Assembly (NCBI GenBank): GCA_005116775.1
Contig: SWDN01000011.1
Location: 169,975-232,382, forward strand
DNA length: 62,408 nucleotides
Source of the DNA: Nitrospira sp.
GTDB taxonomy: Bacteria > Nitrospirota > Nitrospiria > Nitrospirales > Nitrospiraceae
Reading direction: 5' to 3'
Shown: piece by piece, positions 1-62,408 of the stretch
Layout: every line of letters starts with the position of its first letter
Position numbering within the stretch: the stretch's first letter is position 1
Translations under genes and position numbers: made by a program
Notes under the pieces: generated by a model
Database searches by the model: none
Told to the model about the DNA's origin: nothing
What the model saw: only the letters and a program-made list of their open reading frames with translations

Positions 1-86
1 CCCATACGTTCCCGATGAGCGACTTCGCCCAGGGATTCGAGTTGATCAATTCCGGCCAATGTGGAAAAGTGGTCCTGATCCCATAG
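1..86 (+). CDS. tdh: C-terminal end of threonine 3-dehydrogenase (partial)
   Basis: The window opens inside a reading frame whose last residues read HTFPMSDFAQGFELINSG and then QCGKVVLIP before a TAG stop at 84-86. This matches the C-terminus of zinc-dependent L-threonine 3-dehydrogenase, where a similar F-x-x-G-F-(E/D)-x-(M/I)-x-S-G-Q-x-G-K-V segment closes the NAD-binding alcohol dehydrogenase fold. The enzyme oxidises threonine to 2-amino-3-ketobutyrate in the cytoplasm, and the next gene on the same strand, kbl, cleaves that product. The tdh-kbl order therefore supports the call. Only about 28 residues are visible, so catalytic residues cannot be checked. Confidence 0.8.
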   Translation, partial: HTFPMSDFAQGFELINSGQCGKVVLIP

Positions 87-91
87 AAAGC

Positions 92-186
92 TTTCAGCGG
101 TCAGCCTTCAGCTATCAGCCCAGGTTTCATTCAACATGTCTTTCCCTACATCCATTCGAAGCTGACAGCTGATCGCCGACGGCTGT
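92..186. repeat. CAGC-rich imperfect palindromic repeat
   Basis: The left arm (92-120) is made of repeated TCAGC units in the pattern TCAGCGGTCAGCCTTCAGC. The right arm (160-186) carries AGCTGACAGCTGATCGCC, which pairs imperfectly with it. Related arms occur at 31143-31215 and 46028-46072. The element fills most of the tdh-kbl gap. No coding potential or recombinase is seen, and its function is unknown. Confidence 0.5.
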
Positions 187-202
187 ATGCTGCGTGAAAA
201 AG

Positions 203-1393
203 ATGGCCTACCACTCATTCAAAAAAACTCTTGCAGAGCGGCTCGCGGAAATCCGCGCGGCAGGTCTCTATAAATCTGAGCGGCAGATTCTCGGCCCTCA
301 GGGGACAGAGATACGGGTGGCTCAGGGTCAGGTTCTCAATCTCTGCGCCAACAATTATCTGGGGCTCGCCAACCACCCGGACATCAGACAGGCCGCCGTA
401 ATCGGACTGCAAGAACATGGTTACGGCATGGCGTCCGTCCGATTCATCTGCGGCACGCAGGACCTCCACGCACAGCTCGAACAGGCAATCAGCGCCTTCC
501 TCGGCACTGAAGACACGATCCTCTATAGTTCCTGCTTCGACGCCAACGGAGGACTCTTTGAGGCGCTCCTCGGCGAGCAAGATGCCGTCATCAGCGACGC
601 CTTGAATCACGCCAGCCTGATCGACGGCATCCGGCTCTGCAAAGCCGCCAGGCTCCGCTACGCGCACTCCGATATGGCAGACTTGGAAGCTAAGCTGCGC
701 AACGCGACTGCCTATCGTCTTCGTCTGATCGCAACGGATGGGGTTTTCTCCATGGATGGCGATCTCGCGAAACTCGATCGGATCGTCGAACTGGCGGATC
801 GATACGATGCCGCGGTCATCGTGGACGATAGTCACGCGACCGGTGTGCTCGGACGCAACGGGCGCGGCACGCCGGATCATTTCGGCGTCGCGGACCGGAT
901 CGAGATCGTGACCAGCACGCTGGGTAAGACCTTGGGCGGAGCCACTGGGGGGTTTACGTCTGGACGAAAGGAAATTATCGAACTGTTGCGACAGCGGTCG
1001 AGACCCTATTTGTTTTCGAACTCACTCCCCCCGGTCATCGCTGCAGCAGCCCGACGGGCCCTGGTTCTCGTGGCCCAGGGCGACCAGTTACGGGCCAGGC
1101 TGCGCGAGAACGCCGCGTTCTTCCGCGCGCAACTCACCGCCCTCGGATTCCGACTCATTCCCGGTGAGCATCCCATCATCCCAGTCATGTTGGGCGACGC
1201 CTCACTCGCCGCCAGGATGGCAGAGAGGCTGTTGGAGGAAGGGATCTATGTCGTGGGGTTCAGTTACCCAGTTGTGCCGGAAGGTCATGCGCGGATTCGC
1301 GTGCAGATGTCGGCAGCCCACACTCACGAACAGCTTGTGCGCGCCAGTGCCGCCTTTGCCACGGTTGGCCGGGAACTGGGCATCATCCGATAA
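203..1393 (+). CDS. kbl: 2-amino-3-ketobutyrate coenzyme A ligase (glycine C-acetyltransferase)
   Basis: This is a PLP-dependent alpha-oxoamine synthase of the fold-type I aminotransferase superfamily. It splits 2-amino-3-ketobutyrate with CoA into glycine and acetyl-CoA, completing the Tdh-Kbl threonine degradation pathway in the cytoplasm. It aligns along its whole length (about 396 residues) with remembered E. coli Kbl. Diagnostic segments are [12 protein letters not shown] near the N-terminus, [19 protein letters not shown], the glycine-rich FDANGG turn, DDSHATG (cofactor-binding Asp and His), and [14 protein letters not shown], whose Lys should form the Schiff base with [17 protein letters not shown] and IPVMLGDA are also typical. 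An upstream in-frame GTG at 194 is possible. I prefer the ATG at 203 because it matches the usual N-terminus ([10 protein letters not shown]). The gene follows tdh, and a strong palindrome lies just after the stop. Confidence 0.95.
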
Positions 1394-1397
1394 AAAC

Positions 1398-1469
1398 GTT
1401 TGTTTGGTTTATCTGGTTTTTCTCGTTTACAACCAAACAAACCAGACCAACCAGATGAACTAAACAAAC
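1398..1469. terminator. Bidirectional terminator-like inverted repeat between kbl and mlaA
   Basis: Two 21-base arms, 1398-1418 and 1449-1469, match as inverted repeats at 19 of 21 positions (core TGGTTTATCTGG). They sit 4 bases after the kbl stop and 9 bases before the mlaA stop on the opposite strand, so one hairpin could end both transcripts. The spacer is itself T- and A-rich. The 12-base core recurs near 35219, so it may belong to a dispersed repeat family. Confidence 0.65.
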
Positions 1470-1478
1470 CTGGCTTCG

Positions 1479-2354
1479 CTACTCTCGAACCGCCTGACCA
1501 CGCTTTTGCAAATAGGCGTTGCGGACGGCAGTATAGAGATCCAACGTCGCTTCCTCGACTCCCTGGTACTTCTGGAGATTCCGCGACCGTTCATTGACGA
1601 TCTCTCCCACGCGTGCCCCAAGCTGGATAATGCTCGACGTCGTACGGTCCTTGTGCTCAATCACAGAGGGCACGTTGTCGACTTCAATGATCGGCACGAC
1701 CAACCAGTTGATCGGATTGAGAAACACATCGCCAACATATCCCACAAAGTCCCGAACGGTGAACGGCTGAAGCAGCGGCAACACGAGATAGGGCCCCGGC
1801 TTGACCCCATAGAAGCCCAGCGTCTGCCCCAAATCCTCCTCCGGCGTGACCAGATCGATTTTTGTCGCGACATCGAAGAAACCGGCCAATCCTACCGTGC
1901 TGTTGATGAGAAACCGTCCGACCTCAATGCCGGCGCCTTTGAGCTTGCCCTGAAATACATTGTTCAAAAACCGTGGGGTGAATCGGAGATTGGAAAAGAT
2001 GTTGCTGACACCGACTTGCACGACATCGGGCAAGATAAAATCATACCCCTTCGCGACGGGCTTGAGTACATATCGATCGACCTTGAGGTTGAACTCGAAG
2101 ATATTGGCGTTGACTGGCTCCCAGGGATCATATTCATCACCGTTTCCCTCATCGGCTCTGGCAAAGGGGTCAAGCGGTTCGTCCGGCGGAGCCGATGGCT
2201 GCGACGAAGGAACCGGCGCCGGAGTCTGGTCTGCGACTGGTCTCACGTCGCTCAGGCCTGGCGGCTCGGCCTTTCCGGTTTTTCCTGCGCAGCCGGTCGC
2301 CACCATTGCCACAACGCCCAACAGACAGAACGCCAGCAGACGAAAAGGAATCAT
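1479..2354 (-). CDS. mlaA: MlaA/VacJ-family outer-membrane lipoprotein
   Basis: MlaA sits in the outer membrane with OmpC/F-type porins and removes misplaced phospholipids from the outer leaflet, passing them to MlaC and the MlaFEDB ABC complex. The start at 2354 is chosen because AGGAGG lies about 10 bases upstream and it gives a clean lipoprotein signal MIPFRLLAFCLLGVVAMVA followed by TGC. A Pro/Ser-rich linker follows, then the conserved core beginning DPWEPVNANIFEFN. The core continues through FLNNVFQGKLKGAG, RFLINSTVGLAGFFDVA, the signature EEDLGQTLGFYGV-PGPYLVLPLL, and RDFVGYVGD-FLNP. Length (291 residues) is normal for the family. No other mla genes are nearby, so the ABC transporter must be elsewhere. 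Transcription probably ends at the shared hairpin downstream. Confidence 0.93.
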   Translation of the reverse strand: MIPFRLLAFCLLGVVAMVATGCAGKTGKAEPPGLSDVRPVADQTPAPVPSSQPSAPPDEPLDPFARADEGNGDEYDPWEPVNANIFEFNLKVDRYVLKPVAKGYDFILPDVVQVGVSNIFSNLRFTPRFLNNVFQGKLKGAGIEVGRFLINSTVGLAGFFDVATKIDLVTPEEDLGQTLGFYGVKPGPYLVLPLLQPFTVRDFVGYVGDVFLNPINWLVVPIIEVDNVPSVIEHKDRTTSSIIQLGARVGEIVNERSRNLQKYQGVEEATLDLYTAVRNAYLQKRGQAVRE

Positions 2355-2547
2355 CACCCCGGCCTCCTTAACCCACATGCTGCATGAACATGCCTACTCA
2401 CACCACCGGCGAGCCACTCCCTTCAGCGGGCTCTCGGCTTAGCCGACGCGCACTGTACCAAATGCCGAGTCAATCGCCAATCAATTTTTATGAAATCATG
2501 GAATGACACACGGAGAGCGCAAATCGCCTCTGTCGCGTGAGCGCGGG

Positions 2548-3309
2548 CTAGGACCGGACGGCGGCCTGGACAAACTCGGCCCAGCGCCGGAAATAGGCGG
2601 CGCCCGCAACCTGGTAGGTGTTGTTATGGTCGGCGCCGGTTATGACATAGAAGGACTTGGGCGGCTTAGCCGCCTCGAAGACCTGCCGGCCCAATTCGAG
2701 GGGGATAATGTCGTCTTTGTCGCCGTGAATGATCAGTTTGGGAAGCGAGAGCTGCGGGAGGCGGTCGATCAATGTGAACTGTGCACCGAGCAACCAATGG
2801 ACCGGCATCCCACCGTAATGAAATTTGGCCACGGCTTCGATGGACGGAAACGCCGATTCCAGAATCAGCCCCGACGCGGGCTTCTGCGCAGCAAGTTCTC
2901 CTGCCACAGCGGCGCCGAGCGAGCGACCAAAGATGATGATGCGCTCAGGACGAATCATTCTGGTTCGCGTCAGATAATCGTGCGCCCCGATCGCATCCTG
3001 ATAGAGCCCCTCTTCCGACGGCTTCCCCTGACTCCGACCATAGCCGCGATAATCGAACAAAAACACCGACAGTCCGATCCGATAGAGTTCGCGAAGATTC
3101 TCCAGCCGGTTGATAACGTTCCCGGCGTTGCCGTGACACCAGAGAATGACCGGGCGATCTGCTTGTGCCTCCACATACCAGCCGAACAGCTTCGTGCCGT
3201 CTCCCGACTGAAACCACACCTCTTCCAGCGGCAAACCACTGCGGGCGCTCCAGTCCTGATCCTTCCAGGGTTCGGGATGGTAGACGAAGAATTGATCGAG
3301 AATGCCCAT
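2548..3309 (-). CDS. Alpha/beta hydrolase (YqkD/FrsA-like serine hydrolase)
   Basis: This is a compact alpha/beta hydrolase of 254 residues. The start at 3309 (MGILDQFFVYHPEPW) is preferred because an AAGTAGG-like ribosome site precedes it and because the downstream partial copy begins with the same sequence. Visible elements are the oxyanion loop LWCHGNAGN, DYRGYGRSQG, the nucleophile elbow IFGRSLGAAVAGELA, the acid in HGDKDDIIP, and the base in TGADHNNTY. These give a complete Ser-Asp-His triad. The closest recalled families are short-chain serine esterases or peptidases associated with membranes; the substrate is unknown. No signal peptide is evident, although residues 1-15 are hydrophobic. 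It is the last gene of the duplicated block (2996-5320) and the only intact hydrolase copy. Confidence 0.8.
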   Translation of the reverse strand: MGILDQFFVYHPEPWKDQDWSARSGLPLEEVWFQSGDGTKLFGWYVEAQADRPVILWCHGNAGNVINRLENLRELYRIGLSVFLFDYRGYGRSQGKPSEEGLYQDAIGAHDYLTRTRMIRPERIIIFGRSLGAAVAGELAAQKPASGLILESAFPSIEAVAKFHYGGMPVHWLLGAQFTLIDRLPQLSLPKLIIHGDKDDIIPLELGRQVFEAAKPPKSFYVITGADHNNTYQVAGAAYFRRWAEFVQAAVRS

Positions 3310-3334
3310 CGTGCCTACTTCGCTGAGCGACGAC

Positions 3335-3988
3335 CTAGAACCGCATGCCGACCCCAAACGAGACATACTGAGAGCGAAAATCCAGCGCGAGCTGCTTCCA
3401 GTGATAGTCGGCTGAGAAATACTTGTACTCGCCGAATAGAAATATCTTTTCGGTCACATTGCCCTGCACTCCGCCGAAGAATTGAGAGCCGAACGCCCAT
3501 GAACCTTCGAAGTCACGGTCCGAACGACCAGGAATCTCGGCATGAGTGAGCACTCCGCTCGAATAACCGCCCCCGACACCGATGTAAGGGACAAACACCT
3601 TACCAGGGTAGCGAAGAATCAGATTTGCCATTGAATTGAAAACCCAGAGGTTTGTACTGGCAGTGGACCCTGCGTTCACCGGCGAAGAAAATGAGACCTC
3701 ACTCCCGTGACCGAAAGACTCCAGTCCGATCCCGAGGATGTTTCCCAAAGAGTGCGGGAACACTGCGACCTTGATGCCTACGCCAGCCCCATTGGTGATC
3801 CTGGGGTCCGAAGGATTGCCTCCCTGGGCAAAAAGACCTCGATCAGATGGAAATGCACCCAGTGCGTACAGGCCAATATCTACGTCGGCAGTCTCAGCGG
3901 CTACGCCCAGGCAGGGTTGCAGCAATACCATCATGAGGACAATCCGCAACGGGAGGAAACCCGTGAGCACCAAGGGGAATGGCCTCAT
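3335..3988 (-). CDS. Predicted outer-membrane beta-barrel protein, copy 1
   Basis: This 217-residue exported protein has a hydrophobic signal (LRIVLMMVLLQPCLGVAAE, probable cleavage after VAA). The body alternates polar and aromatic residues, is rich in Gly, and ends with FGVGMRF, a C-terminal Phe as in many BamA-recognised barrels. Segments such as YIGVGGGYSSG and FLFGEYKYFSADYHW look like transmembrane strands, as in small 8-stranded OmpW/OmpX-like proteins. I do not recognise a specific family. A second copy lies at 4498-5151, offset by exactly 1163 bases and roughly four fifths identical in protein by eye. It sits between the TRL fragment (upstream) and the intact hydrolase (26 bases downstream), so it was probably co-transcribed with the hydrolase. 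Confidence 0.7.
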   Translation of the reverse strand: MRPFPLVLTGFLPLRIVLMMVLLQPCLGVAAETADVDIGLYALGAFPSDRGLFAQGGNPSDPRITNGAGVGIKVAVFPHSLGNILGIGLESFGHGSEVSFSSPVNAGSTASTNLWVFNSMANLILRYPGKVFVPYIGVGGGYSSGVLTHAEIPGRSDRDFEGSWAFGSQFFGGVQGNVTEKIFLFGEYKYFSADYHWKQLALDFRSQYVSFGVGMRF

Positions 3989-4038
3989 CTCAAGTCTGCC
4001 CTATGCCGAATTGGTCAACAGTGCCGAGAAAAATAAAA

Positions 4039-4069
4039 GGGCCTCTGGGACTTCCGCCCCAAAGGCCCC
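4039..4069 (-). terminator. Duplicated rho-independent terminator (copy 1)
   Basis: On the minus strand GGGGCCTTTGGGGC pairs with the GTCCCAGAGGCCC arm and is followed by TTTTATTTT. It is the 1163-base-shifted copy of the terminator at 5202-5232. It follows the TRL 3' fragment and lies inside the out-of-frame part of the hydrolase pseudogene, upstream of the outer-membrane protein gene. Confidence 0.75.
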
Positions 4070-4091
4070 TTCGATTGCGGACGTTCGATAA

Positions 4092-4157
4092 TCAGCTGCC
4101 CTTGACGATCGTGCACCACTCGCCGAAGATCCCCAAGATATTCTTGGCGTAATGGTC
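4092..4157 (-). pseudogene. 3' fragment of TRL-like lipoprotein gene
   Basis: These 66 bases match the 3' end of the intact TRL-like gene (5255-5320) with an offset of 1163. They include the stop codon and the codons for the last 21 residues (DHYAKNVLGIFGEWC region). There is no 5' portion: the sequence switches to hydrolase at 4158. The fragment marks one end of the tandem duplication and is not expected to be expressed as a protein. Confidence 0.85.
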
Positions 4158-4497
4158 TCCTGATAGAGCCCCTCTTCAGACGGCTTCCCCTGGCTCCGGC
4201 CATAGCCGCGATAGTCGAACAAGAATACCGACAGCCCCAACTGGTAGAGAAGTTTCAGATTCTCCAGCCGGGTGATGATGTTCCCAGCGTTGCCGTGGCA
4301 CCAGAGTATGACCGGACGATCTGCCTGCGCCTCAACGTACCAACCGAACAACCGCGCCCCATCAGCAGCCTGAAACCACACCTCTTCCAGCGGCAACCCA
4401 CTGAGCCTGGCCCAATCCCGATCCTGCCATGGCTCAGGATGAAAGACGAAGAATTGGTCAAGGATGCCCATCATGCATTACTTCGGAGAACGACGAT

Positions 4498-5151
4498 CTA
4501 GAAGCGCAGCCCGATGCCAAACAAGGCATAATGGGAGCGAAAGTCCAGCGCGAGCTGCTCCCAGTGGTAGTTAGCCGAGAAGTACTTGTACTCGCTGAAC
4601 AGAAACACCTTTTCGGTCACATTGCCCTGCACTCCACCAAAGAATTGTGAGCCGAATGCCCATGAACCTTCAAAGTCCCGATCCGAACGACCGGGAATGT
4701 CGGCATGGGTGAGCACTCCGCTCGAGTAACCACCCCCGACGCCGATGTAAGAGACAAACGCATTCCCTGGGTAGCGAAGAGTCAGATTCACCATCGAACT
4801 GAAGACCCAGAGGTTTGTACTGACTGCGGACCCTGCATTCACCGGCGAAGAAAATGAGATCTCACTTCCATGACCGGAAGACTCCAGTCCGATTCCGACG
4901 ATGTTTCCCAAATAGTGTGGGAACACCGCGATTTTGATGCCGGCTCCAGCCCCATTGGAAATCTTGATGTCCGAGGGGTTGCCCCCCTGGGCAAAGAGGC
5001 CTCGATCTGATGGAAATGCACCCAGTGCGTACAAGCCAACATCTATGTCGGCAGTCTCCGCGGCTGCAACCAGGACTGGTTGCAGCAATACAATCATGAG
5101 GGCGAGCGACAATGGAAAGAAAACCGGGATCACTAAAGGGAATGGCCACAT
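4498..5151 (-). CDS. Predicted outer-membrane beta-barrel protein, copy 2
   Basis: This is the paralogue of 3335-3988, with the same length (217 residues), a hydrophobic N-terminal signal ending VAAAE, the conserved GLYALGAFPSDRGLFAQGG segment, and a terminal FGIGLRF. Differences are scattered substitutions rather than indels. Both reading frames have stayed open at equal length, which suggests both copies remain functional or the duplication is fairly recent. It lies just downstream of the TRL-like gene and its terminator. The gene downstream of it is the truncated hydrolase, so only copy 1 retains the complete neighbour. Confidence 0.7.
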   Translation of the reverse strand: MWPFPLVIPVFFPLSLALMIVLLQPVLVAAAETADIDVGLYALGAFPSDRGLFAQGGNPSDIKISNGAGAGIKIAVFPHYLGNIVGIGLESSGHGSEISFSSPVNAGSAVSTNLWVFSSMVNLTLRYPGNAFVSYIGVGGGYSSGVLTHADIPGRSDRDFEGSWAFGSQFFGGVQGNVTEKVFLFSEYKYFSANYHWEQLALDFRSHYALFGIGLRF

Positions 5152-5201
5152 CTCAAGTCTATCCTACAGCGCATTGGTCAGCAGCGCCGGCCAAAATAAA
5201 A

Positions 5202-5232
5202 GGGCCTCTGGGGCTTCTACCCCAAAGGCCCC
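5202..5232 (-). terminator. Rho-independent terminator of the TRL-like gene
   Basis: On the minus strand GGGGCCTTTGGGG, a short TAGAAG loop and CCCCAGAGGCCC form a GC-rich stem followed by TTTTATTTT (5193-5201). It starts 23 bases after the TRL stop codon, ideal spacing for intrinsic termination. The outer-membrane protein gene downstream would therefore need read-through or its own promoter. Confidence 0.85.
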
Positions 5233-5254
5233 TTCGATTGCGGACGTTCGAAAA

Positions 5255-5581
5255 TCAGCTGCCCTTGACGATTGTGCACCATTCGCCAAAGATCCCCAAG
5301 ACATTCTTGGCGTAATGGTCGACTGACGTGACTTTCGTGATTCCACCATTGGCTTTGGCAGCAACGATGCTCGCATCACCCGTAGCAACCCAACCCAAAA
5401 CCGACGAAGCGCAGGCTTTTCCCTCTTTGGTCGTAGCGGTTTCAGCCGTCGCGATGTTCCCGTACTTCGTCTCGTTGAAAATTGTGCCAGCCAGTGGCGA
5501 GGCGACGATCTGGCAGGCCGACAAGCTAAGTGCTGCCACTGAGATTCCTGCGAGTGTCAAAGCGACTTTTATCTGCTTCAT
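5255..5581 (-). CDS. TRL-like family lipoprotein
   Basis: This 108-residue protein has a lipoprotein signal (MKQIKVALTLAGISVAALSLSAC, lipobox LSAC). The mature domain shows the TRL pattern (Pfam TRL, 'tRNA-associated locus' protein): an N-terminal SPLAGTIFNE turn, EGKACASSVLGWVATGDASI, AKANGGITKVTSVDH, and a terminal GEWCTIVKGS. In other bacteria such proteins are small, abundant envelope lipoproteins whose biochemical role is unknown. AAGGAGG sits 6 bases upstream of the ATG. A near-consensus sigma-70 promoter and a strong terminator flank it, so it is probably a highly expressed monocistronic gene. Its 3' end was copied in the adjacent tandem duplication. Confidence 0.85.
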   Translation of the reverse strand: MKQIKVALTLAGISVAALSLSACQIVASPLAGTIFNETKYGNIATAETATTKEGKACASSVLGWVATGDASIVAAKANGGITKVTSVDHYAKNVLGIFGEWCTIVKGS

Positions 5582-5671
5582 GAGTCCTCCTTGTGATGGT
5601 TGGTTATAGTGAGGAGCTTGCTAGAGAGAATCTGAGTTTCTGTCACAGCAAGTAGTAGTACTATGGGCGCG

Positions 5672-5699
5672 AGTATATATAGTATTGAAAAGATGTCAA
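5672..5699 (-). promoter_or_regulatory. Sigma-70 promoter of the TRL-like gene
   Basis: Read on the minus strand, TTGACA (5694-5699) and TATACT (5672-5677) are separated by 16 bases. Both hexamers are close to consensus. The predicted transcript would have an untranslated leader of roughly 80 bases before AAGGAGG and the ATG. Confidence 0.75.
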
Positions 5700-5739
5700 C
5701 GATAAAATCACGGCTACTGAGACGACTACGGCCAGAGGT

Positions 5740-7686
5740 TCAGAAGAACGACTGCATACTGAAGACGACATCGTTATCGCGATCGCGATGGTTATACTCC
5801 AGCCTGAGCGCCCAGTTCTGACTCAACGTATAGCGCTGGCCCACGAACCATCGAAAGTCGTCTGATTGATCCCCCAAGGCATAACGCAGGTAGGTGCCGG
5901 ATGCCATCAGCTTCCATCGGTCGGAGAGATCGGCCAACAGGCCGACCGTTCCACCACCGCCGACTCGATGCCGCTCTTCATAGGCCTTGCTATAGTTTGC
6001 CTCCCCCTCCATAAACGCGAAAAACACCTCCCGCTTTAACCAGTGGCGTTCAGCCGCTACGCCGATTCCCCCGTTCATGACGCCATTGCTGCAGAGTTCA
6101 CAGCCGTTGTGCTTGATGGTGTTCATGCCCACATTGATCTTCCATGAGGGCGAGCGAAAGACCGAGTCAATCATCGGTGAGAGGGACAAGACATTGGCCA
6201 GTGTCGCCCGTTCAATCCTCGTCTGATCAGCCCGATTGTAGTGCCGGAGGGACAGCGACGCGAGCTCAATCTGAGCATCCGGCGTGTAGCCAACCTCTGG
6301 ATCGAGCTGGTCGTGATAACCGGCCCGCACGGTGACTTCTTCAAATGTATCGTTGTTCCGCCAACCGCTGCCGAGACTGGCGCGGGACGTCTTGTGCCCC
6401 AACTCCGGTTGTTTCGCAAAAGGCACCACCTTGAACTCTTCAGATGGAATCCTGAGTTGGCTCCGAGCTGTCAGGACTGCCCGGTTACGCTCCTTCCATT
6501 CAGGCGGCGAGGAATCGGTCGTCTCGGTCCGATACCGGAGATAGTCCGACGCAAGATCGAGCAGAAATGCCTGCTTCGTCAGACTCAATTGGACAAAAGC
6601 GGGTGTGGTGAGTTCGCCAAGATCTTGCGTGATTCGATGCGCCAGTTCTCGTTCTCCCACTGGCAACGATTCGCGCTTCCGCCGGAGCACGTTGCTGCGG
6701 GAGGGCCGATAGGCGATGCCGGAAACCAGCCCTGGTTTCGATGCAATCAGCCGGACGGTGTCGGCAGGAACGGTCCACAAAAGAAACTCGTCGGTGAGAT
6801 GAAGGCTGGGATCGGCATAATCGAGAAGCGCCAGGATATGATAGGAGCAGTTCTCTTTGAAGAAAAAATAGTCGAAGGCGGCATTTCCGAGTTCCCACGA
6901 GTGCATCAGCAACCGCCTAACTTGTTGTTCTGTGAAGTTAAGGCGATATTCCCAAATATCACGATTTTCGATGTCTCGATACTCCTGCACCTTCAAGTAG
7001 TAGGGATACGTCGAGAAGTATCCGCTGTACCAGCCGAAAATGCCACGGATCGGATAGGCGAGTCCGGCGTCAGGAGGTACCTGCGCCGCATAGTTGATCG
7101 TATAGGCCAGAATTCTGGTCTGTTCGGTCTGGCCCTTCTGATCGATCCGAAGAAACGTATGACCGAACATGGATGCGGGATTGTTCAAGAAGGCAGAGGG
7201 AAAAATGAGCGTGATCGATTGAGCTTCAAAGTCATTGAACCAGCGGTCAAATCGCTCGCACGCCATTTTCGGCAAACGGAAATCGTCGAATTGCAGCTGT
7301 TCCCGCAACCAGTGGTACCGGGCGATAAAGGCGCATTGAGCCGGCTGCTTCGAACGCCCAACGAGTTCCTCAGAGAAGAATTGCTTCAGCGTCGCGTCGA
7401 GTTCTGCCTGTGGGTTAGTCTTGCCATCGGGCGACATGAAAAATCCCGGGTCATCCTGCTCACTGGTATAGCCCCCGAGAAGGTTTTTTCGATAGTGAAG
7501 CAGAAGGTGCCATTCACGTTCTCCGGCAAGCTTAGCCTGCCGACCCTTGTCGATCAGGTCGGCAAGATAGGCATTCTCGGAAGGCTCGCTCGCATCAACC
7601 TGAAAGGCTGGAGACAGAAATAGAACGAACAGCAGTAGAACGATGTACAAGTGGCAGGCCAGAAAGACGCACGGCTTCGACCTCAC
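5740..7686 (-). CDS. Lnb_N/DUF4105 periplasmic protein with C-terminal barrel-like region
   Basis: The first half carries the DUF4105 domain, now called Lnb_N after a periplasmic lipoprotein N-acyltransferase family. Key conserved parts are SASMFGHTFLRI-like (seen as NNPASMFGHTFLRID), YTINYAAQVP, GIFGWYSGYFSTYPYYLKVQEY, and FFKENCSYHILALLDYA, which supply conserved His and Cys residues. The C-terminal third (about residue 440 onward) has alternating strands and ends MQSFF, suggesting a beta-barrel or barrel-like plug. The function may be lipoprotein N-acylation or an unknown envelope reaction. The start is uncertain: GTG at 7686 gives a normal signal (VFLACHLYIVLLLFVLFL) and follows an AGGG; alternatives at 7758 and 7794 would add a long N-terminus overlapping the upstream gene. 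The GTG lies in the loop of a perfect hairpin. Confidence 0.75.
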   Translation of the reverse strand: MRSKPCVFLACHLYIVLLLFVLFLSPAFQVDASEPSENAYLADLIDKGRQAKLAGEREWHLLLHYRKNLLGGYTSEQDDPGFFMSPDGKTNPQAELDATLKQFFSEELVGRSKQPAQCAFIARYHWLREQLQFDDFRLPKMACERFDRWFNDFEAQSITLIFPSAFLNNPASMFGHTFLRIDQKGQTEQTRILAYTINYAAQVPPDAGLAYPIRGIFGWYSGYFSTYPYYLKVQEYRDIENRDIWEYRLNFTEQQVRRLLMHSWELGNAAFDYFFFKENCSYHILALLDYADPSLHLTDEFLLWTVPADTVRLIASKPGLVSGIAYRPSRSNVLRRKRESLPVGERELAHRITQDLGELTTPAFVQLSLTKQAFLLDLASDYLRYRTETTDSSPPEWKERNRAVLTARSQLRIPSEEFKVVPFAKQPELGHKTSRASLGSGWRNNDTFEEVTVRAGYHDQLDPEVGYTPDAQIELASLSLRHYNRADQTRIERATLANVLSLSPMIDSVFRSPSWKINVGMNTIKHNGCELCSNGVMNGGIGVAAERHWLKREVFFAFMEGEANYSKAYEERHRVGGGGTVGLLADLSDRWKLMASGTYLRYALGDQSDDFRWFVGQRYTLSQNWALRLEYNHRDRDNDVVFSMQSFF

Positions 7687-7696
7687 GGTCGAAGCC
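7673..7696 (-). terminator. Perfect 10-bp stem hairpin between DUF3015 and Lnb genes
   Basis: GGCTTCGACC and GGTCGAAGCC flank a four-base loop (GTGA on the minus strand), starting 12 bases after the DUF3015 stop. There is no U-tract, so termination would be weak. The loop contains the preferred GTG start of the next gene, so the hairpin could also control its translation. Confidence 0.5.
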
Positions 7697-7708
7697 CTGC
7701 GCTGATCA

Positions 7709-8218
7709 TTAGCGAGTCGAAACCTTGGCAAGAACTGGATGCGAAGCAATTGCGTCATTGATTGCTTTGACCATTGCGACTGGTGAAGCCTCACCTGTCT
7801 TGACCAAGGAGGTGTACCGCTCCTGAGTCATCGCAAAAAACGCGGTCTGTTGCTCGGTCGGAACGCCCATCAAGGTCGCGAGCGATGCGAGGTGTTCGCC
7901 CTGGCCTTGCGCCATTTCCTGGGACAGGTTCTCAAAGTTCAGCTCGGCGAACAACGTCGTCTTCTGCTCTGCCATCACCTTCCCATCGTTCGTGCAGCCT
8001 GAGGTTCCGCTGCTGATCCCAAACGTCCCGCTGCCAAACGAACCATTCGTGGTCGCCATCAACACCTGAGGCGCGATGTTCTTCTGGTGCGAATAATCAC
8101 CCCAGGCGAGCTTGCCCAGCCCGCAGCCAGGGCCAGTGTCTGGATTGGCCGCCATGGCCAGTCCAGCCTGCATGCCGAACAGCACTGCGACCGACAACAT
8201 GATCACTTTCCTCGACAT
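7709..8218 (-). CDS. DUF3015-family exported protein
   Basis: The start at 8218 is fixed by AAGGAGG just upstream. A signal peptide follows (MSRKVIMLSVAVLFGMQAG, cleavage after AMA). The mature protein has the DUF3015 layout: NPDTGPGCGLGKLAWGD, an alternating segment ending MATTNGSFGSGTFGISSGTSGC, then NFENLSQEMAQGQGEHLASLATLMG and a helical tail. Two Cys residues (GPGCGLG and GTSGC) probably form a disulfide in the periplasm. The family occurs in Gram-negative bacteria without known function. The tail resembles the C-terminus of the neighbouring PEGA lipoprotein (8407-8967). The Lnb-type gene starts about 20 bases downstream. Confidence 0.85.
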   Translation of the reverse strand: MSRKVIMLSVAVLFGMQAGLAMAANPDTGPGCGLGKLAWGDYSHQKNIAPQVLMATTNGSFGSGTFGISSGTSGCTNDGKVMAEQKTTLFAELNFENLSQEMAQGQGEHLASLATLMGVPTEQQTAFFAMTQERYTSLVKTGEASPVAMVKAINDAIASHPVLAKVSTR

Positions 8219-8277
8219 AAGTCCGCCTCCTTGTATAAGTGGATAACTCCCCGTTGCTCGCAAGATGCAACGGTCGC

Positions 8278-8283
8278 ATTATA
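8278..8283 (-). promoter_or_regulatory. Possible -10 box upstream of the DUF3015 gene
   Basis: A consensus TATAAT is read on the minus strand, about 60 bases upstream of the start codon. No convincing -35 hexamer is found at 16-18 bases, so this is a weak prediction. Confidence 0.35.
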
Positions 8284-8406
8284 GCCGAAACAGCGCATTT
8301 TGGTGAGAAAAAATTACTTATGGCCTCTCCACGCTTCTACTAAATAGGTGTGCCATGCGTTGTCTTTCTTCATCTCAAAACTTCAAGGGATCAGGTCCGG
8401 CCTGTT

Positions 8407-8967
8407 TCACCAAAACCGTGACACATGAAAACGATCGAGCACCTTATCCGAAAAATCTAACGGGTCCACTGAATCCGCTATCAATTCCTGAAGCTGACGT
8501 ATCGCATCGCCTTGCTCAGATTCTGACACCATCAACGTTGCCAATAGGCTCGCCAGATATTCTCCATGCCCAACAGCCAAATTTTGTTGAACCTCTGAAT
8601 AACCTATCAGCGTGAGATTCCTCACGGTCTTCATTCGTGCAACCTGCTCTCGTTGTTCCCGGGACGCCTTCCTCGGAGGCAGCACTGCGTGATAGTGCTG
8701 CCTCAAGAGAAGATTTTGATCTACGTATCCCTCCTTCTTGAGAGTCAGAAACGTATTCGGTGTTCGTTCAATTGTTACATCCAGCAGCGGGGTCTCGCCG
8801 AGAGGGATGGAGCCCATGAGGAACACCTCTGCGCCGGGAGGATCGGACGTAATTCTTATTTTCTGGTCCAGTTCCTCTTTGCTGCCCGTGAAGACCACTT
8901 TCGTGCAACCGGCAAAGGCTATTCCGATAACAATCAGACACATCGCGCATCTAATTTTTCTCGTCAT
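8407..8967 (-). CDS. PEGA-domain lipoprotein with DUF3015-like tail
   Basis: This 186-residue lipoprotein has a short signal and lipobox (CLIVIGIAFAGC) and a good ribosome site (GGAAGGGAAAA before ATG). Residues about 36-92 form a PEGA-like beta domain (ITSDPPGAEVFLMGSIPLGETP, then LTLKKEGYVDQ); such domains are thought to bind the cell wall or other surface polymers. The C-terminal part contains LAVGHGEYLASLLATLMVS, which closely resembles GQGEHLASLATLMG in the adjacent DUF3015 protein. The gene is probably transcribed from the promoter at 9022-9050. The composite architecture is unusual and suggests domain shuffling between neighbours. Confidence 0.75.
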   Translation of the reverse strand: MTRKIRCAMCLIVIGIAFAGCTKVVFTGSKEELDQKIRITSDPPGAEVFLMGSIPLGETPLLDVTIERTPNTFLTLKKEGYVDQNLLLRQHYHAVLPPRKASREQREQVARMKTVRNLTLIGYSEVQQNLAVGHGEYLASLLATLMVSESEQGDAIRQLQELIADSVDPLDFSDKVLDRFHVSRFW

Positions 8968-9021
8968 TTTTCCCTTCCTTCCGAAGGAACTTCAAAGATG
9001 CGTGTTTGCACCAGGTTCACA

Positions 9022-9050
9022 GCATTATGTGTAAATCCTCTAATTGTCAA
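9022..9050 (-). promoter_or_regulatory. Sigma-70 promoter for the PEGA/DUF3015-like gene
   Basis: On the minus strand TTGACA (9045-9050) and TAATGC (9022-9027) are spaced by 17 bases, close to consensus. The predicted start lies about 45 bases upstream of the ATG at 8967. The rest of the 8968-9287 divergent gap shows no gene. Confidence 0.7.
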
Positions 9051-9287
9051 CGCCCTCCCATCGACTGTGAGTCTCGCTGAGTCCTGTTCTTCATGCTCAT
9101 CGGCTGGTTAATGCCAGACACTCCCAACTTGTGGGAATTGTGATAATTACTCAATCGCCCCATTGAACTGCAAGGACTTTTCATGGAACAAAAGCGTGGT
9201 GGTGATCTTTGATTTTCGCCACGCTATCTGCCAAACTTCAGTCGTTTAACGACACCTGACAATAAACCAGGTCTGGAGGATCGAACG

Positions 9288-9704
9288 ATGCAATGGTTGC
9301 AGATTGTGAAGAAGGTCTCTTTTCAATTGATCTCACTTGCAGTTGTCGCGTGTTACCTTGCAGGCTGTTCATTATTCGGTCCGAGAAGCGAAAGCATTGG
9401 CGTAAGCTCAGATCCCCCTGGGGCTCGGGTTATCGCCAGCGGGAAACCCGTTGGTACAACCCCACTTCACTTCGAGGCGCAGAGAGGAGACAATCTGCTT
9501 ATCGAGGTACAAAAATCTGGATACCAAACCCAATACCGAACGTTGTCGAGAAAGTTGGGTAGTCTGGGCATTCTTGATGTAGTCGGTGGGGCTTTTTTCC
9601 TGTTACCTTTAATTGGCCTGTTTTCCTCCGCCGCCTGGGAGCACGACCCTGCTGAAATAGGCATAATATTGGAGCCGGAGCAGAAGGCGGCTCCAGCCCA
9701 ATAG
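9288..9704 (+). CDS. Small PEGA-domain lipoprotein
   Basis: This 138-residue protein begins with a lipoprotein signal (SLAVVACYLAGC). A PEGA domain follows at about residues 35-75 (VSSDPPGARVIASGKPVGTTP, then LIEVQKSGYQTQYRTL). A hydrophobic glycine-rich stretch (LGILDVVGGAFFLLPLIGLF) at about residues 92-111 could be a transmembrane or hairpin helix, and the short acidic tail ends PAPAQ. CTGGAGGA precedes the ATG at suitable spacing. It is divergent from the other PEGA lipoprotein, and together they suggest a local envelope set. The function is unknown; PEGA proteins elsewhere anchor complexes to the cell envelope. Confidence 0.75.
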   Translation: MQWLQIVKKVSFQLISLAVVACYLAGCSLFGPRSESIGVSSDPPGARVIASGKPVGTTPLHFEAQRGDNLLIEVQKSGYQTQYRTLSRKLGSLGILDVVGGAFFLLPLIGLFSSAAWEHDPAEIGIILEPEQKAAPAQ

Positions 9705-9764
9705 TTGGTTTTGCTGCAAGGTCACATTGGGTCATGACTGGCGTGCGTGAGTAAGTTCGCTCCT

Positions 9765-10883
9765 TTACAGTCCTGCCTGCACCTGTTTCCAGTTGAACGT
9801 GAACGGCTCCGGCGATTTCTTCGGCAAGGCGGCGAGCTCTGCCTTCAATCGGTCGGCCCTGGCGGCACTCATTGGATGCGTCGAGAGCCACTCCATTCGG
9901 CCTTCGTCTTTTTCCGAGAGCCGTTCGAAAAACGTGATCATACCGGAGGGATCGATCTTCGCCCGCTGAAGCAACAGCAGTCCTGTCAGATCGGCCTCGG
10001 TCTCCTGCTCTCTGCCGAACTTGAGGGTGAATAGCTCGACCCCAAGTTGCTTCATCATCCCGACGAGGCCCTGTTGATTGCCGAACACAATGGCCGCCAC
10101 CGTCATTATCCCCAGACTCTTCACGATCCGTTCAAGCCCATGCCGCTGCAGCACATGGTTCAGTTCGTGGCTTAGCACCCCCGCCACTTCTTCGCCGCTT
10201 TCTGCTTTTTTCATCAGCCCTGTGAATACCACGACATACCCGCCAGGCAGCGCGAAGGCGTTGACGACGTCGCTCTTTACCACGGTCACTTCAAACTTGT
10301 AGGGATTATCCGGAATCTGGGCGGTCATACGGTGGGTCATCTCTCCCAACGCTGCGACCGCAGGCCCCTCTTTCATGACCTCTTGATGGCTGAGAAAATC
10401 CCGATAGGTCGACTCTCCCAACTTCTGTTCCCACTCCACCGGAATCCGGCTTACGGCAATTTCGACAAGCAGATCGGACTGGAACCAGAGTCCCAGCACC
10501 GTGGCTAGGATCGCCCCTGCGACTAAGCTCCAGACAAGCCTGCGCCGATGGCGCACTTGCCGCACCTGCTCCGCAGCTTGCGCGAAGGAGTGACTCACAT
10601 GATCCGGCGCCGCTTGACGGAAGGCGCGAATCACATCAGGGTTCTTTAAGTAGAGCGTCCGTTCCTCTTTTTGCCCGGCCCATTTCACGACAAGCTGGTC
10701 GTGGTCGAGTCCACCCGCCGAAACAGTGAGGTTTGAGAAAGGAACGGATTCAGGCTGGCTATCGGCAGTATCAGATTCAAAAGTGATGGTGAGTCCCTGC
10801 GCCTCAAAATGAACAAGACAAGGCGCGCCAGCGGCAGGAAACTCGTCACCGAAGCAGAGCGCATTGGGGGTCATCGTGGTCAT
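9765..10883 (-). CDS. M48-family membrane metalloprotease
   Basis: This zinc metallopeptidase has an N-terminal soluble domain of about 115 residues, one predicted membrane helix (LVWSLVAGAILATVLGLWF), and an M48 domain. The catalytic helix is GVLSHELNHVLQRHG (HExxH) and the third zinc ligand lies in EQETEADLTGL. NAFALPGGYVVVFTGL is the typical strand before the active site, and THPMSAARADRL is the conserved late motif. Topology suggests a periplasmic protease anchored in the inner membrane, for protein quality control. HtpX and BepA/LoiP share the fold, but this architecture (N-terminal extra domain plus one helix) is more like uncharacterised M48 proteins. A palindromic repeat separates it from the AIM24-like gene upstream. 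Confidence 0.87.
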   Translation of the reverse strand: MTTMTPNALCFGDEFPAAGAPCLVHFEAQGLTITFESDTADSQPESVPFSNLTVSAGGLDHDQLVVKWAGQKEERTLYLKNPDVIRAFRQAAPDHVSHSFAQAAEQVRQVRHRRRLVWSLVAGAILATVLGLWFQSDLLVEIAVSRIPVEWEQKLGESTYRDFLSHQEVMKEGPAVAALGEMTHRMTAQIPDNPYKFEVTVVKSDVVNAFALPGGYVVVFTGLMKKAESGEEVAGVLSHELNHVLQRHGLERIVKSLGIMTVAAIVFGNQQGLVGMMKQLGVELFTLKFGREQETEADLTGLLLLQRAKIDPSGMITFFERLSEKDEGRMEWLSTHPMSAARADRLKAELAALPKKSPEPFTFNWKQVQAGL

Positions 10884-10894
10884 CTAGGATTAAA

Positions 10895-11017
10895 CGGCTG
10901 CTCAAAATGGCCGAGAACGAGGCCGCAGACGAGCAGAAACCGGAGGCGTACCCTCCGGGGTACGTTGAGGATTTCCTGCGAGTCGAGAACGAAGTTGACG
11001 GGCATTTTCAGCAGCCG
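10895..11017. repeat. Palindromic intergenic element, family A (copy 1)
   Basis: Outer arms CGGCTGCTCAAAATG (10895-10909) and its near complement (11003-11017) pair at 14 of 15 bases. An inner hairpin has GGCGTACC...GGGTACG. The right end touches the TAA of the AIM24-like gene (11018-11020). Related copies are at 28743-28947 and 44091-44213. There is no coding content. Confidence 0.75.
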
Positions 11018-11701
11018 TTATTCGGAGACCGGGATGAATTGCCTGATCCACGCTCCGAAACTTCCTGGGTTTCGGCTTTGAATGTAGACGAGTCCTGGCC
11101 CTCGGAACCGGCAGACAAATCCTTCGCCTGAGGTGAAACTGGCCACCCAGCCGGAGGTGGCTTTTTCGATGTTGTACGAGGTCGTGGAAGACCAGGCCAC
11201 CAGGTGGCTATTATCCACGATGTACTCCTGATCGGGCTTCAGCTCGATCTTGTGAATGGCCCCGAAGCTATTTAGAACGAGCGTCCCCTTCCCACTGATC
11301 TTCAGAATGAAGAAGCCTTCTCCACCCAGTAATCCACGGCTCAAACCCTGCATTTTACTTTCGATGACAATCGCGTCGGCACCCGCGAGGAATCCGTCTT
11401 TCTGCACCATGTACTCGTTCACGCCGTCGAGCTCCAAGATGACGATTTCACCTGGTACCGTCGGAGCCAGCAACGCTTCGCCGGGACCACGGCTGGCGCG
11501 CAGCGTCTGGAAGAAGAACTTTTCCCCCGTCAGAAACTTCCGTGACAGGGCTCCGAGAAAACCGCCTTCCATCTTGCTTTCAATGTCGATGGTTGGTGAG
11601 CACGCGACCATGGCGCCAGACTCGGCTTTGATGTTCTCCCCAGCCGCCAATTCCACCCGCACCATGGGAAACGCGCCTGGATAGAGTATCTCGCTTTTCA
11701 T
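11018..11701 (-). CDS. AIM24/TIGR00266-family protein
   Basis: This 227-residue beta-rich protein matches TIGR00266. The pattern begins YPGAFPMVRVELAAGE-IKAESGAMV, then GGFLGALSRKFLTGEKFFFQTL, GEIVILELDG, YMVQKDGFLAGADAI, GLLGGEGFFILKISGKG and DNSHLVAWSSTTSYNIE. The trimeric double-barrel fold resembles tryptophan RNA-binding attenuation protein; mitochondrial AIM24 is related. No catalytic residues are known and the bacterial role is unclear. The start at 11701 is chosen for the AGGAGG at good spacing. A palindromic element directly follows the stop and may form the 3' end of the mRNA. Confidence 0.88.
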   Translation of the reverse strand: MKSEILYPGAFPMVRVELAAGENIKAESGAMVACSPTIDIESKMEGGFLGALSRKFLTGEKFFFQTLRASRGPGEALLAPTVPGEIVILELDGVNEYMVQKDGFLAGADAIVIESKMQGLSRGLLGGEGFFILKISGKGTLVLNSFGAIHKIELKPDQEYIVDNSHLVAWSSTTSYNIEKATSGWVASFTSGEGFVCRFRGPGLVYIQSRNPGSFGAWIRQFIPVSE

Positions 11702-11760
11702 CGATTGAACCTCCTGACTAACATAACGCCTCACCCCTTACCCCTGACGCCTCACGATAT

Positions 11761-13245
11761 TTATCCCGCCACCCATCCGTAGACTTTGCGACTCGGTTCC
11801 GGTCCTTCTTCCAGATAGCTCATTCTGAGTTGCCCCAGAACATCTTTCTGCAACTCATTCCGCTTCGCCTTGGCGTCGACGCCAAACACTTGCGCCGCGT
11901 TCAGTCCAAAGATCCGTTCCTTCACCTGGCGTGTGAGCGGCTGATACCGATACTGTTCGATCAGCTGATCCGGAATCTGGAATCGCCGAAAGGCTTCAAT
12001 TTGCCATTGTGGCGAACCATACCAAATCGAGTCGGTCCCCCAGAGCACATGATCGGAACCAAATGCGGCAATGATCTGCCCAAGCAGATGCGCGCAGACC
12101 GCCGGATGAGTCGTCACAAGCTGCGCAAAGGTCGAGCCAAGTTCCATATAGATATTCTTAATTCCGGGCTGCGCCTGCTTCATGCGACAGAACTCCGTGG
12201 TCCAGGGAATTTCGCCGGTCTTGGCAAATACCGTGTCCACTGTCGAGGTGCTCTTCAGGCCGGAGTGATAGACCAGAAAATCGATATCAGGGAAATCTTT
12301 TGCGGCCTTGATCAGATCCTTGGGATGGTTGTAGTCCGGCACCGGCCCAAGGGGAAGCCCTTTGTGCACGCAGACACGCTTCACATTGAGCTTCCGGGCT
12401 TGCTCCAGCATCGGATAGGCAATGCTCTCATCGTCCATCCACCAACCGCGATCGAATCCTTTTGGGCAAGAGCCGGTATAACACTTCCACGCATCGACCT
12501 TCAGCGTCTCTGCCTGCATCGCCATGAAGTCCAGATCGGCTGCCCCCAATTGAGGTGTGGCCAATCCATGCGCGAGCATTCGTTGGGACTGCGCAAGCCG
12601 ATTGATTTCGTCACGGATGTGGGCCATCTCATTCGGCGGCACCACCGCCTCTTGCGGATAGGGCCCCGGCGGTGTGCTGATGAGGCCAATGGTGGTCTCG
12701 CTGTCGAGAAACACTTCTTTCACAAAGTTTTCCCACGAAAGATCGTCGATGGTGCCTCGATCACCCGCAAGCTTCGGGTTGAGTCCTGATTCCCGTATCC
12801 ATCGTCTGAGCGACAGCAACCCCTGTTTGGACACCGCGCCCTTTCGATTGTGTTCCGCATCGGTCGGATCGAAGTGCGAGCCGACATAATGCGTCTGCAC
12901 ATCGAAGATAAAATAGGGCGCGCCCTGCTGCTCGGCAAAGGCTGCTGTTTCAAACAGTTCGATTTCGCTAATGTCAAAGAGCTTTCCGAAGATCGAGTTC
13001 ATGGCCAACAACGCGGCTGCCATCCCACCGGTCGTCTTGAGAAAATCTCGACGCGTAAGACCTCGCCGAGCTGCGGCCTGTTCCACAAACATGATCGCAT
13101 GCGCTTCAACACGGGCTTGGTCTGCGGTCTGACTGAAAGGAATAAATTCTTCGTTCGACACAATCTGTGTTGGGATAGCGGACTGAAATGTGGCCCCTTG
13201 TATCGCCGAGGAAAGGTTCGGAAATGGTGAGGGTGAGGACGCCAT
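11761..13245 (-). CDS. Tat-exported amidohydrolase-family protein
   Basis: This protein of about 494 residues carries an internal twin-arginine signal (TRRDFLKTTGG, then a hydrophobic AALLAMNSIFG) roughly 65 residues from the start, unusually far in. The start at 13245 follows GAGAAGAGG; a longer form from 13308 is possible. The mature part belongs to the amidohydrolase_2 (TIM barrel) group. FDVQTHYVG replaces the usual D-x-H-x-H strand. Later segments include VCVHKGLPLG, FLVYHSGLKS and VLWGTDSIWYG, containing probable metal-ligand His and Asp. Such enzymes hydrolyse or decarboxylate cyclic substrates; the substrate here is unknown. Periplasmic location is inferred from the Tat motif. Confidence 0.75.
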   Translation of the reverse strand: MASSPSPFPNLSSAIQGATFQSAIPTQIVSNEEFIPFSQTADQARVEAHAIMFVEQAAARRGLTRRDFLKTTGGMAAALLAMNSIFGKLFDISEIELFETAAFAEQQGAPYFIFDVQTHYVGSHFDPTDAEHNRKGAVSKQGLLSLRRWIRESGLNPKLAGDRGTIDDLSWENFVKEVFLDSETTIGLISTPPGPYPQEAVVPPNEMAHIRDEINRLAQSQRMLAHGLATPQLGAADLDFMAMQAETLKVDAWKCYTGSCPKGFDRGWWMDDESIAYPMLEQARKLNVKRVCVHKGLPLGPVPDYNHPKDLIKAAKDFPDIDFLVYHSGLKSTSTVDTVFAKTGEIPWTTEFCRMKQAQPGIKNIYMELGSTFAQLVTTHPAVCAHLLGQIIAAFGSDHVLWGTDSIWYGSPQWQIEAFRRFQIPDQLIEQYRYQPLTRQVKERIFGLNAAQVFGVDAKAKRNELQKDVLGQLRMSYLEEGPEPSRKVYGWVAG

Positions 13246-13337
13246 GATGCCTCTTCTCGTGAACGATAAGTCGTGATTCTGTGGAATACGATCGGCAGTG
13301 TCAAGCAAGCGATGTGAGGATGGGGAAAGTCGCCGGA

Positions 13338-16300
13338 CTACTTGGACTGAAGCGAAGAGGCCGATCGGCTGCTCTCGCTGAAGGTCGATTGAGTCTTGGG
13401 AATTATCACAACGACATCGCGCAGGGGATCACCTTCTTGATCTTTGCCGTCTTGCCCGACACTATACATCACCCCCTTACGTTGATCGACCAGCATAGGA
13501 AGACCGGTAAAGGGATCATAGTGGGCCTGCCCTGCCTTTGCGAGACGCGAGATCACATTTCCATCTTGCGGCCCCTGCCTAATCCAGACTTGCAGGCTCG
13601 CTAGGCGAAGACGCGCATCCGTCTCGATTGTTCGTCCGACATAGTGATCCCACTCAGGAAGTGGCTCAACCTCGATAATATGCTCGATCGGATTCGCCAC
13701 GTAGTCCACCACACTGACGGCGGGAGTCCGAATGAAACTGGACCGTTTCGGCAAGCTGGTGTAGCGCCCTTCCGCCACCGCTTTACTCGCCGCTTCGTAA
13801 TAGTCGGCATAGGCATTGGACCGCTGTTGAACGGGAAGAGGCATGGCCGCTGCCAGAGTCACATACAGTGGGCGTTCGATGGACTTGTCGTTCTTCAGCG
13901 CCTTTATGACATCCTTTGTCGCCCACACAAGATGGCTCTGCATCGGCCATCGAAGGGAAGACTCGACCTGATCTAGTGGACGAACGATCTTGGCGAGTCG
14001 GCCAGTCGTTGTTTCATCGAGATCCTGACGGACCAAGAGGCCGGAAGCGATTGCGACATCGTCCTGCACGGCCGTCACTGCCAGCATCTTCACCATCAAC
14101 GTTTTCGACTGGCCCAACACGATGCGCCAGGATCTGATATCGTTCTCAAGTCGTTCGAGACCGGTGCTGAAATCCTGCGTAAATCCTTCTGCCAAATATA
14201 ATCGATGAGCCAGTAAAATATGGGCGCAGTTCGGACTCAGAATTTTCCCGTAGCCTGCATCCTCAAATGGCAGCGACAACCACTGTCGGTAGCGCTTCAG
14301 GGCGATTGATTCCTGGGCCGCCCATGCTCGTACCGACGCAGCCTGTGGCTTCAGCTGCGCCACCGGGTCTGCACTGGTGAACCATCCACGCGCCACGCTT
14401 CCAGAGGCTCCTGTCGTCCCTTTCCCCTCATCACCGAGCATGCACGCACTGGCGGCTTGAAGATCACCTGCTTCCACTTTGCGTTCATAACCTGCTTGAA
14501 GTGGATCCTGTTCTCCAGAAGCATCGAACCCGAGCAGTAAGAAATATCCGTTCTTTTTCGAGTCAGTGAGTATCTGAGGAGGACTCGCTGTCAGGTTGTG
14601 ATAGGTCGGAGACGGGGGAGCTTCCATCGCCATCCAGGCCAATCCGACCGCCCCAGCAGCGACTGCTACCAGTACAACGCAGAAGAGCGCTAATCCCACA
14701 CACAACAACACAATCGATCGCGTCGTCGAAAAACAAGACCCGATAAATGAGGAAATACCGATACGGACTCGCGCCATTTTCGCTGAAAACCGAGGGCGCG
14801 GTTTTGGCGACACCATACGATCCCGCGTAGAACCCTGACTTTTCTCTCCCGTCGAGTCAAAAAGCACATCAACGGCCGTCGCAGCGACCGAGCACGTCGA
14901 TTCTACGTTCTGGTGCGCGGATTCGAATGCGGAGTCCTGTGATGCCGCAGAAGACGGGGAAGGGGCACTCACAAATGTGATGGACTCACTCGCCCGAACC
15001 CATTCCGGCCTCGTATCTTCCTGAGGAACAATTTTTTCAACAATGGGAGTAATCGCTTCGACAGCCGGAATCGCCTCCGGAGAAGCCGATTCCCATCCAC
15101 CAGTGCGCGATAGCTCGGCAACTGTCTCGGACCGTTCTTCAACCGGAGGTAACGGAACTGGTGAATCGACCGGGGTTTCTCCCTTCTCTTTGTCCCAGTT
15201 TCGTTTCTTTTCGGACGGACGATGCGTCTGCACATCGACTTCGCCGGTGCTCCAGCGCAATTCGGTATCCATCGAGGGAAGAGATGACGACGGCGCATCG
15301 CTTGGCGTTGCCACGAGTGGAGGAGCTGCGGCAACTTCGGACAGCGTAAGGGGTATTTCAGTATGCTCTACAGAGACTGGTTCAGATACGAATGGCGCCT
15401 CTGGGATCACCGCTGAATGTGACGACTCCGGACCGGAGGCTTCCAGAGATGGCGCCACAGGTTGCGGCTCGATAAAATACGAGAATGAAGGTGGTTCGAG
15501 TTCTCGAGGAGACTCGACCCGCTCTGAAGGAAGAGACGCCGGAACATCTATCTTGAAAGAGCTTGAGGCGTCGGTGGGCAAAGTCGATGGACTCTCTGGC
15601 TCCGAAAGTACCTCCGAAAAAAAAGACTCGGTTGGCTGTGGCGCGACAGCCTCTTTGATCTCGGTTGTCTCTGCAATCGATCCCGTCGTTTCACTCAAGA
15701 TCGAAAGATGCGAGACGGGCAATGGATCATGATCGGTGAGCGAAGCCAGCGGTTCAGGGATTGGCGGAGACGGCAACGAAATCAGTGGTTCCGGCACAGA
15801 GTCTGGTTGAACTGAATCTAATTCTCTCTCATCCGGCTTTGATAGCGTAGCGGGCAAGCTCGAGGGTATTGTATCTGCAACAAACTTGATTGCGCCGTCG
15901 AAAACGGTATTCCATGAAAATGGAGCGGTCGCCGAGGAATCAGTCACAGACGGGGTCGGTACTTCTGGCACAAGAAGCACCGCGGGGTTTGGCGAAGGCT
16001 CCACAGCGAAGACCGACTCGCTGGGTTCCGTCAGGTCTTTCGTGAGCACTGGACTGGGCAATTGATCTGGTACTACCCCGGTCTGACTAAGAACGGACGA
16101 GGCCTGTACGGACTCATTGTCCGATTGAGGTGCTTGTTCCGATTGAACTACCGAGGCTTTCGACGGGTCCGTTTCCTCAATCTTAATAGTGGAGCTCTCT
16201 ACCTGCTCCCAGGGCATGGGAGACGTTAACCCTGGTGATTCTAGAGCTTCTCCGATATCCCCTGGTGACTCCTCTGAAGAGCTGAGATGAAGCTCCTCTT

Positions 16301-17282
16301 TCACAAAGGACGAACGTTCGGCAATCGGTTCCCCCAATTCATCATCATGATGGCCGCTCGATGGGAGTCGAGGCTCGGCTGCTATCGATGGTGCCATTTC
16401 CTGATCGAGTCGATTGGCCGATTCGATTGACTCAGTAAGCTCGAACGAGGGAGGCTCCATTTCCTGCAGAGCGAAACCAGCCGGAGGCCGATCTATAAAA
16501 ACATCTGGATCTTTGAGCGATTCGATGACGGGATTCAACGAAATAGGTGATGGAATCTCTTGGCTCGGGAGGGCCCCATCGAACTGTTCCCACGGCATTA
16601 CATCGGAAACTCTAGCTTCTTCAGTGGCGACGGGTACTTCATTCTGGGGATTCAAAGCATCGACGCCCAATGACATTCCTCCGGCAGGAGCCGATGGATA
16701 GGGAACGCGAAGTTCGCCCGTTTGTATGTCGAAAAGAGAAGCAAACTGAAGAGCCGAAGGGCTTGCAGGCGCAAGCTCTCTTACCTTGGCGTAGAGCTGG
16801 GACGGTTTCTCTGGACTCTCAGAGTCTGGGTCCTCAAGAAGAATGTCTATCGCCTTACCCAATTCGGCGACCGAAGCCAGGGCATCCCCCTTTTCCTCAT
16901 ACACATGGGCCAAGAGTTCGAGGAACGGTACACAACGGGGTCCGGAAACCAAGTATTCACGTAATAAGGATTCAGCCAACCACAGGTCTTGTCGGCCAAT
17001 CGCTTCATTCGCAAGAGACTCGAATGCTTGCCGGGCCGTCACAAGGCTGCCCAATCGTAGATGCAGCGTGGCAAAAAGCCGGCGAGCTTCCGTGTTATGA
17101 GGATCGAGTGCGAGTAGCTCTTTCAACGCAGCAGACGACCGGCCGTACTTGCCGGTGTTCATGTGAGTGATGGCTTCTTCGAGGAGCGCGCTTTTCTTGC
17201 TGTAGCCGACAACGCCGCGGCTGTGCGCCCGTGAAGTGGTCTTTCTGTCAGCTTTTTGAGAGGATTTTTTGTCGGTCCGCAC
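13338..17282 (-). CDS. Large TPR / single-pass membrane protein of unknown function
   Basis: This protein has 1314 residues. Residues about 30-160 hold tetratricopeptide-like helices (LEEAITHMNTGKYGRSSAAL, AELGKAIDILLEDP). A long Ser/Pro/Glu-rich low-complexity region follows, to about residue 800, punctuated by short MPWEQ motifs. A single transmembrane helix (IVLLCVGLALFCVVLVAVAA) separates it from a C-terminal domain of about 460 residues. That domain has NGYFLLLGFDASGEQDPLQ, a helical middle, and DPFTGLPMLVDQRKGVMYSVG. It is presumably periplasmic, while the TPR part is cytoplasmic. The gene begins with GTG and is divergent from the secretin gene, which suggests a role in the same secretion or pilus-like machine. 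I do not recognise a named family for the whole protein. Confidence 0.7.
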   Translation of the reverse strand: MRTDKKSSQKADRKTTSRAHSRGVVGYSKKSALLEEAITHMNTGKYGRSSAALKELLALDPHNTEARRLFATLHLRLGSLVTARQAFESLANEAIGRQDLWLAESLLREYLVSGPRCVPFLELLAHVYEEKGDALASVAELGKAIDILLEDPDSESPEKPSQLYAKVRELAPASPSALQFASLFDIQTGELRVPYPSAPAGGMSLGVDALNPQNEVPVATEEARVSDVMPWEQFDGALPSQEIPSPISLNPVIESLKDPDVFIDRPPAGFALQEMEPPSFELTESIESANRLDQEMAPSIAAEPRLPSSGHHDDELGEPIAERSSFVKEELHLSSSEESPGDIGEALESPGLTSPMPWEQVESSTIKIEETDPSKASVVQSEQAPQSDNESVQASSVLSQTGVVPDQLPSPVLTKDLTEPSESVFAVEPSPNPAVLLVPEVPTPSVTDSSATAPFSWNTVFDGAIKFVADTIPSSLPATLSKPDERELDSVQPDSVPEPLISLPSPPIPEPLASLTDHDPLPVSHLSILSETTGSIAETTEIKEAVAPQPTESFFSEVLSEPESPSTLPTDASSSFKIDVPASLPSERVESPRELEPPSFSYFIEPQPVAPSLEASGPESSHSAVIPEAPFVSEPVSVEHTEIPLTLSEVAAAPPLVATPSDAPSSSLPSMDTELRWSTGEVDVQTHRPSEKKRNWDKEKGETPVDSPVPLPPVEERSETVAELSRTGGWESASPEAIPAVEAITPIVEKIVPQEDTRPEWVRASESITFVSAPSPSSAASQDSAFESAHQNVESTCSVAATAVDVLFDSTGEKSQGSTRDRMVSPKPRPRFSAKMARVRIGISSFIGSCFSTTRSIVLLCVGLALFCVVLVAVAAGAVGLAWMAMEAPPSPTYHNLTASPPQILTDSKKNGYFLLLGFDASGEQDPLQAGYERKVEAGDLQAASACMLGDEGKGTTGASGSVARGWFTSADPVAQLKPQAASVRAWAAQESIALKRYRQWLSLPFEDAGYGKILSPNCAHILLAHRLYLAEGFTQDFSTGLERLENDIRSWRIVLGQSKTLMVKMLAVTAVQDDVAIASGLLVRQDLDETTTGRLAKIVRPLDQVESSLRWPMQSHLVWATKDVIKALKNDKSIERPLYVTLAAAMPLPVQQRSNAYADYYEAASKAVAEGRYTSLPKRSSFIRTPAVSVVDYVANPIEHIIEVEPLPEWDHYVGRTIETDARLRLASLQVWIRQGPQDGNVISRLAKAGQAHYDPFTGLPMLVDQRKGVMYSVGQDGKDQEGDPLRDVVVIIPKTQSTFSESSRSASSLQSK

Positions 17283-17764
17283 AGTACAACCTTAGCAGAT
17301 CATTGCAGGATACGACGCGGCTCTCCTGGCTACCTTGCACCGGATTTCGTTTCTGTTTGATTGCCACAATCTTGTGTGGAGGTCAAACTGGGCGGAGATG
17401 TGCAATCCTAGTGCCATCATGATTTCTGGCATGGATATGAATATGTTTGACTATTTAAGATGTTAGGGGGAATTTCCTCTTCCCTTTTATCGCGCTTTTC
17501 CAAAATTGAACAGGCCGGTCAAGAATCACCTTCGAGACAATCTGTTCGAAGAGCGCCACGAGGACTGTCTTGAATCAAGCGACAAGCTCTGCTACCAGGC
17601 AAGAGAGACCCGGTGCAATTCGCGATCGCAGTAGCAGCCCCCATGTACAAGACACGCTCGTTGGTTGTGTCGATGATAAGCCTTGTGGTACCGTTCTTCA
17701 GTCCCATCTTCGCGCACAACATCCGAGGGATGCTCGGTCTCTCCATAAACATTATTTGAGAACC
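17283..17764. other. Divergent intergenic region between TPR protein and secretin genes
   Basis: This stretch of about 480 bases carries the 5' leaders of both genes. The frame upstream of the secretin is open back to 17570, so a 65-residue N-terminal extension is formally possible. It has no signal character and reads like non-coding DNA. No clear sigma-70 pair, hairpin or repeat is seen. Confidence 0.4.
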
Positions 17765-19354
17765 ATGGATTTTTTCTGTTTCGGACGATTGCGCTGGATC
17801 AGGCAGACATTACTTGTCTGTCTATTGACTTCGCTCAACGGATTTCTGCTTCCTTTTAACCTCCAGGCTGAGTCTGGGGGAAGCGCATCCGGACGTGTCT
17901 CCCTTGACTTCAATGATGTCGAACTTGCTGTTTTTGTTCGCTTTATCAGCGAGTTGACCGGTAAGAACTTCGTTCTAGACGATGTGGTCAAGAAAGCCGG
18001 TGGAAAAATCAGCGTATACTCCCCAACCAAGGTCACGCACGATCAAGCGTATAGTATGTTCGTGGCGGCACTCGAGGTCAGCCGTCTGGCTGTCATCACG
18101 AAAGGGAATGTTCATCAAATCGTGGCGATGGGGGAGCTCCCCCCGGAACGTGGGGCATTCGTCTACAAACTCAAACATGCCAACGCGACCGACCTTGCCG
18201 CCATCCTGACCAATCTCGTCGCCCGATCACAAACAGTCGCGCAGACAGCGCCGGGAACACGACCGCTATTTAGGCCTTTGAGCGAGTTCGAAGCTCCCGT
18301 CCAAGTCTTTGCAGACAAGGCTACGAACTCGATCCTCATCAGTTCGACGAAAAGCGCCTACACCAAGTTGCAGTCCGTAATTCGGGACTTGGATACGCGC
18401 CGAAAGCAGGTCTTTGTCGAAGCCGTCATCTTAGAGGTGCAGGTCGATCGGCTGAGACAGATCGGGACTGACCCGACCCAGATCGTGGGTGCCGGCAAGA
18501 GCGGTGCACTGCAAGGTATTGCAGGATTCAACACCGCACCTGAAAGTTTGGCAACCATTGCGACGGCCATTGCGGGCGGCGCAACGGGAGGCGCGGTCAC
18601 GGTGCTCAATACCGTCAACGTGCGTGCATTCTTGCAGCTGTTGATGAGCATGACTGACACCAACATCCTGTCGACTCCACAAGTACTTGCCGCAGATAAT
18701 CAAAAGGCCAAGATCGTCGTAGGCGAAAATCGTCCGTTCCCAACAGGACAGGCTCAGGGAATCACAGGCGGTACCCTCGTCACGATCGAGCGAAAAGATG
18801 TCGGTGTTACGCTGGAAATTACCCCGCAGGTCTTGGAGAACGATCTGATACGATTAGAAATCAAGCAGGAGATCACTGCGATCGCGGAGAATGTTGCGCA
18901 AACGATCGGGTCTGGAACCTCATCGATCCCCGTCGGCCCCACCACAACCAAACGCTCGATGGAGACGACCACCGTCGCGAAAGATCAACAGACAATCGTG
19001 ATCGGTGGGCTCGTGCGGGATGACCTCGTCATCAACGAAAAGAAAGTCCCTCTCCTTGGAGATATTCCATTCTTAGGGTGGCTCTTCAAATCCCAAACCC
19101 GATCGTCAGTGAAACTGAACCTGCTCGTCTTCCTGACCCCAACGATCGTCACTGACGAGCTAGACATGGTGGAGCTGAATGCCAGAAAGTCAGCGGAATT
19201 GGGTACGCTGCAGCGAGAAAGTCGGATTGAGGAAGCCACGAGGCTCAAACAAGATGTCTTGGAAAAACTCGAACGTCAGAATGGAACACCCGCTCCCATT
19301 CCGAACACAGCCGATCCATCCGCTCCTCTCCAGCAACCTGTGCGACCTGAGTAG
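17765..19354 (+). CDS. GspD/PilQ-type secretin
   Basis: This outer-membrane secretin has 529 residues from the chosen ATG, which directly gives a signal sequence (TLLVCLLTSLNGFLLPFNL...QAE). An N0-like domain follows (SLDFNDVELAVFVRFISELT, NFVLDD). The next domain is N1/KH-like (YKLKHANATDLAAILTNLV, with VQVFADKATNSILISS). The secretin core begins at VFVEAVILEVQ and includes VNVRAFLQLLMSMTDTNILS, PQVLAADNQKAKIVVGE, VGVTLEITPQV, and the signature IGGLVRDDLVINEKKVPLLG followed by GDIPFLGWLFKS. It should form a gated multimeric outer-membrane channel for a type II secretion or type IV pilus-like system. It lacks extra N2/N3 repeats and is shorter than typical GspD. No other gsp/pil genes are adjacent; the divergent TPR protein is a plausible partner. 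Confidence 0.88.
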   Translation: MDFFCFGRLRWIRQTLLVCLLTSLNGFLLPFNLQAESGGSASGRVSLDFNDVELAVFVRFISELTGKNFVLDDVVKKAGGKISVYSPTKVTHDQAYSMFVAALEVSRLAVITKGNVHQIVAMGELPPERGAFVYKLKHANATDLAAILTNLVARSQTVAQTAPGTRPLFRPLSEFEAPVQVFADKATNSILISSTKSAYTKLQSVIRDLDTRRKQVFVEAVILEVQVDRLRQIGTDPTQIVGAGKSGALQGIAGFNTAPESLATIATAIAGGATGGAVTVLNTVNVRAFLQLLMSMTDTNILSTPQVLAADNQKAKIVVGENRPFPTGQAQGITGGTLVTIERKDVGVTLEITPQVLENDLIRLEIKQEITAIAENVAQTIGSGTSSIPVGPTTTKRSMETTTVAKDQQTIVIGGLVRDDLVINEKKVPLLGDIPFLGWLFKSQTRSSVKLNLLVFLTPTIVTDELDMVELNARKSAELGTLQRESRIEEATRLKQDVLEKLERQNGTPAPIPNTADPSAPLQQPVRPE

Positions 19355-19505
19355 CCTCTAATCATTCGCCACCTTGGTTCGCGCCTTCTCACAAAACAGA
19401 CCTCCGCACCCTCTCTGAAAACTGGATTCTCTCAACAGGGTGCACGCCCCATGACACCACCCAGTCGATGCAACAGCATAATGTGTGGTCGATCAGAGGA
19501 AGGTA

Positions 19506-19582
19506 TGGGGTGAGTGACGGGTTTCGAACCCGCGACCTCCGGATCCACAATCCGGCGCTCTAACCAGCTGAGCTACACCCAC
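19506..19582 (-). tRNA. tRNA-His (anticodon GTG)
   Basis: On the minus strand the cloverleaf reads GTGGGTG (acceptor), TAGCTCAGCTGGTTAGAGC (D arm), an anticodon stem CCGGA...TCCGG with loop TTGTGGA (anticodon GTG), and GCGGGTTCGAACCCGT (T arm). The 3' acceptor strand CACTCAC is followed by CCCA, so the CCA end is encoded. The base just before the 5' end (19583) is G on this strand, giving the G(-1):C73 pair that histidyl-tRNA synthetase requires. It is a single tRNA gene between the secretin and pyrF. Confidence 0.97.
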
Positions 19583-19666
19583 CATACAGAGGAGAGATAC
19601 GAACCTGCTCGACGGAAGAGATTCTAGCAAAGAGAGAAGAAGCCCCGCAACTCGATGTGGGTTTGT

Positions 19667-20380
19667 TCAGCTGCGCCTATCGAAGGCCGCCTGCATTTCG
19701 GTAAGAATGGCGGCGGCGGCGGCGGCGGGATCTGACGCATCTCTGATAGGTCGCCCGACCACCAAATAGTCTGCCCCCGCCGAAATTGCCTGAGTCGGTG
19801 TGGTCGCCCTAGCATGGTCATCGACATCTTTTCCTGCTGGGCGCACACCGGGCGTGACGATCAGAAATCGCGGACCGACCTTGGGTCGTAAAATAGCCGG
19901 CTCTTCGCCCGATGCCACCACCCCGTCACAGCCCACTTCTGATGCTAACAAGGCACGCGCAGTAACGAGGTCCTGGACGCTTCGCTGAATGCCCATATCG
20001 CGGAGATCATGGCTGTCAAAGTTGGTCAACACCGTCACAGCCAGCAGTTTTAGTGTCGCCTCTCCACGCCCTTGGACGGCTGCGGCCAGCGCCTTCCGAT
20101 TTGCATGGACAGTTAGGAACTCCACGCCCATCGCTGCAACCCTGGCAGTGGCCCGACGAACGGTCTCTTCAATGTCGAGAAACTTGAGATCCAGAAAGAC
20201 CCGTTTGCCTTGGAGAATCAGGCGCTGAACCATTTCCGGTCCGGCGGCGGTGTACAGTTCGAGTCCGACTTTCACAAATACGACCTGATCCTGCACACGA
20301 TCAAGAAGCCGGTCGGCTTCATCGCGTGAGGGCACGTCGAGGGCCAAGATTAAGCGATCACGGGCAACGATAGTTGACAC
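19667..20380 (-). CDS. pyrF: Orotidine 5'-phosphate decarboxylase
   Basis: This enzyme catalyses the last step of de novo UMP synthesis, decarboxylating OMP in the cytoplasm. At 237 residues it has the normal group I length. Visible motifs are LILALDVPSRDEA at the N-terminus, FVKVGLELYTAAGPE, the catalytic VFLDLKFLDIEETV (Asp-Lys-Asp triad; the usual Pro after DI is Glu here), LTVHANRKAL, LLAVTVLTNFD, GVVASGEE, and FLIVTPGVRP with a phosphate-binding YLVVGRPI near the C-terminus. The start at 20380 agrees with MSTIVARDRLILALDV. It is divergent from rpsT, sharing an upstream gap of 85 bases. Confidence 0.95.
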   Translation of the reverse strand: MSTIVARDRLILALDVPSRDEADRLLDRVQDQVVFVKVGLELYTAAGPEMVQRLILQGKRVFLDLKFLDIEETVRRATARVAAMGVEFLTVHANRKALAAAVQGRGEATLKLLAVTVLTNFDSHDLRDMGIQRSVQDLVTARALLASEVGCDGVVASGEEPAILRPKVGPRFLIVTPGVRPAGKDVDDHARATTPTQAISAGADYLVVGRPIRDASDPAAAAAAILTEMQAAFDRRS

Positions 20381-20409
20381 AGATTTGTCCTCTTGAATGA
20401 TGGCTCAGC

Positions 20410-20439
20410 TTGACGCTTCGGAGAAGCGTGTGGTACAAA
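20410..20439 (+). promoter_or_regulatory. Possible sigma-70 promoter of rpsT
   Basis: TTGACG (20410-20415) and TACAAA (20434-20439) are separated by 18 bases. The spacer contains a small palindrome (ACGCTTCGGAGAAGCGT). The ATG lies 26 bases after the -10 box, leaving a short leader containing AAAGGAG. Confidence 0.45.
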
Positions 20440-20465
20440 TGCGTTCTTTTCCAAAGGAGTCTACT

Positions 20466-20744
20466 ATGCCGGTCGTACATAAATCGACAATTCGCCGAGC
20501 CCGTCAAGCTGTGAAGCGACAGGCCCGCAATCGGGCGACGCTGGGCGCACTCAAGAGCCTCATCAAGAAAGTCCAGTCCGCTGTGACGGAAAAGAAAGTC
20601 GAGGATGCGCAGGCATCCCTGCGTCAAGCGACATCGGCTCTCGGCAAAGCTGTCACGAAGGGTGTGATGAAGCCAAACACCGCTTCGCGCCGAATTGCTC
20701 GCCTGACAGGCCACGTCAACTCCTTGTCTGCTTCCCGCGCGTAA
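20466..20744 (+). CDS. rpsT: 30S ribosomal protein S20
   Basis: S20 binds 16S rRNA at the base of the 30S subunit early in assembly. The protein is 92 residues, highly basic and all-helical: HKSTIRRARQAVKRQARNRA at the N-terminus, SLIKKVQSAVTEKKVEDAQA in the middle, and GVMKPNTASRRIARLTGHVN near the end, the signature of the family. The start at 20466 follows AAAGGAG at ideal spacing; the longer frame upstream has no S20 character. Its 3' end overlaps the holA 3' end by 29 bases in convergent orientation. Confidence 0.93.
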   Translation: MPVVHKSTIRRARQAVKRQARNRATLGALKSLIKKVQSAVTEKKVEDAQASLRQATSALGKAVTKGVMKPNTASRRIARLTGHVNSLSASRA

Positions 20745-21831
20745 TCGTTCGCACGTTCGAGATGTTCCTTGCTTTCGCCGGTTGCGGCACGTCGTTGTTG
20801 CGACTCGGCGATGGGGAATATCCAGTGGCCGGTGCGCGATTGCATAGCCGCAATAACAGGTCTTCGAGAATTCGCGCAGGACGGCCGCCGCTTCCCCCCT
20901 TTAACTTGGCATCAGTGTCAAAAAATAACCGAAGGGCCTCCTGCAGATGGGCCTCAGGAAACTGCTCGAGAAAGGCCCGCATCTTATAGGGGTCCATACG
21001 CAACGTTCGAGCGGCCTCCCCTTCACGGCCACCTTGCCGAGCCACTTCCTTTACCTTCCATAGCCTCCGGTATTGCCAGGCCAGTGAGCCAAGAATTCTC
21101 AGTGGAGCCTCGCCTGCTTCCAAATTCCTGGCCAAGATCGCCAACACCCGCCCTCGATCTTTACCTCCGATCGCCAACGTCAAGTCAAACACCGAAGCGC
21201 CGGGCTCCATTCCACGCAAGGTTGCGACATCGGCAGCCGTGACAGCTTGGTCGGACGAGACATATGAAGCAAGTTTTTCCAGTTCACGTCGAACAGCATA
21301 GAGCGAGCCGCCGCAGGCTTCTTTCAGTATCTCGATCGCTTCGTCGTTGAGCCGAACCCCAACCCGTTCAGCGTCTTGTCTAAGCCAAGGAAGCCATTGC
21401 GCCTCTCGAAGGGGCGAACAATCGACCATCACTGCAGCTTTTGCTAGGGCTTGGGTGAACTTGAGTCGTCCGTCCAGTTTCGACGCGACGAAAATGACAG
21501 ATGTGGAGTCGTTGGGCTCTTTCAGATAGAGAAGAATCGCGTCGCACTCCCGAGCGGGAAGTTTATCGGCCGCTTTCACCACCACCACTCGACGAGCTGC
21601 AAATACGGCTACCTCCGAAGCACACGTGATGATTTGGGCCCCGCTCACATCATCTCCGTAAAACAGATCGCAATTGAAGTCGCTCTCGCCCTCCCCCAAT
21701 AACGCGGTCTTGAGAGTACCCAGCGCCATATCGCGCAGCAAATCTTCCTCGCCAACCACCGCATACAGCGGCGCGATCGTGCCCTGCGCAAGCTGCGCGT
21801 TGAGTTGTGCGTGAGAAATGGTCGAGGCCAT
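20716..21831 (-). CDS. holA: DNA polymerase III subunit delta
   Basis: Delta opens the beta sliding clamp as part of the clamp loader complex. The 371-residue protein has the family's three-domain layout: an N-terminal AAA+-like domain without a functional Walker A (LYAVVGEEDLLRDMALG, VVVVKAADKLP, DSTSVIFVASKLD), a middle lid (RVGVRLNDEAIEILKEACG-LYAVRRELEKLASYV), and a C-terminal helical domain (VFDLTLAIGGKDRGRVLAIL, ILGSLAWQYRRLWKVKEV). It lies 16 bases downstream of lptE, an arrangement common in many Gram-negative bacteria (leuS-lptE-holA). The last 35 residues are basic and poorly conserved. Confidence 0.92.
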   Translation of the reverse strand: MASTISHAQLNAQLAQGTIAPLYAVVGEEDLLRDMALGTLKTALLGEGESDFNCDLFYGDDVSGAQIITCASEVAVFAARRVVVVKAADKLPARECDAILLYLKEPNDSTSVIFVASKLDGRLKFTQALAKAAVMVDCSPLREAQWLPWLRQDAERVGVRLNDEAIEILKEACGGSLYAVRRELEKLASYVSSDQAVTAADVATLRGMEPGASVFDLTLAIGGKDRGRVLAILARNLEAGEAPLRILGSLAWQYRRLWKVKEVARQGGREGEAARTLRMDPYKMRAFLEQFPEAHLQEALRLFFDTDAKLKGGSGGRPARILEDLLLRLCNRAPATGYSPSPSRNNDVPQPAKARNISNVRTITRGKQTRS

Positions 21832-21847
21832 AGGTGGACTACCTGCT

Positions 21848-22516
21848 TTATTTGACGGTGGTATTGATGTTGTCTGATTCAGGACGCGTGACAGGTTTTG
21901 CCAACTGCCCCGACTCTAACTGGAGAAGAAAACGGGAGGCCAAATCCTCGGCGATGAAACGGCCGGCTTGTTCTAGAGCCCTGTTCTGCAAGACTCGGTT
22001 GAATTGCAGGTCTGGCGTCACGTAGAACTCCGAGATGCCCTTTGCCGTCTGCGCCCATACGAGACGTTGTGTTCTCGTTTCCTCTATTTTGATGGACACC
22101 ATGGCCTCTGCGCGGCTTTCGAGCGTGGTCGTCTGGCTGAAACTGAGCGTTGGAAGTGTCACTGAGAGGATTTGTCCTGACAGCACAAGATCGGCTGCCT
22201 CAGAGTCTGGAACCACCTGGGCTCCGCTACCGGATGAAAATTCATGACGCAGATAGTTGGTGAAGCGGGTTTCTAAGTTCGGCTCAAAACTTTTGTTTTC
22301 CAACGTTCGGACGATCAACCTCGGCGGCGGCGTGGATGAAGAGGCTGCTGCTGCCCCGCCAATTGTAGGCCCCGCTCCTTCCACACGGAATTGATACCCG
22401 CAGCCACTGAGTAACAGCAGGGACAGACACAGTGCTGAGACATGAGTACAGAGAATAGAGAGGGAGCGCAGCCTCTCATTCCAAACCGCATTTTGCCTGG
22501 TCTCTGGTCTCAGCAC
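21848..22516 (-). CDS. lptE: LPS-assembly lipoprotein LptE
   Basis: LptE plugs the LptD barrel and helps insert lipopolysaccharide into the outer leaflet. The N-terminus is a lipoprotein signal with lipobox SLLLLSGCGYQF, where GC-G-Y-x-F right after the acylated Cys is characteristic of LptE. The body has VRTLENKSFEPNLETRFTNYL, ADLVLSGQILSVTLPTL and FIAEDLASRFL, matching the LptE alpha/beta fold. The start is a GTG at 22516, giving a long basic n-region of about 20 residues. Synteny (leuS upstream, 11 bases away; holA downstream) strongly supports the name. Confidence 0.9.
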   Translation of the reverse strand: MLRPETRQNAVWNERLRSLSILCTHVSALCLSLLLLSGCGYQFRVEGAGPTIGGAAAASSSTPPPRLIVRTLENKSFEPNLETRFTNYLRHEFSSGSGAQVVPDSEAADLVLSGQILSVTLPTLSFSQTTTLESRAEAMVSIKIEETRTQRLVWAQTAKGISEFYVTPDLQFNRVLQNRALEQAGRFIAEDLASRFLLQLESGQLAKPVTRPESDNINTTVK

Positions 22517-22527
22517 TCAGCACTTCC

Positions 22528-24641
22528 TCAAATGACAAAGTTCATCAGCTTTTTTTCGACATAGACAATCTTCTTCGGCTCCTTGCCCTGCAACCACTCC
22601 GCGATCTGCATACGAGCCAGTCCTTCGACCTGCTCGCGGGTGGCATCGGCGCCCACGTCGAGTTTGGCCCGCAACTTTCCGTTTACCTGGATCGGAATGG
22701 TCAGCCGATCGCTTATGGTCATGGCTGGATCGAAGATCGGCCAAGGCTGCTCTGAGACGCTCGGCGTATGACCCAACACTTCCCACAATTCTTCCGCCAG
22801 ATGGGGCGCGAATGGCGACAAGATCAGGACAAATGGCTCGAGCAATGCCCGTGGGCGCTGCTCCGCCTTTGTCATCTCGTTGGTAAACACCATCATCTGA
22901 GAGATCGCGGTATTAAACCGCAACTCCTCAATGTCTTCCGTCACCTTCTTAATGGTCTGATGCAGCAGGCGGAGTTGATCAGGGCTCGGATCATAGACAC
23001 CGACGGCCGGGCTCAGCGCGCCGTCTTCATTAGCGATCAGCCGCCAGGCACGGTCCAGAAACCGTGTAACCCCTTCCACACCCCTCGTACTCCAAGGCTT
23101 CACCGCCTCCAACGGGCCCATGAACATTTCATAGAGCCGTACCGCATCGTGTTAGTCTCACGAAGCGCTGCCGCCCCACTGATCGGGTCGGTGGTTGTCA
23201 GCCAGTCGGTTAAATTAGCGAGCGGACTTTCGCCGCTCCCGGACGGCTTGAAGTTATTGGTCTCCGGCAACAGCACTGGCAACTGCTCTTCCGGAAGCGG
23301 AAGGGCCTGGCCATCGACCCACACAATCGGAAAGGGCTCGCCCCAATACCGCTGACGGGCAAAGAGCCAGTCCCTCAGTTTATAATTCACGGCCTTACGC
23401 CCTTTACCTTGCGATTCTAACCAGGCCGTAATTTTCGGAATGGCATCATCCGGTGTCAGCCCGTCGATGCTAAAGCTTCTGTCCGGAGTCGTGGAATTGA
23501 TCACAGTCCCCTTGTCGGTTGCGACGAAGGCCTCTTGCTCAACATGGCCACCCGCAATCACTTCACGGATGGGCAAGCCATAGGTTTTCGCAAAGGCCCA
23601 GTCGCGTTCGTCGTGCGCCGGCACAGCCATGATGGCCCCAGTCCCGTACCCCATCAACACATAGTCGGCAATCCAAATGGGCAGCGGCTCCTTGTTCATC
23701 GGATTGACTGCATAGCCGCCGGTGAAGACTCCGGTCTTTTCTTTTTCGAGCTCCTGCCGTTGGAGGTCGCTCTTTCTGGCCGCCGCCTCGCGATACGCCG
23801 TGACCTCGGTGCGACGATCAGCGGTCGTTACAACCGCCACGAGCGGATGTTCCGGGGCCAGCACCATATAGGTCGCGCCAAACAAGGTATCGGGCCTGGT
23901 CGTAAATATCCGAACCGTGCCGGAGATACCGGCCAAATCGAACTCGACTTCTGCCCCGATCGATCGGCCGATCCAATTTTTTTGCATCTCCAATGTGCTG
24001 GCCGGCCATTCGACCAACTTCAAGTCTTCGAGGAGCCGATCGGCATAGGCCGTGATCTTCAACACCCATTGACGCATCGGCTTGCGCACCACATCGAACC
24101 CGCCGACCTCGCTCTTCCCATCGATAATTTCCTCATTGGCCAATACCGTCCCCAGCGCAGGGCACCAGTTCACGGGCACTTCCGCCACGTAGGCCAACCC
24201 TCGTTCGAAGAGTTTTAAGAAGATCCATTGTGTCCAGCGATAATAACCTGGGTCAATCGTGCTGATCTCGCGTTCCCAATCGTACGACAGGCCGACACGT
24301 TTCATCTGCCGTTTGAAGGTCGCGATGTTCTCGGCTGTCGTGACGACCGGATGGATTCCGGTTTTCACTGCATACTGTTCTGCCGGGAGCCCGAATGCGT
24401 CCCACCCCATTGGATGCAATACATTGAAGCCCTTCATACGTTTGTAGCGGGAGACGATGTCGGTCGCGGTGTAGCCCTCAAGATGGCCGACGTGGAGACC
24501 AGACCCTGAGGGATAGGGGAACATGTCGAGGCAGTAGAACTTCGGCTTGGCCCGGTCGTCAGCGACGCGGAAGGTCCGGTGCTGCTCCCAATAGGCCTGC
24601 CACTTCTCTTCAAGGGCGTGATGATCGTAGGTTTTGCTCAT
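22528..24641 (-). pseudogene. leuS: Leucyl-tRNA synthetase with an internal deletion and frameshift
   Basis: Two frames together encode most of LeuRS. The first (23100-24641) has the HIGH-type motif [35 protein letters not shown], the CP1 editing domain ([33 protein letters not shown]) and [19 protein letters not shown] up to RETNTM. The second frame starts [18 protein letters not shown] and continues with the anticodon-binding and C-terminal domains to VYVEKKLMNFVI. The part between RETNTM and GADAVRL is gone. In complete LeuRS this is roughly 130-150 residues and contains the catalytic KMSKS loop. The join at 23144-23149 lies in the six bases GATGCG, which could belong to either side. As written the gene cannot make an active enzyme. 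An assembly deletion or a second leuS elsewhere is likely. Confidence 0.93.
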
Positions 24642-24726
24642 ACTGGCACGGAGTCTTTGTCAGCTTGAAAAAGAGGATGGACTCTAACATAGACCAGTGG
24701 GAGCAACAAGAATCGACGAAGGGGGG

Positions 24727-25404
24727 CTAGAGCACAGGCCGCCCGTTGATGAGTGATGCGAAACCGGTCACCGAGATGAACTGGGAGAGAGGGACGGGAG
24801 GCAATTGGGAGCTCGACTTGGCGCTATGAATGAGGTGGGCGACCCCAAATTGTTGTGCCGCAACCAGACAGCCCTCGTCGTCATCCATATAAAAAGATCT
24901 TGCCGGATCGAATCCCAGTAATTGCTGGCAGCGTGGCCAGTACTCTGGGCGCATTTTGAGATACCCCACTTCAAACGCATTCACGATTCGATCGACATGC
25001 CGATCGAGTCCGGTCTTGGCAACTTTAATGGCCACGCCCGACTCATGCGCGTTCGTCACAATAATCACACGCTTTCCCAGCTCTCGAAGGTGTCGCAAGA
25101 ACTCCTCTGCCCCGGACAGGAAGCCGATCATATGATCCAAGTCCTTGGTCATCGCCACGACATCGATGCCCACACGCTGGCTCCAATAGTGCAGATCGGT
25201 CCAGGCCAGTTCACCTTCGACCGAACGATACATGGCCATCAGCCGGTCACGCGACTCCTCGAAGGTGAGGCTATGGAGCGCGGCATACCGACGCGGCAGC
25301 TCTTCTTCGAAGAAAAAGTTGTCGAAATGGCGGTCAAGCAGCGTCCCGTCCATGTCGAGCAATACGTCATCGATCTCGTCCCAATTCATGTGGAAAGGTG
25401 TCAT
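24727..25404 (-). CDS. HAD-family GMP/IMP nucleotidase-like phosphatase (YrfG-like)
   Basis: This haloacid-dehalogenase phosphatase of about 226 residues starts at 25404 (MTPFHMNWDEIDDVLLDMDG). Motif I is DVLLDMDGTLLD, followed by a helical cap with WTDLHYWSQRVGIDVVAMT, which closely parallels WYCLDYWSEQLGLDICAMT in E. coli YrfG. Motif II is VIIVTNAHES, motif III KMRPEYW and motif IV FYMDDDEGCLVAA. YrfG dephosphorylates purine nucleoside monophosphates, so a role in nucleotide turnover is inferred. It is transcribed toward leuS (85 bases downstream) and divergent from der, whose start lies 73 bases away. The open frame extends further upstream to 25647 but overlaps der and is not expected to be used. 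Confidence 0.82.
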   Translation of the reverse strand: MTPFHMNWDEIDDVLLDMDGTLLDRHFDNFFFEEELPRRYAALHSLTFEESRDRLMAMYRSVEGELAWTDLHYWSQRVGIDVVAMTKDLDHMIGFLSGAEEFLRHLRELGKRVIIVTNAHESGVAIKVAKTGLDRHVDRIVNAFEVGYLKMRPEYWPRCQQLLGFDPARSFYMDDDEGCLVAAQQFGVAHLIHSAKSSSQLPPVPLSQFISVTGFASLINGRPVL

Positions 25405-25477
25405 CTCGACGAGAGTGTACCTCGACGAAGGTTGTGTTTGCCAAAAATCTTGTGTTACGGTCGAGATACGATTCCAC

Positions 25478-26854
25478 ATGCCACGCACCAAGAAATCCTC
25501 CACACAGACAGCACCAGTACCGTCAGCTACAACAGCCGGCCCGCCGATTGTGGCCATTATCGGTCGGCCCAACGTCGGCAAGTCGACGCTTTTTAATCGC
25601 ATGCTCGGCAAACGTACCGCAATCGTGGACGACGTTCCCGGTGTCACCCGCGATCGTAATTACGCCGACGCCACCTATCGAAATAGGCCGTTCCGCCTGG
25701 TGGATACAGGGGGATTAGACCTATCGGCCTCGGAAGGCATGCTGGCCCTCATTAAACGTCAATCTGAGCTCGCCATAGCAGAGGCAGACATCCTCATCTT
25801 GCTGATGGACGGTCGAACTGGGCTGACGACCCCGGACCAAGAAGTGGTCCGTCTCTTGCGCGGAACACCGAAACCATTGTTTGTCGCGGTGAACAAGATC
25901 GACACGCCCAAAGTCGAAACGCTCGTGGCGGACTTCTATCAATTGGGTACGGACACGCTCTATCCGATCTCTGCGGAACATGGCATCGGCATTTCCGAAC
26001 TCCTGGATGCGATCTATCCACTACTCCCAACCCCTGACGAGAACCCTGAACAGACGACGATGCCACGCATTGCTGTCGTGGGACGGCCAAATGTCGGCAA
26101 ATCCACGCTGGTGAATGCCGTGCTCGGGGAAGATCGAGTGGTGGTCAGCGATGTGCCGGGAACCACAAGGGACTCGATCGATTCGATCGCCACCTATCAA
26201 GAGCGTAGGTATCTGTTCACCGATACCGCCGGTATTCGTCGTCGTGGAAAGATCGATCGGGGAGTCGAAGGCTACAGCGTAGTCCGATCGCACTTGGCCA
26301 TCGGCCGGTCCGATCTCGGAATCTTGTTGCTCGACTCTGTAGAAGGTGTAACTGAGCAAGACACCAAGATCGCCGGGATCATTATCAAACAAGGGAGGGC
26401 CTGCGTCCTTCTGGTTAATAAATGGGACCTTCGTGAAGGCGATAGCCAGGCCCGGCAGGAGGTCGAACTGGAGCTTCGGCGGCGCTTTCCCTTTCTGACC
26501 TGGGCGCCGGTCCTCTTCGCTTCCGCGGTCCATCCAGATTCACTCGGCCAGCTCTTTCCGACCATTGATCGAGTATTTGCAGCTTTTTCAAAGAGAATCC
26601 CGACCGGAGCGTTGAACAAGTTCCTCCAGGAAATCCTCGCCACCCACCCCTTGCCGGTACGCAAAGGCAAACCGACCAAAATCACCAAGTCGGCCTTCAT
26701 GACCCAGGTTGCAACGCAACCGCCAGTCTTTGCATTGTTTGTCGGTCACCCGGACAATATCACGCCCGCCTACCTCCGCTTTCTCGAAAACCAACTCCGC
26801 GAAGAGTATGGATTCGAGGGAACTCCGATTCGTATGTTGGTTCGCAAGAAATAG
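25478..26854 (+). CDS. der: Ribosome biogenesis GTPase Der (EngA)
   Basis: Der is an essential GTPase with two consecutive G domains that helps assemble the 50S subunit. Both P-loops are intact: IGRPNVGKSTLFNRMLG (about residue 28) and VGRPNVGKSTLVNAVLG (about residue 205). Each domain has G2/G3 (VTRDRNYADA, DTGGLD; TTRDSIDSIA, DTAGIRRRGK) and G4/G5 (VNKIDTP; VNKWDLREGD). The C-terminal KH-like domain (NKFLQEILATHPLPVRKGKP, then YLRFLENQLREEYGFEGTPI) ends LVRKK. The start ATG at 25478 gives a short Ala/Pro/Thr-rich leader of about 20 residues before the first G domain; a longer upstream frame overlaps the YrfG-like gene and is rejected. The stop is 3 bases from a palindromic mobile-like element. 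Confidence 0.96.
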   Translation: MPRTKKSSTQTAPVPSATTAGPPIVAIIGRPNVGKSTLFNRMLGKRTAIVDDVPGVTRDRNYADATYRNRPFRLVDTGGLDLSASEGMLALIKRQSELAIAEADILILLMDGRTGLTTPDQEVVRLLRGTPKPLFVAVNKIDTPKVETLVADFYQLGTDTLYPISAEHGIGISELLDAIYPLLPTPDENPEQTTMPRIAVVGRPNVGKSTLVNAVLGEDRVVVSDVPGTTRDSIDSIATYQERRYLFTDTAGIRRRGKIDRGVEGYSVVRSHLAIGRSDLGILLLDSVEGVTEQDTKIAGIIIKQGRACVLLVNKWDLREGDSQARQEVELELRRRFPFLTWAPVLFASAVHPDSLGQLFPTIDRVFAAFSKRIPTGALNKFLQEILATHPLPVRKGKPTKITKSAFMTQVATQPPVFALFVGHPDNITPAYLRFLENQLREEYGFEGTPIRMLVRKK

Positions 26855-26857
26855 CCA

Positions 26858-27048
26858 GCCCGCATTATTCACGAGAGTTCGTGACGAAACTGCCGAGACG
26901 CCAAGCGAGACGGGCGCGCGGAGCCGCGAAGGAGAGAAGCATACTTGAACAGTATGTTGACCGACTAAGCGGCGAGCCCGCCCGCCGCCAGGCGCGTCGC
27001 AGCGGCGTATCGGCAGTTGCAGTAGAAGTCTTCGTGAATCATGCGGGC
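26858..27048. repeat. 191-bp MITE-like element with 17-bp terminal inverted repeats
   Basis: The ends GCCCGCATTATTCACGA (26858-26874) and TCGTGAATCATGCGGGC (27032-27048) are inverted repeats matching at 16 of 17 positions. A second inner pair, AACTGCCGA and TCGGCAGTT, is nested. No transposase is encoded. It begins 3 bases after the der stop. Size and structure resemble non-autonomous miniature elements; mobility is inferred, not shown. Confidence 0.75.
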
Positions 27049-27205
27049 TAGTTCAACTTCTGCCACTCTCACACCGTCTTTGTACACAACTCAACCCAGG
27101 ACGCCACGTTGTAGTCGGTATTCGCGGGATAATCACGCTTCCTGTTCTTGTCGTTTCGGTGCAACTCTTGCAGAGTCCGAACTCCGTTTTACTGAAAGGA
27201 CACGC

Positions 27206-27727
27206 GTGACCCAATCATCTCCACGGTACCAAGCCAACTCCCCTCAGGATGCTGCCTCCGTCATAGGGGGAGCTGCTACGCATGAAACACATGGAATTCC
27301 ACAACCGCTCCTCTCTTCTCCTGACTCCGGCATGATCGTGTTTTCCTCATCCGCCCGCATTCTGCACATGAATGGAGCCGCCCGCACACTCATGGCATTG
27401 TTCGGCGCATCCCATGAGCGCTGGCCGCAGATGGGACCGGAATCCATGCCGTCCATCCTCACAGATTTCTGTTACGACGTGCTAGCACAACTCCGACGTC
27501 GAATCGAGGCGCAGGACTGGACACAATTTGAGATGCGGCACACCTGTCACATGGTCACACCATCTCTCTTACTCACAGGGTTTGGGGTGCCAACCTCGTC
27601 CAATCGTGAGATCCGAATCATCTTGACCCTCACACCTCTGCCCTCCGATCCCGGCACATTCGCAGATTCTATGCGCCACTGCATGCCGGACAATGTACGA
27701 ATTCCCGCCGATAGCGCGACTTTGTAG
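27206..27727 (+). CDS. PAS-like sensory protein of unknown function
   Basis: This 173-residue protein starts at a GTG (27206) preceded by GAAAGGA. After a polar leader of about 40 residues comes a probable PAS-like fold: GMIVFSSSARILHMNGAARTL resembles the opening of a PAS domain, and EIRIILTLTPL resembles its final strand. No kinase, HTH or receiver domain is attached. A central segment (SILTDFCYDVLAQLRRRIE, then FEMRHTCHMVTPSLLLTGFG) contains two Cys and two His residues that could bind a ligand. It lies upstream of a secreted repeat protein and near a receiver and NtrC-type regulator, hinting at signal transduction. It may continue upstream in the same frame, but the leader overlaps the repeat element. 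Confidence 0.6.
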   Translation: MTQSSPRYQANSPQDAASVIGGAATHETHGIPQPLLSSPDSGMIVFSSSARILHMNGAARTLMALFGASHERWPQMGPESMPSILTDFCYDVLAQLRRRIEAQDWTQFEMRHTCHMVTPSLLLTGFGVPTSSNREIRIILTLTPLPSDPGTFADSMRHCMPDNVRIPADSATL

Positions 27728-27805
27728 AGCATCGCTCTGTGAGTCGCGGTCGTAGCGTCTTTCGCCTTGACTCCCCGCAGACATCATGATATTCGCATCA
27801 AGCTG

Positions 27806-28711
27806 ATGATGCATTCCGCACAAAGAAAGACTCTTCTCCCTGCGGCTCGCAACAACCCACAGACTGGCCGGACAGACTATTCATCTTTCCGTCGCAGGTT
27901 GCAGCGATGTGGGATTGAGGCTTTCTGTACCGGAGTGATCGGTCTCGCCCTCCTCAGCCCCGTCCGTGCTGAAGAGCCCCTTGTGTCGCCAGAAACGGGC
28001 TCGCCCCCAGCCGTTGAAACCCTTGCTTCAACCCCTGCCGCCGTTGACCCTGTCACGACTGATCCCTTCATCAGGCTCCGGGGGTCCGTGTGGCGGACCA
28101 AGGCCGGGATCGTCTTTCTGAAGACTCCGGTCGGACTGCTGACTCTCAGTTCCAAAACAACGTTGAAAGATCTCAAAGCCTCACAGGAAGTATGGTTTTG
28201 GGTTCACGAGCGTCATGTCGTCGTCGAAATCCGCAAGAGAGACGACGAATCGTTAGTCCATCGCTATCTCGGCGGACCGATGAAGCACGGGACCGATGAG
28301 CCGAAGACATTACACTGGTGGGGGCCTGACGGGGATCAGATCGTCCATGTCGGCACACAGGATGAACGCCTCACCAACTATCGAGAAGGAGATCCGCTGA
28401 CCGTCGAAGTCGATGAAACCAATACCATCAGCGGGGTGCATGATTTGCAATTCGACTTGCAGATCAGCCAACCCCCGACGGCCGGTGCCAAGGTGCAACT
28501 CCTGCTCTCAGGAACCGTGTCGAAACTCAAATCCAACTTCGTCTTTGTCCGCACCCCCATCGGCCTCGTCATGCTCAATTCGAAGATCGGCGTCCCCCAT
28601 GTGAAGGTGGGGCAACCGTTAACGTTACGCATCGATGATGAGCATGTGACCGTCACACTTCCAGCAACCGCGACGGCAACTCCTCGACGCAGCACCTCAC
28701 CAATCCCCTAA
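27806..28711 (+). CDS. Exported protein with two similar beta-domains, unknown function
   Basis: I do not recognise this family. The N-terminal part has a basic run then FCTGVIGLALLSPVRAEE, a plausible signal with cleavage after VRA. The mature part contains two copies of a module of about 50 residues: LRGSVWRTKAGIVFLKTPVG-LLTLSSKT and LSGTVSKLKSNFVFVRTPIG-LVMLNSKI, each ending in a V-V-E-I or T-V-T-L strand. A linker with HWWGPDGDQIVHVGTQ separates them. The modules suggest small OB- or SH3-like beta barrels in the periplasm. The start is uncertain: ATG at 27806 or TTG at 27767, both without a clear ribosome site. The Pro/Thr/Ala-rich tail is probably disordered. Confidence 0.6.
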   Translation: MMHSAQRKTLLPAARNNPQTGRTDYSSFRRRLQRCGIEAFCTGVIGLALLSPVRAEEPLVSPETGSPPAVETLASTPAAVDPVTTDPFIRLRGSVWRTKAGIVFLKTPVGLLTLSSKTTLKDLKASQEVWFWVHERHVVVEIRKRDDESLVHRYLGGPMKHGTDEPKTLHWWGPDGDQIVHVGTQDERLTNYREGDPLTVEVDETNTISGVHDLQFDLQISQPPTAGAKVQLLLSGTVSKLKSNFVFVRTPIGLVMLNSKIGVPHVKVGQPLTLRIDDEHVTVTLPATATATPRRSTSPIP

Positions 28712-28742
28712 CCTACATCCATACATATAGCGGCCCTGCTCG

Positions 28743-28947
28743 AGCAGGATGCTCAAAAAGGCCGTTCAGCAAGGCCGCAGCGAGCGAAGAGGCGAGGCGT
28801 ACGCTTCGGTACGTTGAGCCTCTGAGCGATGCGACCTGCCTGCGCGAAGCCGCTCCGGCGAAGGCAGGGAACGATGCCTGGTGAAAGGCGCGTCTTGGCG
28901 CGCCGGGGCTGGGCGGGTGAGAAGAGTGACTTTTTCAGCATCCTGCT
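28743..28947. repeat. Palindromic intergenic element, family A (copy 2)
   Basis: Arms AGCAGGATGCTCAAAAAG (28743-28760) and its near complement (28930-28947) match at 17 of 18 bases. The core contains GGCCGCAGCGAGCGAAG, GGCGTACGCTTCGGTACG and CTCTGAGCGATGCG, shared with the copy at 44091-44213. Relative to that copy it has about 80 extra bases (28840-28920) with a second palindrome (GGCGCGTCTTGGCGCGCC). Confidence 0.8.
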
Positions 28948-28970
28948 AGAGGCCGGGTCAAGGGGGTGAA

Positions 28971-29366
28971 ATGGCACATGAAAGGCAGTCTGCTGTGGTA
29001 CTTATCGCCGAAGACGATCGGGAGATGCGGAGTCTCCTCTGCGATGAGTTGTACGATCTGGGGGTGTCTATCCGAGAAGCGGCTGATGGAGACGAGGCTC
29101 TCCGAGCGGTGCTCGATATTCGCCCGGCGCTGATTCTCACGGATCTTCGTATGCCGGCGGGGGGACTAGATTATATCGCCAGGCTCCGGACGTTCGCACC
29201 GGGCGTGCCGCTCGTGCTGATCACGTCATTTGGAGATCAGCAGACGAAAGCCAGGGCCTTGGCCCTTGGGGTCGAAGCCTACTTTGATAAGCCGGTTCGC
29301 ATCAGCGAGCTAAAAGACGCTGTGAGGCGCCTCTTGGGCCCAGCTTTGGATGGAGTCATCGACTAA
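28971..29366 (+). CDS. Stand-alone response regulator receiver
   Basis: This single-domain CheY-like receiver has 131 residues. It shows the acidic pocket AEDDREM, phospho-acceptor Asp in LILTDLRMP, the switch Ser in LVLITSFGD, and the conserved Lys in YFDKPVR. There is no output domain, so it probably acts through a partner. AGGGGGTGAA precedes the ATG. The gene immediately upstream of the sigma-54 activator (29410) is likely co-transcribed, so the receiver may replace the missing N-terminal receiver of that activator, which instead has a PAS domain. Confidence 0.88.
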
Positions 29367-29409
29367 GGTTTTGCTACAATGTAAGTCCTTTGGCCCTGAG
29401 TGGTGTGAG

Positions 29410-30789
29410 ATGGCCGGATCTCCAAAAGAATCTTCAACAATCCTTCCGTTCACAGACCCCATCCTCGCCGCTCGACTGGAAGCCATCAAACAGTTAGCCG
29501 GTGGGCTCTCTGAACGAGTCGCCGTCATGGATCGCGAGTTCAACGTGATCTACGCCAATGAGTCTGCATGGTCTGAAGAGGTCTCCCGTCGATCCGGCCA
29601 CCAGGCGAAGTGCTATGAGGCCTTCGCTCATCGGAACGATCCCTGTGGCACCTGCCCTGCGACAAAGCTATACGAATCGCCCGAGGTCCAGTCCGTAGCC
29701 TGCTCCATCGGAGGGGACGGCACGGCCTGTGGAATGCATCAAGCGTTTCCACTCGCATCGAGCAGCGGCGAGGTTGAAAATGTGCTGGTGTTGTTCAAGG
29801 CGCCGTCGAAGCCTTCGAAGCAGGCGAGCGGTGAGCGCGTGGATGTGAAATACGAATCGAAGCTGGGTGAACTGATCGGTTCGAGCGCGCCAATGCGAGA
29901 AGTCCTCGACATGATTCGGCTCGTGGCGGACAGTTCCGCGACCGTGCTGATTCAAGGGGAGAGCGGCACCGGCAAGGAACTGGTGGCGATAACGATTCAC
30001 CAGACCAGCTATCGGCGGGATAAACCCTTCGTCGTGGTCGATTGCGGGTCGCTGCCTGAAACGCTGTTGGAGAGTGAGTTGTTCGGCCATGTGAAGGGGG
30101 CCTTCACCGGAGCGCATGCCTCCAAACGTGGACTCTTCGAAGAGGCGGATGGCGGAACGATATTCCTGGACGAAATCGCCGATACGACTCCGGTCTTTCA
30201 AGCCAAGCTGCTGCGGGTGCTCCAGGAAGGGGAGATCAAGCGGGTTGGGGGAAACCAGCCGATCAAAATCGATGCGCGGGTTATTTCGGCGACGAATAAG
30301 GATTTATCTGAGCTGGTCAAGTCCAAGGCGTTTCGTCAGGATCTCTACTATCGATTGGCGGTCTTACCGCTCTACTTGCCGCCGCTCCGCGAACGGAGTG
30401 AGGATATTCCGCTGTTGGTGGAACATTTCATGGCCGAGACGTGCAAGCGGCATCGTCAGCCGATTCGAGCCATCTCGGCGGAGGTCATGCAGGCGCTGAC
30501 CGAAACCTCGTGGCCCGGCAACGTGCGGGAGTTGCAGCACTATATCGAGCGAGCGGTTGTGACGACGACAGGGCCTGCATTGAGCTGCGCGGATCTGGTC
30601 ACGGCGGGATCGAAGCCGGCGGAGCATGACCTCCGTTCTGTGTCGCGCGGCGCGGTGACGAAAGCTGAACGGATGCGGATCGTGCAAGCGCTTCACCAGG
30701 CCGGTGGCAATCGAGTCAAGGCCGCGAAGCTCCTCAAGATCAGCCGGGCGAGCCTCTACAACAAACTCCAGCAGTACGACATTTCCTAA
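29410..30789 (+). CDS. Sigma-54-dependent transcriptional activator with PAS domain
   Basis: This NtrC-family enhancer-binding protein has about 459 residues. Residues about 20-130 form a PAS-type sensor ([19 protein letters not shown]) with a cysteine cluster, [20 protein letters not shown], typical of redox- or metal-sensing PAS folds. The AAA+ domain follows: [19 protein letters not shown], Walker A GESGTGKE, the sigma-54 contact loop [15 protein letters not shown], Walker [12 protein letters not shown], and [21 protein letters not shown]. The C-terminal Fis-type HTH is [22 protein letters not shown]. It should activate sigma-54 promoters upon a redox or metal cue. ATG at 29410 is preferred over 29350, which would overlap the receiver gene. 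Downstream, across a gap of about 480 bases, lies the multicopper oxidase gene, a plausible target. Confidence 0.9.
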
Positions 30790-31273
30790 TCTTCTGCCCC
30801 GAATCTCCCCAATGATCCTCATCGATCTGTCCAAGAATTTAGACAGCAGAACTCGTTGAAATTCTGTCATCTTTTTTCTTGCACGCGCGGCACTGTCTAA
30901 GACCGTGGAAAATCTCCTCGCTGCATCGCGGTCGGCGCAATCAGCATTTTTTTCGCTAAGCCACGGATCTCTTAGGCGAATGGCTCTTTCTCTCAGCATG
31001 CGGACGCTCCGGCATGTCCATTGCTGTAGAGCAACATCGCTGGTGAAGGTCTGGGTAATTAGGACCGGCCTCCGAATGACCCTCTCTTCCGCAAGGAAGA
31101 AACCTTCACCGGCTCTTAACAAAGGCCAAGAAAAAGCAAAGAAGCCCTCAGCTGTCAGCCATCAGCTAGATCAAGAAGATTGAATTACGGGCTGAGAGTT
31201 GACGGCTGATCGAGAGATCCAGATCAACCACTTGTCGATGGCGGCAGGTACAGCAAGAAGAGGAGGCCGAGGT
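30790..31273. other. Intergenic region upstream of the multicopper oxidase gene, with CAGC-type repeat
   Basis: No gene is supported here. At 31143-31215 lies a copy of the CAGC-type palindrome (CTCAGCTGTCAGCCATCAGC with an inverted partner GGGCTGAGAGTTGACGGCTG). I searched for a sigma-54 (GG-N10-GC) promoter because an NtrC-type activator precedes it; only imperfect matches are present. Confidence 0.4.
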
Positions 31274-33958
31274 ATGAAACGAGTATCGAGTTCGCGCAGC
31301 TGCCGCGCCTATCGCATGGCAGCAAGTCTGCCGGCAGCGCTGTTTGTCAGCAGCCTGCTGACAACTCCGATCGGGCTGGCTGCAGACCAGCACGCCAGCC
31401 ATGGCGACATGGGGGGCGCATCGGCGGAGAAGGTGATCTATCGCGAAGGCGGCGCAATCCTGCACGACCGTATGATGGAGGAAGTGAAGCGCCAACAGGA
31501 AGCCATCGGGAAGAAAGGCGGGTATAGCACCGGCGCGAACAGTCACATGTTACAGCAGGGCGTTCTGCTGGTTGCGGAGGATCCGACCAAAATCGCCGTC
31601 ACGGCCGGGCAGCGTTGTCCGGCGAATGTTCCGATCAAGGAGTATCACGTCTCAGCGATCAACATTGAAATCACGCTGAGCCGGTTTCTCGACTACTTCC
31701 CCGGGTACATGTATGTGCTGAAAGAAAATGTCGAGAAGGCCCGTGGCGAAGAAGCGGCGAACAGGGAAGCGCGAGAGAAGGAGAACGATCCCGGCGCCGT
31801 GTCGAACGGCTTGCAGGGTGACATTATTCAGCCGCTCGTGATTCGGGCCAACCAGGGCGATTGTCTCAAGCTGACTCTCCACAACGAAATCCCGGATGAC
31901 CCGACGAGCCTGGTGATCAATGGTTCATCTATGGTGGTGGCAGCGACCGGCAAGCCGGCGACCCCTTCGAACCCAGAAGGGACGGTCGCATCGGGCGGTC
32001 AACAGAGTTTTGAGTGGTACATCAAGCCGGATACTCAGGAGGGGGCGCGATTTTTTAGATCACACGCATCGCGCGAACAGTTCAACCAGGGCTTGATCGG
32101 CATGCTCGTCGTGGAGCCTCGCGGCTCACGCTATCTCAGCCCCTTCGACGGCAAGCCGATGGCGAGCGGTTGGGAAGCCATGATCGAAGATCCGAAGGGA
32201 GCCGACTTCCGGGAATTCGCGATTTTCTATCATGAGGCCGGTGATGAAGCGTTTCGCCTCTTGAACAAGAAAGGCGAAATGCTGCCCCAGCGCGATCCGC
32301 ATACCGATTCCTATCGGCCTGGCGCGCGGTTGCTGAATTATCGCAGTGAACCGCACGGTACGCGCATTGAGCTGCAAGCCCATATGGGCTTCTATGGTGA
32401 CGAGTCCATGGCCTATGGGTCTTATACCTTTGGCGACCCGGCCACGACCATTCCTCGATCCTATCTCGGCGATCCCGCCAAGTTCCGGATGGCGGGCGGC
32501 TCAGAGATCGTGCATTCGCACCACCTCCACGGCGGCTCCATACGTTGGGCGCGCCAGCCGGGAAACAGCAATCTCGACTTCGCACTATCGAAGAACGGGC
32601 CGGTGAAGTTTCCTGCAATCAGCGATCCTTCTGACCGTCTGGACGTGCAGTCCATCGGGCCGACGGAGGTCTACGATCAGGTGATCGAGGGCGGTTCGGG
32701 AGGCCTGCAAGCCCTGGCCGGTGAGTTCGTATTCCATTGCCACATCCCACAACATTATGTGACGGGCATGTGGGGCTTCTGGCGCGTCTACAACACGTTG
32801 CAGCAACCTGGTTTCCAGACTGACGTCATGAAGCCGCTGGTCGAACTGCCGGATCGCGTCGGCAAGATCAAGACCGGTACTCAATCGGATAAGCTTGTCG
32901 GGACTACGGTGGACTGGTATGGCGGCAAGAAGTACGAGATCACCAAGGACAAGACCGATTGGAAAGCCAATCCGGTCAAGGTCTCCATCAAGGATTGGGT
33001 GGAGATGATGCTCACGCCGCAAGGCAAGCCAGGCAAGAAGAACAGCGAGAAAGAGCAGACCTTGGCCTACGACTCGACCGTCAACGACTGGGCCTGGGAC
33101 GGGCAGAAGGCCATGAGCGAGCTTGAGACGACGTATGAGTGGGTGAACTACAAGTCGGCGACACCGGGCAAGCGGCAGGAGATTCTCTTCGATCCGCAAT
33201 CCGGTAAGATCGCCTGGCCATGGTTACGGCCGCATCTGGGGCGGCGCGTGCCGTTCTCTCCGAGCCACAGCGGCGCGCCCTGGCTGGAGCCGATTCATCG
33301 CCGCGACGACGGCAGCAACTCCACTGAACCGCCGAAACCGGGTGAACAAGGGCCCTGGAGTCTCTGTCCGGAAGGGGCGCCGCAGAAGTACTTCAATATC
33401 CACGCGATCACGTTGCCGATCACCCTCAAGAGGGCAACGGCCAAGACGCCGGCGATTGTGGATCCGGGAGGACTGCTCTACGTGCTGCATGAAGAAGAGC
33501 AGGAAGTCCGGAAGAATCCCGCCAAACAGATGCCGCTGGTGATCCGCGGCAACGTGCAGGATTGCATTGATGTCGTGTACAAGAGCGAGTTGAAAGATGA
33601 TGTGCGGCAAGGGTTCTCCAGCAAGACGAACCTGCATCCGCACATGTTCCAGTTCGACACGCAGGCGTCGGACGGCCCGATCATCGGCTTCTCCTATGAG
33701 ATGTCGTTGCGGCCGTTCACGATCCTGAAGGATGAGCATCCCGGGAAGGGCATGCCCGTGCCGATGAATACGACGATGGAGGCCGATGCCGCGAAGGGGA
33801 CGTCCAGCATCAAGGTAAAGGACGCCTCGCGCTATCACGTCAAGACCGAGTTGGGCGTGGGCATGGACGAAGTGGGTGCATTCGAGTCGGCCCGCATCAG
33901 CAAGATCGAAGGCAATACGATCATGTTCGAGCGGCCGCTGAGGTATATGTCGATCTGA
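31274..33958 (+). CDS. Multicopper oxidase-like exported protein (3'-truncated)
   Basis: This 894-residue exported protein (signal YRMAASLPAALFVSSLL, cleavage after LAA) has cupredoxin repeats of the multicopper oxidase superfamily. The first part carries EIVHSHHLHGGSIRWARQ and the type 1 copper segment FVFHCHIPQHYVTGMWGFW (Cys, two His, Met). A second set begins with YFNIHAITLPITLKRATAKT and has LHPHMFQFDTQASDG, an expected copper-site strand, but no second HCH...GM segment follows. The frame stops soon after MFERPLRYMSI at 33958, and the downstream DNA is already coding for a sigma factor in another frame. The 3' part therefore appears missing. GAGG precedes the chosen ATG. Large multicopper proteins of this type are recalled from Nitrospira; the substrate is unknown. 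Confidence 0.75.
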   Translation: MKRVSSSRSCRAYRMAASLPAALFVSSLLTTPIGLAADQHASHGDMGGASAEKVIYREGGAILHDRMMEEVKRQQEAIGKKGGYSTGANSHMLQQGVLLVAEDPTKIAVTAGQRCPANVPIKEYHVSAINIEITLSRFLDYFPGYMYVLKENVEKARGEEAANREAREKENDPGAVSNGLQGDIIQPLVIRANQGDCLKLTLHNEIPDDPTSLVINGSSMVVAATGKPATPSNPEGTVASGGQQSFEWYIKPDTQEGARFFRSHASREQFNQGLIGMLVVEPRGSRYLSPFDGKPMASGWEAMIEDPKGADFREFAIFYHEAGDEAFRLLNKKGEMLPQRDPHTDSYRPGARLLNYRSEPHGTRIELQAHMGFYGDESMAYGSYTFGDPATTIPRSYLGDPAKFRMAGGSEIVHSHHLHGGSIRWARQPGNSNLDFALSKNGPVKFPAISDPSDRLDVQSIGPTEVYDQVIEGGSGGLQALAGEFVFHCHIPQHYVTGMWGFWRVYNTLQQPGFQTDVMKPLVELPDRVGKIKTGTQSDKLVGTTVDWYGGKKYEITKDKTDWKANPVKVSIKDWVEMMLTPQGKPGKKNSEKEQTLAYDSTVNDWAWDGQKAMSELETTYEWVNYKSATPGKRQEILFDPQSGKIAWPWLRPHLGRRVPFSPSHSGAPWLEPIHRRDDGSNSTEPPKPGEQGPWSLCPEGAPQKYFNIHAITLPITLKRATAKTPAIVDPGGLLYVLHEEEQEVRKNPAKQMPLVIRGNVQDCIDVVYKSELKDDVRQGFSSKTNLHPHMFQFDTQASDGPIIGFSYEMSLRPFTILKDEHPGKGMPVPMNTTMEADAAKGTSSIKVKDASRYHVKTELGVGMDEVGAFESARISKIEGNTIMFERPLRYMSI

Positions 33959-34485
33959 TCTATCGATACGCCTATCGCCTCTGCGGCGAAGTGGAATCGG
34001 CAAAGGATCTCGTTCAAGAAACCTTTCTCAATGCCTACCAAGGACTCAAAGATTTTCGAGGCGAGTCACAGATCTCCACCTGGCTGTACACGATCGCCTC
34101 ACGAGCCTGCATACGAATGCGGCGCAAGCGCAAAGGGCAACCGGAGCACGAGCTGTCGATCGAGGAGTTCATCCCCACTTCCGAGGGAGAGTTTCGCCTC
34201 CAGATCCCAATGGACGGGTTCAGCCCCGAAGAGGCGCTACAGAACAAGGAACTCCGGCAGGCCCTCGACCAGGCGATCGAGAAGCTGCCGAAAAAATATC
34301 GGATGGCCCTGGTGCTCCGCGATATGGAAGGGTTGAGCGCCAAAGAAGTGGGAGCCATCATGGGCTTGAATGAGCGTGCCGTAAAATCACGACTGCACCG
34401 AGCGCGTCTGTTTGTGCGGCGGGAACTCAGCGCTCGCGGTATCACTCACCACGATGACCAGAATTCTGGAGGCTTGCGTTCATGA
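33943..34485 (+). pseudogene. ECF RNA polymerase sigma factor, 5' end missing
   Basis: The frame reads VYVDLIYRYAYRLCGEVESA then KDLVQETFLNAYQGLKDF, the region 2 signature of ECF sigma factors. RGESQISTWLYTIASRACIR continues it, and region 4 follows (ALDQAIEKLPKKYRMALVLR, MEGLSAKEVGAIMGLNERAV, KSRLHRARLFVRREL). Everything before region 2.1 is absent: upstream the frame runs into the multicopper oxidase gene without a start codon. The only internal candidate is GTG at 33991, which would omit part of region 2. It overlaps the anti-sigma gene by 4 bases (ATGA). The anti-sigma partner and cupredoxin downstream form a typical ECF operon, so the intact gene was probably functional before the junction arose. 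Confidence 0.8.
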
Positions 34486-34787
34486 CCAAGAAAAAGCCGT
34501 CGGCGCCAAAAAAACGGTCCAAGCCATCGTCTCCCAGCCACGCACATGGCGAAGGACATTGCCTAGATCTTCTCCGGCAGTTATCGGCCTACATCGATGA
34601 TGAGCTCCCTTCCGATATTTGCCTAGAGGTCCGACGCCATCTAGGAGCCTGCCCGAACTGCGAGGTCTTTATCGCCTCCCTCCAGCATACCGTCACGCTC
34701 TGCCGACATCGTCCAGCCCCACAGTTGACGTCGGTCGACCGGATGAACATGCGCCGCGCAATCCTGAATGCGGCCAATGCACGATGA
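34482..34787 (+). CDS. Zinc-finger anti-sigma factor
   Basis: This is a 101-residue soluble protein without a membrane helix. The ZAS (zinc-binding anti-sigma) motif is visible: HGEGHCLDLLRQLSAYIDDE, then LEVRRHLGACPNCEVF, giving the H-x3-C-x2-C arrangement that holds zinc. It would bind the ECF sigma factor encoded just upstream, with which it overlaps by 4 bases. Release may follow oxidation or metal stress, as for other ZAS proteins, but the stimulus cannot be read from the sequence. The N-terminal 25 residues are a basic Lys/Pro/Ser-rich tail. Confidence 0.85.
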   Translation: MTKKKPSAPKKRSKPSSPSHAHGEGHCLDLLRQLSAYIDDELPSDICLEVRRHLGACPNCEVFIASLQHTVTLCRHRPAPQLTSVDRMNMRRAILNAANAR

Positions 34788-35185
34788 AAGGAACGATCGG
34801 ACTCCTTTCTCTAGTTTGGATGTGGGCGATCCCTATCAATGCCCTCCCGACTGAAACTGCGGTGGAATATTTTTCCGTAGAAATCCGCTCGCGGGTGTTC
34901 ATTCCACAACAGATCCACCTACATCACGGTCGCAAGACCGTGCTCCGATTCCGCAATCACGATACGGAACTTCATACCGTCGTCGCCAAGGAGGTATTCC
35001 TCAGCGACGACCTGAACGTGGGAGGCAACGGAGCTCCGGAGTTCGGTCCGGAAGGGCTCAAGAAGGTGATCATCCCGCCTGAGGGCCTGATCGAATTTCA
35101 GTTTACGCCGGCACGTACCGGAACCTTCTCGTACCTATGCGACATGCCGGGCCATGAGATGAAAGCCGTAATTACGGTCGAATAA
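34784..35185 (+). CDS. Cupredoxin-domain periplasmic protein
   Basis: This is a small (133-residue) exported copper protein. The ATG at 34784 overlaps the anti-sigma stop and gives the signal MKGTIGLLSLVWMWAIPINA. The mature domain is a cupredoxin_1-type beta sandwich: VEYFSVEIRSRVFIPQQIHL, RFRNHDTELHTVVAKEVF, then FTPARTGTFSYLCDMPGHEM. Probable type 1 copper ligands are His in LHTV, Cys in YLCDM, His in PGHEM and the following Met. It probably shuttles electrons or copper in the periplasm, and its place behind the ECF/anti-sigma pair suggests it is part of that regulon or of the multicopper oxidase pathway. Confidence 0.87.
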   Translation: MKGTIGLLSLVWMWAIPINALPTETAVEYFSVEIRSRVFIPQQIHLHHGRKTVLRFRNHDTELHTVVAKEVFLSDDLNVGGNGAPEFGPEGLKKVIIPPEGLIEFQFTPARTGTFSYLCDMPGHEMKAVITVE

Positions 35186-35375
35186 CCAGGAAACAACACC
35201 TCTTTCGAACTGCGTCTCTGGTTTATCTGGATTGTGTTGTTCATAGAGTTGATCCTGTCTAACCAACAGCCTGCCAACCGATGAATCGGTTACCTCGGCC
35301 TATTTCAGGTCTCCAAAGCAGCGTGGTACAGTAGCGGATTATTTTCGTCCCCTTAAATAAGAGGAGCCGTCCGAC

Positions 35376-36863
35376 ATGATGTGGTTGCAGACTCTTCAGC
35401 GGAAATGGTTCAAGACTCTGTCCATCGCCGGAACCCTCTTGACCGTTGCTGCCATGACTCTGATCGAAGCCCCGCCGGCATCGGCTGCTGCCACAAAGAA
35501 GTCGAAGCAGGCCGTCACCGCTGCTGAAACGACAGCTCGACGTTATGCCGAAGCGATGGGGGCGGGAAATACGGTTGTCGTCGGCCAACTCGACTTCGCG
35601 TGCCAGTATTCGATCGTCGCCGCAGCTCCACATGGCCTCAAGAACTACCCGACCGAGTCCGACCCCATCTACGATTCCTGTTGGCAGCGCCTACGAGAAG
35701 CCCATGCCTCCACCCTCATCAGAACCGATGTCGGCATGGAAGTCTTGTGGCCCAGTAGTGGAGAACTGGTCTTTTTCAGTGAAGACGTACATCGTTATCC
35801 TGCTTCTGCCTTCGTGACCGAATTACTGGGTGTGACACCGCCAGGAACCGGATTCCATACTCACATTGTCGGCAGCACACCGCTTCCTTCGGCCTCGTTC
35901 CGCCTTCGACCGAACGGACCGATCGTCGCGGTGCCGACGACCTTGGTGAAACTGTCCATCAGGTATCAGGATCCCCTGACCGCTCCAGTGACCTACGCAG
36001 CCGGTTCAGTCAAGTGGACCACGACGATTAAGCGGACCAGACGCGCGCTGAAAGAAGTGACTGTCCAATGGGTCGTCCTCTCCGGGTTGAAGAAACACGG
36101 CTTCGCGGGCGACCAGGCGATCGTGAACCTCCCAGTCACCAGCGGCTCTATCTTCGGGAGCGGCGCCCAGGAACAGATTCCGTTTGTCACGGAAACCAGC
36201 CATGCCTTACCCCAGTCCCTGGTCTGGTGGGGGCCGACGGACAGCCAGGGACTCTTGACCGCTGCGGCTGCTCGCGCAGCCATCTTTCCGGAGCTGCGCG
36301 ACCGCGTGGCCATGTTGAACCGTGTGCTCATCATCGATCCCAATCATGTTGAAGCCCTCATGGTTCTGAGCCGGCACCTCTATGCCATTATCCTGCGCGA
36401 GGCCGTTCCGTTCCACAAACTCACCGTGAACGATCCGGCGCTTGCCTTGGTCGTGAACGAACAGTTCTGGAACATCTACTCCCAATCAGTGCGTATGGAC
36501 TTGTCGCTGGGCATGGAAATGGGCGGGTTCGACAAACCGACAACCGCCGACTACCTTTATCGCATGCTCTCGGCTATGCAAACCCTGGCCGTCGTCCGGC
36601 CGGAACAGCTCGACAATCGATTCCGATTAGGCGTAGCTCTGCGCTGGAACAACGATCAAGACGTCTCGATCGAGACCCACCAATTTGCTCGAAGCCTACC
36701 GCCACGGTATTTTCCCATGGTACAACGACGATCAACCCATCTTGTGGTGGTCGCCAGATCCCCGGACCGTCCTCTTTCCAGAGAAGCTTCACATCTCACG
36801 CAGTCTCAAAAGAAGTCTTCGCCCCGGCCTATTCAGCGTCACGCTCGACCGGTGTTTTCGTGA
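35376..36863 (+). CDS. Conserved exported protein, fused out of frame into aat
   Basis: I do not recognise a named family. The signal peptide is clear (WFKTLSIAGTLLTVAAMTLI, cleavage near SAA), and AGAGGAG precedes the ATG. Segments include ARRYAEAMGAGNTVVVGQLD, YDSCWQRLREAH, FHTHIVGSTPLP, VLIIDPNHVEALMVLSRHLY and FDKPTTADYLYRMLSAMQTL, with TPR-like helices in the second half. The frame is convincing up to RWNNDQDVSIETHQ at about 36680. The remaining 60 residues are the aat coding sequence read in the wrong frame (Arg/Ser/Pro-rich). The natural C-terminus is therefore probably lost at a junction near 36665-36680. The natural role is unknown; a periplasmic location is inferred. Confidence 0.65.
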   Translation: MMWLQTLQRKWFKTLSIAGTLLTVAAMTLIEAPPASAAATKKSKQAVTAAETTARRYAEAMGAGNTVVVGQLDFACQYSIVAAAPHGLKNYPTESDPIYDSCWQRLREAHASTLIRTDVGMEVLWPSSGELVFFSEDVHRYPASAFVTELLGVTPPGTGFHTHIVGSTPLPSASFRLRPNGPIVAVPTTLVKLSIRYQDPLTAPVTYAAGSVKWTTTIKRTRRALKEVTVQWVVLSGLKKHGFAGDQAIVNLPVTSGSIFGSGAQEQIPFVTETSHALPQSLVWWGPTDSQGLLTAAAARAAIFPELRDRVAMLNRVLIIDPNHVEALMVLSRHLYAIILREAVPFHKLTVNDPALALVVNEQFWNIYSQSVRMDLSLGMEMGGFDKPTTADYLYRMLSAMQTLAVVRPEQLDNRFRLGVALRWNNDQDVSIETHQFARSLPPRYFPMVQRRSTHLVVVARSPDRPLSREASHLTQSQKKSSPRPIQRHARPVFS

Positions 36864-37275
36864 CGTGATGCAACATTGCGCAGGACCAAGACCGCAATAT
36901 CCAGACGGCGGAACCTGGATCACGAAAGAGATGCTCGATGCCTACACAAAATTACACGAACAAGGCTATGCGCATTCTGTTGAAACGTGGCAGGAAGGAC
37001 AGTTAGTCGGCGGGCTCTATGGCGTAGCGCTCGGCGGTGTCTTTTTCGCAGAGTCGATGTTCACCCGTGTGCCGGATGCCTCAAAAGTCGCACTGGTCTC
37101 GTTGGTCCGTCAGCTCCAGACATGGGAATTCCGCATCATCGACTGCCAACAAGCCTCGCCGCATGTCATGCGCTTCGGGGCGGAGAAAATTCCCCGCCGA
37201 AACTTCCTCGCTCACCTCACTGAGGCAGTGAGACTACCGGAGCGGCGCGGGCGCTGGCAGTTCGACATTCCATGA
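36685..37275 (+). CDS. aat: Leucyl/phenylalanyl-tRNA-protein transferase, 5' end missing
   Basis: Aat adds Leu or Phe from aminoacyl-tRNA to N-terminal Lys/Arg of proteins, marking them for ClpS/ClpAP degradation (N-end rule). Recognisable segments are EAYRHGIFPWYNDDQPILWW followed by SPDPR, VMQHCAG, GTWITKEMLDAYTKLHEQGY, then SVETWQ, GGLYGVALGGVFFAESMFTR, and CQQASPHVMRFGAEKIPRR. The usual first 30-40 residues before LLEAYRHG are absent. Upstream, the same frame (36676-36684) reads only PTN before entering the neighbouring exported-protein gene. The nominal start is a TTG at 36685 with no ribosome site. The catalytic C-terminal domain is whole, so activity depends on how translation starts. 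Confidence 0.85.
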   Translation: MLEAYRHGIFPWYNDDQPILWWSPDPRTVLFPEKLHISRSLKRSLRPGLFSVTLDRCFRDVMQHCAGPRPQYPDGGTWITKEMLDAYTKLHEQGYAHSVETWQEGQLVGGLYGVALGGVFFAESMFTRVPDASKVALVSLVRQLQTWEFRIIDCQQASPHVMRFGAEKIPRRNFLAHLTEAVRLPERRGRWQFDIP

Positions 37276-37373
37276 AGATGCTGCGGCGAATATCCAGGTA
37301 TCGTTTGACCGTTATCACAAACGGGGGCACACTCAAGATGTTCCGAAGATGATCTCACAGGAGACATGCTCAA

Positions 37374-37766
37374 ATGAGACAATTGATTCTGATTGTGCTC
37401 TTGGTATTCAGTTCTAGTCCTGTATACGCAGAGTGGGTCGAGGTGAGTTCGAACAAGCAAGCAGGAGTGATTGCATACGCTGACCCGGGCACCATTCATC
37501 GCACAGGCGATCTGGTGAAGATGTGGTCTTTATTCGACATACGCACGACGCACACCGCGAGGAGCAACTCGTACTCATCGATCAAGTCGCTGCAAAAATA
37601 TGACTGTGCAGAAGATCGCAGCCGGGCGCTTGCGTATACGAAATTCTCCGGCAATATGGGACACGGCAAGGTGGTGTACCGCAACTCGGACGAAGGCATG
37701 TGGGCACCAATTGCACCTGTGAGTGTCGGTCAAGAACTCTGGAAAGTGGCTTGCGGCAAGAAGTGA
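37374..37766 (+). CDS. Surface-adhesin E-like exported protein, copy 1
   Basis: This 130-residue secreted protein has a short signal (LILIVLLVFSSSPVYA) and ACAGGAG upstream of the ATG. The mature part resembles the adhesin_E-like beta-fold: EWVEVSSNKQAGVIAYADPG, VKMWSLFDIRT, DCAEDRSRALAYTKFSG, and a C-terminal WKVACGKK. Two Cys (DCAED and VACGKK) can form a disulfide. A paralogue with the same layout and the same ACGKK end is at 54760-55152. Proteins of this type are numerous in some Nitrospirota and Proteobacteria; the role is unknown. It is near aat and a Sel1-repeat protein with a similar leader. Confidence 0.75.
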   Translation: MRQLILIVLLVFSSSPVYAEWVEVSSNKQAGVIAYADPGTIHRTGDLVKMWSLFDIRTTHTARSNSYSSIKSLQKYDCAEDRSRALAYTKFSGNMGHGKVVYRNSDEGMWAPIAPVSVGQELWKVACGKK

Positions 37767-37820
37767 TCGCTCGGTGTCTCTTTAGCCCCCCCACCAGCGC
37801 CACACTCGCAGGAGGTCCCA

Positions 37821-37883
37821 GACACTTCGCAATCATCCGTCACGACCAGCTCACGCCACCCTCCCACAAGATGCCGCCAAGCC
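37821..37883. repeat. Dispersed intergenic repeat (TTCGCAATCATCCG / CAAGATGCCGC), copy 1
   Basis: Blocks ACACTTCGCAATCATCCG and CACAAGATGCCGCCAAGC recur at 38516-38561, and the second block also at 54650-54671. All copies lie near small exported-protein genes. No coding sequence is supported, though the reverse strand stays open for about 60 codons. Confidence 0.5.
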
Positions 37884-37961
37884 TCTTCATGCAGCATTGA
37901 ATTTCTCCTCAAATCAGGGCACAATTCAACAGTTCTGACGATCTCTCAGGAGAAATTCTCA

Positions 37962-38456
37962 ATGACACGAATGATCCTTTCTATAGGTATTGGGCTGCTG
38001 CTGACTATTGGCACGGTATGGGCAAGTCCTCTCGAAGATACGACTGCTGCAAATCCACGCGGTGATCACGCGACTGCGTTCAAAGCATATCAATCGCTTG
38101 CCGCCCAAGGGAATGCAGAGGCGCAGAACAATCTCGGAGAACTGTATGCCAAAGGACAAGGCATACCGCAGGATTATGCGCAAGCGCGCAAGTGGTACGA
38201 GAAAGCGGCGGCGCAGGGGAATGCGCTTGCACAGAACAACCTCGCGGAACTGTATTTCGCAGGTCTAGGGGTACCGCAGGACTATGTGCGGGCGTATTTG
38301 TGGGTGAGCCTCGCAGCAGTACACATGAAGGGTGACGAGCAGAAGCAAGCCGAGGAAAACCGAAACGATGTCGCCGGGCGCATGACTCCCGAACAGATTA
38401 CAGAAGCCAAGCGGCTCACCCAACAGTGCCTGGCACTGAAGTTCAAAGGCTGCTGA
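37962..38456 (+). CDS. Sel1-repeat exported protein
   Basis: This 164-residue exported protein has the signal MTRMILSIGIGLLLTIGTVW (cleavage near WAS). The mature portion holds Sel1-like (TPR-type) repeats of about 36 residues: AFKAYQSLAAQGNAEAQNNL, GELYAKGQGIPQDYAQARKW, YEKAAAQGNALAQNNLAELY, GLGVPQDYVRAYLWVSLAA. A C-terminal helical cap (GRMTPEQITEAKRLTQQCLA) ends in Cys. Sel1 proteins scaffold protein complexes. The ribosome-site region (CAGGAGAAATTCTCA before ATGACACGA) is strikingly similar to the leader of the gene at 54760. The function is unknown; periplasmic location is inferred. Confidence 0.85.
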   Translation: MTRMILSIGIGLLLTIGTVWASPLEDTTAANPRGDHATAFKAYQSLAAQGNAEAQNNLGELYAKGQGIPQDYAQARKWYEKAAAQGNALAQNNLAELYFAGLGVPQDYVRAYLWVSLAAVHMKGDEQKQAEENRNDVAGRMTPEQITEAKRLTQQCLALKFKGC

Positions 38457-38515
38457 GTCGGACGTACCGCCCTCTCTCACCCCAACGCTCGCATAACATT
38501 CGCAATAGACCCGCG

Positions 38516-38561
38516 GACACCCTTCGCAATCATCCGCCGCAACACCAAGATGCCGCGAAGC
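38516..38561. repeat. Dispersed intergenic repeat, copy 2
   Basis: GACACCCTTCGCAATCATCC and ACCAAGATGCCGCGAAGC repeat the blocks seen at 37821-37883, with a shorter spacer. It lies between the Sel1-repeat gene and the AT-richer DUF6978/DUF1828 island. Confidence 0.5.
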
Positions 38562-38730
38562 GCTCGGCGCCCAAGAAATCCCTCGGTGAGACTTCCAGAG
38601 CGACGCGGGCGCTGGGTATTCGATGAGTTCTCATACTAAAGAGCGATTCCATCCTCCTTTGAATTCGTTGCCCAAAATGCTATAACGGCTCGCGAACCTG
38701 CTTCGTATTTCCTCAGTTATTTGGCCACTC

Positions 38731-39195
38731 ATGTCTTTGACACAAGAAGAGGCGAATAATCTTCTTTCTCTCCCAAAGGTTTTTGTTGAACAGTCTCCTC
38801 TTGAATTCTCTCTGACAGAGTCAATGGACTACGAACGTGCACTTCGTTCGTTAGATCGCCGAGAGGAATTCTTGCTCACAGTGGAACGAGGAGTAAGAAA
38901 CCGTCTACGGTTGAAATACCAAACCCGTGCAAGAAAGATCATCATTCTAGCTCGGCTTGATTATAGAGGGCGAAGACACAGAAATCCTCCGGAGTCACCT
39001 TACAAGCCTGGACAGTGGCTCAGCGGAACACATCTTCACCTGTTTCGAGAAGGCTTCGATGATAGAATCGCGTACGACCTCCCCGACGTACCGGAATTGG
39101 CAAACATGAGTGCGGATGATGACATCAACGCGCTGGAGCAGTTTCTTAGATTCTGTGCCGTAACTGCCTGGCCAGAAATCCAGACCAGTATCTAA
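38731..39195 (+). CDS. DUF6978-like protein, partner of the DUF1828 gene
   Basis: This is a 154-residue soluble protein with no signal or membrane helix. Visible parts are EEANNLLSLPKVFVEQ, LDRREEFLLTVERGVRNRLR, KYQTRARKIIILARLDYRG, GTHLHLFREGFDDRIAYDLP and NALEQFLRFCAVTAWPEIQ. This pattern (an acidic N-terminus, a basic Arg-rich strand region, then G-x-H-x-H and DRIAY-D-LP) corresponds to my recollection of DUF6978. The gene is visibly AT-richer than its surroundings and uses A/T-ending codons more often, suggesting acquisition. Its TAA overlaps the ATG of the DUF1828 gene (TAATG), so the two are translationally coupled. No function is established. Confidence 0.65.
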   Translation: MSLTQEEANNLLSLPKVFVEQSPLEFSLTESMDYERALRSLDRREEFLLTVERGVRNRLRLKYQTRARKIIILARLDYRGRRHRNPPESPYKPGQWLSGTHLHLFREGFDDRIAYDLPDVPELANMSADDDINALEQFLRFCAVTAWPEIQTSI

Positions 39196-39968
39196 TGATA
39201 AAAAACGATTGTCAGCGTCTTATTGACCAATACCTCAAGTGGCTCAAACAAGAGCTTATCCTTACGGAGCTAGAAGAGGCTTGCCAGATTTCTACGCCAT
39301 TTTTAGATAGGCACAACGACGCGATTGAGATCTTTGTTGAGAAAAAGAACGGGTCGTTACGTTTGACTGATGATGGTTATACGATCCGGGATCTTCGAGC
39401 TAGCGACATGGAATTTGCAACTTCAAAGCGCAAAGCCCACTTAGCTGCCGTATTACATGGTTTTGGCGTCAGGCTTGAAGGGGAAGAAATTGCAGTCGAG
39501 TCTTCGGTGGAGGATTTCCCGCAAAAGAAACACAATATTCTTCAAGCTATTCTGGCCGTTAACGATATGTTTGTTATGGCTGAAGAGCATGTGCTTTCGC
39601 TGTTCAAAGAAGATGTGGCGCTGTTCCTTGAATCTCACCAGATAGCAGCTTTTTCTGATTTCAAATTAAGCGGGAAGAGTGGTTTTGACCATAAGTTTGA
39701 TTTCGGTCTTCCCAAGACAACTCAAAAGCCCCAAAGGGTTTTACAGTCCATTAATAACCTAACCAAAGAGAATGCCACTTCTCTTGCTTTTATGATCGGA
39801 GATGTTCGGATGTTTCGGCCAGAACCGTTGGGAGCATATGCGATTATTAACGATACAGCTCGACCTCCGAGTCAAGAGCACTTATCTGCATTAAAGGCTT
39901 ATGAGGTTGTGCCACTCCTATGGTCTCATCGTGACGAAGCCATCCCTGTCTTAAACGGTCGCCCATAA
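39195..39968 (+). CDS. DUF1828/DUF1829-domain protein
   Basis: This 257-residue protein combines an N-terminal DUF1828 domain with a C-terminal DUF1829 domain. The first has a typical acidic strand pair IEIFVEKKNGSLRLTDDGYT followed by an L-R-x-S-D-x-E helix. The second shows KSGFDHKFDFGLPKT, RVLQSINNLTKEN, SLAFMIGDVRMFRP and AIINDTARPPSQEHLSAL. The D-H-K-F-D-F and I-N-D motifs give it a nuclease-like look (PD-(D/E)XK-like arrangements), but no catalytic motif is proven. It overlaps the upstream DUF6978-like gene by one base and shares its lower GC. The pair is probably a transferred accessory module, perhaps defence or toxin-antitoxin, though that is inference only. Confidence 0.75.
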   Translation: MIKNDCQRLIDQYLKWLKQELILTELEEACQISTPFLDRHNDAIEIFVEKKNGSLRLTDDGYTIRDLRASDMEFATSKRKAHLAAVLHGFGVRLEGEEIAVESSVEDFPQKKHNILQAILAVNDMFVMAEEHVLSLFKEDVALFLESHQIAAFSDFKLSGKSGFDHKFDFGLPKTTQKPQRVLQSINNLTKENATSLAFMIGDVRMFRPEPLGAYAIINDTARPPSQEHLSALKAYEVVPLLWSHRDEAIPVLNGRP

Positions 39969-40356
39969 CTTCCCTCCCGAAGACTGACCAAAACGGCGCT
40001 ACTGCAAGATCGTGACGGCCGAGATGCCATGGGGTGGCCTGACTGATCTCCCACTGAGCACGCCCAACGAGGGCATTTTGTTTCTCGCTCCGAACCCTCA
40101 CACCATTTTCTCTCAAGAGAGTTGCCAGACTGTCCTTTACTGCGCCCATCGAGCGAGCACTTTCCTCTATCTCTCGATGACCCATCCAAGCTCGTTTGTT
40201 TTTCCCCAGGGAAGGGCACCCATGTTGGTCTAGTGCGGCCGTCGAACGAGGCCCTTCTTAGGGCGCGCGTTCCGGGAGCATAGGACCAACGTGGGTGTCC
40301 TTCCCATCCTTCTGATCGTGCGCGTTCTGCGAGCAAGAAGGGCACTTGGCCACTCC
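39969..40356. other. Intergenic region filled with nested palindromic repeats
   Basis: No gene is supported. The stretch contains a family-B palindrome at 40209-40305 and flanking half-elements: CTCCCACTGAGCACGCCCAA near 40050, a TACTGCGCCCATCGAGCGAG block near 40139, and GTGCGCGTTCTGCGAGCAAG at 40318-40337. The latter blocks recur at 46141-46300. The last element ends exactly at the M20 peptidase stop codon. Confidence 0.6.
40209..40305. repeat. Palindromic intergenic element, family B (copy 1)
   Basis: A left arm of 22 bases (40209-40230, starting GGGAAGGGCACCCATG) pairs with a right arm (40284-40305) at 20 of 22 positions. Between them lies a core TCGAACGAGG...GCGCGCGTTC shared with copy 2 at 46207-46300, whose outer arms have a different sequence. 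Confidence 0.75.
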
Positions 40357-41724
40357 CTACCTCTTCTCCATCTTCGCCACCTCCTCAAAATAATGCGCGA
40401 AGGCTTTCATACCACCTGAAGCCTGGCCCCAGTCGAAGTATTCGTTCGGTGCGTGGTAGCCGTGCTCCGGCAGGCTGAGTCCCATGAACAGGATCGGCAC
40501 CTTCCAGGTTTTCTGCATGGTGACCACGGCGCCGATCGATCCGCCTTCGCGGATGAAGGCCGGTTCTTTCCCAAACCCAGCTTTCGACGCCCGCTTCACT
40601 GCTTCGACATAGGGCCCCTCGAACAGTCCTTTGAACGGATGCAGCATCCCTTCCCGCTCGACTTTGATGTTCGGATTCAGCTTCGCGACATGTTTCTTGA
40701 GCAACACGAAGGCCTTCTCCGGAGTTTGATTCGGCACCAATCGCATACTCACTTTGAGTTCGCCATGGCCCGGAACAACCGTCTTCACCCCTGGCCCTTG
40801 ATAGCCGCCGGTCAGGCCATGCACCTCGAACGTCGGCGCGGCCCAGATCCGGCGCATGATCTCTGCGGGATCGTGCGTGCGGAGCGTTTGAAACCCATAG
40901 GCCTGCTTGAAATTCTTAACCTGGAACCCTGACGCAAGAAAACTTTTGATCTCCGCTTTGGTCGGCTCGACCACATCCTGATAGAACCCGGGAATCTTCA
41001 CCTTGCCGGTCTTGGCATCGACACAGGCGTGCGCCACTTCCATCAGTTCCGCGAGCGGATTCCGCGCTGCGCCGCCGGTTACGCCGGAATGGGCGTCTTT
41101 CGTCCCAGTGCGAAGCATAAGACGTGCGCCCAGCAGACCACGCAACCCATAGGGCATGGCGGGTTTCCCTTTTGCGAGCCAGATGGTATCCGACACGACG
41201 ACTGAGTCCGGTCGAGGAATCGCCGATCGGTTCTTCAAACCAGCTGCAAAGTGCGGACTTCCGATCTCCTCTTCCAGTTCCCAGAGAAACCGAATGTTGA
41301 TCGGCACTCCCTGCTCGATGGCGTATCGTGCGCCGAACAGGGCTGAGAGCGCCGGCCCCTTGTCATCTGTTGCCCCGCGACCATGATACAGCCCGTTCTC
41401 ATTCTTGAAGGCAAAGGGCGCCTGCGTCCATTCCGGTTCCTGTGCCGGTTGCACATCCATATGGTTATAGATGGTGACGGTCGGATGATGGGCTCCGGTC
41501 GTCCAGCCGCCGGAGACGATCGGATAGCCTCCGGTCTCCACAATCTGGGTCTCAGCCCCCAAGTCCGTGAGAACCTGCCGCGCAAACTCTGCCATGCGCC
41601 GGATATCAGGCGCCTTGACCGGGTCCATGCTGATCGAAGGGATCTCCACCATCTGGCCCAGCAAATCTTCAAATCGTGGGCGGGTATCTGCGATATAGCG
41701 TTCGAGGCGTGCGCGATCGATCAT
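40357..41724 (-). CDS. M20-family metallopeptidase (dipeptidase)
   Basis: This 455-residue cytoplasmic zinc peptidase is of the M20 family, closest to carnosinase/CNDP-type dipeptidases. Metal and catalytic motifs are visible: YNHMDVQPAQE (His ligand and catalytic Asp), GRGATDDKGP (bridging Asp), ELEEEIGS (catalytic Glu and metal Glu), VVVSDTIWLA (Asp ligand), and LSLPEHGYHAPNEYFDW (late His). The dimerisation or lid domain is present (LMLRTGTKDAHSGVTGG). Length and order are normal for the family, and no signal peptide is visible. It likely hydrolyses dipeptides or similar amides. A palindromic repeat abuts its stop codon. It is divergent from the OB-fold gene, 93 bases away. Confidence 0.92.
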   Translation of the reverse strand: MIDRARLERYIADTRPRFEDLLGQMVEIPSISMDPVKAPDIRRMAEFARQVLTDLGAETQIVETGGYPIVSGGWTTGAHHPTVTIYNHMDVQPAQEPEWTQAPFAFKNENGLYHGRGATDDKGPALSALFGARYAIEQGVPINIRFLWELEEEIGSPHFAAGLKNRSAIPRPDSVVVSDTIWLAKGKPAMPYGLRGLLGARLMLRTGTKDAHSGVTGGAARNPLAELMEVAHACVDAKTGKVKIPGFYQDVVEPTKAEIKSFLASGFQVKNFKQAYGFQTLRTHDPAEIMRRIWAAPTFEVHGLTGGYQGPGVKTVVPGHGELKVSMRLVPNQTPEKAFVLLKKHVAKLNPNIKVEREGMLHPFKGLFEGPYVEAVKRASKAGFGKEPAFIREGGSIGAVVTMQKTWKVPILFMGLSLPEHGYHAPNEYFDWGQASGGMKAFAHYFEEVAKMEKR

Positions 41725-41817
41725 GGGTGATTCTCCAAGAAAGGTCGCCGATTATAACGAGTTCGTCGAGGAGGCGGAAGGGACTTCTGTCACGACCTTC
41801 TGTAAAATAGAACCGTG

Positions 41818-42309
41818 ATGCAGGGTAATGTAGCTCGTGCGCAAATGTTGATCGGTCTCCTCGCCGCCCTCTGGCTTGGGTGGGCTGTGGTTGGGGCTTC
41901 CTCTGCTTCAGCTGCGGAACCCATCGCCATTCGTGAGATTCTCGACGAGCCGAGATCATTTCATTTGAAACAAGTCACGCTGCAGGGCACGGTTCGTAAT
42001 GTGACACCTCTCGATCCCTACACAAATCAGAGCGGCTCGATGTGCTACGGCGCTTATCTGTTCTATCTGGAAGACGAGACCTCTTCGATCAACGTCGCGG
42101 TCTATGGACGTTGCGGAATCCCCCTTGTCAAAGACCCCGATGTCGAAGACGGACAACGGATTGAACTCGCCGCCACGATCCAGTCGCCGAGTCACGGGGG
42201 CTACTATTTGAGTTTTCAGGGGGTGAAGGTTGCCAGAGATAAAGAAGGCGTCATTCAAGCGGTGGCGGATCGAATTACTCCGCTACTCGATGAGGTGAAG
42301 CCGCAATGA
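41818..42309 (+). CDS. Exported OB-fold-like protein of unknown function
   Basis: This 163-residue protein has the signal [20 protein letters not shown], with cleavage near SAA. The mature part has the strand pattern of nucleic-acid-binding OB folds of the tRNA-anti-like type: [40 protein letters not shown], then [11 protein letters not shown] and [10 protein letters not shown]. In exported proteins this fold usually binds small ligands or peptides rather than tRNA. GTG at 41815 is an alternative start. Its last codons overlap the next gene by 4 bases (ATGA), so it is translationally coupled to the dehydrogenase. Confidence 0.7.
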
Positions 42310-43235
42310 CAGACTTTCAGGACAGGGTCGCACCGGCGAACAGAAAAATTGGCTGGATCGGTACCGGTGTGATGGGCTCGTCGATGTGTGGCCATCTGCT
42401 CACGGGCGGCTATCGTGTGACTGTCCATAGTCGCACTCGGTCGAAGGCGCAACCATTACTCGACCGTGGCGCGCAATGGGCCGAGGATCCGCGTGCCGTG
42501 GCAGCTGCATCCGATGTCCTCTTCACGATGGTCGGCTTTCCTCAGGACGTGCGAACCGTCTATTTCGACGAGACTGGAATTCTGGCCGGCGCGCGAGCTG
42601 GAACGATCCTCATCGACATGACCACGACGCAGCCTTCTTTGAGCCGCGACATTGCAGCAGCCGCCTCAGCGAAAGGTCTCTCGGCCATCGATGCGCCTGT
42701 CTCCGGCGGCGATATCGGCGCCAAGAATGCCGCCCTGTCGATCATGGTCGGTGGTGACACGACATCCGTGCAAGCCGCGATGCCGCTCTTCGAGCTGTTG
42801 GGGAAGAAGATCGTGCATCAGGGAGGGCCAGGCGCCGGGCAGCAGACAAAACTCTGTAACCAGATCGTGATTGCCGGCACGATGGTCGGGGTCTGCGAGA
42901 GTCTGCTCTATGGCTACAAAGCGGGGCTCGATCTGAACCGGATGCTCGAATCAATCCGCGGCGGCGCAGCCGCCTGTTGGACGCTGGATAACCTCGCGCC
43001 GAGGATTCTGCAGCGCAACTTCGACCCAGGATTTTTTGTCGAGCATTTCATCAAAGACATGGGCCTTGCATTGGAGGAGGCAACACGCATGGGCCTCGTG
43101 TTACCAAGTCTCACGTTGGTGCACCAGCTCTACCAGACTGCCCAAACACTTGGGCATGGCCGCAGCGGCACCCATGCGCTGATACTCGCGCTTGAAGACC
43201 TCTGCAAAGTCCACGTGAGTGTGCCACCCGCATGA
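42306..43235 (+). CDS. NAD(P)-dependent beta-hydroxyacid dehydrogenase (3-hydroxyisobutyrate dehydrogenase family)
   Basis: This is a 309-residue oxidoreductase of the HIBADH/tartronate semialdehyde reductase superfamily. The Rossmann dinucleotide motif is [18 protein letters not shown], the substrate-binding signature [20 protein letters not shown], and the catalytic Lys is in [13 protein letters not shown] (usually K-x-x-N-N/Q). The C-terminal helical domain includes [20 protein letters not shown]. Family members reduce or oxidise small beta-hydroxyacids (3-hydroxyisobutyrate, glyoxylate/succinic semialdehyde); the substrate is not determinable here. It overlaps the OB-fold gene by 4 bases. 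The gene ends 30 bases from a convergent peptidase-like pseudogene. Confidence 0.92.
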
Positions 43236-43265
43236 ATCCGCTCGCCTGGGATGAGAGAAGCCCGG

Positions 43266-44008
43266 CTACGACGAGAGCCGGCGGTAATGTTTCACGAGCA
43301 GCAGCCCGCCCCAAGCGAATGAAGCCAACATGAGGAGAATGCCGAGGTTGTACGTGAGGTGAGCCAAGCGATGGTCGTACTCCAGCCAATCCAACATCGC
43401 CAGGATATTGTTCCAGTCATGCCCGTCCGTTTCCTTCCCAGTGACCCCACCAAGCAGCATGAGATCCATCGCCCTCGCATCGTTGATATAGGGGGCGATA
43501 TCCATGAAGCTTTCCGCCGTCCACCAGAGGGCCACTGACGCGCCGAAGGGATCGCGCGTCTTGATGAGAAAGGTGCCGAGACAGATGAGCGGCATCAGAA
43601 TCTGGCCGAGACTCCCGCCCAGAATCGTCATGAATCGGCCGAACGGAATAAAAAGGAGATGGCCTGCTTCGTGGAACGGAAGATTGATCAGATGGAAGAA
43701 CGATTCCCCTGTGTAGTTGGTTTCGAGCGGCGTGAAAATGAATGCTCGGCCCCACCAGAGCAGCAACAGAAACACGACGACCCGACCGGCAAACGTCAAC
43801 GAATCGGTCGACGTATCCGAGTCAACAAGCCACTCCTTGCAAAAGACACCCAGCGAGCGCGATCTCCCAGCATAGCCTGCTGCCGCACCGAGGCATGGGG
43901 CCGATACTTTGCAAAAATGATCCCGCATTTCACGCACTCCGTCGCTCCGTCAGGCTGGTCAGCCTGACACTTGGGACAGGGCACAGTCGAAGTCGCAGTG
44001 GGCTCCAT
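43266..44008 (-). pseudogene. Zinc-ribbon M50-like membrane protein, frameshifted
   Basis: From ATG 44008 a zinc-ribbon is encoded: STVPCPKCQADQPDGATECV then KCGIIFAKYRP (two C-x2-C knuckles). The frame then drifts into basic sequence and stops at 43796. A second frame (from about 43850 to 43266) encodes KEWLVDSDTSTDSLTFAGRV, several hydrophobic helices and the protease-like motif NLPFHEAGHLLFIPFGRFMT (HExxH), then LEYDHRLAHLTYNLGILLML. Joined, they look like one protein of about 247 residues: N-terminal ribbon plus M50-like multi-pass domain. One indel around 43850-43937 therefore breaks it. It could be a real pseudogene or a sequencing error. The second half alone could also be translated from 43937. 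Confidence 0.7.
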
Positions 44009-44090
44009 AGCCACACTGTAGGGCCGAGCGGGCAATCGGACAAGAAAATCTCTTCATTGATCTGGGGAGTTGTACCGGGTGGTTCGTGGG

Positions 44091-44213
44091 TAGGGTGCTC
44101 AAACAGGTTGCCAGCAAGGCCGCAGCGAGCGAGGAGGCGAGGCGTACCCTTGCGGTACGTCGAGTCTCTGAGCGATGCGAGAACGAAGCTGGCGGCCTGT
44201 TTCAGCATCCTAC
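44091..44213. repeat. Palindromic intergenic element, family A (copy 3)
   Basis: TAGGGTGCTCAAACAGG (44091-44107) pairs with CCTGTTTCAGCATCCTA (44197-44213). The core GGCCGCAGCGAGCGAGGAG, GGCGTACCCTTGCGGTACG and CTCTGAGCGATGCG is shared with 28743-28947. The element runs into the stop codon of the M50 protease gene (44213-44215). Confidence 0.78.
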
Positions 44214-45187
44214 TAGTGGAAGGAGAAAGGAACAGGCGCAAAGGTCAGGACAAACACGGCAAACGCAATCCATCCGACGACGATCCGCTTCCGGCCCAAT
44301 GGGATGTGACTGTCACGCACCGGCGGATGCCCGAAGCCCCAGAGTCCTGCCATGAAAGCCCAGAGCCACCACCCTTGCCAACCCACATATCCCAACACAA
44401 TGAGAATAGGCAACATGATAAATGCCAACGTGCGTTGTCGTTTGCCCCACAGAGCATACGCCACATGTCCTCCATCGAGTTGACCGATGGGAATGAGATT
44501 CAACGACGTCACAAACAGGCCGAACCATGCGGCAAATGCGATGGGATGCAATACGATATCAGCCTCAGGAGAAATGGGCCCAACGATCAACCAGGCGATG
44601 AACTGCAAGAGCAACGGTTCGCCCAACTGCAATCCATGAGTCGCTGTCCGATCGACGACGGTCGACAGGCTCAGGCCGATAACCAACGCCACCATCGCGG
44701 CGATGAATCCGGCAAGCGGACCGGATACGCCGATGTCGAACAGGGCTCGCCGATTCATAATCGGCCCGCGCAGACGAATGATCGCGCCGAATGTACCGAT
44801 GAAATAGGGAGGGCCTGGAATGAATAATGGCAGCGACGCCGGCACTCGGTGAATACGGGAGAGCGCATAGTGCCCGAACTCATGAGTGACGAGAATGGTC
44901 AAAAGCGTGGCGGCAAAGGGAACACCGCTCCACAGCATCTCGGGCTGTTCGAGCAGAAAATTCACCGGCCCACGAATCGGTCCGTTATAGGTTTGATAGG
45001 CGCCGGCCCACAAGGTCGTAAAAATCGTCGCGACGAAGAGACTGATAGGCAGAATCCATTTCGAGAAAGGCGTCTCCTCGAATTCGTCGTCTGGGGTGAG
45101 ATGATTGAGATCCTCACGCGGCTCCGTCACGACCGGCGGCTCTCCGTCACGGATCGGCTGGTCCTCGTTCCGCTGGTCTAGATTCAT
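44213..45187 (-). CDS. Site-2 protease family (M50) membrane metalloprotease
   Basis: This 324-residue multi-pass inner-membrane protease has a cytoplasmic acidic N-terminus (about 45 residues), then a hydrophobic core with the zinc motif ILVTHEFGHYALSRIHRVPA (HExxH) and the second motif NLIPIGQLDGGHVAYALWG (N-x-x-P-x-x-x-LDGG, Asp ligand). SLPLFIPGPPYFIGTFGAII and GVSGPLAGFIAAMVALVIG are typical of this bacterial M50 group. Such enzymes cleave membrane-spanning segments of regulators (anti-sigma factors) or other substrates. The gene is 7 bases downstream of the HTH-MBL gene in the same direction, so the two are probably co-transcribed. The palindromic element forms its 3' end. Confidence 0.9.
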   Translation of the reverse strand: MNLDQRNEDQPIRDGEPPVVTEPREDLNHLTPDDEFEETPFSKWILPISLFVATIFTTLWAGAYQTYNGPIRGPVNFLLEQPEMLWSGVPFAATLLTILVTHEFGHYALSRIHRVPASLPLFIPGPPYFIGTFGAIIRLRGPIMNRRALFDIGVSGPLAGFIAAMVALVIGLSLSTVVDRTATHGLQLGEPLLLQFIAWLIVGPISPEADIVLHPIAFAAWFGLFVTSLNLIPIGQLDGGHVAYALWGKRQRTLAFIMLPILIVLGYVGWQGWWLWAFMAGLWGFGHPPVRDSHIPLGRKRIVVGWIAFAVFVLTFAPVPFSFH

Positions 45188-45194
45188 AGGGTCT

Positions 45195-46037
45195 TCAATG
45201 ACCCACAGCGAATGGATTGTGGTCGAGTTCTTCGCGAACCGTCGTGGCCGGCCCGTGGCCCGGCAATAATCGATACTCAGGTGGCAACGTGAGTACGTGT
45301 GCCCAGACCGATCCTAGATGGGTCCGATACAGAGTGCTGGGATTCGAGCGGCCGATAGACCCCGCAAACAACGTATCCCCGACGAAACAAACGGACTGTG
45401 ACCCGTCATCCACCCGATAGCAGATCCCGCCAGGGGTATGGCCAGGTGTTGCCAAACACTGAACGTGTAAACGTCCGACCGTAATCGTCTGACCCTGTTC
45501 CGGTGCCTTCATGTGCGCATCGGGAGGTCTCCAGCTGAGAAGATCGACATCCGCCGATCCGAGATACACCGGCGCCTCACGAAACTTCAGAATCTCATCG
45601 ATCCCATCGGCATGGTCCGCATGACCGTGCGTGAGACAGGTCCCAACCAGCTGAAGGCGGCGCGTAGACAAGAATTCGATCATCGCCGGCGCATTGTACG
45701 CTGTGTCGATGAGCAACGCTTCACCACCGTCATGCACCACATACCCCTGCACCCCATAGCCATTGATCGATCCTTGGATCGTCTCCACCCAGTCGATCGG
45801 ACGTTGCGCAACCGGTTCCCACTTCTCGATTGCGATCTGCTCCAACGGGCCAGACCGCAGTCCTAACGCCTCAGCCAGAGCTTGAACCTCCAGGCGATCA
45901 GGCGGGCAAGCCCCTCGCTCTAACGCAGTGATATTCCCGCCAGGCACTTTCGCCCTCAGAGCGACATCACCGACCGAAAGTCCCTGGCCGATTCGTGCTT
46001 TCTTGATAATGTCGCAGAAATCGTCTTCAAGCGGCAT
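45195..46037 (-). CDS. HTH-metallo-beta-lactamase fusion protein
   Basis: The 280-residue protein has two parts. Residues 1-65 form an XRE-like helix-turn-helix (ARIGQGLSVGDVALRAKVPG, GNITALERGACPPDRLEVQA, then LAEALGL). Residues about 85-280 form a glyoxalase II-type metallo-beta-lactamase fold: YVVHDGGEALLIDTAYN, the metal motif CLTHGHADHADG (H-x-H-x-D-H), CLATPGHTPGGICYRV (His ligand), CFVGDTLFAG (bridging Asp) and LLPGHGPATTV (His ligand). All zinc ligands are present. The MBL domain probably hydrolyses thioesters such as S-glutathione or related adducts, while the HTH could bind DNA or serve another role. It is likely in an operon with the M50 protease. Confidence 0.85.
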   Translation of the reverse strand: MPLEDDFCDIIKKARIGQGLSVGDVALRAKVPGGNITALERGACPPDRLEVQALAEALGLRSGPLEQIAIEKWEPVAQRPIDWVETIQGSINGYGVQGYVVHDGGEALLIDTAYNAPAMIEFLSTRRLQLVGTCLTHGHADHADGIDEILKFREAPVYLGSADVDLLSWRPPDAHMKAPEQGQTITVGRLHVQCLATPGHTPGGICYRVDDGSQSVCFVGDTLFAGSIGRSNPSTLYRTHLGSVWAHVLTLPPEYRLLPGHGPATTVREELDHNPFAVGH

Positions 46038-46072
46038 AAGTAAGCCTTCAGCGGTCAGCTCTCAGCCATCAG
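46028..46072. repeat. CAGC-rich repeat, single-arm copy
   Basis: TTCAGCGGTCAGCTCTCAGC followed by CATCAGC repeats the left arm of the palindrome at 92-186 without its right partner. It lies at the 5' end of the HTH-MBL gene, overlapping its start by about 10 bases. Confidence 0.45.
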
Positions 46073-46206
46073 CTTCGATTCGACCATCCCCCTCTTTTCC
46101 TCCTCACCAAAGCTCCGGAAGCGTTCACTCCCTAGGACGAGTGCCTGTTAATCTCCCACTGCGCGCGTCCAACGAGGGCCTTCCAATTCTTACTACCTCT
46201 GTCTAA

Positions 46207-46300
46207 GGGAGCGGCCAAGGCTGCCCTCTACTGCGCGAATCGAACGAGCACATTCTTATCGTGCGCGTTCTGCAAGCAAGGAGGGCACCTGGCCGCTCCC
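46207..46300. repeat. Palindromic intergenic element, family B (copy 2)
   Basis: The left arm GGGAGCGGCCAAGGCTGCCC (starts 46207) pairs imperfectly with GAGGGCACCTGGCCGCTCCC (46281-46300). The inner arms CGAACGAGCAC and GTGCGCGTTC are the shared core of the family. It ends 3 bases before the M16 stop codon. The gap 46038-46206 also holds CAGC-type repeats (46028-46072) and a half-element (CTCCCACTGCGCGCGTCCAA). Confidence 0.72.
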
Positions 46301-46303
46301 TCC

Positions 46304-47776
46304 TCAGCTTTCCGGGGCCAACTTTATCTCTTTCACGTCCCCAAATCCCGACAGCACCTTCAGCAGGGCCTCGCCGGAACCGACGGCGACAATAGTCAGT
46401 CGCTGAGGACTGAAGTGTTTCTTCGAGGCCGCCAGGATTTCCTCTTTCGTTAAGGCGATCACGCGGGCGCGTACTTGCTGGATAAAATCCTTGGGAAGCC
46501 CGTCGTATTCCAGTTCAATCAACCGCCCCACAATCGCGGATGGACTGGAAAAGGAGAACACAAACGAGTTTACATACGCCTCTTTCGCTTCTGCCAGCTC
46601 ACTGTCCGTCACCAACTCCGTCCGCATTCGTTCCATATTCGCGACAAACCGAGCGATGACTTCTTGCGTCGACGGCAGCTTCGTCTCGGCGCGCATCAGC
46701 CAGACACCTTGATCATGCACCCCTGAGTTCAAGCGGCTGCCGACCGAGTAAGCCAAGCCCCGCTTGGTCCGCACATCGTTGAAGAGACGGCTGCGAAAGG
46801 AGCTGCCTCCCAGGATGTCGTTAGCGATCGCCAAGGCCACATAGTCCGGATCCTGCTCCTTAATCGACAGATGACCGACGCGAAGATGCGTTTGCGAGGT
46901 GTCCTTGTTGACAAACCGCACGACGGGCTTCGCCGTCTGACTCTGAGGCACATCGGCAATCGTCAGCGCCGGCACCTCGCCTTGTTTCCAATCGCCAAAG
47001 ACCTCACGCAGCAGGGCTACCATCGCGGATTTTTCGAAGTCGCCCGTTACGCCCACGATCATGCCGTTCGGATGAATAGTCTTCCGGTGGAAGGCGACCA
47101 GATCGTCTCTGGTGATGCGCGTAATAGACCCGATGCTGCTTTCACGCGCCGTTGGATGATCCGCCCCGAACAACAGCTTGACGAATTCGCGCCCGACGAT
47201 CGAACCGGGATTATCCTGCCTGCGTCGAATCCCTTCGATGACTTGCAATTTGGCCAATTCAAGCCGCGCCGGCTCAAAAGCGGGCGCCCGAATGAGCCCG
47301 ACGAAAATCTGGAGCCCCCGTTTGATATCCTTGCTGAGCACGTCGAGCGACGCGGAGCCAGATTGCCGCCCGATCGAGATACCGAGATCTCCGGCGAACT
47401 GTTCGAGTTCCTCGTCCACTTTCTCAGCCGACAAGCCGCCTCCCCCGCCGACCCGCATAACGGAACCGGTCAGCGAAGCCAGACCGATTTTATCGACCGG
47501 ATCGAGCCAGCTGCCCGTTCGCATCGTCGCGGTCATGCTAATCAAGGGCAATTCATGGTCTTCGAGGAGATAGACCACCATCCCGTTTTCGAGCACCACA
47601 CGATCCGGTTCCGGCGGATTAAACTCCACCGGCTTAAATGTCATCTGCCTGGGATCGCCCAGCGCAGGACTTCCGGCACAGGCAGTCAACACCGGAATGG
47701 TGACCGCCATGATCAACGAGCACAGAACAAAACCCACTCGTTTCACATTTCGCGTTTCACGTGTCATGCTCTTCAT
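46304..47776 (-). CDS. M16-family peptidase-like protein, non-catalytic subunit
   Basis: This exported protein of 490 residues has a hydrophobic signal with lipobox-like LTACAG, so it is probably a lipoprotein. The M16 fold is recognisable (VVLENGMVVYLLEDHELPLI, IGLASLTGSVMRVGGGGGLS, VTGDFEKSAMVALLREVFGD, LGGSSFRSRLFNDVRTKRGL with AYSVGS). The zinc motif HxxEH is replaced by SLTGSVM, so it should lack catalysis. The C-terminal domain keeps the Arg/Tyr residues (RTKRGLAYSV) that bind substrate in paired M16 proteins. Its start overlaps the stop of the catalytic partner gene (47773-49389) by 4 bases, fitting a heterodimeric periplasmic peptidase. A palindrome follows its stop. Confidence 0.88.
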   Translation of the reverse strand: MKSMTRETRNVKRVGFVLCSLIMAVTIPVLTACAGSPALGDPRQMTFKPVEFNPPEPDRVVLENGMVVYLLEDHELPLISMTATMRTGSWLDPVDKIGLASLTGSVMRVGGGGGLSAEKVDEELEQFAGDLGISIGRQSGSASLDVLSKDIKRGLQIFVGLIRAPAFEPARLELAKLQVIEGIRRRQDNPGSIVGREFVKLLFGADHPTARESSIGSITRITRDDLVAFHRKTIHPNGMIVGVTGDFEKSAMVALLREVFGDWKQGEVPALTIADVPQSQTAKPVVRFVNKDTSQTHLRVGHLSIKEQDPDYVALAIANDILGGSSFRSRLFNDVRTKRGLAYSVGSRLNSGVHDQGVWLMRAETKLPSTQEVIARFVANMERMRTELVTDSELAEAKEAYVNSFVFSFSSPSAIVGRLIELEYDGLPKDFIQQVRARVIALTKEEILAASKKHFSPQRLTIVAVGSGEALLKVLSGFGDVKEIKLAPES

Positions 47777-49389
47777 CGTCCCACCTCGCGTTGCGGCGCC
47801 GTCGCGACACGTTTTTCTCCAGCCTTCTTCACTAACATGGCCACCGTTCTGTTCGATTTCGTGAAATACTCAGTGGCCACACGCTGGATATCGGCAGGCG
47901 AGACCGCTGCGATTTTATCTCGGGACTTTAATGCATAGCGCCAGTCGCCCGCCATGGTTTGAAAGAGCGCCAGCTGAGAAGCAAGCCCTCCGTTGGACCG
48001 AAGCGCCCTGACCAAATCGGCATCGATATTGTTCAGCACTTTTTCAAGCTCCTTGGCAGAAACCGGCTCCGTCTTGAGCCGTTCGATCTCGGCATAGATG
48101 GCCGATTCGACTTCTGCCGTTGTATGAGGCGCAAGCGGCGTGGCATTGATCACGAATAGGTTCGGCGATCGAACCCCGGGATGATTCGAATCGGAGGAGA
48201 TGGACGCGGCAATCCGGTTCTCACGGACCAGCTTCGTGTATAGCCTGGACGTCAACCCATCGCTCAGCACCGCATCGATCACGTCGAACACATAATCGTC
48301 TGGATGGCCCAACGCCGGCTTGTGATACCCGATGACCAGCGACGGTTCGGCATCGAACTCCACCTCCACGCGGCGCTCCCCACGTTGAGGCGGCTCAACT
48401 GTGACGATCGGCGGTTGCGGCGGCGAGGCCGGTATCGCACCAAACGTCTGCTCGATCAGCGTCATGACCTCCTTGGGATTGATATCGCCCACGATGGCGA
48501 TCGTCGCATTGCCGGGACCATAATAGGCTTTGAAGAAGGCTTCGGTGTCGGCCGGTGTGAGCGACAGGATATCCGATTCCCAGCCGATCGTCGGAATGCC
48601 GTACGGATGCGCACGGAACGCAGCCGACGTGAAAGTTTCGTACAACAATCCGTTGGGGCTGTCGTCATTTCGCAACCTCCGCTCCTCCATGACCACTCCA
48701 CGTTCCTTGTAGAACTCACGGAGGACAGGATGCGCCATGCGATCGGCTTCGAGCGCAGCCCACAAGGGCAGACGGTTCGCCGGGAGGTTGATCATGTAGC
48801 GCGTCAGGTCCTTGCCGGTCGCCGCATTGAGCCCAACCCCCCCGTGACGTTGGTAGAGCAAGGCCATCTCGTTGCCCGCAACGAACTGTCCCGCCTGGTC
48901 TTGAAGTTCGGTAAATCGTTTCTGCAACCCCTCGATGGCTGCCCGATCCTCGGCACTGGCCGGTCTCTCCTGACTCTTCCGCGCGAGTTCTCGTTGCCGT
49001 TGCTCCAACTCGGTTCCCACGCGAAACCACTCTTCGAGAATGGGACGTTCTTTCTCGTAATCCTTCGTCCCGACTGTTCTCGTGCCCTTAAACGCCATAT
49101 GTTCGTAGAGATGCGCCAGGCCGGTTTGCCCCACCTGTTCGTTGACACCTCCGACCCTAAAGGTCATGTTGATCGAGACCACCGGCGTCTGATGCCGCTC
49201 AACCATGAGTACGGTCAACCCGTTTGCCAGTTTCTCTTCCACTACACGATCCGCCAACCCAAACGAGGCTGCAGTCACGAGACTCAGGTTCAGGCTGAAT
49301 CCGAGCGTGACGAGCAGACCTGTGAGGAGGGCTTGGCGATGGAGCGGGTTCCATGACTCATTCTTGCTCAACCACAATCTGTTTTTCAT
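47773..49389 (-). CDS. M16-family zinc peptidase, catalytic subunit
   Basis: This 538-residue exported metallopeptidase carries the inverted zinc motif GLAHLYEHMAFKGT (HxxEH) with a downstream Glu in the helix that completes the site. A signal-like hydrophobic stretch lies at about residues 18-42 (LTGLLVTLGFSLNLSLVTAA). An insertion of about 70 residues rich in Gln/Arg/Glu (EQRQRELARKSQERPASAED) sits between the motif and the rest of the domain, longer than in typical pitrilysin-type proteins. RMAHPVLREFYKERGVVMEE, AFFKAYYGPGNATIAIVGDI and LSDGLTSRLYTKLVRENRIA are typical. It pairs with the non-catalytic gene downstream (4-base overlap). It overlaps gph upstream by 4 bases, so it sits in the pyk-gph-M16 operon. 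Confidence 0.9.
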   Translation of the reverse strand: MKNRLWLSKNESWNPLHRQALLTGLLVTLGFSLNLSLVTAASFGLADRVVEEKLANGLTVLMVERHQTPVVSINMTFRVGGVNEQVGQTGLAHLYEHMAFKGTRTVGTKDYEKERPILEEWFRVGTELEQRQRELARKSQERPASAEDRAAIEGLQKRFTELQDQAGQFVAGNEMALLYQRHGGVGLNAATGKDLTRYMINLPANRLPLWAALEADRMAHPVLREFYKERGVVMEERRLRNDDSPNGLLYETFTSAAFRAHPYGIPTIGWESDILSLTPADTEAFFKAYYGPGNATIAIVGDINPKEVMTLIEQTFGAIPASPPQPPIVTVEPPQRGERRVEVEFDAEPSLVIGYHKPALGHPDDYVFDVIDAVLSDGLTSRLYTKLVRENRIAASISSDSNHPGVRSPNLFVINATPLAPHTTAEVESAIYAEIERLKTEPVSAKELEKVLNNIDADLVRALRSNGGLASQLALFQTMAGDWRYALKSRDKIAAVSPADIQRVATEYFTKSNRTVAMLVKKAGEKRVATAPQREVGR

Positions 49390-50036
49390 ATGAAGAGCTC
49401 CATAAGTTGTTCGGGTCGTTCAACCCACCAGTCCGGGCGACAGGCTTCCATCTTGGCTCGATTCCCCATACCATACCCGACGGCACAGACACGAATTCCG
49501 GCATTATGCCCGCCGTTGATGTCGTTGGTGCTATCCCCGACAAGCACGACTTGATCTTTCGGCACATTCAATTGTTCCATCACATGCAGCAGCATGCCCG
49601 GTTCCGGTTTCAACCCAAACCCCTGGTCGCCTCCGACGATGCACTGAAAATGATTTCCTCCCAAACCTTGGAGAATCGCATTGGTGTACTCGATTGACTT
49701 GTTGGTAGCGACCGCTTTCCGCTTGTCAGTAAAATGCGTCAGCATCTCTCCAATGCCGGTATAAAACGTCGTGCGATCGAGGCAATGGGTCAAGTACTGC
49801 CTCCTGAATACCCGCAAGGCCTCCTCGAAGGTGACTCGACTGTTGTCACCGACCGACAAACGCAGCAATTGCTTCACCCCATCTCCCACAAACCCAAAGA
49901 TCTCCTCAATGGGACGCTGCGACAGCCCCAATTCGGCCAACGTGAAATTCACCGAGGCGGCAATGTCCCATTTGGACTCGATGAGTGTGCCGTCCAAGTC
50001 GAATATGAGCAGCTCAACCGAGGTCTTCCCCATCAT
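49386..50036 (-). CDS. HAD-family phosphoglycolate phosphatase-like enzyme
   Basis: This 216-residue cytoplasmic phosphatase of the Gph/PGP HAD subfamily has motif I LLIFDLDGTLIESKWDIAAS, a helical cap (ELGLSQRPIEEIFGFVGDGV), motif II KRKAVATNKSIE, motif III GLKPEPGMLLHVME, and motif IV VVLVGDSTNDINGGHNAGIR. Gph hydrolyses 2-phosphoglycolate formed during DNA repair or by Rubisco; the substrate here is inferred. It overlaps both neighbours by 1-4 bases (TAATG/ATGA joints), indicating translational coupling in the order pyk, exported protein, phosphatase, M16 pair. Confidence 0.87.
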   Translation of the reverse strand: MMGKTSVELLIFDLDGTLIESKWDIAASVNFTLAELGLSQRPIEEIFGFVGDGVKQLLRLSVGDNSRVTFEEALRVFRRQYLTHCLDRTTFYTGIGEMLTHFTDKRKAVATNKSIEYTNAILQGLGGNHFQCIVGGDQGFGLKPEPGMLLHVMEQLNVPKDQVVLVGDSTNDINGGHNAGIRVCAVGYGMGNRAKMEACRPDWWVERPEQLMELFI

Positions 50037-50593
50037 TACTTCGCCTTTCGCAACGCTTCTTGTAATACCCCAAGCCGGTCTCGTTTGGCTTGGTCGGCTT
50101 CATTGATCCAGGCTTCGCGCACGAAATTTACCATGCGCTTCTGTCCCACGTGAGGGGGAAGGATCGGCTCGACAATTCTCCATCGATTCTTGATGGCTTT
50201 CACGCGAAATCGAACCTCCTCCGTCCCGACCTCCTGAACAAAGCCGGCCGTTTCCAGATACACAGAGCCGATGACCTGAAAGGTCACAGGGATCACGACT
50301 TCCAGGCTATCGATGACCTCCCATTGACGATACTGCTCCGCCACCGCAAAACCGCGCGTCACGACGACGCGCCCCCAGGCCGGCTCCTCATCCCACCCTG
50401 TGTACGACGCGACTGTTTCTGACGACATGGCATCGAGCCTGGCCCCCTTATGATCGAGCGTCAGATATCGCTTGACCACATCGGCCGGAGACTGCTTGAG
50501 AGATGCGGTCTGCGCTGTCGCGGGACTCGCGACGAACAGCCATCCTATCAGGACAACAAAAACGGCCAGCCAGTGTGTCGTGCGGCTGCTCAT
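50036..50593 (-). CDS. Exported protein of unknown function (NTF2/Tim44-like)
   Basis: This 185-residue protein has the signal WLAVFVVLIGWLFVASPATA, cleaved before QTA. The mature part begins SPADVVKRYLTLDHKGARLD (an NTF2-like opening helix), then WDEEPAWGRVVVTRGFAVAE, VVIPVTFQVIGSVYLETAGF, EEVRFRVKAIKNRWRIVEPI, and a helical tail. The cone-like fold would bind small ligands in the periplasm. No catalytic residues are recognisable. It overlaps pyk by 4 bases and gph by one, so it belongs to that operon. Confidence 0.7.
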   Translation of the reverse strand: MSSRTTHWLAVFVVLIGWLFVASPATAQTASLKQSPADVVKRYLTLDHKGARLDAMSSETVASYTGWDEEPAWGRVVVTRGFAVAEQYRQWEVIDSLEVVIPVTFQVIGSVYLETAGFVQEVGTEEVRFRVKAIKNRWRIVEPILPPHVGQKRMVNFVREAWINEADQAKRDRLGVLQEALRKAK

Positions 50594-52050
50594 GAGACAA
50601 TCCGGTGGAGCTTCATCACGTTCGTGCCGCCTAACTGTCCCATCACAGCGCCGGACAGCAGCACGACGCAGTCGTTTGGTCCAGCCAACGCCTCCTCCAA
50701 CAGCCGCTGTTCAACCGCATGAACGCGATCGTCAGGGTCCTGGACTCTGGCCATCAGCCGAGGAAGCACACCCCAGTAAAGCGCCATCCGTCGTCGTACC
50801 GATTCGTGAGGGGTGAAGGCGACAATGGGGGCGACCGGCCGCTGTTTCGAGAGCAACCGAGCGGTTGCACCGGACTCGCTGAACGTGGCGATTACGGCTG
50901 CGTCTGTCGTGGCTGCCGCTGACGCAGCGGCCACGCACATTGCCTCAGAGATCACGTTGCGCGTATGGCCCGCAGAACGTTCGATGGAGCCGATGTGCTG
51001 GAGCATTCCCTCGCCCTCTGCCACACGCACAATGCGATCCATGACCTGCACCGACTCAACCGGATACTGCCCGCGGGCGGTTTCCGCCGAGAGCATGACG
51101 GCGTCGGTGCCGTCGAAAATCGCATTGGCGACGTCAGAGGCTTCTGCTCTGGTCGGACTCGGACGCTGTGTCATCGACTCGAGCATCTGCGTGGCTGTAA
51201 TCACGAGTCGGCGATGCCGATTCGCCTGCGCTATGATCCGCTTCTGGAGGATCGGCACGATTTCCGGGCCCATTTCCACACCAAGATCTCCGCGCGCAAT
51301 CATCACTCCGTCGGCTTCTTCCAACAACGCGTCCAACGCATCGATGGCTTCAGCTCGTTCGATCTTTGCGATGATGGGCTGGTCGCCACCGCACTCCGCC
51401 ACCACATGCCGCGCAGCTTGTACGTCTTCAGGTCCTCGCACAAAGGAGAGTGCCATATAATCCACTCCTTCTGCGACGCCGAAACGAATATCCTTCCGAT
51501 CTTTTTCTGTGAGCGTGGGAGCGCTGACCGTGGTGCCGGGCAGATTGATCCCCTTATGAGACATGATCCGCCCCCCGGTCTTGACCCGGCACTCGACCGC
51601 ACCGCCACTCACGGCAATCGCCAACAGTTCAATCAATCCGTCGTCGATCAACACTCTGGCCCCTGGCCGCACATCTTGGGCCAGCTGCGGATAGGCCACC
51701 GGAATTTCAACGAGCTTTGAAGGAGTCACGGTCTGGCTCCCGATCTGGCCGCCCGATCGGCGCATCCCTCCGACAAGCCTGACCCGCTGTTCAGCCACCA
51801 CTGAGACTCCTGCCTCATCGAGAGCCCCTACCCGGATTCGCGGTCCCTGTAAATCTTGCATGATCGCCACTGGACGCTGTAGACGTTCTGCCGCAGTCCG
51901 AATCGAAACGATCGCCGCTCGATGCGACGCATGTGTGCCGTGAGAGAAATTCAGGCGGGCCACATCCATCCCGCCAGTGATCAGCGGTTCGAGTATGGAC
52001 GGTTCGGCGCTGGCCGGACCGATGGTACATACAATTTTGGCTTTTCGCAT
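50590..52050 (-). CDS. pyk: Pyruvate kinase
   Basis: This enzyme converts phosphoenolpyruvate and ADP to pyruvate and ATP, the last step of glycolysis. At 486 residues it has normal bacterial length. Motifs: RKAKIVCTIGPASAEPSILE at the N-terminus, GMDVARLNFSHGTHASHRAA, IMQDLQGPRIRVG, KDIRFGVAEGVDYMALSFVR, the catalytic Lys in PIIAKIERAEAIDALD, MIARGDLGVEMG (metal), ATQMLESMTQRPSPTRAEAS (signature) and DGTDAVMLSAETARGQYPVE. The C-terminal domain is present with EHGYH-free allosteric features and ends KLHRIVS. The ATG at 52050 has no Shine-Dalgarno sequence (preceded by CCCTCCCTC), so a leaderless or weak start is possible. It is divergent from the RNase gene, 225 bases away. Confidence 0.95.
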   Translation of the reverse strand: MRKAKIVCTIGPASAEPSILEPLITGGMDVARLNFSHGTHASHRAAIVSIRTAAERLQRPVAIMQDLQGPRIRVGALDEAGVSVVAEQRVRLVGGMRRSGGQIGSQTVTPSKLVEIPVAYPQLAQDVRPGARVLIDDGLIELLAIAVSGGAVECRVKTGGRIMSHKGINLPGTTVSAPTLTEKDRKDIRFGVAEGVDYMALSFVRGPEDVQAARHVVAECGGDQPIIAKIERAEAIDALDALLEEADGVMIARGDLGVEMGPEIVPILQKRIIAQANRHRRLVITATQMLESMTQRPSPTRAEASDVANAIFDGTDAVMLSAETARGQYPVESVQVMDRIVRVAEGEGMLQHIGSIERSAGHTRNVISEAMCVAAASAAATTDAAVIATFSESGATARLLSKQRPVAPIVAFTPHESVRRRMALYWGVLPRLMARVQDPDDRVHAVEQRLLEEALAGPNDCVVLLSGAVMGQLGGTNVMKLHRIVS

Positions 52051-52275
52051 GAGGGAGGGGTCACCGGTGAACAGGCTGTGGACCTGCACATTATTCTTGA
52101 GGAACAGCGGCTCGCGCGCGTGATCACTCTTGTGTGCCCGCATTCTAGCAAACGCGTCTCGGCGTCGCAAAGCATCTCTGCCTTCCGGCTGATCCTCGCC
52201 ACATTGACCAGCGTGAAAACCGCATGCTACGGTTTTGATCCAAGGTCGAGCCACGATACCTGCCAGAGGATCTCG

Positions 52276-52725
52276 ATGAGTCGACGGTGGATCATCAGCG
52301 CCTTGGTCCTGTGGGGCCTCTTTGTCTCGCTCCCCCTTGGGACTCAGGCGGGTGGCCCGTCCGCCGCCTGGCTCATCGAACGGGCAGAGGCATTGGAACT
52401 AGCCTCTCCTGCGACGCCCACGGATCGACCGTCGACTGCTCCGCACATCCGGCATGAGCGGGCCGCGCCTCAGAAGGCATATGACCTACTGGCGCAACTC
52501 CAAGCCCGGCATGGCAGACCCTTGCCGGGCTACGTTGGAGGGCGTGAGTTTCAGAATCGCGAGCGTCGTCTTCCTCCAGGCCGCTATCGCGAGTACGATG
52601 TCAATCCAAAAATACGAGGCCGCGCGCGGGATGCGGAACGGATCGTCGTCGAGCAAGACACTGATAAGGCCTACTATACCGGGAACCATTACCGAACGTT
52701 CACGCCGTTGACTGAGACACCATGA
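52276..52725 (+). CDS. Secreted barnase-like ribonuclease
   Basis: This 149-residue protein has the signal IISALVLWGLFVSLPLGTQA (cleavage before GGP) and AGAGGA before the ATG. The C-terminal half is a guanyl-specific ribonuclease of the barnase type: LQARHGRPLPGYVGGREFQN, RERRLPPGRYREYDVNPKI, RDAERIVVEQD, AYYTGNHYRTFTPL. The catalytic set is present: Glu in RYREYD, Arg in AERIV, and His in NHYRTF. A linker of about 45 residues (Ala/Thr/Pro-rich) precedes it. The next gene encodes a barstar-like inhibitor and overlaps by 4 bases, a typical toxin/immunity arrangement. The export signal implies it acts in the periplasm or outside. Confidence 0.88.
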   Translation: MSRRWIISALVLWGLFVSLPLGTQAGGPSAAWLIERAEALELASPATPTDRPSTAPHIRHERAAPQKAYDLLAQLQARHGRPLPGYVGGREFQNRERRLPPGRYREYDVNPKIRGRARDAERIVVEQDTDKAYYTGNHYRTFTPLTETP

Positions 52726-53279
52726 CTCCAAACCACACACCAACATTGACCGCTTACCTCCAATCGACCAAGGCCCCCTGGACGACATTGCTGATGGTCA
52801 AAACCGGGCAGCGTGCCGAATCGCTGGTGCATGCGCCAAGCGGATATGCGCTGACGGTCATCAAGGGCCGTCACTGCAAGACGCCGGCAGATCTGTTTGC
52901 GGAATTCGCACGAGCTTTGGAGTTCCCCGATTACTTCGGCCACAACTGGGACGCCTTGGAGGAATGTCTGGTCGATCTGGAATGGCTGCCGGCCAAGGGC
53001 TACATCCTGCTCATGACCGATGCAGTCCATGTCTTGCCAAACGATGACACAGAGTATGAAACTTTCCTTGAGATCTTGCGGGATGCGGGAGAGGCCTGGG
53101 GAAGCGGACAGGCTGGAATGGGAGCGCGGCAAGCCACGCCATTTCATACGCTGTTCGCCGCATCGGAACAGGAGAAGGCTTCACGAGCCCACTGGGGGAT
53201 GAACGCAATCGGTACGGAACCGAGTCGGGAGCCAAAAACACGACCGCGTTCGCCCAAACGTAGACCTTCACGGGGCTAG
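52722..53279 (+). CDS. Barstar-family ribonuclease inhibitor
   Basis: This 185-residue cytoplasmic protein protects against the co-encoded RNase. The barstar fold is visible: LTVIKGRHCKTPADLFAEFA, LEFPDYFGHNWDALEECLVD, WLPAKGYILLMTDAVH, and ETFLEILRDAGEAW. The Asp-rich helix (NWDALEECLVD) corresponds to the region of barstar that fills the barnase active site. It is longer than barstar (about 90 residues), with an N-terminal 30-residue extension and a basic Pro/Arg/Lys tail (KTRPRSPKRRPSRG). The 4-base overlap with the RNase gene ensures coupled translation. Confidence 0.87.
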   Translation: MTPNHTPTLTAYLQSTKAPWTTLLMVKTGQRAESLVHAPSGYALTVIKGRHCKTPADLFAEFARALEFPDYFGHNWDALEECLVDLEWLPAKGYILLMTDAVHVLPNDDTEYETFLEILRDAGEAWGSGQAGMGARQATPFHTLFAASEQEKASRAHWGMNAIGTEPSREPKTRPRSPKRRPSRG

Positions 53280-53415
53280 CGTAAGTTGATAACGTACCTG
53301 CCATTTAATTAAGGTAGAGAGACTGATCGAGGCCATAGGCCAAACGCTCACAGGACGGCACGCAAGCCGCCGAGTCGGTGTCATTCTTCAACATCCGTAC
53401 AGAAAGGAATCAACG

Positions 53416-53820
53416 ATGGGACTCATGGATCAATTGGGACAAGCAGTCGGTGGGGCGATGGGTGGGCAAGCGGGGCAAAATCCTCTCTTGCAGGCTGTCA
53501 CGAGTTTACTCGGACAGAATAGCAGTGTCGGGGGATTGGCCGGTATCGTCCAAGCATTTCAGAAGAACGGCCTCGGCGACATCGTGAACTCCTGGGTCAG
53601 CACAGGAAAGAATCTCCCCATCACACCGGATCAGATCAAGCAGGGCCTGGGGAGCGATTTTCTGAGCCAGCTGGCGGGCAAAGCCGGTGTTTCACCCGAT
53701 GCCGCAAGCGCTCAACTGTCCAGCTTGCTGCCAGACGTGATCGATAAAGTCACGCCGAACGGCAAGATCGAAGCCGGTGGGGTTGACCAGTTGCTCAAGA
53801 TGTTTCAGGGGAAAATGTGA
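53416..53820 (+). CDS. YidB-family (DUF937) protein
   Basis: This 134-residue soluble protein belongs to the YidB group. It begins MGLMDQLGQAVGGAMGGQ (Gly-rich), then LLQAVTSLLGQNSSVGGLAG, IVQAFQKNGLGDIVNSWVST, GKNLPITPDQIKQGLGSDFL, SQLAGKAGVSPDAASAQLSS, and the terminal helix VTPNGKIEAGGVDQLLKMF. The function of YidB is unknown; it was noted next to cell-envelope and gyrase genes in other bacteria. AGAAAGGA precedes the ATG. A hairpin just downstream is shared with the convergent small CxxC protein gene. Confidence 0.9.
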   Translation: MGLMDQLGQAVGGAMGGQAGQNPLLQAVTSLLGQNSSVGGLAGIVQAFQKNGLGDIVNSWVSTGKNLPITPDQIKQGLGSDFLSQLAGKAGVSPDAASAQLSSLLPDVIDKVTPNGKIEAGGVDQLLKMFQGKM

Positions 53821-53831
53821 ATCTGACGGAA

Positions 53832-53863
53832 GAAGATGCGTCCGTCCTACGGACGCACCTTCT
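53832..53863. terminator. Bidirectional terminator between yidB-like gene and small CxxC gene
   Basis: GAAGATGCGTCCG (53832-53844), a five-base loop and CGGACGCACCTTC (53850-53862) form a 12-13 bp stem with one mismatch. It starts 12 bases after the YidB-family stop and overlaps the last codons of the convergent small gene. Confidence 0.7.
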
Positions 53864-54086
53864 TGGTCATACTCAGCAAACCTGTCCAGCGGAAGAGTGA
53901 AGAATACAGCCCGGTCTGGGCTCCAGAGCGTAAGGCAGTGTATGTCGATGCCTGCCAACGAGCCTCAACGGTGTGGCGATGGGCCAGGCAAATTCCATGC
54001 GTTTCTCGCGCATCGTCGAGAGGGGCCTTCTCTCCCACCAGCTCGGGCTTTCCCTCATGTCGGCACCATGAACAGATAATCTTCAT
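53847..54086 (-). CDS. Small zinc-ribbon-like protein
   Basis: The 79-residue frame starts MKIICSWCRHEGKPELVGEK, followed by APLDDARETHGICLAHRHTV. The C-x2-C pair near the N-terminus and C-x3-H about 25 residues later look like a treble-clef or zinc-ribbon site. Small proteins with CSWC...GEK...ETHGIC...H are recalled from Nitrospirota, so I consider it a gene rather than a shadow. The last 40 residues are less structured. A strong hairpin overlaps its stop. The ribosome site is weak (GAG 8 bases upstream of ATG). Confidence 0.55.
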   Translation of the reverse strand: MKIICSWCRHEGKPELVGEKAPLDDARETHGICLAHRHTVEARWQASTYTALRSGAQTGLYSSLFRWTGLLSMTKKVRP

Positions 54087-54759
54087 CGTAAGTCTCTTAC
54101 CTCACCGTCTAGGAACCTGAACCGTCCACCGGCATTATGGACGGTTAAGATTTAAGTGAAGGCTCAGAAAGCACGAGACTGACCTTTGCACAACTTCAGC
54201 CATCACCAAAATCTGTGGCCTTGCAAGACCGTCTTTCTTGCGCATCCTACAACATTCCTCTTCCGTTGTATCGCGCACGCCGATCATCGAAGTGATCGTC
54301 TACCATCATGAGCCTTTCCAGCGCCCAATAAACTTCCAGACTATGGCTGCCTGATTCTCTAGCGCAAAAGTCGAGCCGTACTTGGTTAGAAGCATGATTC
54401 GGTCCGCGCTCGCTCGAAATACTTGAGATAGTTCGCGTAGTACACCACCCCGCCGCAGTCGGTATCTTCGTAGTAGATTTTGATTTCCACAGTCGTATCC
54501 ACCGATAACACTCAGATCGTTCCGGCTCGTTGCCAGTCAGAACGCTTCATGCCGTTTAATCTTTCTATCTGAGACAGCCCAACGGTAATACATCAGCGAG
54601 AGAGGAAACAACTGTGCAATAGTGATCGCCCATGTCAGCTACCCCTTGTCCCCACAAGATGCCGCCAAGCCGTTTCAAGCTTCAATTCAACTCTCCCACA
54701 ATTGCGAGCACCCTGTTATAGTTCAACCGTAGTCTGGACCACTTGCGGAGATATTCTCA
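54087..54759. other. Gene-poor region with YbgC remnant and repeat
   Basis: Contents: a perfect 9-bp stem hairpin at 54120-54146 (AACCGTCCA...TGGACGGTT), a fragment of a YbgC-like thioesterase gene on the minus strand (54386-54511), the dispersed repeat block CCCACAAGATGCCGCCAAGC at 54651-54670, and the leader of the adhesin-like gene. The remaining sequence shows no gene and looks like eroded DNA. Confidence 0.55.
54386..54511 (-). pseudogene. Fragment of YbgC-type acyl-CoA thioesterase
   Basis: On the minus strand the frame reads [20 protein letters not shown] followed by [11 protein letters not shown] and then a stop three codons later. This is the N-terminal hotdog-fold signature of YbgC (Y-Y-E-D-T-D-x-G-G-V-V-Y-x-x-x-Y-L-x-x-x-E-R-A-R-T-E), including the catalytic Asp region. 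About 100 residues of the normal protein are absent. YbgC usually accompanies tol-pal genes, none of which are nearby. A GTG at 54490 would give the natural start. Confidence 0.8.
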
Positions 54760-55152
54760 ATGACACGACTCTTCCTGATCACGCTCCTGTTACTGAGCAG
54801 CGGACCGGCCTATGCGGCGTGGGTCAAGGTGAGCGAAAGCGACGATGCAGGAAAGACGGTCTACGTGGATCAGGCCACGATACGCCGTAACAGCAATCTA
54901 GTGAAGATGTGGCAGTTCTACGACTACAAGACGGTACAAACCGTAGGGGGCAACAGGTTTTTGACGGCCAAGGAACAATGGGAATTCGATTGCGCGGAAG
55001 AACGCAGCCGGGTAGTTGCGCGCAAGGAGTTCTCGGGCAATATGGGAAGTGGGACGATGGTGTTTACCAACTCACAAGTAGGTAAGTGGCTGCCGGTCAT
55101 GCCAGACAGTATAGGTCGCACGGTATGGGAAGCGGCCTGCGGCAAGAAGTGA
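54760..55152 (+). CDS. Surface-adhesin E-like exported protein, copy 2
   Basis: This is a paralogue of 37374-37766, also 130 residues. The signal is MTRLFLITLLLLSSGPAYA. The mature part has AWVKVSESDDAGKTVYVDQA, LVKMWQFYDYKTVQTVGGN, EFDCAEERSRVVARKEFSGN and a terminal WEAACGKK. The two Cys residues are conserved with copy 1. The DNA before the ATG (GCGGAGATATTCTCA then ATGACACGA) nearly duplicates the leader of the Sel1-repeat gene at 37962, although the mature proteins differ. The function is unknown; secretion across the inner membrane is inferred. Confidence 0.78.
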   Translation: MTRLFLITLLLLSSGPAYAAWVKVSESDDAGKTVYVDQATIRRNSNLVKMWQFYDYKTVQTVGGNRFLTAKEQWEFDCAEERSRVVARKEFSGNMGSGTMVFTNSQVGKWLPVMPDSIGRTVWEAACGKK

Positions 55153-55204
55153 TTGCGCGGGACGGGCGCAATTTGCCGGAAGACTGCCTGACTCGCCTCT
55201 CGCG

Positions 55205-56461
55205 CTAGACGTTCAACACTGGAAATTTCGGCAACGATGCCTCGCCGACACCCGATAGCTTGACGACCACATCGTACAACTGCTGAACCCGCTCGGCTTT
55301 GACCGGCTCGAATCCGTGGCCGAGGACGGCATGATTGGCGGCATCGAGCAGTGGTTTCATCGTCGGCCATTCGCGCAAGAACGCTTGGCCCATTTGGTCG
55401 CCCAATCCAGCTAAGGCCCGAAACTGCGCCTGCACAGGCAATTTGTACTTGCCGTCAAGATCTTCCAGCCAACAGGATTGACAGGTTTCGCGTAGCGCTT
55501 GCGGCAATTGTTCCGGCTGCACGTCCCACGTTTTGATCAGGTATTGCTTGAACAGTTGTCGCTGGGCGAAGGATTCGAGCGCGCGCACGAGCGAGACCAT
55601 CGCGGCTTCCGAATCGTGCAGGCCATGGAGCCGTCGTCCGGCATGGGCCAGCAGATCGTGCGCCTGCAGGTCTTTCACAGGAGCAGGGTCGAGCACGAGT
55701 TTTTCCAAGAATCCTGCGTTCGCTTTGATGGCTGGTAGCAGCGACGTGAGTCCTGGCGGTCCACCCCACAAGGACGCCATCTCGAAGGCCTTGACGGCAG
55801 TCTTAAGTTTCTCCCAGGCTTGACGATAGTGAAATCGCTCCCACAGATCGTAGCCGTCAGCCAGATCGGCAAAGGCCCGATAGAGCGGTTTCTGCCCGCC
55901 GCTCACGCGTGCTTCGATTTCTCGGAACAGTTTTGCCGCTGCGGCAAACAGTCTCCGATTGAACAGCTCGCAGCCCTCGCGACGCGAGACAGTTGCCGCT
56001 TCATCCCAGGGATTCCCCTGCGTCCAGATAAACGGCTGTCCGGCAAGATCGATCCTGTCCTCCTCTTGCCCCGCTCCCGCTGAAACGAGCGACACGATCC
56101 GAGAACTGTGCGACAGGGTGGCCAGAGTCAATGCGCCTGCCATAGCCGAGGTGGCCCCGGTTACATCGACGACAAGCTCGCCCGGTTGCACATCCCATGT
56201 CCGCAACATCTCCGGGAGTGTCCGGGCAAGCGTCTGATAACAGCCGACAAAATCGCGGGGCTCTGCTAACACCACCCAGTCCCACCGCCTGGGCATGTGT
56301 TCGATCTTCGGCTGGACCTCGGATTCGACGAGTGCTTTTGCCTCTTCGGGCAACACAAAGCAGAGCGAATCAGGCTGGAGACGATTGATCGAATAGACCG
56401 CCGCCGCCGCATGACCGGTGAGCGCAACCACTAAGGCTTTGACTGGTTGATCTTGCGCCAT
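55205..56461 (-). CDS. CARF-domain protein of the TIGR02710 CRISPR-associated family
   Basis: This 418-residue soluble protein has an N-terminal Rossmann-like CARF domain: KALVVALTGHAAAAVYSINR, SLCFVLPEEAKALV, and VVDVTGATSAMAGALTLATL (equivalent of the T-G-G-T-K ligand loop). A helical middle follows (LFNRRLFAAAAKLFREIEAR, FHYRQAWEKLKTAVKAFE). The C-terminal HEPN-like part ends with LLDAANHAVLGHGFEPVKAE. CARF proteins bind cyclic oligoadenylate and activate attached RNases in type III CRISPR systems. In recalled relatives the last motif is R-N-x4-x-H-G; here Ala replaces the Arg, so RNase activity is doubtful. No cas gene or CRISPR array occurs within the window. It may be a solitary sensor. 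Confidence 0.78.
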   Translation of the reverse strand: MAQDQPVKALVVALTGHAAAAVYSINRLQPDSLCFVLPEEAKALVESEVQPKIEHMPRRWDWVVLAEPRDFVGCYQTLARTLPEMLRTWDVQPGELVVDVTGATSAMAGALTLATLSHSSRIVSLVSAGAGQEEDRIDLAGQPFIWTQGNPWDEAATVSRREGCELFNRRLFAAAAKLFREIEARVSGGQKPLYRAFADLADGYDLWERFHYRQAWEKLKTAVKAFEMASLWGGPPGLTSLLPAIKANAGFLEKLVLDPAPVKDLQAHDLLAHAGRRLHGLHDSEAAMVSLVRALESFAQRQLFKQYLIKTWDVQPEQLPQALRETCQSCWLEDLDGKYKLPVQAQFRALAGLGDQMGQAFLREWPTMKPLLDAANHAVLGHGFEPVKAERVQQLYDVVVKLSGVGEASLPKFPVLNV

Positions 56462-56587
56462 TTCGCGCGGACTATAACATAGGTCAATATAAAAGCCTTC
56501 TGCTTGACGGTCTAGGGGAAAGCGCTTAGACTTTCATGACGATCTCCCGCTTCCGCAGCTCTTTCGAATCGTGAATGAGGCTCCCCG

Positions 56588-57022
56588 ATGATCTGGTGGT
56601 ATTGGATGCTCCTCGGCATTGTGTTGCTCGGCGTCGAAATGGTGACGCCGGGGGGCTTCTATATTCTCTTCTTCGGACTGGCGGCTCTGCTCATCGGAAG
56701 TCTGACCGGCCTAGGGTTCGTCCAAGCGGAATGGCTTCAATGGCTCGTGTTTTCAGGGCTCTCGATCCTCTCGCTCCTGGTCTTTCGCGGGCCGTTGTTG
56801 GCCTGGATTAAAGCCAAGGACAAAGATATGCCGACTGTGGACTCGATGGTGGGTGAAAGCGCGATCCTGCTTGAAGACCTGGCGCCAGGCGGCACCGGCA
56901 AGGCGGAACTGCATGGCACCACTTGGACCGTTCATAATGCCGGGCAGACCCTCGTAAAAAAGAATCAACGGTGCAAGGTCGAACGGGTCGAGGGGCTCGC
57001 CTTGTGGGTTACAGCCGAATGA
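56588..57022 (+). CDS. NfeD-like membrane protein
   Basis: This 144-residue NfeD-family protein is of the short type. Two or three membrane helices occupy residues 1-70 (WMLLGIVLLGVEMVTPGGFY, LFFGLAALLIGSLTGLGF, WLVFSGLSILSLLVFRGPLL). A C-terminal OB-like domain follows (VDSMVGESAILLEDLAPGGT, GKAELHGTTWTVHNAG, VERVEGLALWVTAE). NfeD works with stomatin/slipin (SPFH) proteins in membrane organisation and quality control. A slipin gene remnant lies 43 bases downstream, confirming the usual pair. GAGG precedes the ATG. Confidence 0.92.
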   Translation: MIWWYWMLLGIVLLGVEMVTPGGFYILFFGLAALLIGSLTGLGFVQAEWLQWLVFSGLSILSLLVFRGPLLAWIKAKDKDMPTVDSMVGESAILLEDLAPGGTGKAELHGTTWTVHNAGQTLVKKNQRCKVERVEGLALWVTAE

Positions 57023-57065
57023 GTAAGAGTCGCCTGGAGGACCAACGACCATGGAGGAGGTAACG

Positions 57066-57189
57066 ATGAGCGGCGGACTATTTGTCGTGCTGTTGTTGGC
57101 TGTGCTGGTGCTGATCATCATCGCCAAGACCGCCGTGGTGGTCCCGCAGCAAACTCATCGAGGAACAGCTCCTTGGCAAAGCCTCCTGA
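57066..57189 (+). pseudogene. Slipin/stomatin-like (SPFH) gene with most of its interior deleted
   Basis: After GGAGGAGG the ATG begins MSGGLFVVLLLAVLVLIIIA then KTAVVVPQQ, the membrane anchor and start of a slipin. Immediately afterwards, in a different frame, the DNA encodes SKLIEEQLLGKAS and stop, which looks like a slipin C-terminus. The roughly 200-250 residues of the SPFH domain that should lie between are missing. The join near 57146-57153 lies in GCAGCAAA, which fits both sides (VPQQS and ..SKL). As written only a short membrane peptide with a random tail to 57224 could be made. NfeD directly upstream is the expected partner. Confidence 0.8.
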
Positions 57190-58165
57190 CCGGCAGCGGC
57201 CCCCCGTCACGACTCCGAGCCTGATCGCGCCGATCAACGTGACGGACCTCACGACCTATCCGCTCAAGAAACGGCATAGCAAAGTCCGCGTCTCCGACTT
57301 CGCTGCCCCCTGGAAACGGGGAGGCAGCTTCAGCCAATTCTACCGCACATTGCCGAATATCCTCGGCGTCAAAACCTTGCGCGCAGTGGCCAAAGCCATC
57401 GTGAAGGCTCATCGCAAAGGCCGGCCCGTCATCGTGGGAATTGGCGCTCACGTCATTAAAGTCGGATTAAGCCCGATTCTCACAGACCTGATGCGACAAG
57501 GGATCGTGTCGGCCGTGGCGATGAACGGGGCCGGTATCATTCACGATTTCGAGTTGGCGCTCATGGGACATACCTCGGAGGAAGTCGATGCGGAGATCGA
57601 CGAGGGACGATTCGGGATGGCGGAAGAAACCGGACGCATGCTGAACGAGGCGATCGTTCGCGGGGCCCACGATCGCGAAGGACTCGGCGAGTCGATCGGC
57701 CACTACATCAACCGGCGCCAAGGGCAATTTCCTCATCGTGAGACGAGTATCCTGGCGACCGGAGCAAAGCTCGGCATCCCGGTGACCGTACATGTCGCCA
57801 TCGGAACCGACATTATCCATATGCACCCTGCCGCAGACGGCTCTGCCATTGGAGCGACCTCGCTGCTGGACTTTCGACGGCTCGCGGCTGTCGTGTCTGG
57901 AATGGAGGGTGGCGTGTATCTCAATCTCGGCTCCGCCGTCATTTTGCCGGAGGTGTTTCTCAAAACTGTCTCGCTCGCGCGTAATCTCGGTCATGATCTG
58001 ACCAACATTACGACGGTAGACATGGACTTCTTGGCCCATTACCGTCCACTCACCAATGTGGTGCGGCGGCCGACCCAGAAAGGCGGGAAGGGCTACTCCC
58101 TGATCGGCCATCACGAAATCATGGTGCCGTTGCTTGCCGCGGCCGTGTACGAAGAATTAGGATGA
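57173..58165 (+). CDS. Deoxyhypusine synthase-like protein
   Basis: This 330-residue cytoplasmic protein is of the bacterial DHS-like family. Conserved parts: TDLTTYPLKKRHSKVRVSDF, AKAIVKAHRKGRPVIVGIGA then HVIKVGLSPILTDLMRQGIV, VAMNGAGIIHDFELALMGHT, GMAEETGRMLNEAIVRGA, and GIPVTVHVAIGTDIIHMHPA. VYLNLGSAVILPEVFLKTVS lies near the end. In eukaryotes and archaea DHS modifies eIF5A using spermidine and NAD; bacteria have no eIF5A, and bacterial homologues act on polyamines or have unknown roles. The start TTG at 57173 overlaps the slipin remnant and is uncertain; the next in-frame GTG (57239) would remove the first 22 residues. Confidence 0.85.
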   Translation: MAKPPDRQRPPVTTPSLIAPINVTDLTTYPLKKRHSKVRVSDFAAPWKRGGSFSQFYRTLPNILGVKTLRAVAKAIVKAHRKGRPVIVGIGAHVIKVGLSPILTDLMRQGIVSAVAMNGAGIIHDFELALMGHTSEEVDAEIDEGRFGMAEETGRMLNEAIVRGAHDREGLGESIGHYINRRQGQFPHRETSILATGAKLGIPVTVHVAIGTDIIHMHPAADGSAIGATSLLDFRRLAAVVSGMEGGVYLNLGSAVILPEVFLKTVSLARNLGHDLTNITTVDMDFLAHYRPLTNVVRRPTQKGGKGYSLIGHHEIMVPLLAAAVYEELG

Positions 58166-58175
58166 CCTCCTTCGC

Positions 58176-58817
58176 ATGGCTCCACGCCTCTCTCCTCCTG
58201 TAGCCTCGCAGCATCTGACCCAGATGTGGGTCGAACTGAACAACCGATATTTCGCCGGCCTGCTGCCTCCAATCGATCTTGTCTGGAGCCGCCGGTTGAC
58301 CTCTTCGGTCGGGATGTTCGTGAGCCGTCGAGGACCGAGACCACGGTTGAATCAGGAGGGCCTTCGCCCGCCGGCCAAACGCGAGATTCGCCTCTCTCTT
58401 CCCTTGCTTCATCAAGTCGTCCAGCGAAGCGCGTATGGTGAGCAGGAGATTCTGAACACGCTGGCGCACGAAATGATCCATCAATGGCAATTTGACATCC
58501 TGAAGCGGCGGCCGAATCATGGGCCGGATTTTCTCCGGAAGATGACAGAGATAAATCGTGACGGCGCGCGGGCGATCACGATCTACCATTCCCTACAGAA
58601 AGAAGTGCTCACCCTCGCGCGATTTTCCTGGCGCTGCGTACAGTGTGGGCGAGTATACCGGCGTCAGCGGAAGACGATTGAACCGCGTCGGCACCAGTGC
58701 GGCGTCTGCCGGGGATCGCTGCAAGAATTGAAATCGGTGAGTCAGGTCCACCACGTTCCTCCGCCTACACCCACGTCTACGCTCTTGCAGCGAGCCCAAT
58801 TGTTCTTTAGATTCTGA
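58176..58817 (+). CDS. SprT-like zinc metalloprotein
   Basis: This 213-residue protein has the SprT fold: LTQMWVELNNRYFAGLLPPI, VGMFVSRRGPRPRLN, REIRLSLPLL, the zinc helix LNTLAHEMIHQWQFDIL (HExxH), then HGPDFLRKMTEINR. The C-terminal half carries a zinc ribbon with CVQCGRVYRRQRK and RHQCGVCRGSL (two C-x2-C pairs). SprT/Spartan proteins process DNA-protein crosslinks; the bacterial enzyme's role is not proven. It lies 10 bases after the DHS-like gene and 22 bases before the Y-family polymerase gene, which fits a DNA-damage theme. Confidence 0.88.
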   Translation: MAPRLSPPVASQHLTQMWVELNNRYFAGLLPPIDLVWSRRLTSSVGMFVSRRGPRPRLNQEGLRPPAKREIRLSLPLLHQVVQRSAYGEQEILNTLAHEMIHQWQFDILKRRPNHGPDFLRKMTEINRDGARAITIYHSLQKEVLTLARFSWRCVQCGRVYRRQRKTIEPRRHQCGVCRGSLQELKSVSQVHHVPPPTPTSTLLQRAQLFFRF

Positions 58818-58839
58818 GCTCCTGCCAAAGGAGCAATCC

Positions 58840-59994
58840 ATGCGCTGGCCTCGCCAGATTCTGTTCGGAGATGTCGATGCGATGTTCGCCTCAGCAGCCG
58901 TCCTGGCAGACCCAAGGCTTGCGGGCAAACCGGTGGCCGTCGGGGGATCATCCCCGCGAGGCATCATCGCGGCAGCGAGTTATGAAGCCCGTTCATTCGG
59001 CGTCCGCTCTGCCATGCCGACAGGTGAAGCCCTCCGTCTCTGCCCTCATCTCGTTCTCGTTCCTCCGGACAGACCCCTCTATCGCCAGCTGCACGATCAG
59101 ATGCAGGCTGTGACGCACCGATTATTCCCTCTCACCGAATGGAGCAGCATCGACGAGTTTTATGCCGACACGACACAACTTCAGACGCGACATCCCAACC
59201 CTCACTCACTCGGACAACTCGTGAAGGATGCGCTGCATGATGCGACGGGCTTGCGCTGCACCATCGCCGTCGCGACCGGCAAGACCGCCGCGAAAATCGC
59301 CGCGGATAGCCACAAGCCGGACGGACTGGTGACGGTTCTGCCCGGTACGGAAGAAGCATTCTTGGCGCTACGGCCGTTGCGCGCATTGCCGGGGATCGGT
59401 CCCAAGACCGCCGCGCGCTTGGAACCGCTCGGACTCAAGACCATCGGGGATCTCTTAGACCAACGCTGGGACCAGCCCTTGCGTCGTGTCTTCGGCGCCA
59501 GACTCCACTGGGTTCGAGAACTGGCGCGGGGGATTGACCACGAACCGGTGGTGGCCGATCGGGAATCCAAGAGCCTGAGTCATGAGACCACATTCGAACG
59601 CGACACACATGATCGTCTTTTTCTTGAGCGAACCCTGCGCGGATTTCTCCGCGACCTGGCGCGCGATCTTCGGCAGGAAGGATTGGCCGCCGGATCCTGC
59701 ACGGTAAAACTGAAAAACTCTCGTTTCGTCATCACGACCAAACAGCATCGCTTTTCGCACCCACTGAACTACGATCCCGATATGTGGCCGAATGTCCAAC
59801 ACGCGTTGAGTGAACTCATTCGACCAAGCACCGAGTATCGCTTGGCCGGGCTTGCGCTCTCCTCCTTGACTCCTGCGCCTTCTGGGCTATTTGACCAACG
59901 ACGAACGAAGGCTATTGAGGCAATGGACGCCCTGGTCGCCAAACACGGGTCGTCTGTGATTGGATTAGGCGGCGTGAGCCACGATGATGAGTGA
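58840..59994 (+). CDS. dinB: Y-family DNA polymerase (Pol IV-like)
   Basis: This 384-residue translesion polymerase shows ILFGDVDAMFASAAVLADPR (first catalytic Asp), GIIAAASYEARSFGVRSAMP, TGEALRLCP, TEWSSIDEFYADTT (Asp-Glu pair; Phe replaces the usual Ala/Cys after DE), IAVATGKTAAKIAADSHKPD, the helix-hairpin-helix LPGIGPKTAARLEPLGLKTI, and a little-finger domain (KSLSHETTFERDTHDRLFLE, GSCTVKLKNSRFVITTKQHR). There is no obvious beta-clamp QLxLF peptide at the C-terminus. The enzyme copies past DNA lesions at the cost of accuracy. AAAGGAG precedes the ATG. No LexA box is apparent. Confidence 0.9.
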   Translation: MRWPRQILFGDVDAMFASAAVLADPRLAGKPVAVGGSSPRGIIAAASYEARSFGVRSAMPTGEALRLCPHLVLVPPDRPLYRQLHDQMQAVTHRLFPLTEWSSIDEFYADTTQLQTRHPNPHSLGQLVKDALHDATGLRCTIAVATGKTAAKIAADSHKPDGLVTVLPGTEEAFLALRPLRALPGIGPKTAARLEPLGLKTIGDLLDQRWDQPLRRVFGARLHWVRELARGIDHEPVVADRESKSLSHETTFERDTHDRLFLERTLRGFLRDLARDLRQEGLAAGSCTVKLKNSRFVITTKQHRFSHPLNYDPDMWPNVQHALSELIRPSTEYRLAGLALSSLTPAPSGLFDQRRTKAIEAMDALVAKHGSSVIGLGGVSHDDE

Positions 59995-60039
59995 TGGTCT
60001 TCTCTTTTCATCCGAGCGCACAGTCGGTATGATGCAGCC

Positions 60040-60522
60040 ATGTCTGTAAAGGTGATGACCAGAGACCAGCTCGCTCCTCTGTTGCAAACGGCGAGAGCCC
60101 AAGGAAAACGTATTGTGTTCACCAACGGGTGTTTCGATCTCATGCATGTGGGCCATACGCGCTATCTCCAAGCTGCGAAAGACCTGGGCGACCTGCTGGT
60201 CGTGGGTATCAACAGCGACGAGTCCGTCAGGAGTTTGAATAAGGCGCCGGACCGGCCGATCGTCTCTGAATTGCAGCGGGCGGAAGTAGTCGCTGCGCTC
60301 GGCTGTATCGATTATGTGATCCTGTTCAACGAACCGGACCCTCAAGGCCTGATCACCGCATTGCAGCCGGATGTCCTCGTCAAAGGAGGAGATTGGGCGG
60401 TTGAACGAATCGTCGGTCGCGACATCGTCGAAGCGCGCGGCGGCGTCGTCCGTACCATTCCGTTGGTTCCGGGCGTTTCCACCACGTCACTCATTGAACG
60501 TATTCGTTCAGCCACAACCTAG
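60040..60522 (+). CDS. rfaE2: D-glycero-beta-D-manno-heptose 1-phosphate adenylyltransferase
   Basis: This 160-residue nucleotidyltransferase corresponds to the C-terminal domain of bifunctional HldE. The class motif is IVFTNGCFDLMHVGHTRYLQ (HxGH), then DLLVVGINSDESVRSLN, RPIVSELQRAEVVAALGCID, YVILFNEPDPQGLITALQPD, VLVKGGDWAVERIVG, and GVVRTIPLVPGVSTTSLIER. It adds AMP to heptose-1-phosphate to give ADP-heptose for the LPS inner core. A separate kinase (RfaE1) must be encoded elsewhere. mfd begins 8 bases after its stop, so they are likely in one operon. Confidence 0.93.
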   Translation: MSVKVMTRDQLAPLLQTARAQGKRIVFTNGCFDLMHVGHTRYLQAAKDLGDLLVVGINSDESVRSLNKAPDRPIVSELQRAEVVAALGCIDYVILFNEPDPQGLITALQPDVLVKGGDWAVERIVGRDIVEARGGVVRTIPLVPGVSTTSLIERIRSATT

Positions 60523-60530
60523 CCCGAGCA

Positions 60531-62408
60531 GTGTCTACTACTAGCCACAGCCATACCGCATCTCCATGGTTCGTTCCTGTCGTCGCGGCGCTGGCAGGCG
60601 AGAGGGGCCGTCCTTCAGTCACCGGCTTGTGCGGTTCTACGGCCGGACTTGCGCTCACCACACTCCTGCATCCTCAATCGGGAAAACTGGGACATCGATC
60701 GTGGCTGATCGTGACCGGATCGGACGAAGCGGCTGAACGCCTCTACGACGACCTGCATTTTTTCCACGAGCTCGTCGGGATTCCGACTGCGCCCCTCGCC
60801 CTGTTCCCACGATGGGAAACCCTCCCCTACGAGGGCAGCGCGCCCCATGTCGGTTTGATCGCGCGCCGGATGAACGCCCTCCATCACATCAGAACTACCG
60901 CGCAAACCTGTCTGGTCACATCCATCGCAGCCTTGATGCAACGGCTGTTGCCAGTCGACACGTTTAGCCGAACCAGCCTGGAATTCAAGCGAAACGGCAC
61001 GATCGAACGGGAAGTCCTCACAGAAAGGCTCTTGCGCCTGGGTTACCGGCGAGTCTCGGTGGTGGAAATCCCTGGTGAGTTCAGTATCCGAGGCGGCATC
61101 GTCGATATTTTCTCGACGGCCTATACCGACCCGCTGCGCATCGAATTTCTTGGCGAAACCATCGACTCGCTCCGACTCTTCGATCCCGCTACGCAGAAGT
61201 CCACCGCGAAGCTGGATCAGGCGGTGGTCCTTCCTGCACGGGAATATCTGCGCGCAGAGACCTCGTCCGATGCCCTCGCTCCCATTCCAGTTGATGCCGA
61301 ATGGCGCGCACCGGACCTGTATCCACATATGGATACTCTCTTCGATTATTTCAGCGAACCGCCTCTCCTGGTCTGGGATCAGCCTGCCGCCTTGACAGGA
61401 GCCTGCGAAGATCTCTGGACCAAGATCGACGACGGGTATCTCCGCCATGCCGATCGGGAAACGGTCCTGCCTTACCCATCACCGGAGCGGTTGTTTCTCT
61501 CCTGGCCTGAGCTCATGGATCACACGAACGGCTGGCCCACACTTGCACTCGAACCGCTGGCCCCGAGCGATGCGTCATGGAATCCGGTCCAAGCTTTTCC
61601 CGCCCAGGCTCCGGCGAGCGCCGGCCTCGGCGCTCGCGGAATGCCCTTCAGCCAGACCCTGACCATCATGGATCGACTGAGAGAGGAATGCCGCGTTGTG
61701 CTCGTGGCAAGAAGTCGCGGCCAAGTGGATCGATTGCTGGGGCTCTTACGCGAACACGATGTGCCGGCAATGGAATGGACCGCGGGAACCTGGACCGTTT
61801 CAAGCAAGACGAAACCGCCGTTTTACGTCTTACACGGAGATCTGTCCGCGGGGTTTCTCGCTCCGGAACTGCGCTTGGCCGTTCTGACGGAAGAGGAGCT
61901 GTTTGCCAAGGGCGCGCGCCACAAGCCTCAGGCCAAGAGTAAGGCCGCGACCTTCCTCTCATCGCTGGAAGATCTCAACGTGGGCGACTATGTCGTCCAT
62001 GTCCAACATGGGATCGCCAAGTATCAAGGTCTCAAACGCCTCTCGGTACAGGGCTTTGACAGCGATTATTTGATTCTGGAGTTTGCCGGAGGCGACACGC
62101 TGTACGTTCCCCTGGAGCGGCTCGACCAGGTGCAACGGTATAGCGGAGGAGATGGCCATGCTCCTCGCCTGGAACGGTTGGGCGGAACCAGTTGGGCCAA
62201 GACGACCGCGCGCGTGAAGAAGGACATCGAGGAGATGGCGCACGAATTGATCGACCTGTATGCCAACCGGGAACTCGTCACGCGCCATGCCTATGGGTTC
62301 GACAGTACGATGTATCACGAATTCGAAGCCGCGTTCGAATATGAAGAAACGGCGGATCAGCTCAAAGCGATCGAAGACATCGCTCACGACATGGAATCCA
62401 GCAAACCG
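60531..62408 (+). CDS. mfd: Transcription-repair coupling factor, 5' part (runs off window)
   Basis: Mfd removes RNA polymerase stalled at DNA lesions and recruits UvrA for nucleotide-excision repair. The frame starts at GTG 60531 (STTSHSHTASPWFVPVVAAL) and remains open to the end, about 626 codons. Visible are the UvrB-like N-terminal domains (GLCGSTAGLALTTLLHP, PRWETLPYEGSAPHVGLIAR, RRVSVVEIPGEFSIRGGIVD, IFSTAYTDPLRIEFLGETID), the RNAP-interacting domain (NVGDYVVHVQHGIAKYQGLK, DYLILEFAGGDTLYVPLERL) and the region just before the translocase Walker A (EFEAAFEYEETADQLKAIED). The translocase and C-terminal domains lie beyond the window. GTG is preceded by only a weak ribosome site. Confidence 0.93.
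   Translation, partial: MSTTSHSHTASPWFVPVVAALAGERGRPSVTGLCGSTAGLALTTLLHPQSGKLGHRSWLIVTGSDEAAERLYDDLHFFHELVGIPTAPLALFPRWETLPYEGSAPHVGLIARRMNALHHIRTTAQTCLVTSIAALMQRLLPVDTFSRTSLEFKRNGTIEREVLTERLLRLGYRRVSVVEIPGEFSIRGGIVDIFSTAYTDPLRIEFLGETIDSLRLFDPATQKSTAKLDQAVVLPAREYLRAETSSDALAPIPVDAEWRAPDLYPHMDTLFDYFSEPPLLVWDQPAALTGACEDLWTKIDDGYLRHADRETVLPYPSPERLFLSWPELMDHTNGWPTLALEPLAPSDASWNPVQAFPAQAPASAGLGARGMPFSQTLTIMDRLREECRVVLVARSRGQVDRLLGLLREHDVPAMEWTAGTWTVSSKTKPPFYVLHGDLSAGFLAPELRLAVLTEEELFAKGARHKPQAKSKAATFLSSLEDLNVGDYVVHVQHGIAKYQGLKRLSVQGFDSDYLILEFAGGDTLYVPLERLDQVQRYSGGDGHAPRLERLGGTSWAKTTARVKKDIEEMAHELIDLYANRELVTRHAYGFDSTMYHEFEAAFEYEETADQLKAIEDIAHDMESSKP

Follow-up and report, generated by a model that had tools for sequence, protein, structure and literature searches.

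The join between a multicopper oxidase gene and an ECF sigma gene in a draft Nitrospira assembly is very probably false

Introduction

Misassembled or chimeric contigs occur in metagenome-assembled genomes, where they typically arise at long repeats or join different taxa. Displaced DNA can also come from microhomology-mediated insertion or homology-facilitated illegitimate recombination, which are true chromosomal events. A literature search on Nitrospira oxidase-sigma loci gave nothing directly relevant to the locus described here, which lies in a 62,408-nucleotide stretch of contig SWDN01000011.1 (hereafter the window). In this window, the first 917 codons of a multicopper oxidase gene run into an ECF sigma gene that has no promoter, no start codon and none of its first ~27 codons. 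By comparison with related genomes, we conclude that this junction is very probably a false join in a draft, metagenome-type assembly and not a real feature.

Results

Oxidase and sigma genes break at the same base

The features around the junction are as follows.

31274..33946, plus strand: 5' part of a multicopper oxidase gene (PF07732 and PF07731; homologues of 1,595-1,611 aa), whose frame continues to the stop at 33956-33958
33946..33948, no strand: junction, where the DNA match against relatives switches
33946..34485, plus strand: ECF sigma gene (PF04542 and PF08281), headless by comparison with relatives
34482..34787, plus strand: putative zinc-finger anti-sigma factor, downstream neighbour of the sigma gene (PF13490, E 3.2e-8)

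A sequence-only reading of the window had proposed that both genes are incomplete at one point, at about 33940-33950. The switch of alignment against relatives bore this out and placed the junction at 33947, with ~2 bp common to both sides; more distant partial matches aside, DNA matches of the left side stopped at 33945-33947 and those of the right side started at 33946-33949. The join was spanned by none of the 31 other genomes of the genus able to show it, matches from either side halting within 2-3 bp of 33947, and the exact junction sequence had no match in the GTDB contig collection, which may lack near copies of the source genome.

The oxidase frame (31199-33958, likely start ATG 31274) contains multicopper oxidase domains with copper-binding motifs (PF07732, PF07731), but it comprises only 917 of ~1,600 codons and does not hold all domains of its intact homologues. 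The closing copper segment, which the earlier reading had noted as lacking in this frame, is found in the homologues as the motif FWHDHVFG, ~30 residues past the break. The 3' third of the oxidase was located on a different contig, C9, where it is joined, out of frame, to the 5' portion of an oxidase paralogue; neither residues 918 to ~1076 of the oxidase nor the 3' part of the paralogue was found anywhere in the assembly.

The sigma gene matched both region 2 and region 4 (PF04542, PF08281), the region 2 match beginning at profile position 5. Its frame is open from 33736, the first ATG, GTG or TTG being GTG 33991, so the gene is headless as had been suspected: relatives have a start codon of their own ahead of region 2, and an in-frame ATG was present 25-35 codons upstream of the beginning of the window copy in 73 of 77 related sigma loci (those whose upstream sequence was available, almost all of them Nitrospira). 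An oxidase beside the sigma gene was seen in none of these 77 loci within the fetched flanks, and no second intact sigma gene was found elsewhere in the assembly. The nearest relatives carry a promoter-like motif, TTGACAGG...CCTAGA, ahead of the sigma gene, which is gone in the window. Among the loci L124-L201, many carry a conserved TTGACAG...CCGTAGA or CCTAGA motif ahead of the sigma gene; this motif is likely the promoter of a cluster of sigma, anti-sigma and cupredoxin genes, and it is perhaps self-regulated.

Both frames are open as read, which would be compatible with natural ends, i.e. a short oxidase followed by a sigma factor that is likewise short and begins at GTG 33991. The earlier reading had named homologues ending at the same residue, with the sigma factor starting at this GTG, as what would overturn the truncation; the search for full-length homologues gave instead longer genes on both sides, with alignments breaking at the same base, and a start at 33991 would shorten sigma region 2 by another 15 residues. 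Natural ends are thereby refuted to the point of being scarcely credible. On sequence comparison, the oxidase gene and the sigma gene are both truncated at 33947.

The junction is the right edge of a displaced 5.0-kb block

Beyond what the earlier reading had described, position 33947 marks the right-hand end of a 5-kb block that begins at 28951, and the join is one of many such joins in this assembly. The block and its left flank contain the following features in addition to the oxidase part.

28744..28950, plus strand: MITE-like dispersed repeat with 51 matches, full or partial, across the assembly; the misplaced block has its left edge at the last base of this repeat
28951..33946, plus strand: 5.0-kb block of the oxidase locus, misplaced here
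28968..29363, plus strand: response-regulator receiver protein (PF00072, E 1.5e-20)
29350..30789, plus strand: sigma-54 activator with a Fis-type HTH (PF00158, E 2.9e-70; PF02954)

The block, which holds the receiver protein, the sigma-54 activator and the 917 oxidase codons, is absent between the flanking genes in relatives G004, G007, G012, G018, G019, G020, G026 and G027, and it is colinear with the oxidase locus of G004, G020, G025 and G026. In relatives, the sigma gene comes directly after the gene ending near 28710; in the window, the block replaces ~130 bp there, and ~2 bp, as read by eye, are common to each block edge and the sequence replaced. In G007, the same MITE-like repeat stands at the same place, with the sigma promoter immediately after it. 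This repeat also occurs at window positions 44092-44216 and in related Nitrospira genomes. Neither a long repeat at the right edge of the block nor runs of N were found.

Two ways of moving the block were considered and rejected. Recombination at the dispersed repeat does not fit: the left edge touches the repeat, though the donor relatives have none directly upstream of the block, and none lies at the right edge. The oxidase and sigma loci are ~20 kb apart in G018, and an inversion between them was rejected on the grounds that both flanks of the block belong to one locus and that the 3' part of the oxidase is on another contig.

A real rearrangement in this strain was also weighed, in which microhomology-mediated repair would have inserted 5 kb of the oxidase locus before the sigma gene, deleting the sigma promoter and head and leaving the donor site with a broken oxidase fusion. 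The insertion geometry, with its short identities at the edges and small target deletion, is what such an event would give, a matching piece is missing from the donor site on C9, and the broken frames carry no further decay. We nevertheless regard it as unlikely, for the join is in no other genome, and similar joins through leuS and rpoC in the same assembly cannot be real. Also unlikely is the reading in which a real microhomology-mediated move of the 5-kb regulator-oxidase block inactivated both oxidase and sigma factor at once in a single Nitrospira strain.

The same assembly cuts through indispensable genes

The assembly is a draft of 53 contigs and is 70% complete. Its only leuS gene (window 22531-24659) is split by a 311-bp loss at a join at 23144-23149, with a frame change and without 99 codons (residues 520-618, including KMSKS); the missing stretch was present at one size in all six relatives compared. 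Another such join lies outside the window.

Contig C7 of the source genome (G000, locus L260), 79931-80404 and 83084-83092: rpoC-rpsG join

Here, inside a 92-kb contig, codon 833 of rpoC runs into rpsG, and the remaining rpoC and rpsL are lost. No second rpoC match was found in the assembly, and 10 of the 11 relatives checked had rpoC as one open frame of 1,277-1,462 codons, the eleventh being split at a contig end. A tuf frame near this join has only 158 codons. It is well established that no bacterium can live without rpoC, rpsL and leuS, and therefore the leuS and rpoC-rpsL joins are not chromosome structure. Because the same assembly thus has similar cuts through indispensable genes, the oxidase-sigma join is very likely false as well.

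Other joins were observed in the window. At 36684-36685, a gene of 570 aa in relatives is left without its 3' end and meets a gene that we take to be aat, without its first ~31 codons; at 57152-57153, a presumably SPFH-type membrane gene meets the end of a presumably gmhA-like gene, with ~1.45 kb missing versus G012 and G026. Two tandem copies of a hydrolase-lipoprotein stretch (2996-4157 and 4158-5320) are 84% alike, whereas G004 has one; since the copies are about as distant from each other as from G004, DNA of two species may have been joined here.

The frequency of such breaks was compared with that in five relatives used as queries in the same test, a sharp break being counted when seen against two or more relatives. 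The source genome showed 7 clear sharp breaks in 126 kb, 5 of them of identical size, versus no identical-size break in ~290 kb of the five relatives, in which one case of varying size was seen (G026). In a conserved-gene test, 17-21% of genes were broken in the source genome versus 4-9% in the pooled controls, some of them due to contig ends. With many joins of the same kind in the assembly, an artefact is therefore the best reading.

Discussion

The oxidase-sigma join is absent from the independent assemblies of relatives, and joins of the same kind run through the indispensable leuS and rpoC-rpsL; from these observations, together with the coincident truncations and the separate home of the block, we infer an artificial origin for this join specifically. 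The assembly would have set a 5.0-kb piece of the oxidase locus into the sigma locus, separating two stretches that are neighbours there and omitting ~130 bp of that sigma locus. As to the exact error, we can only guess at low-depth chimeric reads or at wrong gap-filling between short contigs, which the dispersed repeat at the left edge perhaps aided.

Against an artefact stands the tidy geometry of the block, whose edges fall ~130 bp apart in one locus: one real insertion would be a simpler explanation of this than a pair of false joins. For this reason we hold the false join to be very probable and go no further. The absence of N runs and of a long repeat at the right edge also speaks against an artefact.

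The assembly is unfit for claims on gene loss, gene fusion or gene order, and each mid-gene anomaly in the window needs comparison with relatives first. Were the join real, a single event would have cost one strain both a large oxidase and a sigma regulon.

The locus resembles chimeric contigs of metagenome-assembled genomes in that unrelated loci are joined mid-gene in a draft of low completeness and the join is absent in all relatives, but it differs from the usual cases in that few bases are common to the two sides and both sides are Nitrospira. With microhomology-mediated insertion or homology-facilitated illegitimate recombination it shares a displaced block, ~2 common bases per edge and a small target deletion; however, such an insertion would be a true chromosomal event and would leave essential genes throughout the assembly uncut.
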